DNA from: a virus
Direction: 5' to 3' (one strand)
IMG/VR virus record: IMGVR_UViG_3300009285_002527
Coordinates: 1 to 27,651 of that record
Length of the DNA stretch: 27,651 nt
Shown here: positions 1 through 27,651 of the stretch, in pieces
How positions within the stretch are numbered: position 1 is the first letter of the stretch
Layout of the letters: each line of letters begins with the position of its first letter
The notes under the pieces: generated by a model
What the model saw: only the letters and a program-made list of their open reading frames with translations
The model's database searches: none
Told to the model about the DNA's origin: nothing
Program-made: the position numbers and the translations under genes

Positions 1-1507
1 GCAGCAAATCCGCGCGGGCGGGAGATAGATTAACGGTCAAGTTGATGATAGCCGCCTCGCGCTGGCGCTGGTGTTGGGCTAGCAGAATTTCCTTTAAGAT
101 GGTTTCATAGTTTTGCCAGCGCAGACGTTGGTAAAAGGGGGCCAAACCTTTGGCGCTGGTATTGACCAAAACCAAGCCTTCCAACTCGGGGTGGGCATCG
201 ACATACTGTTCAACCCAGCAATTCCCACTACAGACAACCTTACCATTGCGCCTGGTGAAGAAGCTATCGTTGGGAACCTTGAAGCACCAAACCAATCCGT
301 TATAGGCCTCTATGCTAATCGTCCCACCCATGCAGTGGAACAACTCACGCTTGGTTAGGTTCAGTCGCTCCTGCCCGGGGCGATATTCAGAAATGGTTGC
401 ACTATAGCCGTGCTGGATACAAGCTGCTTGGAGTTGGTTATTCAGCAGGGGTTTAGGCTTAAGGTAAAGTGCCTTGGCAGTACTTGCACCCTGTAGGATT
501 GTTCCATCACCATAAATCAACGCATCAAGGAACACCTCAAACTGGCGGGAGGAAAGCTTATTAACCCAGGCAGGAAGCTCATCCCTGGATGGTACCAGCT
601 CTCGGATCCTGTCTGCGCTGCTCTCAAGGATATGGATTACCCCGGCAGGTTTACCCAACCCAAAATTTGTTATGCGCTCGGGGCGAACTGTATACGAATA
701 ATCAATATACTCATAACAGAGCGCCTTGATAATCGGCTCAATTTTATCAACGGCTTGGTAGATGTTCGGATAGTGGTACTTGCTGGCGTAGCATCCATCG
801 GTCAGGAAAATTCCCGCAACGAACAACAGCGCATCCGAGATTGGGTATTCACTCTGATCCTCAAAGTTTCCACAGACTGGCACCGTGATGCGTTCCTTAG
901 TGCTGGCTTCTTCAGCAGTAAAAACCTGCCAGCCGTGCTGTGTCGGCTGCCTATCCCACGAATAAAACCGATGCCCAGGTGTAACCGCAAACGACACCCG
1001 CCTGTTGTTGGCCACATAAAGCGGCCCCTCGTAGTGTCGAGTAATTACATCAGTTGGTTGTTGCCATTGGAGGAATCCGGTGGCAAAGTTCTTTGTCAAC
1101 AATTCATCGGTTGGCTCGAAGTCTTCGATTGATTTCCAGCCATCTTTGGTCAGGAACTCGGTAGCTTCATCGTGACACTCATGGTTGCCGATCATATAAT
1201 TCAATCTGCCGCCCTTGGCGACCAACCTAGCGGCAGGCTCAATCAACTCCACTCGGCAGCGCTCGGCATCTTTCATCAATCGCATACCTTCGGTCTGCCT
1301 GGGTTTATTCTCCTTCCAATGACTCACCACCCCGCAGTCCATCATGTCGCCACCGAAAGTCAGTGTATCAGGCTTGAAATCAGCCGTAAACCTGAAAGCC
1401 GCCTCGATGGCCTTCTGGTCATGAAGCGGCTTCAGATGTCCACCCTCGCGTTCGTAGCCGTGGTGGGCGTCGAAAAGGTTGACAAAGCGAGACTCAGATT
1501 TTGGCAT
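1..1507 (-). CDS. Calcineurin-like metallophosphoesterase interrupted by an intein (3' end outside window)
   Basis: One open frame of 502 codons runs from ATG at 1507 to the window edge with no stop. Residues 1-110 look like a calcineurin-like phosphoesterase: FDAHHG (D13, H15), GGDMMD (D54, D57) and GNHE (N108, H109) match the first three metal-binding motifs of that fold. An intein occupies residues 111-429. The host protein resumes at C430 with WVEQYVDAHPELEG, the type of sequence that normally follows GNHE in phage phosphoesterases. The C-terminal GH/GHxH motifs expected in the family are not seen in the roughly 70 residues left before the edge. An AAGGGGG ribosome binding site lies 10 nt before the ATG; an AAGG also abuts the ATG but is too close. 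The gene is set apart from the late operon by its own promoter. Phage enzymes of this family act on nucleic acid or phosphoester substrates; the substrate here is unknown. Confidence 0.9.
   Translation of the reverse strand, partial: MPKSESRFVNLFDAHHGYEREGGHLKPLHDQKAIEAAFRFTADFKPDTLTFGGDMMDCGVVSHWKENKPRQTEGMRLMKDAERCRVELIEPAARLVAKGGRLNYMIGNHECHDEATEFLTKDGWKSIEDFEPTDELLTKNFATGFLQWQQPTDVITRHYEGPLYVANNRRVSFAVTPGHRFYSWDRQPTQHGWQVFTAEEASTKERITVPVCGNFEDQSEYPISDALLFVAGIFLTDGCYASKYHYPNIYQAVDKIEPIIKALCYEYIDYSYTVRPERITNFGLGKPAGVIHILESSADRIRELVPSRDELPAWVNKLSSRQFEVFLDALIYGDGTILQGASTAKALYLKPKPLLNNQLQAACIQHGYSATISEYRPGQERLNLTKRELFHCMGGTISIEAYNGLVWCFKVPNDSFFTRRNGKVVCSGNCWVEQYVDAHPELEGLVLVNTSAKGLAPFYQRLRWQNYETILKEILLAQHQRQREAAIINLTVNLSPARADLL
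221..1177 (-). mobile_element. Intein with LAGLIDADG-type homing endonuclease (319 aa)
   Basis: Codons 111-429 of the phosphoesterase frame carry a full set of intein blocks. Block A starts with C111 and continues ATEFLTKDGWKSIEDF, a typical N-terminal splicing motif. Block B is SFAVTPGHRF, with the conserved T176 and H179. Two dodecapeptide-like motifs follow, FVAGIFLTDG (229-238, D237) and FLDALIYGDG (326-335, D334), matching LAGLIDADG homing endonuclease helices and acidic residues. Block F is LVWCFKVPNDSFFTRRNGK, and block G is VVCSGN followed by the +1 residue C430. The length fits a Hint splicing domain plus a compact endonuclease. The penultimate residue is Gly instead of the usual His, a variant found in a minority of inteins. 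Splicing would join GNHE directly to CWVEQY. Boundaries are precise because Cys1, Asn-last and Cys+1 are all visible. Confidence 0.95.
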
Positions 1508-1514
1508 CCTTGAA

Positions 1515-1553
1515 AATCCCCCTTCAGGGAATATAGGCTTTAACCGGGGGATT
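1515..1553 (-). promoter_or_regulatory. Hairpin spanning the promoter and hiding the RBS
   Basis: The minus-strand arms AATCCCCC (1553-1546) and GGGGGATT (1522-1515) are perfectly complementary over 8 bp with a 23-nt loop. The 3' arm overlaps the AAGGGGG ribosome binding site. Read-through RNA from the late operon would contain both arms. RNA started at the promoter inside the hairpin (about 1523) would contain only the 3' arm. The stem is followed by TTTTC, so a weak terminator role is an alternative. Confidence 0.6.
1530..1535 (-). promoter_or_regulatory. -10 box of phosphoesterase gene promoter
   Basis: On the minus strand this reads TATATT, matching TATAAT at five of six positions, with the optimal 17-bp spacing from TTGACA. 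The expected transcription start is near 1523-1524, about 16 nt before the ATG at 1507. That start falls just before the 3' arm of a hairpin that contains the ribosome binding site. Confidence 0.8.
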
Positions 1554-1558
1554 GTCAA
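1553..1558 (-). promoter_or_regulatory. -35 box of phosphoesterase gene promoter
   Basis: On the minus strand this reads TTGACA, a perfect sigma70 -35 hexamer. It lies 17 bp upstream of the TATATT at 1535-1530. It sits immediately after the stop codon (1561-1559) of the 1364-aa gene, in the only spacer between that gene and the phosphoesterase gene. Confidence 0.8.
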
Positions 1559-4500
1559 CTATTGACGCCGGGGTGGCATCGGCGAGAGCCGTTGGAGTTC
1601 GCGTTCGACGTAGGTGCTGCGCTTACCCGGTTGTTTGGGTGCGTTGATATAGAGGCTGAATTTGTGTCGCAAAGGTTGAAGCTGCTGGTTTTGTTCGGCA
1701 GCGAAGGTCAAGGCAGCCAAGAGTTGGGCGTTGTTTTCGTCGGCGATTTGACCGTATTCGGCAGCTCGGAGCGCTTCAGAATCTTTGATAGCTTGGTTGA
1801 TAAAATCTTCGGCTTCCTTGGATTCGAGCTGCAGGAGCTTGGTCACCAAGGGCTTGGCGGATTCGTATTTCTGAGCAGCGGTATCCTGGGCCATTTGTTG
1901 ACGACCCAAGGCTTCGGCACGGGCCGCGCCTGCAAGCTGCATCTTCTCGGCATTCTTGCCGCGAACCAGCCCACCAAGCATGAAGCGTTTGGCGACATTT
2001 GCTACGGTATCAGTAAGACCCTCACCTTCGGTAGCAGCGCGACCCACAACGAACGCACCGGGGGTGTTCTGAGCAATGTAGCTGGCAGTTGTTTGGGCGT
2101 TGCGGGCGGCGGATTGATTGGGCTGGCGAATGTTGCGGCCGGTGCGCCAATCGGATCCAGTTAGCAAGGATCCGGGGATTGTAACAAGTGGCGTAAGCAT
2201 GCCGACGTTAGACTCTCTAAACTGCTGCTTGGAGGCTTCCCATTCGCGGCCGGGGGTGGTTTTATCCTGGACCACCCGAAGCGCTCGATTGGGCAGCCCC
2301 TCGGTTCCGGTCATTCGCATGGCCGAGGTGATAGGATCCATGAAGCCAACATAGAGATAATCGTTATTGCCTGCACCCCACGGTAGGTTGATATGTAGCT
2401 GGTTGCGTTCGTTGTCGGTGAGACGATCCTCGGCGCCGGGGGTGATGGTGTTGTTGTACAGAGTAGTTGCCATCATAGGACCAACCATACGAGTCCATGC
2501 ACGGCCAGCCACCTTAGCGCCTGTGGCAAAGCTATCGTCAGGGCCTGTGACCAGGCCTGGGATCAACGACTGCAAGTTTCTAGCATAGAAAGTATAGAAC
2601 GGAATGAACAATCCCCGGAACCACTTCTCCTCGGTCGGCGACAGATCGGAGTAGTCGATCATGATCTTGCGGGTGATACGACCCGCTTTGTCGGGAGCTT
2701 GACCACGTTCGAGGTTAAGCATGAACTCGCCCAGCCGAGGGACGGTCTCTAAGTATCCGCGAATCATGTCCATTTTGCTGATAGCGCCTGCACCAATGGT
2801 CATTACCGCCCTGCCGAATGGCGAGCTATGGCCCTTGAGCATGCGGATTTTAGGATCGTTGTGCAGGCTGGCGCCCAACTCAGAGGTGGCAGCGCCAGAA
2901 CCGATGTTGACTTCTTGGGCCAGCTGGGCGGTATAGTAGAGGGCGCGGTCGGCAGGGGATAGACTCTTGGGATCTACGCCTGAAGTGAATAGCTTAGCGG
3001 CCTTGGCAGCAGATTGGCCCGAAGTGCCGAGACCTTTACCTAGCATGGCACCAAAGATTGCCCCACCGGCTCCGCCTGCCAAGGCACCCTTCCAACCCTG
3101 TTCGCCTTGCTGGTCGGCAGAGGCTGCGCCTGTGAGGGCACCAATTGCGCCGCCAGTGACAGCACCAGTGAAAGGACCACCGTAGGTGGTATCAGCAGCC
3201 TTTAGTGGATTCCAACCTTCGTCAAAACTCAGCAATCTCCAGTTGTCGCCGAGGAAGTTGTTGATCGTAAACGACCCCCAGATGCCTCGGAGGATAGTGC
3301 CCTTGAGCCTGGAGGTAACACGCTGCGCAATACGAAGTGCTTCAGAGGAAGTGTCAGTATGAGCTAACATTCGCTGCGCAATGACCTTCGGCACGAAGCC
3401 AAACTGATCGTTGTACCTGAAGAATACATGATCTTCCGGCAGTAGTTGATTAGCCTTGGCTAGGGCTTTAATGTGCGTGAACACCCCGGTGCCTTCTGCT
3501 GGCACCATCTGGGCAGGCGAAAGAATCTGTTCAAGCTCCGCTGTCAATCGAGGCATGGCATCATGCTTGGCCATGATTTTCTTGACAAACATATCACGAG
3601 CGTGGTTTTCGTAGGTCTCGGCAGCATACCGAGACATGGTTTGAACGTAGTCGCGAAGAGTAGTACGCTCACCGCCTTTATGCAGCTTTTCGGAACCGCT
3701 CTTGCGATACTTACCAACTGGGGCTGCTGCGCCCAAAAAAGGCCGCTCGGGGTTGACGAAATCCAGCACGTAGTCAGGGAAGTAGTCTGGGTTGTCGAGC
3801 AGATGGTTTGGAGTTAGCCTACCGCCTTCGATGCGCAGGCGACCCAACTCATGCGCCCAGGTTTTATGGCGGCGGGCAGCTTCAAGCACACTTGGGGAGG
3901 CTTGTTGTTCGGCCAAGGCAAGGGATTCCTCGACACTTTCCAGCGGCAACCCATCCTCGATAATCTTACCTTTGCGGCCGGTCTCGGCATAACGCCGCAG
4001 CCTAACCAATGTCCAGAAGTCAGTCATGTCGGCACGGGTTTGCAGAGGTTCGACAACCGACTTGAAATCATCGAAGACCTTTGGTGCGACTTCTAGGCGC
4101 TTGTTCTTGAGGTTGATAATCTCGTCGGCTACGTCGTCGAAGCCTGCAGCTTTCAGCTTGCCCTCGGTTGTAAAGGTAGTCTTGATGGATTGCTTGATAG
4201 CGGCTGCAGCCTGCTGCAGGAACTCCCGAGGCGACCGGGCTGGTGGAACATAGCTTAGGGCATCCTGGACCTCTGGGCTGAGCTGGCTGAAGATTTCAGA
4301 CTCTAGCTTGGGGGTTTGCTTGAAGGCATGACGGCCGATTTTGTAGGCCAAGGGCATGCCAACTGCACCGAGGGCTGCACCAATTTTGGGATCCTTGTCG
4401 TAAGCTTTGGCAGTGCCTGCTCCTACGATTGCCCCTACAGTAGCCTTAGTACCAAGCGCCCCGATACGATTCATTAGCTCAGGGCTGATGGCGCCACGCT

Positions 4501-5653
4501 CAGATCCAAGCGACCCGGCAGCGATATTGAGCTTCGGTAGGGATTTAACAGCGCGGGCAGCCTGCAATCCACCAAAGCCTGCACCAGCTCCACCACCGAT
4601 TGCGGCCCATTTCTGCAGCTCTGGATCGTTGAGATCGATCCGGCCCTTGTCGAGTAGTTGTTCGGCCATCTGAGGCATGGCGTTGAGGCCAGCACCTGCG
4701 ACGGCTTGTCCAAGAACTGCTCCCGGGCCGGTTAGTTTGCCGGGTAAGGGTGCTGCCATCGACGCGCCCACAGCTCCACCCTTCGCGGCTTCGAGCATTA
4801 TTCGATTGGCGTCGAGGGGTTGAGGAGATTGGGCAGCTTGCCTGCGTTGCTGGTTGAACTCCATCAGGGCTTGGTAGGCGGCTGGAATGGCTGTGCCGAT
4901 AGCTTTAGATGGAGCAGTTGGCATGGATCCAATTAGGCCGCTGCCCAGAAAAGCTGCTCCGGTAGTGCCCATCGCGCCGGTTTTGTAGCCACCCTGTTCA
5001 CTGGGAGCGATAGTTGGATCGAGTTCAGGGGCATACCCTGAAGCTGCATGAACAGCACCTTTGATAGCTCCACCAACTGCAGGTGCAGCTTGCAGCATGC
5101 GCTTCATATACCCCATCGGCCCACCATCCTCGGGGATGGATTCGGTCAGCAGAAAACGCTTGCGGTCGAGATCAGCAGCCTTGGCAGCTTTCTGCTGCTG
5201 TTCGAGCTGGCTGTCAATCCCGGGCATGTAAGATACAGGCGAAGGGATTGGGCCAGGGCCTTGGTAGGTTGGGAGCTTGTGCTGAAGTTCAGCCTGCTGA
5301 GCCTGAGTCATATCCATGCCTAGGCCACTTGGGAAGCGCACAGGAGCCTTGGCGTTAGCGGGCAGGATCTCGCGGGTGGGTAGAAGGGTCTCGGCACCGC
5401 TTAGCAAGGGGTCGCGTAGGATCTCGGCGGCAGAGGGCTGCTTGGGTAGGGCTGAACGAAACGGTCCTGCGGCTTGGATATTAGACTGAATCCTTTCGTC
5501 GCGGTCGAGATCATCGAGGGTATCTTTGTCAAGCCATGAGCGGTATTCAGGTGCCTCAGCCAAAATGCGTCGTACAGCAGTACGATCATCCGAGCCGTAG
5601 TCAGGGTAGCGCTGTCGGACAAGCTGGGCGAAACTCTGCAGGGTATAAGCCAT
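1559..5653 (-). CDS. Large internal-virion / polyvalent-type phage protein (1364 aa)
   Basis: This is the longest gene in the window. The N-terminus (about 1-45, FAQLVRQRYPDYG) is of a type common at the start of large phage internal proteins. Residues 190-435 contain several Gly/Ala-rich hydrophobic stretches. Residues 825-875 form two glycine-zipper-like segments (GAVTGGAIGALTGAA and GALAGGAGGAIFGAM) that could insert in a membrane. Residues 995-1030 contain YSDLSPTEEKWF and PFYTFYARNL. This resembles a conserved motif of large polyvalent phage proteins, in which an acidic YSDL is followed by a PFYT-type block. The C-terminus is Gln/Glu-rich and probably coiled coil. No lytic transglycosylase or protease motif is evident. 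The start has GGAG 9-13 nt upstream. The position at the end of a run of internal-type proteins suggests DNA ejection or an injected protein (inference). Confidence 0.85.
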   Translation of the reverse strand: MAYTLQSFAQLVRQRYPDYGSDDRTAVRRILAEAPEYRSWLDKDTLDDLDRDERIQSNIQAAGPFRSALPKQPSAAEILRDPLLSGAETLLPTREILPANAKAPVRFPSGLGMDMTQAQQAELQHKLPTYQGPGPIPSPVSYMPGIDSQLEQQQKAAKAADLDRKRFLLTESIPEDGGPMGYMKRMLQAAPAVGGAIKGAVHAASGYAPELDPTIAPSEQGGYKTGAMGTTGAAFLGSGLIGSMPTAPSKAIGTAIPAAYQALMEFNQQRRQAAQSPQPLDANRIMLEAAKGGAVGASMAAPLPGKLTGPGAVLGQAVAGAGLNAMPQMAEQLLDKGRIDLNDPELQKWAAIGGGAGAGFGGLQAARAVKSLPKLNIAAGSLGSERGAISPELMNRIGALGTKATVGAIVGAGTAKAYDKDPKIGAALGAVGMPLAYKIGRHAFKQTPKLESEIFSQLSPEVQDALSYVPPARSPREFLQQAAAAIKQSIKTTFTTEGKLKAAGFDDVADEIINLKNKRLEVAPKVFDDFKSVVEPLQTRADMTDFWTLVRLRRYAETGRKGKIIEDGLPLESVEESLALAEQQASPSVLEAARRHKTWAHELGRLRIEGGRLTPNHLLDNPDYFPDYVLDFVNPERPFLGAAAPVGKYRKSGSEKLHKGGERTTLRDYVQTMSRYAAETYENHARDMFVKKIMAKHDAMPRLTAELEQILSPAQMVPAEGTGVFTHIKALAKANQLLPEDHVFFRYNDQFGFVPKVIAQRMLAHTDTSSEALRIAQRVTSRLKGTILRGIWGSFTINNFLGDNWRLLSFDEGWNPLKAADTTYGGPFTGAVTGGAIGALTGAASADQQGEQGWKGALAGGAGGAIFGAMLGKGLGTSGQSAAKAAKLFTSGVDPKSLSPADRALYYTAQLAQEVNIGSGAATSELGASLHNDPKIRMLKGHSSPFGRAVMTIGAGAISKMDMIRGYLETVPRLGEFMLNLERGQAPDKAGRITRKIMIDYSDLSPTEEKWFRGLFIPFYTFYARNLQSLIPGLVTGPDDSFATGAKVAGRAWTRMVGPMMATTLYNNTITPGAEDRLTDNERNQLHINLPWGAGNNDYLYVGFMDPITSAMRMTGTEGLPNRALRVVQDKTTPGREWEASKQQFRESNVGMLTPLVTIPGSLLTGSDWRTGRNIRQPNQSAARNAQTTASYIAQNTPGAFVVGRAATEGEGLTDTVANVAKRFMLGGLVRGKNAEKMQLAGAARAEALGRQQMAQDTAAQKYESAKPLVTKLLQLESKEAEDFINQAIKDSEALRAAEYGQIADENNAQLLAALTFAAEQNQQLQPLRHKFSLYINAPKQPGKRSTYVERELQRLSPMPPRRQ

Positions 5654-5668
5654 TTATAGAGGCTCCAG

Positions 5669-6496
5669 CTACTTGATTAACAAGCCCTTAGGATCTGGCA
5701 TCTTGCGCGGAGTGAAGCCTTCGACCTTTGCGCCGGGCGTGATGATATTACGCATAGTTTGCGGATCGAATACAGGCATTGGCCTTGAAGCTCTTGCCGC
5801 ACCGATAACATTACGGTCGGCTTCATTCTGTAGGCCGAACATATTCATCTGGGCTTGCTGGTTCCAGTGCTCTTTCTGTCGATCAAGCGCTTCTATCTGT
5901 ACCTGTAGACGCGCTCTGGTATTAGCATCGACAGTCTGCGAAAGCTGTAGCTGCAACTCATTACGCTGCTGCTGCGCACGATCACGTTGCTGAATAGCTG
6001 CGACGGCGCGACTCGTACGGGCAGCCTCCGTTAGCTGGGTCTGTTGCATTTTCAAGTCTGCTGGGGTTTCCATCCGATAGACTGACTGGGTTGGACCAGC
6101 GTTAGGATCGTTCGGATCAGCATCGACGGTTTTCAAGCTATTCGACACTGGCTCATATTGCTGGCCGGTCGTGACCGTCTTGCCCAGGATATCCCGAAGG
6201 CTTGCAGGCAACTGTTCGCGCACCGACGCCGGATAATCACCACCGCCCATCTTGCCCCAGGCCGACAACACATTGGCCTCGTCACGTTGACGGGTAGCCG
6301 TATCAGCCTCGTTCTGTTGCAGCCCAAGTTGTTGCCTGCGGAAGTTCTGCATCTGTGCGCGCTCGGTTTCCTCAGCCTGTTGCTGGCGCTGCCGCAAGCT
6401 ATTCTCCAAAGCCTGCTGCTTAAGGCGCTGGTAGATATCCGCACCTTGGGCTGCGCCCTGGAACATCCCACCCAAACCTGCCATCCATCCTGCCAT
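5669..6496 (-). CDS. Putative internal virion protein, coiled coil (275 aa)
   Basis: The N-terminus (MAGWMAGLGGMFQGAAQGA) is a Gly/Met-rich amphipathic or hydrophobic helix. Two charged Gln/Arg-rich stretches, about 25-75 and 150-215, are likely coiled coils. The C-terminus is Pro/Lys-containing and ends MPDPKGLLIK. It is preceded by an excellent AAGGAGG ribosome binding site and lies 15 nt before the 1364-aa gene. The design of a short hydrophobic head followed by Gln-rich helix is shared with the 251-aa gene just upstream. I recognise no named family. The operon position supports a minor virion or ejection protein. Confidence 0.8.
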   Translation of the reverse strand: MAGWMAGLGGMFQGAAQGADIYQRLKQQALENSLRQRQQQAEETERAQMQNFRRQQLGLQQNEADTATRQRDEANVLSAWGKMGGGDYPASVREQLPASLRDILGKTVTTGQQYEPVSNSLKTVDADPNDPNAGPTQSVYRMETPADLKMQQTQLTEAARTSRAVAAIQQRDRAQQQRNELQLQLSQTVDANTRARLQVQIEALDRQKEHWNQQAQMNMFGLQNEADRNVIGAARASRPMPVFDPQTMRNIITPGAKVEGFTPRKMPDPKGLLIK

Positions 6497-6508
6497 TGGT
6501 GGCCTCCT

Positions 6509-7264
6509 TTACTTGCGAAGCAGCGCAATCAGCGAAGGCGCCAATTGAGCGGCGGTTGAGGCAGCCGTTCCGAGCCAGTTGCGATTGGCGGTCTTGGGAA
6601 TGGTGGACTGCTGCGGATTCAAAGCACCTGTCATGGCACGCTGCTGGGCTTGTTTGAAGGCTATCTCGCTGTCGTACCAGGACTTCTTGGCTTTGGCCGA
6701 GGCCTTGGGGGCAGCGGTGCCGTAGCCCAGGCGCGACAGATCAGGCTGACTATCAGTGTTGGCGAAGAAGTCCTGTTCGGCTGCACCTCGGGCCTGCGGC
6801 GATGCAAATGACATAACATCCTGGCCATAGCCACCCTCAGGGATACGAAGCCCACCCTGCGGCATGTAGCCCGCCAAGTCGCCCGGGGGTTGGATGTTTC
6901 TGGCGTTGCCTAGGATATTGGCGTAAAGGGCTGATTTCAGGCGGGCGTCCTGCTGAGCCTGCGGGTTGAGCTGTGAGGCTTCTAGCGCCATCTTCTGGTT
7001 GGCTTGGGCCTGCTGGGCAGCAAACTCAGCCTGTCGCTGGGCCAGCTCCCTTTCAAATTGCTGGGACTGCTGAGCTAGCTGATCAGCATTCTGCTGGGCA
7101 TTAGCCTTACCCGAGAACAGTCCGCCTATCGCGTTCAGGCCCCCGCCAATCAGCGCCCCTGCAGCAGGAGATTGCCAGAAGCTGCCTGAAGGACTAGCTA
7201 CGGTAGGGGTCTTTGCCGAAAGCGCAGACTGGGTAGCCGAAGGAAGTGCATCCATCCATCCCAT
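6509..7264 (-). CDS. Putative internal virion protein with glycine-zipper head (251 aa)
   Basis: Residues about 32-52 (SPAAGALIGGGLNAIGGLFS) form a Gly-rich hydrophobic segment of the glycine-zipper type. A strongly Gln/Ala-rich helical region follows at about 55-105 (QQFERELAQRQAEFAAQQAQ). The middle is Gly/Pro-rich. The C-terminus carries a second hydrophobic stretch (TAASTAAQLAPSLIALL). The start has TAGGAG with good spacing, and its spacer follows directly on the stop of the 947-aa gene. Many podoviruses carry a small internal protein of this design that is ejected with the DNA, but I cannot name a specific family. Confidence 0.8.
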   Translation of the reverse strand: MGWMDALPSATQSALSAKTPTVASPSGSFWQSPAAGALIGGGLNAIGGLFSGKANAQQNADQLAQQSQQFERELAQRQAEFAAQQAQANQKMALEASQLNPQAQQDARLKSALYANILGNARNIQPPGDLAGYMPQGGLRIPEGGYGQDVMSFASPQARGAAEQDFFANTDSQPDLSRLGYGTAAPKASAKAKKSWYDSEIAFKQAQQRAMTGALNPQQSTIPKTANRNWLGTAASTAAQLAPSLIALLRK

Positions 7265-7274
7265 TTGTAATCTC

Positions 7275-10118
7275 CTATCGCATGAGCGAATCCATCATTT
7301 GCTGTTGTAGCTGGGCGTAGCTGAGGCCCAGATTGCCGCGCCCCATATAGGCATTGTTGAGGAAGTTCATCATATCGAGGTTATAGCCTTGGTCGAATTG
7401 CCGGGTGTTTTCGCCCAGGCGCTGGGCTTCAAGGTCAAGGCCTCGGTTGCCGAGCTGGCCACTTTGGGCTAGCTGGTCGCGCTCGTTCTGCAATCCGCCG
7501 TAGCCTAGAGCCTGTTGTAATGCGAGCTGGGCAGCTGATTGAGATTGCTGACCGGCAGCTTGCTGGGCAGCTTCATTCGCCTGCCACCGCTGCAGGTCGT
7601 TCTGTTCGCGGTTAAGACCAAATTCAGCCCCAAACTGAGCGTTTTGCAGGGCCTGCTGGGTGGCTGCCTGTTGAGCCTGTTGATTAGCTTGCCAACGTTG
7701 GAGTTCAGCCTGACCCTTGTCGAGACCAAACTGCGCACCGAACTGTGAACTTTGCAGAGCTTGGGCTGCAGCGGCTTGCTGGGCTTGCTGCTGGGCCTGC
7801 CACTGAGACAGCTCGTTCTGCTGCTTGTTTAATCCAAACTCCGCACCGAATTGAGCCTGTTGTTGCTGCTGGGCCGAACCAAATTGTTTGGCCTGTTCTT
7901 GGGCCTGCCATTGCTGGAGGGCCTGTTGAGCTGCGGTTTGCTGATTCGATACGTTGGCTTGGCCATACTGCAACGCAGACTGGGCTTGCTGCTGTCGCAG
8001 GGCTTCTTGAAGTTGCTGCTGCTGCATCTGCATAGCGGATTGCTGTTGCTGGGCAGCCTGATTAGTCGCGGCGATATTGATCCCCTGAGCGCCTTGGGCC
8101 TGACGAGCAGCTTCTTGGGCCTGCTGAGCAGCTAGCTGAAGCTGCGACTGGTTCTGCTGGGCGGCTTGGTTGGTAGCTGCAATACCTGTGCGGCTAGCCG
8201 CAGCAGCTTGCTGAAGGGCCTGCTGCTGAGTATCGCGGGTCAATCCGAGCTGCTGACCTTGCAAGCCTGCAGCTTGATTGGCTTGACCAACATTGAATCT
8301 CGATTGGGCAGCAGCCTGTTGCTGTTCGGCAAGGGCCGAGCCTCGGGCTAGGGCAAGCTGATCAGCAGTTTGCTGATTGCCGATGTTGGCTTGACCAACT
8401 TGGAACGCAGACTGTGAACCGGCCTGCTTGAGGCCTTCGCCTGCCAGGGCCTGTTCTAGAGCAAACCTCGAAGCATCGGCTTGTGAGCCATAGCTTCGGT
8501 AGGCTTCTCCAGCCTGAGCCTGTTCGCCGCCCAACTGAGCGCCGTATTCGCCGATGCCGCGTTGGGAAGCTCCCGTCATGGCAGCTTCGCCAGCCCCTAG
8601 GGCGTTCAATCTATCCTGCTGGTTGGTCTGGGCAGCGGCGATGTCAACATTCCGGTTGCCTTGGAGGATCTGCGAAATGGTTGAATCACCGAGCCTGCGC
8701 TGCAAATTTTCCAAGCCCCCGCCCATCATGCCCCGGGAAGCAAACCCTTGCTGGGCTTGCTCCAGGCCTTGACGCTGCATTGAAAGGGCTTCTTCCTTTT
8801 GGCGCTCCTTGAGCTGAGCCACTACCTCAGGTGACATCGATTCAGGCGACGACAATACTCGCTGCAGCAGCGCGTTGGTGTTTGATTGAGTCTGCTGATT
8901 ACCTGCAGGCGCCTGAAACTGACCAAGCTGTTGGGCTTGGTAGGTTGGCATATTACCTGTATTAAGCTGACCCGGCTGATAGAGGGCATCTGCACCTAGG
9001 GGACCAGTTTGCGATAACTCAGGCAGTGTGCCTGCTTGATAGGTTGCTTCGTTGCCGATGCGTTCAGGGCCAGCAATCTGCCCTAGTTGGCCCGCCTGAT
9101 AGCCGAGCGATTGGTCGAGAGCTTGGAACTGGCCGGGATCACTAAACTGCCCGGCTTGGTAGCCGAGGTTGGCATTGATTTGCTGCAGCCGCTCCAGAGG
9201 CGCAATCTGGCCAGCCTGATACTGACCCGCAGGATCAAGCGGCTGGTAGTTGTAGGATTGTGATGGTCCGGCACTAGCCTGATAGGCTTGGGCAGGATTA
9301 TACTGGGCTTGAGTCTGCGGAGCAAACTGGCCTGCTTGGTAGGTCTGCGAGGGGTTGTACTGAGCCTCAGGAGATTGACCAATCTGGCCAGCCTGATACA
9401 ACTGTGGCGAGGTATATTGCGTCTGCGACTGAAGGTTTAGCTCACCGGGCTGATACTGGCGAATGTTTTGTGTAACATCAGTGAAGCTGAATGGATTAAC
9501 CCCTGCGGCAGGTGCGCCACCGCTGGAAGGCTGGCCTGTCGGAGCGCCTGCGGGAGTACCACCGCCGGGTTGGTAGGTTCCGGGCGAAGGCTGGGCACCG
9601 GGCTGCTTAGCCAAGGGATGATCCGGCGGAACCCAGCCGCCGTTGACTGCAACCCAGCCAGGGCCGGGCGGAGGGGTAGTGGGTTGAGGTTGTGCGGGTG
9701 CTGTTGTGGGCGCTGTAAAAGGCGCGGCGGTTGTTGGTGGCCCCTGTGGCTGCACAGCCATGCCAGGATTGTAGAATGGGCTTTGTGGATTGGTATGATC
9801 AACTGGCTGCATGGGTGGTGCAGAGGGTTGCGTCGTCGGTTGGGCAGGCATGATCTGGCCAGTTGAGCTAACCGGGCTAGAAGGCGAGCCCCCACCATAG
9901 CTGGCAGGCGACTGATCGGTGCCTTGGGGACCAGCAGATCGAATCCCACCTGTTAGCGCAAGCCGTCGCTTTTTGGCTTCCTCGGTTTCAACGCCTCCGC
10001 CAGTGCTAGCCTGGGGTGCGATACTCCCGAGCGATTGCGGCCCGCTCAGCCCCGGCGCAGGAGTCTTAGGCGTGCTGGCTGGAGTCGTTGGGCTGCTGAT
10101 GCCGTAAGTGTTTGCCAT
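7275..10118 (-). CDS. Repeat-rich Gln/Ala/Pro virion protein (947 aa)
   Basis: Three zones are visible. Residues 1-210 are low-complexity Pro/Gly/Ser/Thr-rich linker with no predicted fold. Residues 221-396 hold about ten copies of a Tyr-Gln-Ala-Gly-Gln motif (YQAGQ and close variants) spaced 12-25 residues apart. Residues 410-947 are extremely Gln/Ala-rich and helical. They include three 36-residue repeats (755-862) built on QFGAxFGLNxxQxxLxxWQA, and scattered VGQANxxNQQTA and IAATNQAAQ motifs. Cysteine is absent. The start has TAGGAGATCCG before ATG. Lying between two glycine-zipper proteins, it is probably an internal or tail-associated virion component. The name of the family is unknown to me, and a function in DNA ejection is inference only. 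Confidence 0.85.
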   Translation of the reverse strand: MANTYGISSPTTPASTPKTPAPGLSGPQSLGSIAPQASTGGGVETEEAKKRRLALTGGIRSAGPQGTDQSPASYGGGSPSSPVSSTGQIMPAQPTTQPSAPPMQPVDHTNPQSPFYNPGMAVQPQGPPTTAAPFTAPTTAPAQPQPTTPPPGPGWVAVNGGWVPPDHPLAKQPGAQPSPGTYQPGGGTPAGAPTGQPSSGGAPAAGVNPFSFTDVTQNIRQYQPGELNLQSQTQYTSPQLYQAGQIGQSPEAQYNPSQTYQAGQFAPQTQAQYNPAQAYQASAGPSQSYNYQPLDPAGQYQAGQIAPLERLQQINANLGYQAGQFSDPGQFQALDQSLGYQAGQLGQIAGPERIGNEATYQAGTLPELSQTGPLGADALYQPGQLNTGNMPTYQAQQLGQFQAPAGNQQTQSNTNALLQRVLSSPESMSPEVVAQLKERQKEEALSMQRQGLEQAQQGFASRGMMGGGLENLQRRLGDSTISQILQGNRNVDIAAAQTNQQDRLNALGAGEAAMTGASQRGIGEYGAQLGGEQAQAGEAYRSYGSQADASRFALEQALAGEGLKQAGSQSAFQVGQANIGNQQTADQLALARGSALAEQQQAAAQSRFNVGQANQAAGLQGQQLGLTRDTQQQALQQAAAASRTGIAATNQAAQQNQSQLQLAAQQAQEAARQAQGAQGINIAATNQAAQQQQSAMQMQQQQLQEALRQQQAQSALQYGQANVSNQQTAAQQALQQWQAQEQAKQFGSAQQQQQAQFGAEFGLNKQQNELSQWQAQQQAQQAAAAQALQSSQFGAQFGLDKGQAELQRWQANQQAQQAATQQALQNAQFGAEFGLNREQNDLQRWQANEAAQQAAGQQSQSAAQLALQQALGYGGLQNERDQLAQSGQLGNRGLDLEAQRLGENTRQFDQGYNLDMMNFLNNAYMGRGNLGLSYAQLQQQMMDSLMR
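7533..7856 (-). repeat. Three tandem 108-nt (36-residue) repeats
   Basis: Copies begin at residues 755, 791 and 827 with AQFGAEFGLN, SQFGAQFGLD and AQFGAEFGLN. Each then has a charged/Gln segment, a WQA motif and an Ala/Gln-rich helix. The exact 36-residue period in all three copies indicates tandem duplication inside the gene. Confidence 0.85.
8931..9455 (-). repeat. YQAGQ motif array in the 947-aa protein
   Basis: Residues 222-396 contain about ten degenerate copies: YQPGE, YQAGQ (six copies), YQAS, YQAGT, YQPGQ and YQAQQ. Spacing varies from 12 to 25 residues, so this is a spaced motif array and not a strict tandem repeat. Linkers between copies are Gln/Pro/Asn-rich (QYNPSQT, QYNPAQA). 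Confidence 0.8.
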
Positions 10119-10126
10119 CGGATCTC

Positions 10127-11422
10127 CTATTTAAGCGAGCCGCCAAGGGCTAGTTGGCCCATGAGGTATTGGATAAGTTGTTGGGCATAGGTTGGGTCGC
10201 TGAGATCGACCTTTTGTTGCAGACCATTGGAAAGCCCGGCGCTGAAGACATTCGGCTGGGTTGAAGGGCCTTGCAAGAGATTGCCAGCCGCAGGAGCTGC
10301 GTTTCCATCCTCAGGCCCCCATTGCCAAGCATCGCCGCCACCGGCTGCGTTGCGAATGACATCGAAGGTGTTGATGCCGCCGAATTTTGGATCAAGCTGG
10401 CCCCCCACGACTAGCCTGTCCTTGTTTGCGCCACCCCATGAGGCATCCTTGAAGTAGCCTGACGGGTCAGCCTTGAGGGCTGCCAGCAGCTGCTCGCGCT
10501 GGGCTGGGTCTTTGACATCATAGTTTTGGGCCAGCCGCGCAAAGGTATACTTGGGTGATTGATGGGCGCTGTCGAGTTTGTTGGAGGCGAAGCCTTCGAG
10601 CTGTCCGCGATATTGACCAACCGATGGGACTGCTTTCGGTAGCGGTGTAAGCTCGTCACCTGGAATGGGCTGCTCGGTGGGCTGCGTACCTAGAGCCTGC
10701 TGCATAGCATAGGCCTGAGCCTCGGGGGAGTTCTGGATGGCTTGCAATACAGCACCCATACCCTGTTCGCCAACCCACTGACCACCGGGCTTGAGTCCCT
10801 GGTTCTGCAGATGTCCCATCAGCTCGTCCTGCGAACCCTCGCGGCCCAGATACGACTGGTAGGCTTGGCCGACACCTTTGAGGGCATCCTGGGTGCTGAA
10901 ATCTGTGGTGGCTGTAGAAGCATTGCGCGACAAAGCATTACCAATCCCTCCGAGCGCACCGCCAACAATACCGCCAATAGTCGTACCAATTACTGGCACT
11001 ATACTACCAACAGTTGCCCCATAGGAAGCACCCTGGCCAATTCCACCGGTCATGCTACCGCCAAATCCGCTGCCCTCGTTTCGGCGTTGCATTCCGGCCA
11101 TATAGGCAAAAGGATCCTGCCCACTAATAGCAGATGGCTGGCTTTGGCCTGCAGTAACAGGCGTAACTCGACCCAATCCTTGGGGAGTTTCGGTGCCACC
11201 TAGCGCTCCTTGCAATGCAGTCGTCTGTGGGCTGAAATCCTGCTTATACTGTGGTGAGGCCTGCCCAGCGCCGACCATCGGCTGAGCAGAGTTCTCGGGG
11301 GTAGGCGTCAAGGGCTGCCCTGCCTGAGGCAACTTATCCTGCTCCTCTAGGTCATGGTAGGGGTTAAACCTTTGGCTGTAGCTGCGTTGCTGTGTTCGAC
11401 CTAGCGAGTCCTGTCGTGCCAT
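10127..11422 (-). CDS. Putative internal virion / ejection protein (431 aa)
   Basis: The N-terminus (1-110) is Gln/Pro-rich and unstructured. Residues about 128-166 form a long glycine-zipper hydrophobic stretch (ATVGSIVPVIGTTIGGIVGG and following) that could span a membrane. Residues 180-240 (QAYQSYLGREGSQDELMGHL, then AIQNSPEAQAY) resemble a DUF4214-like helical unit. Residues 290-370 (KYTFARLAQNYDV, DPKFGGINTFDVI, AWQWGP) form a compact domain of a kind I associate with phage virion proteins of unknown role. The ATG overlaps the stop of the 37-aa gene as TAATG, so the two are translationally coupled. It opens the run of internal-type proteins. Confidence 0.8.
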   Translation of the reverse strand: MARQDSLGRTQQRSYSQRFNPYHDLEEQDKLPQAGQPLTPTPENSAQPMVGAGQASPQYKQDFSPQTTALQGALGGTETPQGLGRVTPVTAGQSQPSAISGQDPFAYMAGMQRRNEGSGFGGSMTGGIGQGASYGATVGSIVPVIGTTIGGIVGGALGGIGNALSRNASTATTDFSTQDALKGVGQAYQSYLGREGSQDELMGHLQNQGLKPGGQWVGEQGMGAVLQAIQNSPEAQAYAMQQALGTQPTEQPIPGDELTPLPKAVPSVGQYRGQLEGFASNKLDSAHQSPKYTFARLAQNYDVKDPAQREQLLAALKADPSGYFKDASWGGANKDRLVVGGQLDPKFGGINTFDVIRNAAGGGDAWQWGPEDGNAAPAAGNLLQGPSTQPNVFSAGLSNGLQQKVDLSDPTYAQQLIQYLMGQLALGGSLK

Positions 11423-11535
11423 TATTTACCCTCGGGCTTCTTACCAAACTTGTCCCAGATGCGCTCCAGAACCGCCGGTAGCAGGTAGGTCTTCGCGAAC
11501 TTGCCAATAGCTTTCCATGAAAACTTGAGTCCCAT
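11422..11535 (-). CDS. 37-aa cationic amphipathic peptide in lysis cassette
   Basis: This short gene fills the space between the esterase and the 431-aa gene. ATG at 11535 lies 4 nt after the esterase stop (TGATAGGATG), and its TAA overlaps the next ATG (TAATG). The 37 residues begin MGLKFSWKAIGKFAK. They contain nine Lys/Arg (K4, K8, K12, K15, R25, K29, K32, K33, K37) against three acidic residues (E24, D28, E35), plus aromatic residues W7, F13, Y17, W27 and F30. Lys spacing of 3-4 in the first half predicts an amphipathic helix with one cationic face. There is no signal peptide or long TM segment. Membrane-disrupting activity is inference from composition and position. It could instead be a minor structural or coupling peptide. 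Confidence 0.7.
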   Translation of the reverse strand: MGLKFSWKAIGKFAKTYLLPAVLERIWDKFGKKPEGK

Positions 11536-11539
11536 CCTA

Positions 11540-12208
11540 TCACATTCCCTTCAGAAAGTCAAACCAGCCATTATCGACCCAGAGGTGGAAGTTCTCGGGA
11601 TTCTTGAGGAGTTCGCTGTGGCCGACCCGTGGGCAGGCGATATTGCGGTTGGCTAGCTGATGGTCCCATCTGGGCGGCCATTTAAGCTCACCATCGAATA
11701 GCGATCCCAACCATTCCATCCGATTGGACCACAGCGATGGATCATAGATATGCAGCCATCTCGATATATTGGGCCTAGCCCTATGGGCAACCTCCCACAT
11801 ATCAGCTCGATTAGGTGACCCCACTGAAATAAGGCTGCTGATTTTGAGGCCGTGGTCAGCGCAGGCATAGAGAATAGGTTGCAGGCCATGGCTATGTGCG
11901 ATTATATTACGGTCACGGATAGGGACGTACAGCTCACGGGCTGGTCCGACAACAGGTGGTACGAGGTATTGGTATAAGCTTTGACCACCGTGCCGCCAAT
12001 CGACATGTTTGGCAGAACGCCTGAGACTTATGCCGCTAATGTCTGTGGTCCACGACCATGGCGAATCTTCGCCGATAGGCTGGAAACCCTGCTGCTTGAT
12101 GAAGCCATGAAACCCACCGCTGGGTTGCCACCATTCGGTTTGATCGGATCGGAATGCAGACCATGTACCAGGAACCAGCAACACGCCGGACGCGGTGAGA
12201 ATCTGCAT
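11540..12208 (-). CDS. Alpha/beta-hydrolase esterase or lipase next to endolysin (222 aa)
   Basis: The fold shows as strand plus oxyanion loop GVLLVPGTW (8-16), then nucleophile elbow IIAHSHG with S106. A candidate acid lies at D156 (HIYDPSLW) or D172, and the candidate catalytic His is H197 in VGHSELL. The elbow is AHSHG, not strict GxSxG. ATG at 12208 is preferred over an upstream ATG at 12253 because TAGGAGATAAA precedes it and it clears the endolysin stop by 8 nt. In known lysis cassettes an esterase beside the endolysin can attack envelope lipids, as LysB does in mycobacteriophages. I cannot show that this is LysB, and the substrate is unknown. No signal peptide is seen, so it would need the holin for release. 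Confidence 0.75.
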   Translation of the reverse strand: MQILTASGVLLVPGTWSAFRSDQTEWWQPSGGFHGFIKQQGFQPIGEDSPWSWTTDISGISLRRSAKHVDWRHGGQSLYQYLVPPVVGPARELYVPIRDRNIIAHSHGLQPILYACADHGLKISSLISVGSPNRADMWEVAHRARPNISRWLHIYDPSLWSNRMEWLGSLFDGELKWPPRWDHQLANRNIACPRVGHSELLKNPENFHLWVDNGWFDFLKGM

Positions 12209-12216
12209 TTTATCTC

Positions 12217-12720
12217 CTAGGGGATGAAAAATCCGCAGGCTCGGTTGATCCAACCGCTGGCAAAGGCGGCTTGGGATTTGCTGCGTGAGATTAGCCTGCC
12301 AATCATTTGCAGCCTGGCGACAACCAATCGGTTGTTAATCTCTCGGGGTTCGGCGGCTGCAAGGGCTGCGATGGTCAGAGGACCGATGATTCCATCAGCC
12401 TGAATGCCGAGGATGGTTTGCAGCTTCGATATCGCTAGCGAAGGTCCACTGTTAACACCGTAGTCGATTAGCTGAGCCTTTAGGTATTCAGGGGCTGTCA
12501 GCTTGTCGAATCCTGGTGCTTCAACATAAAGGGCTTGGTATATCTTGCGTGCCCGATCAATTGTAAGCGATTGGACATCTTCTATCGTTGCAAGGTGTCC
12601 AAGCCACCAGCTCAAAGTTGCCCGGGTGATGCCAAAGTTAGTTGGCCCGCCCCAGTCGTCGGGATGGTCGGTATACCCACCTTCGGCTTTCAGGATGTCA
12701 GTGATGAAATCCCTGGGCAT
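12217..12720 (-). CDS. Endolysin, GH108 family with PG-binding C-terminus (167 aa)
   Basis: The N-terminus KAEGGYTDHPDDWGGPTNFG is the hallmark of glycoside hydrolase family 108, with E13 of EGGY as the catalytic acid. These enzymes cleave the MurNAc-GlcNAc bond of peptidoglycan. The C-terminal half (about 95-165) contains IDYGVNSGPSLAISKLQ and ILGIQADGIIGPLTIAAL, matching the PG_binding_3 module normally fused to GH108. ATG at 12720 is chosen over an upstream in-frame start because GGAGG lies 5 nt before it and the holin-like gene stops 1 nt upstream. There is no signal peptide or SAR segment, so export depends on a holin. Confidence 0.93.
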   Translation of the reverse strand: MPRDFITDILKAEGGYTDHPDDWGGPTNFGITRATLSWWLGHLATIEDVQSLTIDRARKIYQALYVEAPGFDKLTAPEYLKAQLIDYGVNSGPSLAISKLQTILGIQADGIIGPLTIAALAAAEPREINNRLVVARLQMIGRLISRSKSQAAFASGWINRACGFFIP

Positions 12721-12721
12721 A

Positions 12722-12946
12722 TTAACCTCCAAGGATACGCTGAACAATAAGCCCGATTGCCGCCGTGCCAATAATACCAGCCAAACCTACGGACCACTTC
12801 AGGATTCCAACTGCAATTTCTAGTGTTCTAACCCGGCCATTTATTGACTTGAAGCCTTCCTCTACCCGACTATCGATTTTATTCACAGTTAACTCCACAC
12901 GGGCTAGAATCTCGCTCGTTGTTTGGCATGATTGACATTCGGCCAT
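12722..12946 (-). CDS. Holin-like protein with one C-terminal TM segment (74 aa)
   Basis: ATG at 12946 has a perfect AGGAGGT 7 nt upstream, which rejects the longer in-frame start overlapping the fibre gene. Residues 10-45 form a charged amphipathic helix (ILARVELTVNKIDSRVEEGF). A single hydrophobic segment follows at about 48-69 (ILKWSVGLAGIIGTAAIGLI), then a short basic tail. This design resembles the XhlA / hemolysin-type one-TM holins. Two Cys residues (C4, C7) form CQSC near the N-terminus. Its stop lies 1 nt before the endolysin start, the classic holin-endolysin order. Confidence 0.8.
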   Translation of the reverse strand: MAECQSCQTTSEILARVELTVNKIDSRVEEGFKSINGRVRTLEIAVGILKWSVGLAGIIGTAAIGLIVQRILGG

Positions 12947-12980
12947 TGGTGATACCTCCTGAGGTAGTGAAAGGTTTAGC

Positions 12981-15359
12981 TTAGCTTTGTGTGCCAACGA
13001 TAGTGCCTCCAGTGTCAGTACCATCTGTAGCGACTGGAGCAGTTGTTCCAACGCGTAGATCGCCTGTGGTATCGACCCAGATGTAGTAGTAGGTGCCTGC
13101 TTTATCCATAAGCCCGATATTTGCGGGAGCCGTATTATTACTGAGATTGCGGCCAAGCTTGATTGAATTGCCAGTAGCATCATTACCAAGGGTGGAAGAT
13201 ACCGCAGTCATGTCTGTGGTCTGCATCGTGAAGCGCCGGATACCACCGACATAAAAGTCTAGTACATTAGCGCTGCTCTCGGTAATATAAGTATCGCCCG
13301 TCATCGCCACGCCGTCGAGGTAAATCTTATTAGTGGCTGCAATGCCGACATTGCCAGCGGCCGTTAGCGTCCCGGCGATGGTGGTGTTGCCGGCTTGCGT
13401 TATTGTTAGGACTGGAGTTAAAGAACTTCCTGCCCCGAATACCATGCTTGGCGTAGCACTATTCTGTGTATAGATGGCCCAATCCGCCGCCGTTCCAGTC
13501 GTGAAGTTGAACTGTGAGAAGTCCGATGTTGAAGCGCGTGATACGTCCACAATGGCGCTTGTGGCTGAATCGACTGTCAGCGTCCCGACAACGATGCCAT
13601 TCCCTTGAATCGTTACCGAGCTACCAGTGATAGTCAGTGCTTCTGTGGCCGCTGCGTAAACCGCTAGCGTGTCAGCAGACTTTTCTGTGATGTAGGTGTT
13701 ACTGCCACCGTCAAAGTAAAAGCCTTTTGTAGCAGCGATGTAGGTGTTGCCGCTAATGTCCAGCGTCCCGGCAACCACCGTATTCCCCGTAGCACTTGCG
13801 ACGGTGAACTTGGTCGTGGCGACGGAGAAGTCACCGCTAAACGCGCCGGTCGTGGCGCTAATGCCTGCGGCGAAGGTGGCGGCTCCGGTGTTGTCAAAGG
13901 AGAGTGTGTCAGTGAGCGTGCCCGACGACTGACGCAACAGTTGGAATGTCCACGCCGCTCCGCTGCTGCCGCTGGCCGACGACCACGCCCGCCCAGTTAC
14001 TTTGCTGCCGTAGCCCGAGAACCAATCAATCGCCGCCCCATTGCCATCTCCAACAAGATTGGCAAGAGTAAGTGCGGTGGTCGGTGCCGAAGCGTTCACA
14101 CTACTCGTCACCGCCCCCGCATTCCAGGTGCCAGTCGTAATAGTGCCGACCGCAGTCAGGCTACTTGTCACCACGGTTGCATTCAGGGTTGTGCCGCTGA
14201 GCGTGCCCGCCGCAGCCGTCACCGTAATTGCCGCTGTGCCATCGAAGTTTACGCCATTGATAGCCCTAGCAGTTGCCAGAGCAGTCGCTGTGGCAGCCAG
14301 TCCTGTGCAAGATCCGCTCGATCCGCTGACATTGCCTGTTACGTTTGTCGTAACCGCCGTGAAACTAGGGCTTGAGGTAGTCGTCAGGGCTTGGTTAATC
14401 GCGGTGAGGTTGGAGTTGTAGGCCTGAACGTTTGTACCAATCACTAGGCCTAGTGTAGTTGGTGTTACAGCAGCTGCAGCCCCTGCGACATCATAAGCGG
14501 TCGATGCTGTATAAGCAGCAGACCCAAGCGTGCCTCCGGTGGTTACAGTCAATGTCTGGCCTGCAGTGATCGCAAGACCATGCACGCCTGTAGTCAGTGC
14601 GGCGTGCGATGACACAGCACTAGTAGCTGCACCTGCGACATCAGCTCCCACGTCGGAATAGGTCAATCCATGCGCAGCAAAGCCAAAGGTCGTTGCGCCG
14701 GTAGCTTTGAGGAAATGCCCAGTGGTCAGTCCACTGACTGTATGGGCTGCTCCATCCAATTGGTGGGCGCCAGGAGTCGAACTCGAAACCCAGGATCTCG
14801 TACCACCAGTAGTTGAAGCTAGCACATAAGCATCACCCGCAGGATTCCCAAGGGCAGGTTCATAAGCAGTCGAAGCTGTGTAAGCTGCTGAACCAATCGT
14901 GCCGCCGGTAGTAACTGTGAGGGTCTGGCCAGCTGTGACCGATAGCCCTGTTACTGTCGCGGCGTTTCCGGTCACGCTGCCCGCAATCGCATTGGTAACG
15001 GTCAGGTCGGTAAAGAATCCTGCCGTCAATCTGGTCCCGGTTGTGCCAAGTGTCGAGGTCCACGCCCCCGCCGTCGCCCCCGAGTTCATATGGAATACTT
15101 GATAAGCCGTGCCCTTCGCAATTCGGGCAAAGGTTGTCGCTGAAGCGGCGTAGATCAAATCGCCAGCAGCTTGGCTCGATACCAGCACCAGCCCAGTCGC
15201 ACCACCAGCGTTCAGCGTCCCGGTGACACTGACTGTGCCAGTGATGGTATCGCCAGTTTTATCCAACGCTTTGGCAATGATGGCTGCAAAGTCGGCATTG
15301 ACTTCAGCCGCATATGCCGTAGTGGAGTCTGTAAATGAGTAGGGAACTGTAATGGCCAT
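12981..15359 (-). CDS. Tail fibre protein (792 aa)
   Basis: The N-terminus (1-45: TAYAAEVNADFAAI, then DKTGDTITGTVSVTGTL) is typical of phage tail-fibre attachment and shaft starts. The body is almost all Thr, Ala, Gly, Ser and Val in short beta-repeat patterns, expected of a trimeric beta-rich shaft. A 28-residue unit is duplicated (139-166 and 262-289). The second half has two similar modules (YIAATKGFYFDGG with TYITEKSAD, and GIAATNKIYLDGV with TYITESSAN). The C-terminus (APANIGLMDKAGTYYYIWVD) resembles the end of many shaft-type fibres. There is no S74 chaperone motif. TAGGAG precedes the ATG at 15359. It probably binds the host surface; the receptor is unknown. Confidence 0.88.
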   Translation of the reverse strand: MAITVPYSFTDSTTAYAAEVNADFAAIIAKALDKTGDTITGTVSVTGTLNAGGATGLVLVSSQAAGDLIYAASATTFARIAKGTAYQVFHMNSGATAGAWTSTLGTTGTRLTAGFFTDLTVTNAIAGSVTGNAATVTGLSVTAGQTLTVTTGGTIGSAAYTASTAYEPALGNPAGDAYVLASTTGGTRSWVSSSTPGAHQLDGAAHTVSGLTTGHFLKATGATTFGFAAHGLTYSDVGADVAGAATSAVSSHAALTTGVHGLAITAGQTLTVTTGGTLGSAAYTASTAYDVAGAAAAVTPTTLGLVIGTNVQAYNSNLTAINQALTTTSSPSFTAVTTNVTGNVSGSSGSCTGLAATATALATARAINGVNFDGTAAITVTAAAGTLSGTTLNATVVTSSLTAVGTITTGTWNAGAVTSSVNASAPTTALTLANLVGDGNGAAIDWFSGYGSKVTGRAWSSASGSSGAAWTFQLLRQSSGTLTDTLSFDNTGAATFAAGISATTGAFSGDFSVATTKFTVASATGNTVVAGTLDISGNTYIAATKGFYFDGGSNTYITEKSADTLAVYAAATEALTITGSSVTIQGNGIVVGTLTVDSATSAIVDVSRASTSDFSQFNFTTGTAADWAIYTQNSATPSMVFGAGSSLTPVLTITQAGNTTIAGTLTAAGNVGIAATNKIYLDGVAMTGDTYITESSANVLDFYVGGIRRFTMQTTDMTAVSSTLGNDATGNSIKLGRNLSNNTAPANIGLMDKAGTYYYIWVDTTGDLRVGTTAPVATDGTDTGGTIVGTQS
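14493..14576 (-). repeat. Fibre duplicated unit, copy 2
   Basis: Fibre residues 262-289, including TAGQTLTVTTGGTLGSAAYT. The three differences from copy 1 are conservative (S/A, V/I, I/L). Confidence 0.8.
14862..14945 (-). repeat. Fibre duplicated unit, copy 1
   Basis: Fibre residues 139-166, including TAGQTLTVTTGGTIGSAAYT. It matches copy 2 at 25 of 28 residues, but the DNA has many third-position differences. Confidence 0.8.
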
Positions 15360-15368
15360 TCAAGACTC

Positions 15369-15716
15369 CTATAAATTAGTTTGCAGGGAGGACATCGAAG
15401 TCGCAGGGGTAAACAGCATTATGACCGCCTTAAGGCTGGCCACGTCGCTGCGCAGATAAATCGCGTTCTGGGTCCAGCTTCGCCGAGTGGCGGACATATC
15501 TTGGTAGACCGAACCAGCGGCATCTTGTTGCACGACGACATAGCCGACATCATTATAGTGTTCAGGATCTAGTTCGCGGTTGATTGCCACATCCACCCCC
15601 GGGGTGGCCGAGAACTCGACATACTTGAAAACATGTCTACCGAAAGGCACCTGGCGCTGGATGTTATCCGTGGTGCGCAGGATATTGAGGGCGAGCTGTT
15701 CACTGATGCCCTTCAT
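15369..15716 (-). CDS. Small conserved-looking virion protein (115 aa)
   Basis: The ATG overlaps the previous stop as TAATG, and its own TAG overlaps the ribosome binding site of the fibre gene (TATAGGAG). The protein has an N-terminal helix (EQLALNILRTTDNIQRQV), then beta-type sequence with VGYVVVQQDAAGSVYQD and LKAVIMLFTPA. No known domain is recognised. Its place between the nozzle-like protein and the fibre suggests a fibre-attachment or tail-tip component (inference). Confidence 0.75.
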   Translation of the reverse strand: MKGISEQLALNILRTTDNIQRQVPFGRHVFKYVEFSATPGVDVAINRELDPEHYNDVGYVVVQQDAAGSVYQDMSATRRSWTQNAIYLRSDVASLKAVIMLFTPATSMSSLQTNL

Positions 15717-17803
15717 TAGTGCAACCTGTCAGACTTGACTTCGCCCGCTACGCCTAATGCGTAACAGGTTATCTCTTGGATGGGCGATCTGGAACGAATG
15801 CGCAGCTTTATAGCTGAGGCCGTACGGCCGATGCGAAGGCGGGCATGGGCTAGGGGCCTGGACGAACCCCATACGTCAATCCCCCACAGGAAGGCTCCCC
15901 AGAGGGCGCCGCCAGATGAAGCGCTGAAGCTTAGGGTTTGGCTGCTAGAGCTGGCAAACTCCAGAAAGGTATCGATGTAGATTGTAGCGTTGGCATCTAG
16001 CAGCGCATAGGCATGCTTGAAGCGCTTCTTCCAGAACCGGGGCTGGGCTAGCAGCCATCCCGTTTCCCACTGCCAGTCCGGGCTGCCGATGACATAAGTC
16101 CAGCCGGTCGTTACGGTCAGGGCTGCCGGGGTTATGGTCAGCTGGGTAGCAGTGTTGGCAGTAATACGCCTGCGAACTGTTTCATTCACAGGTCCAATGA
16201 ATATGACTGTGCGCTCGACCAGCCCGCCGCCCGTGGTGTCGAATGTAGCGGTAGAGTCGCTGAAGGTTGTGGTGCTGCCGCTCGAAGTCAAAGTGCCTTC
16301 GTAAGTAGTGTCTTCATCGACACCATCCAGGTAGCCGGTGCCGAACTTGAATACCTGGCCTTCGTAGCCGCCAAAGTAAACCCACGGCCTGATGGAGGTT
16401 TCGTCATCTATCACCGCCATCGAGGCTACGTCGAAGGGATCCCACTTGCTGCTACAGAACCTGCCGACATGGTAGTTGAATGGAATAATTCGAGTATTTC
16501 GGGTCTGCAATACCTCGGGCACTGACACCAGAATCTGCGCGTTGATGCTATCGACTGTGGCGCAGGCCCCGCCGAAATATGCAATATTCAATGAATCCGG
16601 GCTGAAGGTTCGCGCCAGGAAGATCTGGCCTAGGGCTTCAACTTGGCCGAGGGAAGCCATCCTGATGAGCCCAGTGGATGACAGCCAGTATAAAGCGCCT
16701 TCGGCTGCCACAATTGTGCGGAACGACTCGCAGCCCGTGTCGGGTACTAGAATCCGCAATTCCCAGTTGCCCGGCTCGCCAAACAACCCATAGACCGATT
16801 TGGTCTTGAAGATAATTAAACACTCGAAGGCTGCAATAATGCCTGTAATTCGCTGGCCATCGTTGGGGTTGATAGGCTCATAACTCTCGGGATCGAAGGC
16901 CTCAGGCTTTTCGATCTTTGAATAGTAGAGCTTGGTGTCGTCGGCTGCGAAGAGTCTCGACTGGTGGCGCTCAAGGTAGCGAATCGTGGCAGGCGGCGGG
17001 TCGTTTTCGGCAGTGTCGGGGGCCTGCGTTATGAGGCTGGCATCGGTGAAATCCAGCGTAATCGTTGTGCTGGTGTTGTCTGCAATCGTACCTGCCCGAT
17101 AGAAGACCGACATCGTGGCGGTGTTACGCACGTAGATGTATCGATGGGTAACTTGGGCGTCACTACTGACAGGCACCGCTGTAACATCGATTTTATCGCT
17201 GGTAGCTGTAACTGTTGCGGTGGCAGTGTCGCTGGCCGAGCTTTCGTGTCCGGTGGCAGAGTTGTAGTAGGTTACTCTAAGTTCATAGGTTCCGTTTGGC
17301 GAACCCGCCGCCCCGACTGCTCCAGCCATTGCTCCGACCGTTGGCCGGGTAATCCCGAAGCTTGTAACCGTTGTGCCATCGAACTTCTTGAGATCAACCC
17401 CGTTGGCGAAGAAGCATAGATTGTTTACTGTGGCGAAGTCTGGGTAGTAGGTGCCTGCCGTAAAGGGCGAAGGAGTTGCAGCTGCGGCTGCAGAGGCGGT
17501 TCCGGCCGAAAGCTTGTCCAACCTACCGCCATCGCTAACCATCAGATGATATTGGGTGGTCGTGCCCGAGCTGATAGTCTTATAGGCATATTGGCCAATG
17601 ATTGCAGGGGTGCCTGTAATCGGCGTGACATTACCAATCGCGCAGCCAAACCTTCGCCGGATAGCCACCCGGCCGCTGCCTACGCCCACAAACATGCTAT
17701 TGAACCCTAGAGGGGAGGCGTTTTCAGGCAGCCTATCCTCCTCTAGGGAAGTGTTAACCCCCTCGGCCCAGTCTTCCTGCGTGATGCTGAGGACTTCACC
17801 CAT
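15716..17803 (-). CDS. Large tail / nozzle-like structural protein (695 aa)
   Basis: The N-terminus has VGSGRVAIRRRFGC, a Gly/Arg-rich start seen in large phage tail-stem proteins. The body has repeated beta blades with recurrent short motifs (GQYAYKTI, YHLMVSDG, NNLCFFANG, SRLFAADDTKLYYS, KSVYGLFGEPGNWE, ALYWLSSTGLI), suggesting a beta-propeller. Residues about 165-265 and 485-560 are Thr/Ser-rich beta insertions. The design recalls tail-nozzle or tail-tubular-B proteins, or the P22 gp10-type stabilisation protein, of podoviruses. I cannot choose between these without a search. The gene follows the adaptor-like gene by 1 nt, a common order in podovirus tails. Confidence 0.75.
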   Translation of the reverse strand: MGEVLSITQEDWAEGVNTSLEEDRLPENASPLGFNSMFVGVGSGRVAIRRRFGCAIGNVTPITGTPAIIGQYAYKTISSGTTTQYHLMVSDGGRLDKLSAGTASAAAAATPSPFTAGTYYPDFATVNNLCFFANGVDLKKFDGTTVTSFGITRPTVGAMAGAVGAAGSPNGTYELRVTYYNSATGHESSASDTATATVTATSDKIDVTAVPVSSDAQVTHRYIYVRNTATMSVFYRAGTIADNTSTTITLDFTDASLITQAPDTAENDPPPATIRYLERHQSRLFAADDTKLYYSKIEKPEAFDPESYEPINPNDGQRITGIIAAFECLIIFKTKSVYGLFGEPGNWELRILVPDTGCESFRTIVAAEGALYWLSSTGLIRMASLGQVEALGQIFLARTFSPDSLNIAYFGGACATVDSINAQILVSVPEVLQTRNTRIIPFNYHVGRFCSSKWDPFDVASMAVIDDETSIRPWVYFGGYEGQVFKFGTGYLDGVDEDTTYEGTLTSSGSTTTFSDSTATFDTTGGGLVERTVIFIGPVNETVRRRITANTATQLTITPAALTVTTGWTYVIGSPDWQWETGWLLAQPRFWKKRFKHAYALLDANATIYIDTFLEFASSSSQTLSFSASSGGALWGAFLWGIDVWGSSRPLAHARLRIGRTASAIKLRIRSRSPIQEITCYALGVAGEVKSDRLH

Positions 17804-17804
17804 G

Positions 17805-18761
17805 TTAGCTCCAGTAGTCGTCGTCTTCGATGTCGCGGACCCGGCGGGGTTCGGCAGCTACGGTCGAGCCGTCGAGGAAAGTCTGACCAAGGGAAGTTTC
17901 GAGCTTGGTACGCTGGTCGGTCCAGGCCGCTAGCCGAGACTCTGAAATATCGCCATCGTAGGCTGCCATCAGGATCAGCGCATCCCATAGCAGGAGATCG
18001 GCGAATTCATCGGGTAGGTCAGGGATGTCGGCGGCTTGGGTGAAGCGCTTAGGCTTGCGGTAGAATCGGTATTCGATGACATCGGCCGAGGTGGGAGTCC
18101 ATAACAGTTCAATCTGCGGGTAGCTGCGGCTGTGTTCTGCAGGCCTAAGGGTTAGCAGCGTAGTAGCGGCTGAATCGGTTAGGGTTAGGGTTCCGGCCCA
18201 GTCGCTGGTTTTGGTAATCGAAATAATCCCGCCTGCGTCGAAGACTGTGGAGGTGGGCACCGGGGTCAGACCCAAAGGTGTAACGGTTTCGGTGACCTCA
18301 ACACCATCGATAACCCCAGTGATATAAACATCATAGGCTGATCCGGTATCGCCAGCATTCGAGCTGACAATCGTCATGACGCTATCGAGGGTTGATTGAG
18401 CAGCTACTGGCGACGGCTCTACGAAAACATACCGCTTACCGATGTTGTCGGTCAGCCACCGCACACCTGAGTCCTGCACCTCACGCCAAGGCATTTCAAC
18501 TAAGTATTCGTTGTTCGTGCGATTGAATACATACAACATCTTGCCTGTCTGTGAGTGCAGGATATAACGACGTTGGCCCGATACTAGACTGAACGTTTCG
18601 GGCTGGCGCCACAGCATGAAGCTATATTGATTCTCGGTACAGCGCTGGCGATGGGCCATCGTCAAGGCTGCAGTGATATTATCATAGGTCTCAGTGGTGT
18701 TGTCGGTCTCGTCGAGCCACTTGAGGACATCCGTGCGGAGGTCGCCGAGGGTTTTTGGCAT
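17805..18761 (-). CDS. Head-tail adaptor-like protein (318 aa)
   Basis: The N-terminus is helical (LRTDVLKWLDETDNT, ITAALTMAHRQRCTENQYSF) and is followed by a beta region SGQRRYILHSQTGKMLYVF, as in phage adaptor or tail-tubular-A-type proteins. Residues about 120-215 are an inserted Thr/Val-rich beta domain (YDVYITGVIDGVEVTETVTP, then IISITKTSDWAGTLTL), a module often present in this class. The end returns to helices (DLPDEFADLLLWDALILMAA). It precedes the nozzle-like gene by 1 nt. The ribosome binding site is weak (TAGAG). Confidence 0.7.
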   Translation of the reverse strand: MPKTLGDLRTDVLKWLDETDNTTETYDNITAALTMAHRQRCTENQYSFMLWRQPETFSLVSGQRRYILHSQTGKMLYVFNRTNNEYLVEMPWREVQDSGVRWLTDNIGKRYVFVEPSPVAAQSTLDSVMTIVSSNAGDTGSAYDVYITGVIDGVEVTETVTPLGLTPVPTSTVFDAGGIISITKTSDWAGTLTLTDSAATTLLTLRPAEHSRSYPQIELLWTPTSADVIEYRFYRKPKRFTQAADIPDLPDEFADLLLWDALILMAAYDGDISESRLAAWTDQRTKLETSLGQTFLDGSTVAAEPRRVRDIEDDDYWS

Positions 18762-18775
18762 CGGAGTACTCTACA

Positions 18776-19138
18776 TTAACGGAAGTAAACCACTTCGATG
18801 GTTGCACCGCTAGAACCTACAGCGTTAATACACTGGAAAGCCTTGATGGACTGATAGCCGCTGATGGAGATAATATCGCCTACGGCTGCCAGAAAGCCAA
18901 CATCAGTAGTAGCTGTAGTTGTCGGTGTAGAACCATCAACTGTCCAATTGATCGTGGCGGTCTTGACTTGGATCAGCGCTTCCTCGGGATGCTTGACTCG
19001 GTCGTAGTGGTTATAGGTCGAGCTGACATTCGTGCCGGTGTCGTAGGTGGCTAGCGTAAGCCCCTTGGCCGAGGTCAGCGTCCCGACTGCTTCCCGCGCA
19101 TATGCCGGACGAGACCCGTTGATAAATACTGATGCCAT
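18776..19138 (-). CDS. Small virion protein, beta-rich (120 aa)
   Basis: Residues 1-35 (SVFINGSRPAYAREAVGTLT) and the rest are beta-type with many Thr, Ser and Val, and there is no coiled coil. A GGAGAG ribosome binding site precedes the ATG, and the upstream gene stops 1 nt away. Such a protein between capsid genes and adaptor is often a decoration, head-completion or minor tail component, but no family is recognised. Confidence 0.75.
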   Translation of the reverse strand: MASVFINGSRPAYAREAVGTLTSAKGLTLATYDTGTNVSSTYNHYDRVKHPEEALIQVKTATINWTVDGSTPTTTATTDVGFLAAVGDIISISGYQSIKAFQCINAVGSSGATIEVVYFR

Positions 19139-19139
19139 G

Positions 19140-19670
19140 TTATCTCTCCCACATATGCTCGCGGCCGGTGTAGCCTTTCACCGTGAAGCCTCCGAGCTGG
19201 TTAATGTTGTCTTTGGTAATGGATTCAATCGCGTTTGACGTATCACGCTGACGGCCTGCAGCAGCGGCAGCGGTGGCACGGTCGGCCTCGTCGCGAGCTT
19301 TCGACGGCCCATCCCGCAGCGGATCGATCATCCTAAGGTGCTGCATCAGCATATCGTTAAGGGGCCAGTGGCAGCTGCGGGTGAGCTTGCCGCATGCTGG
19401 GCAGGCTGTCTCGGCGAAGTCAAACACAGGTAGCTTGATGGTTTGGCTGCAGTGTTTGCAGCCTTCGCGATCTCCGGGTGCAATGGTAAGGACCAGAGCA
19501 TACCCGTCCCTGGCCCGAATCCATTGATCGTTCATTTCGCTGCCGGGGCGGGCTGGCAGACTGGCTCGGCCAACTTTTTCCTCCAGCATCCATTGATGGT
19601 CGAGTTGGCTCCAGCGCAGCCTCAATCTACCGCCAAACTCCTGCTGCAGCCGGTCAGCGAATGCCTGCAT
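19140..19670 (-). CDS. CxxC zinc-ribbon-like protein in virion block (176 aa)
   Basis: Four cysteines in CKHC (C71, C74) and CPAC (C90, C93) form a probable zinc ribbon. The N-terminus (FADRLQQEFGGRLRLRWSQL) is helical, and the C-terminal third is Ala/Arg/Asp-rich. ATG at 19670 overlaps the preceding TGA by 1 nt; a TTG three bases upstream is an alternative start. I recognise a general phage zinc-ribbon layout but no named family. Its role among structural genes is unknown. Confidence 0.75.
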   Translation of the reverse strand: MQAFADRLQQEFGGRLRLRWSQLDHQWMLEEKVGRASLPARPGSEMNDQWIRARDGYALVLTIAPGDREGCKHCSQTIKLPVFDFAETACPACGKLTRSCHWPLNDMLMQHLRMIDPLRDGPSKARDEADRATAAAAAGRQRDTSNAIESITKDNINQLGGFTVKGYTGREHMWER

Positions 19671-19891
19671 CAAGCACCCCCCGGAACGTCGCCCTCGCAG
19701 TGGATGGTAACACTGTCGCCGATAGTATCGACTGCGAACTTACCCTCTAGAATCTCGCCCTTGTTCAGCTCGTCGGCCAGGTAGTCGATAAACTCCAAAG
19801 CCCCCGTGATTCGCTGAAGGTTACTCACGTAGGCCTCGCGGTGCTCAATCAGCTTTCGCCGTTCGTTTGCCAGGGTGTCTAGGGTAATCAT
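19670..19891 (-). CDS. Small coiled-coil protein (73 aa)
   Basis: ATG at 19891 lies 1 nt after the upstream stop with GAGGAC before it, and is preferred over an in-frame start 36 nt upstream that overlaps the previous gene. Residues 5-45 are a helix (LDTLANERRKLIEHREAYVS and on) with heptad-like spacing, and the end is a short beta-type tail. Similar small helical proteins occur next to the 102-aa gene in other phages, as far as I know without assigned function. Confidence 0.75.
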   Translation of the reverse strand: MITLDTLANERRKLIEHREAYVSNLQRITGALEFIDYLADELNKGEILEGKFAVDTIGDSVTIHCEGDVPGGA

Positions 19892-19892
19892 C

Positions 19893-20201
19893 TTAGTCCT
19901 CCACGAATCGGTCGTAAAGGTCCACATATTGGGTAGTTAGCTTATCGCTGTCACTGAGCTTTTTGAGGGTATTGGCGATAAGCTTGGAGCCTTTGCTGCC
20001 AATTTCGACCTCTTTGGTCTGGCCTTCGCCCGGGGTCCATGTAACCTTCCCCCCGTCGCTAACCAGGCCAAAGTCCTTGTGGTCCTGCTCCGAGAAGCTT
20101 AGGTCTTCACGCAGCTGTCGCACGATGCGCAGGGTCGTGATATCCCCCTCGGCGGGTAGCACGTTGAGCAGCAGAATACGATCCATGATTCCTAGTTCCA
20201 T
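19893..20201 (-). CDS. Conserved phage protein of unknown function (102 aa)
   Basis: ATG at 20201 is chosen because AAGGAG lies 9 nt upstream; the longer in-frame start at 20237 lies within the leader hairpin. The protein begins MELGIMDRILLLNVLPAEGD and contains TLRIVRQLREDLSFSEQDHK and KEVEIGSKGSKLIANTLKKL. This matches a small protein seen in many tailed phages, as far as I recall, whose function is unknown. It is the first gene after the internal promoter. Confidence 0.82.
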   Translation of the reverse strand: MELGIMDRILLLNVLPAEGDITTLRIVRQLREDLSFSEQDHKDFGLVSDGGKVTWTPGEGQTKEVEIGSKGSKLIANTLKKLSDSDKLTTQYVDLYDRFVED

Positions 20202-20223
20202 ACGATTCGACTCCTTGAAAGGT

Positions 20224-20246
20224 GGGGCAGACGACATGCCTGCCCC
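20224..20246 (-). promoter_or_regulatory. 5'-leader stem-loop
   Basis: GGGGCAG and CTGCCCC pair perfectly (7 bp) around a 9-nt loop. It lies between the predicted start (about 20252) and the AAGGAG ribosome binding site, so new transcripts would begin almost directly with this hairpin. There is no U-run after it, so a terminator is less likely than an RNA-stabilising 5' stem. Confidence 0.6.
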
Positions 20247-20258
20247 TTTGATAATCTG

Positions 20259-20264
20259 ACTCTA
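20259..20264 (-). promoter_or_regulatory. -10 box of internal promoter (extended)
   Basis: The minus strand reads TAGAGT (four of six matches to TATAAT), preceded by TGA to give an extended TGn -10 element. Expected start is near 20252, just 5' of a 7-bp hairpin and about 50 nt before the ATG at 20201. Confidence 0.65.
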
Positions 20265-20281
20265 TCACACTCAGGTTTGGA

Positions 20282-20287
20282 TGTCAA
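20282..20287 (-). promoter_or_regulatory. -35 box of internal promoter
   Basis: The minus strand reads TTGACA, a perfect -35. It contains the TGA stop codon (20286-20284) of the 65-aa gene. It is 17 bp from the -10 at 20264-20259. Confidence 0.75.
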
Positions 20288-20481
20288 GCCTCGGGCGTTT
20301 CGGTAATTTCGACCCGGATCTTAACTATCCACTGTTTGCCTGTCGGTGGCCCTTCATGGAGAATATCTCCATCCGGGCTGCCGGTGATTTGCACTCTAAG
20401 TTTGGCCGGAGACAGGAGTGTAATAGTCTCCCATCCCTGAAGCCAGCGTCGAGCCGGTTGGTCGATATTGTCAAGCAGCAT
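20284..20481 (-). CDS. Small unknown protein (65 aa)
   Basis: ATG at 20481 is 4 nt after the stop of the 381-aa gene, so it is preferred over a longer in-frame start inside that gene. The protein starts MLLDNIDQPARRWLQGWETI and has a basic beta-type middle and an acidic end (EITETPEA). No domain is recognised. Its TGA is part of the -35 box of the promoter for the following block. Confidence 0.7.
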   Translation of the reverse strand: MLLDNIDQPARRWLQGWETITLLSPAKLRVQITGSPDGDILHEGPPTGKQWIVKIRVEITETPEA

Positions 20482-20485
20482 TGGC

Positions 20486-21631
20486 TTAAGCCGTAAACAA
20501 CGAGATGTACTTAGTCCCGGCAGGGGTCTGAACTGCGATATAACCCGCCGCCGTGGTGCCGGGCGATCCGGCATCTGTCAAAAATCCGGCTGCATCCTCG
20601 AAATTGAACAACACCGGCATCCGACCGCCGTTGTAAATCGTGAAGCAACCATCGTTCGCCACAGTGCCGTTGTGCGAGACCCTTGCAAGATAAGATCCTG
20701 CGCCAGCCTTGGCAGCAGCATGCGTATCCACCCACAACGACCAGTCCCGCCCCGAGCTGCCTGTATCGGTCAGATCGGTGCAGGAGTAGAGGCCACAAAG
20801 GATGTTGTCAGCGCCCGTCTGGGCATTGGCACCCGGCTGAGCGTATCCCTGCACCGCGTACAGGTTCCCGTATTCAGCGATGTTTGCCGAAGCTGAGAAG
20901 TTGCCCGCAACAATCCCGCCGGTCGAATCGGCGTCACTGCGCGCACGGATGCGCAACGTCGCATAATCGCCAGAGGCTGCGCTCGAAGAGCACAGCAACT
21001 TAAAGGCCGTACCGCCGACCGCTGAGTGGTCAACCCACGTGCTACCTGTGGTCACCAACGAACCGTTGGTCTCGGTGGAGGGCACAACGCCTGAGAAGTC
21101 AATGGCATTCGGTGAGGTGACCGCCAGTTTGCCCGCCATTGTGAGCACGCCTGCTGTGTGCGTCAGCGTGACGTTGCCGTTGTTGAAGTTAATCACCGCG
21201 CCCGACGCCAGGAACAGGTCCGACCACATCAGCGACGTGGTACCCAAAGCGTTGCCATCGCTGGCACCCGGCGAGAAAGCCCCGGCCGCGATGTTCAGCT
21301 CAATCGCCCCGCCCACCGCCACGCCGATGTTGTCGGCGCCGATACGATAAATCCCAGCGTCGAGGTCCGAACTGAAGGTGATCGAAGGGGCTGCGGCCGT
21401 ACCGTCTGCAAACTCGGTCTTCGTAACCGCACCACTCATGACAACCGTTCCGGTGAAGGTCTTGTCGCCGGTAATGGTCTGAGTCGAACTCAGGTCCACA
21501 CACGTGCGCATCGTACCATCGGGGTTGAACTGCAGAACCAGATCCGTGGTATCGACCTTGATACCTGCGAACCCCGGCCCATAGCCAATCCCAAGGTCAT
21601 CGTCGCGCTTGATGATCTTATTCGTAGGCAT
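20486..21631 (-). CDS. Fibre-like virion protein next to capsid gene (381 aa)
   Basis: The N-terminus (MPTNKIIKRDDDLGIGYGP) is short and charged. Residues 40-190 have shaft-like beta repeats (QTITGDKTFTGTVVMSGAV, NGNVTLTHTAGVLTMAGKL) of the sort found in phage fibres, with a long Thr/Ala/Gly-rich globular region after. The C-terminal sequence GYIAVQTPAGTKYISLFTA resembles ends of other phage fibre-type proteins. It sits directly after the major capsid gene with a TAGGAG ribosome binding site, so a head fibre, decoration or minor fibre is more likely than the main receptor-binding fibre, which is at 15359-12981. Confidence 0.75.
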   Translation of the reverse strand: MPTNKIIKRDDDLGIGYGPGFAGIKVDTTDLVLQFNPDGTMRTCVDLSSTQTITGDKTFTGTVVMSGAVTKTEFADGTAAAPSITFSSDLDAGIYRIGADNIGVAVGGAIELNIAAGAFSPGASDGNALGTTSLMWSDLFLASGAVINFNNGNVTLTHTAGVLTMAGKLAVTSPNAIDFSGVVPSTETNGSLVTTGSTWVDHSAVGGTAFKLLCSSSAASGDYATLRIRARSDADSTGGIVAGNFSASANIAEYGNLYAVQGYAQPGANAQTGADNILCGLYSCTDLTDTGSSGRDWSLWVDTHAAAKAGAGSYLARVSHNGTVANDGCFTIYNGGRMPVLFNFEDAAGFLTDAGSPGTTAAGYIAVQTPAGTKYISLFTA

Positions 21632-21655
21632 TCTATAATCTCCTAGTGCCCTGGT

Positions 21656-21675
21656 CCGGCTGCCACCACAGCCGG
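21656..21675 (-). promoter_or_regulatory. Leader hairpin before 381-aa gene
   Basis: CCGGCTG and CAGCCGG pair perfectly (7 bp) with a 6-nt loop. It ends about 25 nt before the ATG at 21631 and lies 5' of the TAGGAG ribosome binding site. Confidence 0.6.
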
Positions 21676-21743
21676 GTTAGGGGCGAAGGGTTGAGTTATC
21701 GATGGTGGTCGGGGGTTGGAGCAACAGGCTCCGTGTCAACTGT

Positions 21744-21774
21744 TTTTACGCTTCATGTAGAAGAAGCGCTAAAA
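21744..21774 (-). terminator. Hairpin just after capsid gene
   Basis: The minus strand shows TTTTA(G)CGCTTC pairing with GAAGCGTAAAA: an 11-bp stem with one bulge and an 8-nt loop, about 10 nt after the capsid stop at 21781. It has no clear U-run on the minus strand, so this is a candidate attenuator, RNA-processing site or 3' stabiliser. A smaller hairpin GGAGC/GCTCC follows at about 21718-21732. Confidence 0.5.
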
Positions 21775-21780
21775 CGTTAA

Positions 21781-23013
21781 CTAATCGTTTAGATCTTCGA
21801 GTTTTCCGTTCGCGTTCCGTGCGGTAACTCCTAAGTTCATGTAGCTGAACAGCACAGCCTCGTAAGCATCGTAGCCACTCACCCGGCTGAGAGTCTGACC
21901 GTCTTTATCCATCCAGTCGAAGTCACTGGTCCGATAGAGCTTCAGCGTATCGGGAACGATGTAATAGATCGATCCCCGGCGGCACTGCGGATCAGGCACC
22001 AAAGGCGTACCATTAAACTCCACAGCCTTGAACCCGCCGTCGAGAGTCATCGTGTTGACGAATCTCTTGTCGGCCACTAGGAGGCTGACATACTTGTCGC
22101 GGATCGGATAGTTGCAGAGCATGAACTCCACATCCTTTTCCGAGTAGTCGCTGTTCATCGCGATGGACGACAGCGGATCCTGCATCAGGGCCAGCGTTAG
22201 GTCACGCTTCGTGCCCGAGTTGCCAAAGATCTGAGCCTTCCACCAAGGATGCGATGCCACGGCTAGGCCTTCCAGCCCACCCGATAGCAGCGGCGGGTTA
22301 CCATCGTCGATAATCCCCTCAATCCCCATCATCTGGTAGCCGAGGGTGTTGGCCAGGACCAAGTAGTCGGTATCGGCCGAACCGCTAACTGTCCCGGTGA
22401 AGGTCATCGCGTAGTTCGTCGCTGCCTTGGCGCCGAGCGTGCAGACAATATCGTTGCCTAGGACCGTCGCGTTGTCGGTTGCGTCGATGAGGTCGCAGGT
22501 GATCGTGCCTGCTGAGGGCAGATGCACGAAGGCATTCCCCTGACCGTCGTCGATGGTAACGCCCGAGGCGTCATCAGCGCCCGTCCAGAAGGCCAACGCA
22601 TCGGTGCCATCGCCTAGGAGCTGGCGGTTGACCGCACGCTGCTGGTCGCGAGTCAGGCCACGAATCTCGCCTTCGATAGCCGTAACGAAGGCGCCTGCGT
22701 TGTCGCGGGCCGCACGAATAGTCGGACCCGAAACCTGAATCCTGCCGTACTGATAAGCGTTCGGTACGACCGCAACCTCGTAGCCTTGCTGCCCAGCGGT
22801 TGGCAGCGCCCCACCATCAGCCCGGCCCGACCCGGCGCTGACGTTGCGCGAAGTGTGCAGCGGAATGGTGAACTGTTTACCGCTGACATCAACATACCCA
22901 CCCTCGCGCTGAATGCGCTTCAGGAGAATCGTGCTGTTGTTGAGCTGATCGCGAATCGGCCCCAGGTATCGAACCTTGAGGATATTCGCAGCTGCTGAAA
23001 GATCGAAAGCCAT
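21781..23013 (-). CDS. Major capsid protein, HK97-like fold (410 aa)
   Basis: The N-terminus (LKVRYLGPIRDQLNNSTILL) and the pattern of helix, long beta region and helical C-terminal part with a late KLYRTSDFDWMDKDG match a phage major capsid protein. Residues about 145-245 form a beta-rich insertion (GVTIDDGQGN to LVLANTLGYQ) like the insertion domains of P22-type coats. The C-terminus YEAVLFSYMNLGVTARNANG is typical. AAAGGAG lies 8-10 nt before the ATG. It directly follows the scaffold gene, the normal capsid assembly order. Which capsid family it belongs to needs a structural comparison. Confidence 0.9.
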   Translation of the reverse strand: MAFDLSAAANILKVRYLGPIRDQLNNSTILLKRIQREGGYVDVSGKQFTIPLHTSRNVSAGSGRADGGALPTAGQQGYEVAVVPNAYQYGRIQVSGPTIRAARDNAGAFVTAIEGEIRGLTRDQQRAVNRQLLGDGTDALAFWTGADDASGVTIDDGQGNAFVHLPSAGTITCDLIDATDNATVLGNDIVCTLGAKAATNYAMTFTGTVSGSADTDYLVLANTLGYQMMGIEGIIDDGNPPLLSGGLEGLAVASHPWWKAQIFGNSGTKRDLTLALMQDPLSSIAMNSDYSEKDVEFMLCNYPIRDKYVSLLVADKRFVNTMTLDGGFKAVEFNGTPLVPDPQCRRGSIYYIVPDTLKLYRTSDFDWMDKDGQTLSRVSGYDAYEAVLFSYMNLGVTARNANGKLEDLND

Positions 23014-23027
23014 TGTTGGACTCCTTT

Positions 23028-23040
23028 AGGCTTGCAGCCT
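23028..23040 (-). other. Small hairpin upstream of capsid gene
   Basis: The minus strand reads AGGCTGCAAGCCT, a 5-bp stem with a 3-nt loop. It lies just before AAAGGAG and the ATG at 23013, and overlaps the scaffold stop. A nearly identical element lies before the scaffold gene (24031-24041). Confidence 0.5.
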
Positions 23041-24010
23041 ATTGAGCATTGTAACGCCTGAGGTCTTCCTCAATCATCTGCCTGAACTCAGGCGAGAATA
23101 GCTTGGGAGGCTTTGAGGCTGCCTGCGCTGCGGGCGACCCCCCAGCGTCAATGCCATTGTTAATCACGGTTGCTTTCTGTACGGCACTCTGCTTCAGCTG
23201 GTTCTCAAACCTCGCGGCTAGCTTTTGTGAGCGACGTTCGGCTGCCTTGGCCATCACGCCCTTGATCTCGTCCAGGGTTACCTCCTTACCGGGGTTAGCG
23301 GCAAGTTGACTCTGCTGGTAAGCAAGGGCTTCCTGCTTTAGTAGCTGATCCATCCCTTCCACATCCTGCAACACGGGATGCTTGGTGAACAGCTGATTCA
23401 TATGCGTACCGATTGCAACCTTATACTCTTGCTCAAGACGATTGCTTTCTAGCTCCAACTGCGCCCGCCTGATATCGGTCTGGACCTTTTGCTGAAGCTG
23501 CTGCATCTGGGATGCAATCAGCTCCTGAGCCTGTTGGGTCGTAACACCGGCATTAGGATCGAGCGCTTCGGGTGGGTGTTGCTGCGCAGCCCACTGCACG
23601 AGCTGCCGAAGTTGCTGCGGGTCCGAGAGGACTTGCCGTAGTTCGGCGGCTTCCCTGTCGAGCTGGACCTTCTGGGCTTCAAATTCCCGGCGGGCCTGCG
23701 CAAGGGCAGCGGTTTTTTGCGAGTAGTCATACCCACGCTGGGCTAGACTGATAGCCTCAGACTTTGGAAGGCGAACCTTCTGGCCATTCCAGGTAAGCTC
23801 CACTTCCTCTTCGGGAGGGGTGGCTTCGGTGGCCGGTGCGGAGGCTTCAGGGGCTGCAGCTTCGGGCTGCGGCTCAGCAGTTACGGATTCGGGCGCTGGC
23901 GCTGGGGTCTCGGTTGCAGCAGCGGGGGCGCTCTGGGCGCTTGCCTCTGGGGCAGCAAGGTCAGCGGTGGCGGCGGCGGACGCGGCGGAGAAGACATCGA
24001 TTTCGGACAT
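23039..24010 (-). CDS. Capsid assembly scaffolding protein (323 aa)
   Basis: Residues 1-68 are Ala/Pro/Glu-rich and unstructured. Residues 68-95 (EEVELTWNGQKVRLPKSEA) form a small domain seen at the start of many phage scaffold proteins. Residues 100-270 are long coiled coil with many Gln, Glu and Arg. The C-terminus is charged (FSPEFRQMIEEDLRRYNAQ), as expected for a coat-binding helix. It sits between portal and capsid. The ATG at 24010 lacks a good ribosome binding site: AAGGAG is about 35 nt upstream, next to a hairpin. An in-frame CTG at 24028-24026 is a weak alternative start. Confidence 0.87.
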   Translation of the reverse strand: MSEIDVFSAASAAATADLAAPEASAQSAPAAATETPAPAPESVTAEPQPEAAAPEASAPATEATPPEEEVELTWNGQKVRLPKSEAISLAQRGYDYSQKTAALAQARREFEAQKVQLDREAAELRQVLSDPQQLRQLVQWAAQQHPPEALDPNAGVTTQQAQELIASQMQQLQQKVQTDIRRAQLELESNRLEQEYKVAIGTHMNQLFTKHPVLQDVEGMDQLLKQEALAYQQSQLAANPGKEVTLDEIKGVMAKAAERRSQKLAARFENQLKQSAVQKATVINNGIDAGGSPAAQAASKPPKLFSPEFRQMIEEDLRRYNAQ

Positions 24011-24030
24011 TTGAGTGTAGGCTGCCAGGA

Positions 24031-24041
24031 AGGCTTAGCCT
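24031..24041 (-). other. Small hairpin upstream of scaffold gene
   Basis: The minus strand reads AGGCTAAGCCT, a 5-bp stem around one base directly after AAGGAG. Longer pairing with flanking GGAG/TCC could cover the AAGGAG. It matches the element before the capsid gene in stem sequence. Confidence 0.5.
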
Positions 24042-24102
24042 CTCCTTGGGTCTAGGGGCGAGGATAGGCGGACTGCCTACTGGTCTCGTCTGGGGGCCGA
24101 CC

Positions 24103-24119
24103 CTACCCCCGAAGGGTAG
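24103..24119 (-). terminator. UUCG-loop hairpin between portal and scaffold
   Basis: CTACCC pairs with GGGTAG with a TTCG-type loop, in the 113-nt spacer after the portal stop. The loop gives high stability, but there is no U-run after it, so partial termination or RNA processing is only possible. Confidence 0.45.
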
Positions 24120-24123
24120 ATGA

Positions 24124-26364
24124 TTACATCATCGCTTGAGTTCCTTGAGGCCCGAAACCCATCTCGGGCGACATTTGGTTTGCGCCTGAGGCGGCGGCTT
24201 CAGCGCCCTGAGGTGGCATTTGGGCTTGCATCTGGGCCATCAGCTCAGGGGGCATGGCTTGCGGCCCGCCTGCGCCCTGCGGGGAGCCTTGCTGGGGCGC
24301 TTGGGGTGGCGGCTGCGGCTGACCCTGCGGAGCCTGCCCGCCTGCCGGGGGCGGCTGCGGAAGCTGCGGCACGGGCCTGCCGTAGATCATCGCAATCTGC
24401 GCTGCGGCCGAGGGGTTGACGAAAACCGCATGCCACAAGATATGGTCGATAAACCCACCGAAGACTTCTGGATCCCACTTCTTGACGGCAGGCGACTTCA
24501 GCAGGTCGGTGTGCGTGCGGCTGTGGATATCGTGGTTGTCGCAGAAGATTGGCGGGTCGGCGACTCTGCCTTCCTCGAACTCGATGTTCTCTAACCTAGC
24601 ACGCTCTTCGTCGCGGCGTGCGCTGGCGTAGATTGTCCCTAGGTCGCCCATGTCCAACAGCGACAACACCTTACGATTGACCTCGGAGTCAGCCGGGTCG
24701 CCGAAGATACCTGAGTTACGCAACTCTAGAGCCATCTGGATCTTGGCACCTTTGAGGTCGGGCAGCCCCGAACCAACCTGCACCACAATATCAGCATGGT
24801 CATCGATATCCTTGGCGCTGAATTCAAAGGCCTCAGTCTGATCATCGTTCGATGTGATGCTGATAAGCCTTGGAATATCGTACATCAGCTTCATGATGCG
24901 GCGAATCTTCAGGGCTGCCTGCTCGATGGCGCGTTCGTGCCTGCGGACATCGGGCGCATGGACTGCATCGGTGGCTTCTTGCAGGAGATTCGTTTGGAAC
25001 CCAGAGGTCGAATTTCCTACTCGGCCCTCAGCCTCAGGGTAAATTTGGCTGATGGTGTCGATTTCTTCTTTCAATCGGTCGAGCACTCGCCAGGTGTCAG
25101 CTACCACCGGAGGTGGCGTCCAGATCTGCGGCGGCGGAATATGCGGGTGAGCCTGGTATTCAATCAATTCCCCCATGCCTGAGTTCCACGCAGACTTGGG
25201 AATATTATGCTGACGGGCCACTAGGATCTTGCCACCCATCATCAGCTTGAGGTGCTGCTCTAGCCGCGACCGAATCCGATTATATTGGCGCTGTGGCCCG
25301 ATAAGCTGCTCAACAACTGTAGTATTCCAATACTGACCAACCGTATCCAAGTCCGTGAAATCTACAACCGGATATGGGTTGAACTTCATATCCCACATTT
25401 CGTAAGGCAGCTCATCCACCTGCTTTAGCAGCACCCCGTTGGCGCAAACCATCTGTCGACCCTTGGGGTAGGCGCTGCACGGCGCTTCAAAATATTCCTT
25501 GACCAACGCCTCAGGTGAATCTGACTTCTCGCTGTCATGGGGGTTGCCGATGCCTGCGCCCGTGGTGTTCATCGAGCTGAGCTGGCTGATCTGCTTATCG
25601 TAACCCATCATGCGGTCGTCTTTGCCTTCAGCCCGCACGAATTTGCCAGCTTTATATCGAGCCTTAATCCAGCTCAAAGGTCGCATGCGATTACGCATGA
25701 TCCAGGGTTGGTTGCCAATATGTTCAATGGCAGGGTTTGCAACCAAGGTTTCAAAAGGCCCCCCAGTCTCAACTGACACATCGCCAAGTTTGCCTTCCTG
25801 AACCTGGGCTTCGCCGGTCATCTCGTCCTTGATGCGTACCCGGGCCATTAGTTCAGGATCCCATCGAATCCACCAGTAACCGTGGCTGGCGCGCATGGCC
25901 CAACCCAACGCCGAACTATAGGCCTGCTCCAACCCCAGGCTACGCCAGCTAAAGTCTAACGCCTTGGTGGTCATTCTGGCGTCGAGGATATCTTTGATGT
26001 CAGTCGTGGCGGGCTTGACCTCAGGCTTCGGGCGATTCTTCTGGAACTTAGCTTGGCGCGCTCGGGTCTTTGGCAGGATTAGATTGAAGGTTCGTCTGAC
26101 CTGGCGTTGCGGGGCTGGTTCAGCTGCCAAGGTCCGCCTGTGCTCGTCCCACTCCACCCACTGCTGGCCCCGGATGAAGGCCGCATTCAAATACCACTGA
26201 CCCTCGTAGGCTCGACGGATACCGATAGCCTTGTCGTAGCAGCCCTCCAGGTAGCTTATCGACTGCTGCTCTGCGGGGTCGGGCGTGTAGTTGGCGAAGT
26301 CTGCCTCAGCCGCTTCAGCTGTGGTTTTCTTGCCGCGTTTGGTTCCAGCGATTGGGTCAGCCAT
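24124..26364 (-). CDS. Portal protein (746 aa)
   Basis: Residues 35-75 (YLEGCYDKAIGIRRAYEGQW, FIRGQQWVEWD) and 88-120 (RRTFNLILPKTRARQAKFQK, RPKPEVKPAT) match the clip/wing entry of podovirus-type portals. Residues 150-170 (SALGWAMRASHGYWWIRWDP) and the later helices (LIGPQRQYNRIRSRLEQHLK) continue the portal stem pattern. The last 90 residues are Pro/Gln/Gly-rich (PQLPQPPPAGGQAPQGQPQP) and may reach into the capsid. The length of about 750 aa fits large podovirus portals. The ATG directly abuts the preceding TAA, with GAGGA before it. Confidence 0.92.
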   Translation of the reverse strand: MADPIAGTKRGKKTTAEAAEADFANYTPDPAEQQSISYLEGCYDKAIGIRRAYEGQWYLNAAFIRGQQWVEWDEHRRTLAAEPAPQRQVRRTFNLILPKTRARQAKFQKNRPKPEVKPATTDIKDILDARMTTKALDFSWRSLGLEQAYSSALGWAMRASHGYWWIRWDPELMARVRIKDEMTGEAQVQEGKLGDVSVETGGPFETLVANPAIEHIGNQPWIMRNRMRPLSWIKARYKAGKFVRAEGKDDRMMGYDKQISQLSSMNTTGAGIGNPHDSEKSDSPEALVKEYFEAPCSAYPKGRQMVCANGVLLKQVDELPYEMWDMKFNPYPVVDFTDLDTVGQYWNTTVVEQLIGPQRQYNRIRSRLEQHLKLMMGGKILVARQHNIPKSAWNSGMGELIEYQAHPHIPPPQIWTPPPVVADTWRVLDRLKEEIDTISQIYPEAEGRVGNSTSGFQTNLLQEATDAVHAPDVRRHERAIEQAALKIRRIMKLMYDIPRLISITSNDDQTEAFEFSAKDIDDHADIVVQVGSGLPDLKGAKIQMALELRNSGIFGDPADSEVNRKVLSLLDMGDLGTIYASARRDEERARLENIEFEEGRVADPPIFCDNHDIHSRTHTDLLKSPAVKKWDPEVFGGFIDHILWHAVFVNPSAAAQIAMIYGRPVPQLPQPPPAGGQAPQGQPQPPPQAPQQGSPQGAGGPQAMPPELMAQMQAQMPPQGAEAAASGANQMSPEMGFGPQGTQAMM

Positions 26365-26673
26365 TTAGTCCTCAGTCCCTATTGCCAAGAAAGGATTCGG
26401 TAGCGGGTGGAGCTGGGCAGCTTCCTGTGCTAACTCCTGCATATCCTGCTGCTCCATAAGCCATTCGCGCTCGTCGGTCATCACTCGGCAGGTGGGCGGC
26501 GACGAGATTGCGAAGGATTTGTCGTACGACTTGAGGAATCCCGTCAGCGCCTCGGCCTGCAGCTTGATGGTCTTGGCCAGCTCAGTGTTGGCTCGCTGCA
26601 TGGCGCGAAGTGCAAGCATCATGGCTCGCGATTCGGCGGCTTTGCGCGCTGCGGCAGTTTGTTTAGGTTTCAT
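26365..26673 (-). CDS. Small unknown helical protein before portal (102 aa)
   Basis: It starts MKPKQTAAARKAAESRAMML and has a strongly helical, basic N-terminal half (RAMMLALRAMQRANTELAKT) and an acidic C-terminal half (EREWLMEQQDMQELAQEAAQ). No zinc site or TM segment is visible. It sits between a polyvalent-type protein and the portal with 1-nt and 0-nt spacing, so it is co-translated. Function is unknown; a head-assembly helper is possible. Confidence 0.75.
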   Translation of the reverse strand: MKPKQTAAARKAAESRAMMLALRAMQRANTELAKTIKLQAEALTGFLKSYDKSFAISSPPTCRVMTDEREWLMEQQDMQELAQEAAQLHPLPNPFLAIGTED

Positions 26674-26674
26674 A

Positions 26675-27651
26675 CTATCGTTCCTGCTGTCCGGCCTGTT
26701 GTCCTAGCACCGCCATCATCGCGACAGTCATCAGGGGCAGACCTTCCTTACGAATACGTTCTTTCATCTCGGGGGTTAGGCGGGCGATCCATGCTCTGGC
26801 GGCTGCGTTACCCTGCAATGGCAGCTGCTCCATCTGCTCACCACCGAAAGGCTGCAGGATCTTGCGCAGCGTATTGGGCAGGCGCTGCTCCTGGAAGGCA
26901 TCAGAGATTTCCTCGCCTCGGCTGCGCAGCGTATTGGCATCTGTAATCCCAATCCACTCCGCTGGGCTGTCGGCTGCATCCAGCACCTGCTGCTTCATCT
27001 GCAGATCGGGCCAGGTTTCCTTGAAGGGGGCAACAGGAATCTTATGTCCTAAGGCTGCGTCTGCTTGCCACATTTCTTCATACGCACGCATCAATCTTTG
27101 AGCAGCTTCATCTCCCGCCCTTGCCGCCTCACCAACTACAATATGCGCAGGGGCAGTCGATAGATTCTGCCGACGATGCAAATCCTGCATGCGCATCTCT
27201 ACGTCAAACGGCAAATCAGTGTATTCAAACTGGGTGCGTAGCTCTCGATATTCAGCTATCTCAGCAGGCGACAGGGGCTGAATATCTTTTCGCAGAATTT
27301 CTGCATAGTTGTTTAGTTGATTGCCGATATCAGCTCGCTGTGTCGCAAGTTGTTTCTTGAGCGCTACGTCATTGATACCTTCATAACCCTGCTTCCTCCC
27401 AGCCTGGTGCCAGTCACTTTGAATATTCTCGATAAGCTTGCCGGGGGGGCCAGGAGGACGGTTAGTCTTAGAACCCATGCGATTATAACTTCTAGCGGCC
27501 TCTTCAGCTGCCTCTGCCTGAGTCGCACCGGTTCCGCTCCAGCCACCCTCCGAGAGGCTCCTCCCGGGTATACCAAAAATCCCCTCCCCCTCATTAACTG
27601 GTTCAGGACCAAAAGGCCTCATATCCGCCGCAGTCCAGTCCCTGCCCCTCA
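26675..27651 (-). CDS. Polyvalent-type phage protein, 5' end outside window
   Basis: The frame is open to the right edge (324 residues visible). The motif IENIQSDWHQAGRKQGY and the later PVAPFKETWPDLQMKQQVL match conserved blocks in large polyvalent phage proteins, where they are usually followed by a WTTGEQQ-type block; here that block is replaced by IGITDANTLRSRG. An ATG at 27622 (MRPFGPEP) lacks a ribosome binding site and sits inside an open frame (GRDWTAADMRPFG), so I treat the gene as 5'-partial. The role is unknown. Confidence 0.75.
   Translation of the reverse strand, partial: RGRDWTAADMRPFGPEPVNEGEGIFGIPGRSLSEGGWSGTGATQAEAAEEAARSYNRMGSKTNRPPGPPGKLIENIQSDWHQAGRKQGYEGINDVALKKQLATQRADIGNQLNNYAEILRKDIQPLSPAEIAEYRELRTQFEYTDLPFDVEMRMQDLHRRQNLSTAPAHIVVGEAARAGDEAAQRLMRAYEEMWQADAALGHKIPVAPFKETWPDLQMKQQVLDAADSPAEWIGITDANTLRSRGEEISDAFQEQRLPNTLRKILQPFGGEQMEQLPLQGNAAARAWIARLTPEMKERIRKEGLPLMTVAMMAVLGQQAGQQER

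Follow-up and report, generated by a model that had tools for sequence, protein, structure and literature searches.

Inteins inserted in phage metallophosphoesterases have been described in cluster A1 mycobacteriophages, in which 37 are listed in RDF/metallophosphoesterases (PMC5050341). The RDF intein is filed under class 1, and the intein of Bethlehem gp51, which carries glycine at the penultimate position, splices fully but is impaired when that glycine is changed to histidine (PMC5050341). We found a second comparable system in the "serine/threonine protein phosphatase" of Rheinheimera Barba phages (e.g., QNO01741.1), in which a 315-residue insert lies at GNH and ends in GN/C. Other phage inteins, found in nucleotidyltransferase, portal, terminase, ribonucleotide reductase, and Nampt proteins, have the same architecture as the intein reported here, and many of them also have a penultimate glycine, but they occupy different host proteins, sites, and tree branches.

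The stretch of DNA analyzed here (the window) is the whole of virus record IMGVR_UViG_3300009285_002527, 27,651 bases long. A minus-strand frame starts with ATG at position 1507 and stays open to base 2 without a stop or a frameshift; because the window is the complete record, the gene is truncated where the contig stops (Table 1). Judged by its sequence, this frame encodes a calcineurin-like metallophosphoesterase (MPE) interrupted by an intein, which lies between GNHE110 and C430 of the precursor. The first-pass annotation had read it as a phage metallophosphoesterase with an intein and homing endonuclease in one frame that has no stop inside the window; homology, predicted fold, and motifs all agree with that reading, and the boundaries and motif placements that it gave were exact to the residue, with a translation running from C1 to N319.

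Table 1. Features of the interrupted phosphoesterase locus (window coordinates)
Feature	Position	Strand	Remarks
Interrupted metallophosphoesterase gene (precursor frame)	2..1507	-	502+ residues; 3' end lost at contig end
N-extein, residues 1-110	1178..1507	-	Aligned with phage phosphoesterases; phrog_221
Intein, 319 residues, C1 to N319 (precursor 111-429)	221..1177	-	Homology, AlphaFold model, PDB matches
Splicing block A, CHDEATEFLTKDGW, intein residues 1-14, nucleophile Cys1	1136..1177	-	
Splicing block B, VTPGHRFYSW (VTPGH = 65-69; T66, H69)	956..985	-	
LAGLIDADG motif 1, FVAGIFLTDGCY, acidic residue D127	788..823	-	
LAGLIDADG motif 2, FLDALIYGDGTI, acidic residue D224	497..532	-	
Splicing block F, VWCFKVPNDSFF, Cys298 at Asp/Cys (F4) position	257..292	-	
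Splicing block G, RRNGKVVCSGN (junction CSGN/C)	221..253	-	Penultimate Gly318 replaces His; terminal Asn319
C-extein, first residue Cys430 (+1 nucleophile), incomplete	2..220	-	CWVEQYVDAHPELEG aligns with phosphoesterases
Sigma-70-like promoter TTGACA-17-TATATT (tentative)	1530..1558	-	Consensus match only, 11/12

The metallophosphoesterase motifs D-x-H, GDxxD, and GNH(D/E) are all present in the N-extein, as DAH (13-15), GDMMD (53-57), and GNHE (107-110), and the PHROG metallo-phosphoesterase family phrog_221 matches it with an E value of 2.2e-11. The profile searches proposed in the first-pass annotation would have largely missed the element: Pfam Metallophos scored 14.3 bits on the protein, under the cutoff of 21.5, and the Pfam Hint and LAGLIDADG models had no match to the intein at E ≤ 1. 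Pfam and NCBIfam searches of the precursor protein gave no useful match. Phosphoesterase hidden Markov models can thus overlook interrupted enzymes of this kind, as Pfam Metallophos did here.

The predicted promoter sits in the short gap that precedes the phosphoesterase start codon. Its near-perfect predicted sigma-70 sequence suggests that the phosphoesterase may be expressed separately from the upstream virion genes. Elsewhere in the window, all on the minus strand, we detected a major capsid protein (21781-23013) distantly related (27-29%) to those of Arthrobacter phage Jasmine and Microbacterium phage Shocker, a 947-residue Gln/Ala-rich protein with YQAGQ-like repeat units in the virion gene region (7275-10118), and a glycosyl hydrolase 108 type endolysin with a peptidoglycan-binding domain (12217-12771; Pfam 1.8e-21 and 4.3e-13). 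Searches of IMG/VR with the precursor protein, the spliced extein, or a 1364-residue neighbor found no close relatives.

The full protein matched mycobacteriophage genes for phosphoesterase plus intein (Ringer and others; tblastn) at E = 5e-40, with 29% identity over 83% of the query. The intein alone matched mycobacteriophage phosphoesterase genes at an E value of about 3e-28 with 97% coverage, a sequence match that is far above chance. An AlphaFold model of the intein, built from an alignment of 41 related inteins, reached a pLDDT of 93 and superposes over its full length on intein structures with Hint and LAGLIDADG domains, which identifies the Hint fold. Its best Foldseek matches were the homing-endonuclease inteins TliVMA, PhoVMA, PI-SceI, and PI-PfuI, and its nuclease fold also matches I-DmoI and PI-SceI. 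VIA-align of intein residues 1-319 gave a Z score of 24.6 against 7qsu (rmsd 4.2; 299 residues aligned) and 22.7 against 1dq3.

In the same 41-intein alignment, C1, T10, and G13 of block A and H69 of block B are invariant; the block B T-x-x-H signature is present as T66-P-G-H69. The two LAGLIDADG cores are FVAGIFLTDG (intein residues 119-128) and FLDALIYGDG (216-225). In block F, with the core VWCFKVPN (296-303), the cysteine at the F4 position is nearly invariant among the aligned inteins. At the C-terminal junction Asn319 is followed by Cys at +1, and the penultimate residue is Gly, not His, an accepted variation that works in the RDF intein.

Alignment with intein-free phosphoesterases, those of Mycobacterium phages Airmid and Sheen, Rhodococcus phage RER2, and Verrucomicrobia phage P8625, covers the N-extein and about 17 residues at the start of the C-extein. 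The gap falls exactly after GNHE/GNHD, between E110 and C430, where the earlier annotation had expected it. The search found no intein-free allele nearer than about 28% identity. Many of these intein-free phosphoesterases have Glu immediately after GNH(D/E), a residue that could not act as a nucleophile at +1, and the intein-free Thermobifida phage P318 has GNHDSRAREY, much like the spliced Ringer product GNHDSRARDY. We therefore suggest that either invasion changes the +1 codon or the inteins enter alleles in which +1 is already Ser, Cys, or Thr.

The window intein and the mycobacteriophage RDF intein share a host superfamily, a site directly after GNH(D/E), class 1 blocks, a penultimate Gly, a LAGLIDADG domain, similar sizes (317 or 319 residues), and a lineage in the tree described below. 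They differ in sequence (about 29-33% intein identity) and at +1, which is Cys in the window and Ser in the mycobacteriophage RDF/MPE, and their host phosphoesterases belong to different sequence groups in unrelated phages. The first-pass annotation had suggested that an intein in such a phosphoesterase may be undescribed; the 37 mycobacteriophage inteins listed in PMC5050341 rule this out, and the alignment made here shows the same insertion site. The Barba insert lies directly after GNH (GNH/C), one residue earlier than that of the window, and belongs to a second lineage. This intein is unannotated (L124:842-2311), and the proteins of cultured Barba phages carry no annotation beyond phosphatase, phosphoesterase, or hypothetical.

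We conclude that the locus very probably encodes an MPE precursor in which a class 1 homing intein, placed immediately behind GNHE, would splice and spread by homing among phosphoesterases. Anatomy, predicted fold, exact site, homology, site recurrence, and the two lineages were computed; from them we infer splicing, which has been demonstrated for the Bethlehem RDF intein, as well as nuclease activity and homing. With Cys1, TPGH, Asn319, and Cys at +1, splicing most likely follows the class 1 route. After translation, Cys1 would form the N-terminal thioester, the chain would transfer to Cys430, and Asn319 would cyclize with Gly in place of His as its penultimate neighbor, so that GNHE is ligated to CWVEQ and the enzyme is restored; the metal site of the phosphoesterase would be unable to assemble before splicing. 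The LAGLIDADG domain would cleave alleles lacking the intein within the conserved codons GGN-AAY-CAY-GAN, and the intein would be copied into the cut allele during mixed infection. Related inteins may thereby have invaded many unrelated phage phosphoesterases because the enzymes of this superfamily share the GNH(D/E) motif.

To see how often this site is occupied, we scanned with a DNA pattern for GNH(D/E)-C-x4-T-E-x-L-T, a conserved-extein profile being too divergent for use in scanning. The pattern matched 34 IMG/VR contigs, every one of which had an intein-like start at the motif, and two bacterial contigs, one of them genuine: Parasutterella muris carries the same element as an IMG/VR record (L102), probably as a prophage. 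The 227-residue insert common to the P. muris contig and IMG/VR (L102 and L123) apparently has no nuclease domain. Ends could be bounded for 33 inteins, including that of the window, and all 33 had a penultimate Gly in a junction search that accepted Gly or His at that position. The residue at -1 was Glu or Asp, and that at +1 was Cys (20 inteins), Thr (7), or Ser (6). Such breadth of site occupancy was not reported in the literature searched, which covered a minority of subscription journals.

A tree of 67 inteins, which included inteins of ribonucleotide reductase, Nampt, primase, ThyX, nucleotidyltransferase, and portal proteins and one outgroup row (Corynebacterium phage Darwin) with a wrong start (246 residues), resolved the MPE-site inteins into two lineages. 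The first comprises 18 MPE-site inteins, among them those of the window and the mycobacteriophage RDF (support 98/95), and the second comprises 12, including the Barba intein (100/100). The tree required 2 label changes, versus about 22 in shuffles. A single origin had appeared in smaller trees, in which the MPE-site inteins formed one clade (77/98), but this clade was split by the ribonucleotide reductase, Nampt, primase, and ThyX outgroups.

The exteins fall into at least eight phosphoesterase sequence groups (blastp), three of which contain both intein lineages at the same site: L090 and L114 versus L092, L096, and the window; L099 versus seven others, with 38-43% extein identity; and L103 versus L109 and L112. 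The inteins of the window and L089 are 34% identical (E = 2e-49), while no significant similarity links their exteins (E = 0.16). The presence of both lineages in three extein groups points to repeated horizontal invasion of the GNH(D/E) codons, and repeated arrival at one conserved active-site codon run is the simplest reading of these sequences.

An alternative hypothesis is that the intein can still splice while its endonuclease is dead, the element being inherited vertically with the phage. Three members of the bounded set (L119, L102, and L123) have small inserts at the same site, 159 or 227 residues long, which show that the nuclease domain is sometimes lost. In the window, however, both LAGLIDADG motifs are intact with their aspartates, so the nuclease is probably active; its fold is predicted at high confidence, and the two lineages are scattered across the same extein groups. 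We therefore regard vertical inheritance with a dead nuclease as unlikely.

We likewise consider it very unlikely that the frame arose as a chimera during assembly or represents a dead gene at the end of the contig. This idea draws on the C-extein, which has no recognizable similarity to other proteins after CWVEQYVDAHPELEG (beyond about residue 447), a search in phages having returned nothing significant. The last ~56 C-extein residues (2-172, minus strand) had no phage match, though motif H is expected there, and the extein parts of the full-precursor AlphaFold model have low confidence. The 73 C-extein residues that precede the contig end show neither phosphoesterase motif IV (H) nor motif V (GHxH), although both occur in related exteins (L092, L090, and L096). 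Divergence, an extra insert, or an assembly error could each account for the unmatched residues. Against a chimera or a dead gene, the frame is free of stops and frameshifts, the two splice junctions are exact, and in-frame codon bias persists right up to the end of the contig (0.198 per codon, the best of six frames). Class 3-like splicing starting at Cys298 instead of Cys1 is highly improbable, for despite the near-invariant Cys at F4 and the missing penultimate His, Cys1 is invariant in the 41 aligned inteins, the positions of the class 3 Trp-Cys-Thr triplet hold Phe71 (block B12), Cys298, and Ser317 (block G5), and the RDF intein was classed as class 1 (PMC5050341).

The reading that we favor, a class 1 homing intein at the GNHE site, adds little as a single case. 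What is new beyond the literature found is the breadth of the phenomenon: the same site is used repeatedly by inteins in very different phages. We propose that the GNH(D/E) codons are probably a superfamily-wide hot spot for phage inteins, in which at least two penultimate-Gly lineages jump between enzymes alignable only at their metal motifs, with a nuclease that reads active-site codons. The wider set makes it testable whether homing endonucleases cross between unrelated genes by way of a short catalytic codon run conserved across a superfamily, and the large natural family of penultimate-Gly inteins offers material for studying Asn cyclization without His.

Follow-up and report, generated by a model that had tools for sequence, protein, structure and literature searches.

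The 51-nt gap that separates two co-directional phage genes, one for a 1364-residue protein and the next for a metallophosphoesterase (MPE), holds a promoter-like sequence within an inverted repeat. We favour, at a probability of about 0.4, the reading that this gap combines a promoter specific to the MPE gene with a leaky damper on read-through RNA, similar in logic to T4 gene e and I-TevI. The sequence elements, their rarity and the gene order are read directly from the DNA; the costs of opening the Shine-Dalgarno (SD) sequence were computed by folding at 37 °C; promoter use, the start site, the effect on translation and the timing are inferred.

Gene order around the gap

The source record is a linear virus DNA of 27,651 bases, whose full length is referred to as the window. 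Genes on the minus strand run in the order portal, capsid, further late-region genes, the 1364-residue gene and the MPE gene. Family searches placed the portal, which is P22-like, in PF16510 and phrog_156, and the capsid in phrog_14242. The 1364-residue protein had no PHROG or NCBIfam match and gave only a sub-threshold Gly-zipper in Pfam, and no family of known function was assigned to it from these three libraries. No terminator-like sites were listed on the minus strand within its gene.

An in-frame TTG at 1558 was considered as the MPE start and was ruled out, because the MPE of a related phage contig, G002, begins at the position of ATG 1507. A structure model of the MPE, built without an alignment, reached a pLDDT of 34 and was set aside. 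No Rfam match was found between positions 1300 and 1800, and a tRNA search found none. Coordinates of the features are collected in Table 1.

Table 1. Features of the gap and its flanking genes, in window positions
Feature	Position	Strand	Basis
Upstream gene, 1364 aa, last before the gap	1559..5653	-	ORF list; stop TAG at 1561-1559
-35 box TTGACA, 6/6, first base adjoining the upstream stop codon	1553..1558	-	consensus match
5' arm of repeat, TTGACAATCCCCC, includes the entire -35 box	1546..1558	-	repeat search and shuffles
-10 box TATATT, 5/6, 17-nt spacer	1530..1535	-	consensus match
Predicted transcription start A1523, range 1524-1522	1522..1524	-	usual distance to the -10 box
SD AAGGGGG, 10 nt before ATG	1518..1524	-	sequence; anti-SD duplex
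3' arm of repeat, GGGGGATTTTCAA, includes 5/7 SD bases	1510..1522	-	repeat search and shuffles
MPE gene, ATG 1507, runs off the window	2..1507	-	phrog_221, 2.2e-11; start backed by alignment with G002
Intein, 319 aa, residues 111-429, inside motif GNHE/CW	221..1177	-	protein comparison

A probable promoter and an inverted repeat share the gap

TTGACA-17-TATATT was the sole 11/12 promoter match on the minus strand of the window. Shuffles of the gap reached 11/12 in 0.015% of 20,000 cases, and TTGACA-N16-18-TATAWT did not occur (0 occurrences) in 286,580 bases from 12 phage contigs fetched as relatives. Nine minus-strand sites matched at 9/12 or better, and three of these had their -10 box inside one of the six gaps that exceed 20 nt and together make up 501 of the 27,651 nt. 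By its match to the consensus, the promoter is of the sigma-70, bacterial-like type, and we consider it likely to be real.

The remaining two gap-located matches precede genes 20237 and 11422. Before gene 20237 stands TTGACA-17-TAGAGT with an extended -10 (20287-20259, minus), and the leader of this gene contains a strong hairpin, AAAGGGGCAG ... CTGCCCCACCTTT (20253-20201, minus), enclosing the ATG used here; position 20201, further downstream and preceded by AAGGAG, may be the better start. TTGACT-17-TAGGAT, also with an extended -10 (11562-11534, minus), opens the 117-nt gap before gene 11422. An antisense 11/12 promoter-like site, GTGACA-17-TATAAT (1172-1200, plus), falls within the MPE codons for NYMIGNHECH and is likely a by-product of coding.

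The inverted repeat occupies nearly the whole of the 51-nt gap. Its arms (1558-1546 and 1522-1510) form 12 of 13 possible pairs and are 23 nt apart. Within 51 nt, a repeat at least this good arose in 67 dinucleotide shuffles, 9 mononucleotide shuffles and 6 random 51-mers, out of 40,000 of each, a rate of 0.015-0.17% over the three kinds of control. In the window as a whole, a single repeat combined 13-nt arms with 12 or more pairs and a loop of 3-30 nt, where 16 whole-window shuffles averaged 0.31. The repeat is real as sequence, and both it and the promoter exceed chance.

The starting point of the analysis had been a sequence-only reading that placed TTGACA-17-TATATT in an 8-bp hairpin whose 3' arm held AAGGGGG. 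Both the promoter sequence and the stem (1553-1546 with 1522-1515) are present, and the stem proves to be the inner part of the 12/13 repeat. The 8-bp stem alone is unremarkable: the window contains 8 such stems, compared with 10.5 ± 3.2 per shuffle over 60 shuffles, and when the gap alone was shuffled 20,000 times a stem of this kind arose in 4.3% of cases. Most of the SD (5 of its 7 bases) does lie in the 13-nt 3' arm, with two bases outside it. When the last 25 nt of the leader were paired with the anti-SD, the duplex had an energy of -11.0 kcal/mol. The 5' arm is upstream of any start near 1523, a start predicted by consensus, and would thus be absent from RNA made at the promoter. An intrinsic terminator was rejected as an explanation for the repeat: none was listed at the gap, the loop is 23 nt long, and no T-run follows the stem.

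Predicted accessibility of the SD

Opening the SD in read-through RNA was computed to cost 12.3 kcal/mol for RNA beginning at 1661 and 10.05 kcal/mol for RNA beginning at 1561, and the SD region was unpaired with a mean of only 0.12-0.13 at 37 °C. The cost fell to 7.9 kcal/mol when the 5' arm was absent (RNA from 1545), and to 6.1 and 5.0 kcal/mol for short RNA from 1524 and 1523, respectively. In the short RNA, pairing with the first codons covered most of the SD (0.15-0.33 unpaired at 37 °C, with SD coordinates shifted by one base). In these predictions, the proposal that RNA from about 1523 is open holds as to direction, with the SD cost falling to 5.0-6.1 kcal/mol, and less so as to degree, since that cost is still to be paid.

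Controls that preserved the promoter boxes and SD while randomising all other positions of the gap reached the SD cost of 10.1 in 3.5-7.5% of cases (p 0.035-0.075), and against the same controls the burial of the whole initiation region was ordinary (p 0.12-0.23). Given the promoter and SD, burial of the SD is only marginally unusual. Among 24 genes, the MPE had the highest SD-block cost both in read-through RNA (10.6) and with a 17-nt leader (6.0), and its initiation region gained 6.5 on trimming of the leader to 17 nt, fourth of the 24; these ranks are rough, because starts were chosen by hand from the ORF list, four of them are TTG and some overlap. Trimming the leader freed some of the other genes in this set as much as the MPE, or more.

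The position of the 5' arm, immediately 3' of the upstream stop codon (1561-1559), bears on how far read-through RNA would be blocked. The footprint of a terminating ribosome would reach about 1549. Masking 1576-1549 in silico, as such a ribosome would, brought the SD cost down to 7.8 from 12.3 and with it most of the block; masking the inner 5' arm alone (1553-1546) gave 8.5, so the ribosome mask is at least as effective. Since a ribosome finishing the upstream gene would lie on the 5' arm, read-through RNA that is being translated may show coupling and not silencing. The predicted block would then act mainly on RNA whose upstream gene has no ribosomes on it, or in the intervals from one ribosome to the next. 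The sequence-only reading had expected read-through RNA to block translation; the unmasked cost agrees with this and the masked cost weakens it. The on/off switch as first told is partly supported overall: it is possible, and probably leaky.

Junctions in related phages

Searches for relatives were largely negative. The exact gap DNA was not found in viral_contigs, and blastn against phages found neither the gap nor the window segment 1200-2600. The MPE N-extein alone had no relatives in viral_contigs, the 1364-residue protein had none in viral_contigs, genome_contigs or phages, and the portal had none in viral_contigs and distant matches in phages. Capsid relatives at 55-58% identity were present in four records, and an MPE was present in one of 11 records carrying a capsid relative, many of which are fragments. 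No close relative of this phage was found.

Profile searches with the MPE identified G002, a second contig, L026, and a 28%-identical locus (L028) on a 163-kb contig; 601 bases of the last were read, and it was left out of the junction comparison. The same search of genome_contigs found none. G002, the nearest structural relative, is 48,008 bases long, carries a capsid relative, and has an MPE 48% identical over the first 110 residues. It shares the order of a large late gene followed by the MPE, and the stop of its 1929-residue gene overlaps the MPE start by 1 nt (TAATG); the shared order and the overlap make co-transcription plausible. The upstream gene showed no similarity to the G002 gene at the equivalent place, and no promoter-like site of 9/12 was found in 18 kb of G002. 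After the G002 MPE comes an ORF with a HECLHA stretch (L013:14052-14426), presumably SprT-like, and then ORFs on the opposite strand.

L026 is without that capsid, and its MPE is 52% identical. Directly before this MPE stands TTGGCA-17-TATAAT (11/12) with an extended -10, a match expected 4.6e-5 times per 60 nt. An apparent small stem over the L026 SD had no computed effect: opening cost 5.5 in read-through RNA versus 6.0-9.2 in short RNA (p 0.21-0.24). The hairpin was thus found in neither of the two other viral MPE contigs, both about 50% identical, G002 having no gap and L026 a promoter without a hairpin effect. Over five junctions (the window, L026, G002, P8625 and Turj99), a promoter precedes the MPE in two and a hairpin in one; for P8625 and Turj99 the comparison covered gene overlap alone, and in both the MPE overlaps the preceding gene. 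Low-identity matches to the L026 MPE (L026:1807-2574) came from 1090 phage records, among them mycobacteriophage Bxb1, and some cluster records label the same gene a recombination directionality factor (RDF).

The MPE intein

The GNHE/CW motif that holds the intein is uninterrupted in the MPEs of G002 and L026, where the intein is absent. Two stretches at MPE residues 229 and 325 are, we take it, LAGLIDADG-like motifs. The insert gave nothing significant against Pfam, NCBIfam or PDB. Its match (97% of the query, 29.7%) lies within the MPE gene of mycobacteriophage Turj99. In mycobacteriophage RDF proteins, described as putative metallophosphoesterases, 37 inteins adjoining a conserved motif are reported in PMC5050341. 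An intein akin to those of mycobacteriophage MPE/RDF proteins thus sits in a phage with a P22-like portal.

Comparison with known systems

In the accounts of T4 gene e, soc, gene 49 and I-TevI given in PMC3014915 and PMC2988022, a stem forms over the SD in long RNA from upstream, and a promoter located at the 5' strand of the stem yields RNA without that strand; the hairpin structure of gene e is described there as kept in relatives. The MPE gap is like these leaders in that the SD lies in the 3' strand of the stem and promoter RNA would lack the 5' strand. The T4 comparison made from the sequence was therefore apt as logic, and the anatomy fits, with the 5' arm upstream of the start and most of the SD in the 3' arm. 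In T4, however, late promoters (TATAAATA) accompany the silencing of early and middle read-through, whereas here the promoter is of sigma-70 type and the read-through would come from late genes; early use of this promoter would make the timing opposite to that in T4. Here, too, unlike in T4, the arm directly follows the upstream stop codon, and the short RNA is predicted not to be open. We file the gap as a variant of the T4-type logic and not as a member, because neither a phage late promoter nor conservation in the two viral contigs compared was found.

The homing endonuclease genes mobE (Aeh1) and segB (T4) are described as having a hairpin over the ribosome binding site (RBS) and a promoter in the stem (PMC2988022). 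The MPE gap shares this arrangement, and the MPE gene also carries an intein with LAGLIDADG-like motifs. The controlled frame here is the MPE host gene, though, and the endonuclease-like part lies within its intein; in Turj99, whose MPE carries a similar intein, the genes overlap and leave no gap. In the IS200 transposase leader, as reported in PMC3196728, one stem-loop hides the RBS of a gene into which outside RNA can run, and another terminates impinging transcripts. The likeness is an RBS-hiding stem before a gene exposed to incoming RNA; the difference is that no insertion sequence is present here.

Alternative explanations

Morons are phage genes that have their own promoter and terminator and are absent from relatives. 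The MPE gene resembles them in having its own promoter, by consensus match, inside a co-directional late region; no terminator was seen up to the end of the window, which falls within the gene. It might be such an accessory gene with a sigma-70-type promoter in the late operon and nothing more, the SD pairing being a consequence of fitting both the promoter and the G-rich SD within 51 nt. L026 fits this, with a promoter before the MPE and no hairpin effect, as does the marginal burial of the SD against controls keeping promoter and SD; a G-run SD easily finds partners, and control averages were 5.7-7.2 kcal/mol. The 12/13 repeat, which just 6 to 67 of 40,000 controls reached, speaks against it, and we hold this explanation to be somewhat unlikely. 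We give still less credence to the idea that the stem shuts the MPE start unless a ribosome ends the upstream gene, in which case read-through RNA would be on, and in step. The arm directly after the stop, the effect of masking 1576-1549, and the overlap of the MPE with its preceding gene in G002, P8625 and Turj99, a usual sign of coupling, agree with it, but the two codons are separated by 51 nt in this phage, and coupling would leave no need for a near-consensus promoter of the gene's own.

The repeat could also act on DNA, its two 13-nt arms serving as repressor half-sites that cover the -35 box and the start site. The near-perfect dyad over the promoter stands out more by its repeat than by the block that it would impose on RNA. 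However, the half-site had 14 matches in the window with up to three mismatches versus 11.8 expected, the 12 others all with three, and no regulator gene was seen among those genes of the fragment that were searched against family libraries; an operator appears improbable. That the arrangement is due to chance, with no function, seems to us very improbable: no relative found here shares the hairpin and the energies are not extreme, but shuffles of the gap seldom produce either the promoter or the repeat.

Proposed function of the gap

Under the reading that we favour, a promoter with a damper, a host sigma-70-type promoter would start a short-leader mRNA near 1523, beginning at the SD. In read-through RNA, the -35 and spacer sequence would pair with the SD region as the 12/13 stem and so may lower initiation. 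While a ribosome completes the upstream gene, it would occupy the 5' arm and so relieve the stem. MPE synthesis would then be set mainly by its own promoter and be partly uncoupled from the late operon.

A bolder version can be stated, which we think unlikely. A 49-nt unit bounded by the inverted repeat, and containing promoter, start and SD, would have come between genes that overlap in the nearest structural relative. The timing of T4 would be reversed, RNA from a host-type promoter being translated and late-operon RNA damped, and the intein-carrying MPE would be uncoupled from late expression. One and the same repeat would serve as the -35 box on DNA and as the anti-SD on RNA.

If the favoured reading is true, the hiding of an RBS in long RNA only, as in T4, would also occur in a phage far from T4, and the -35 box of an ordinary bacterial-type promoter would act as the blocking strand as well. 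Other phages could then be searched for such sites by a simple rule: a stop codon followed at once by an inverted repeat with a promoter in it.
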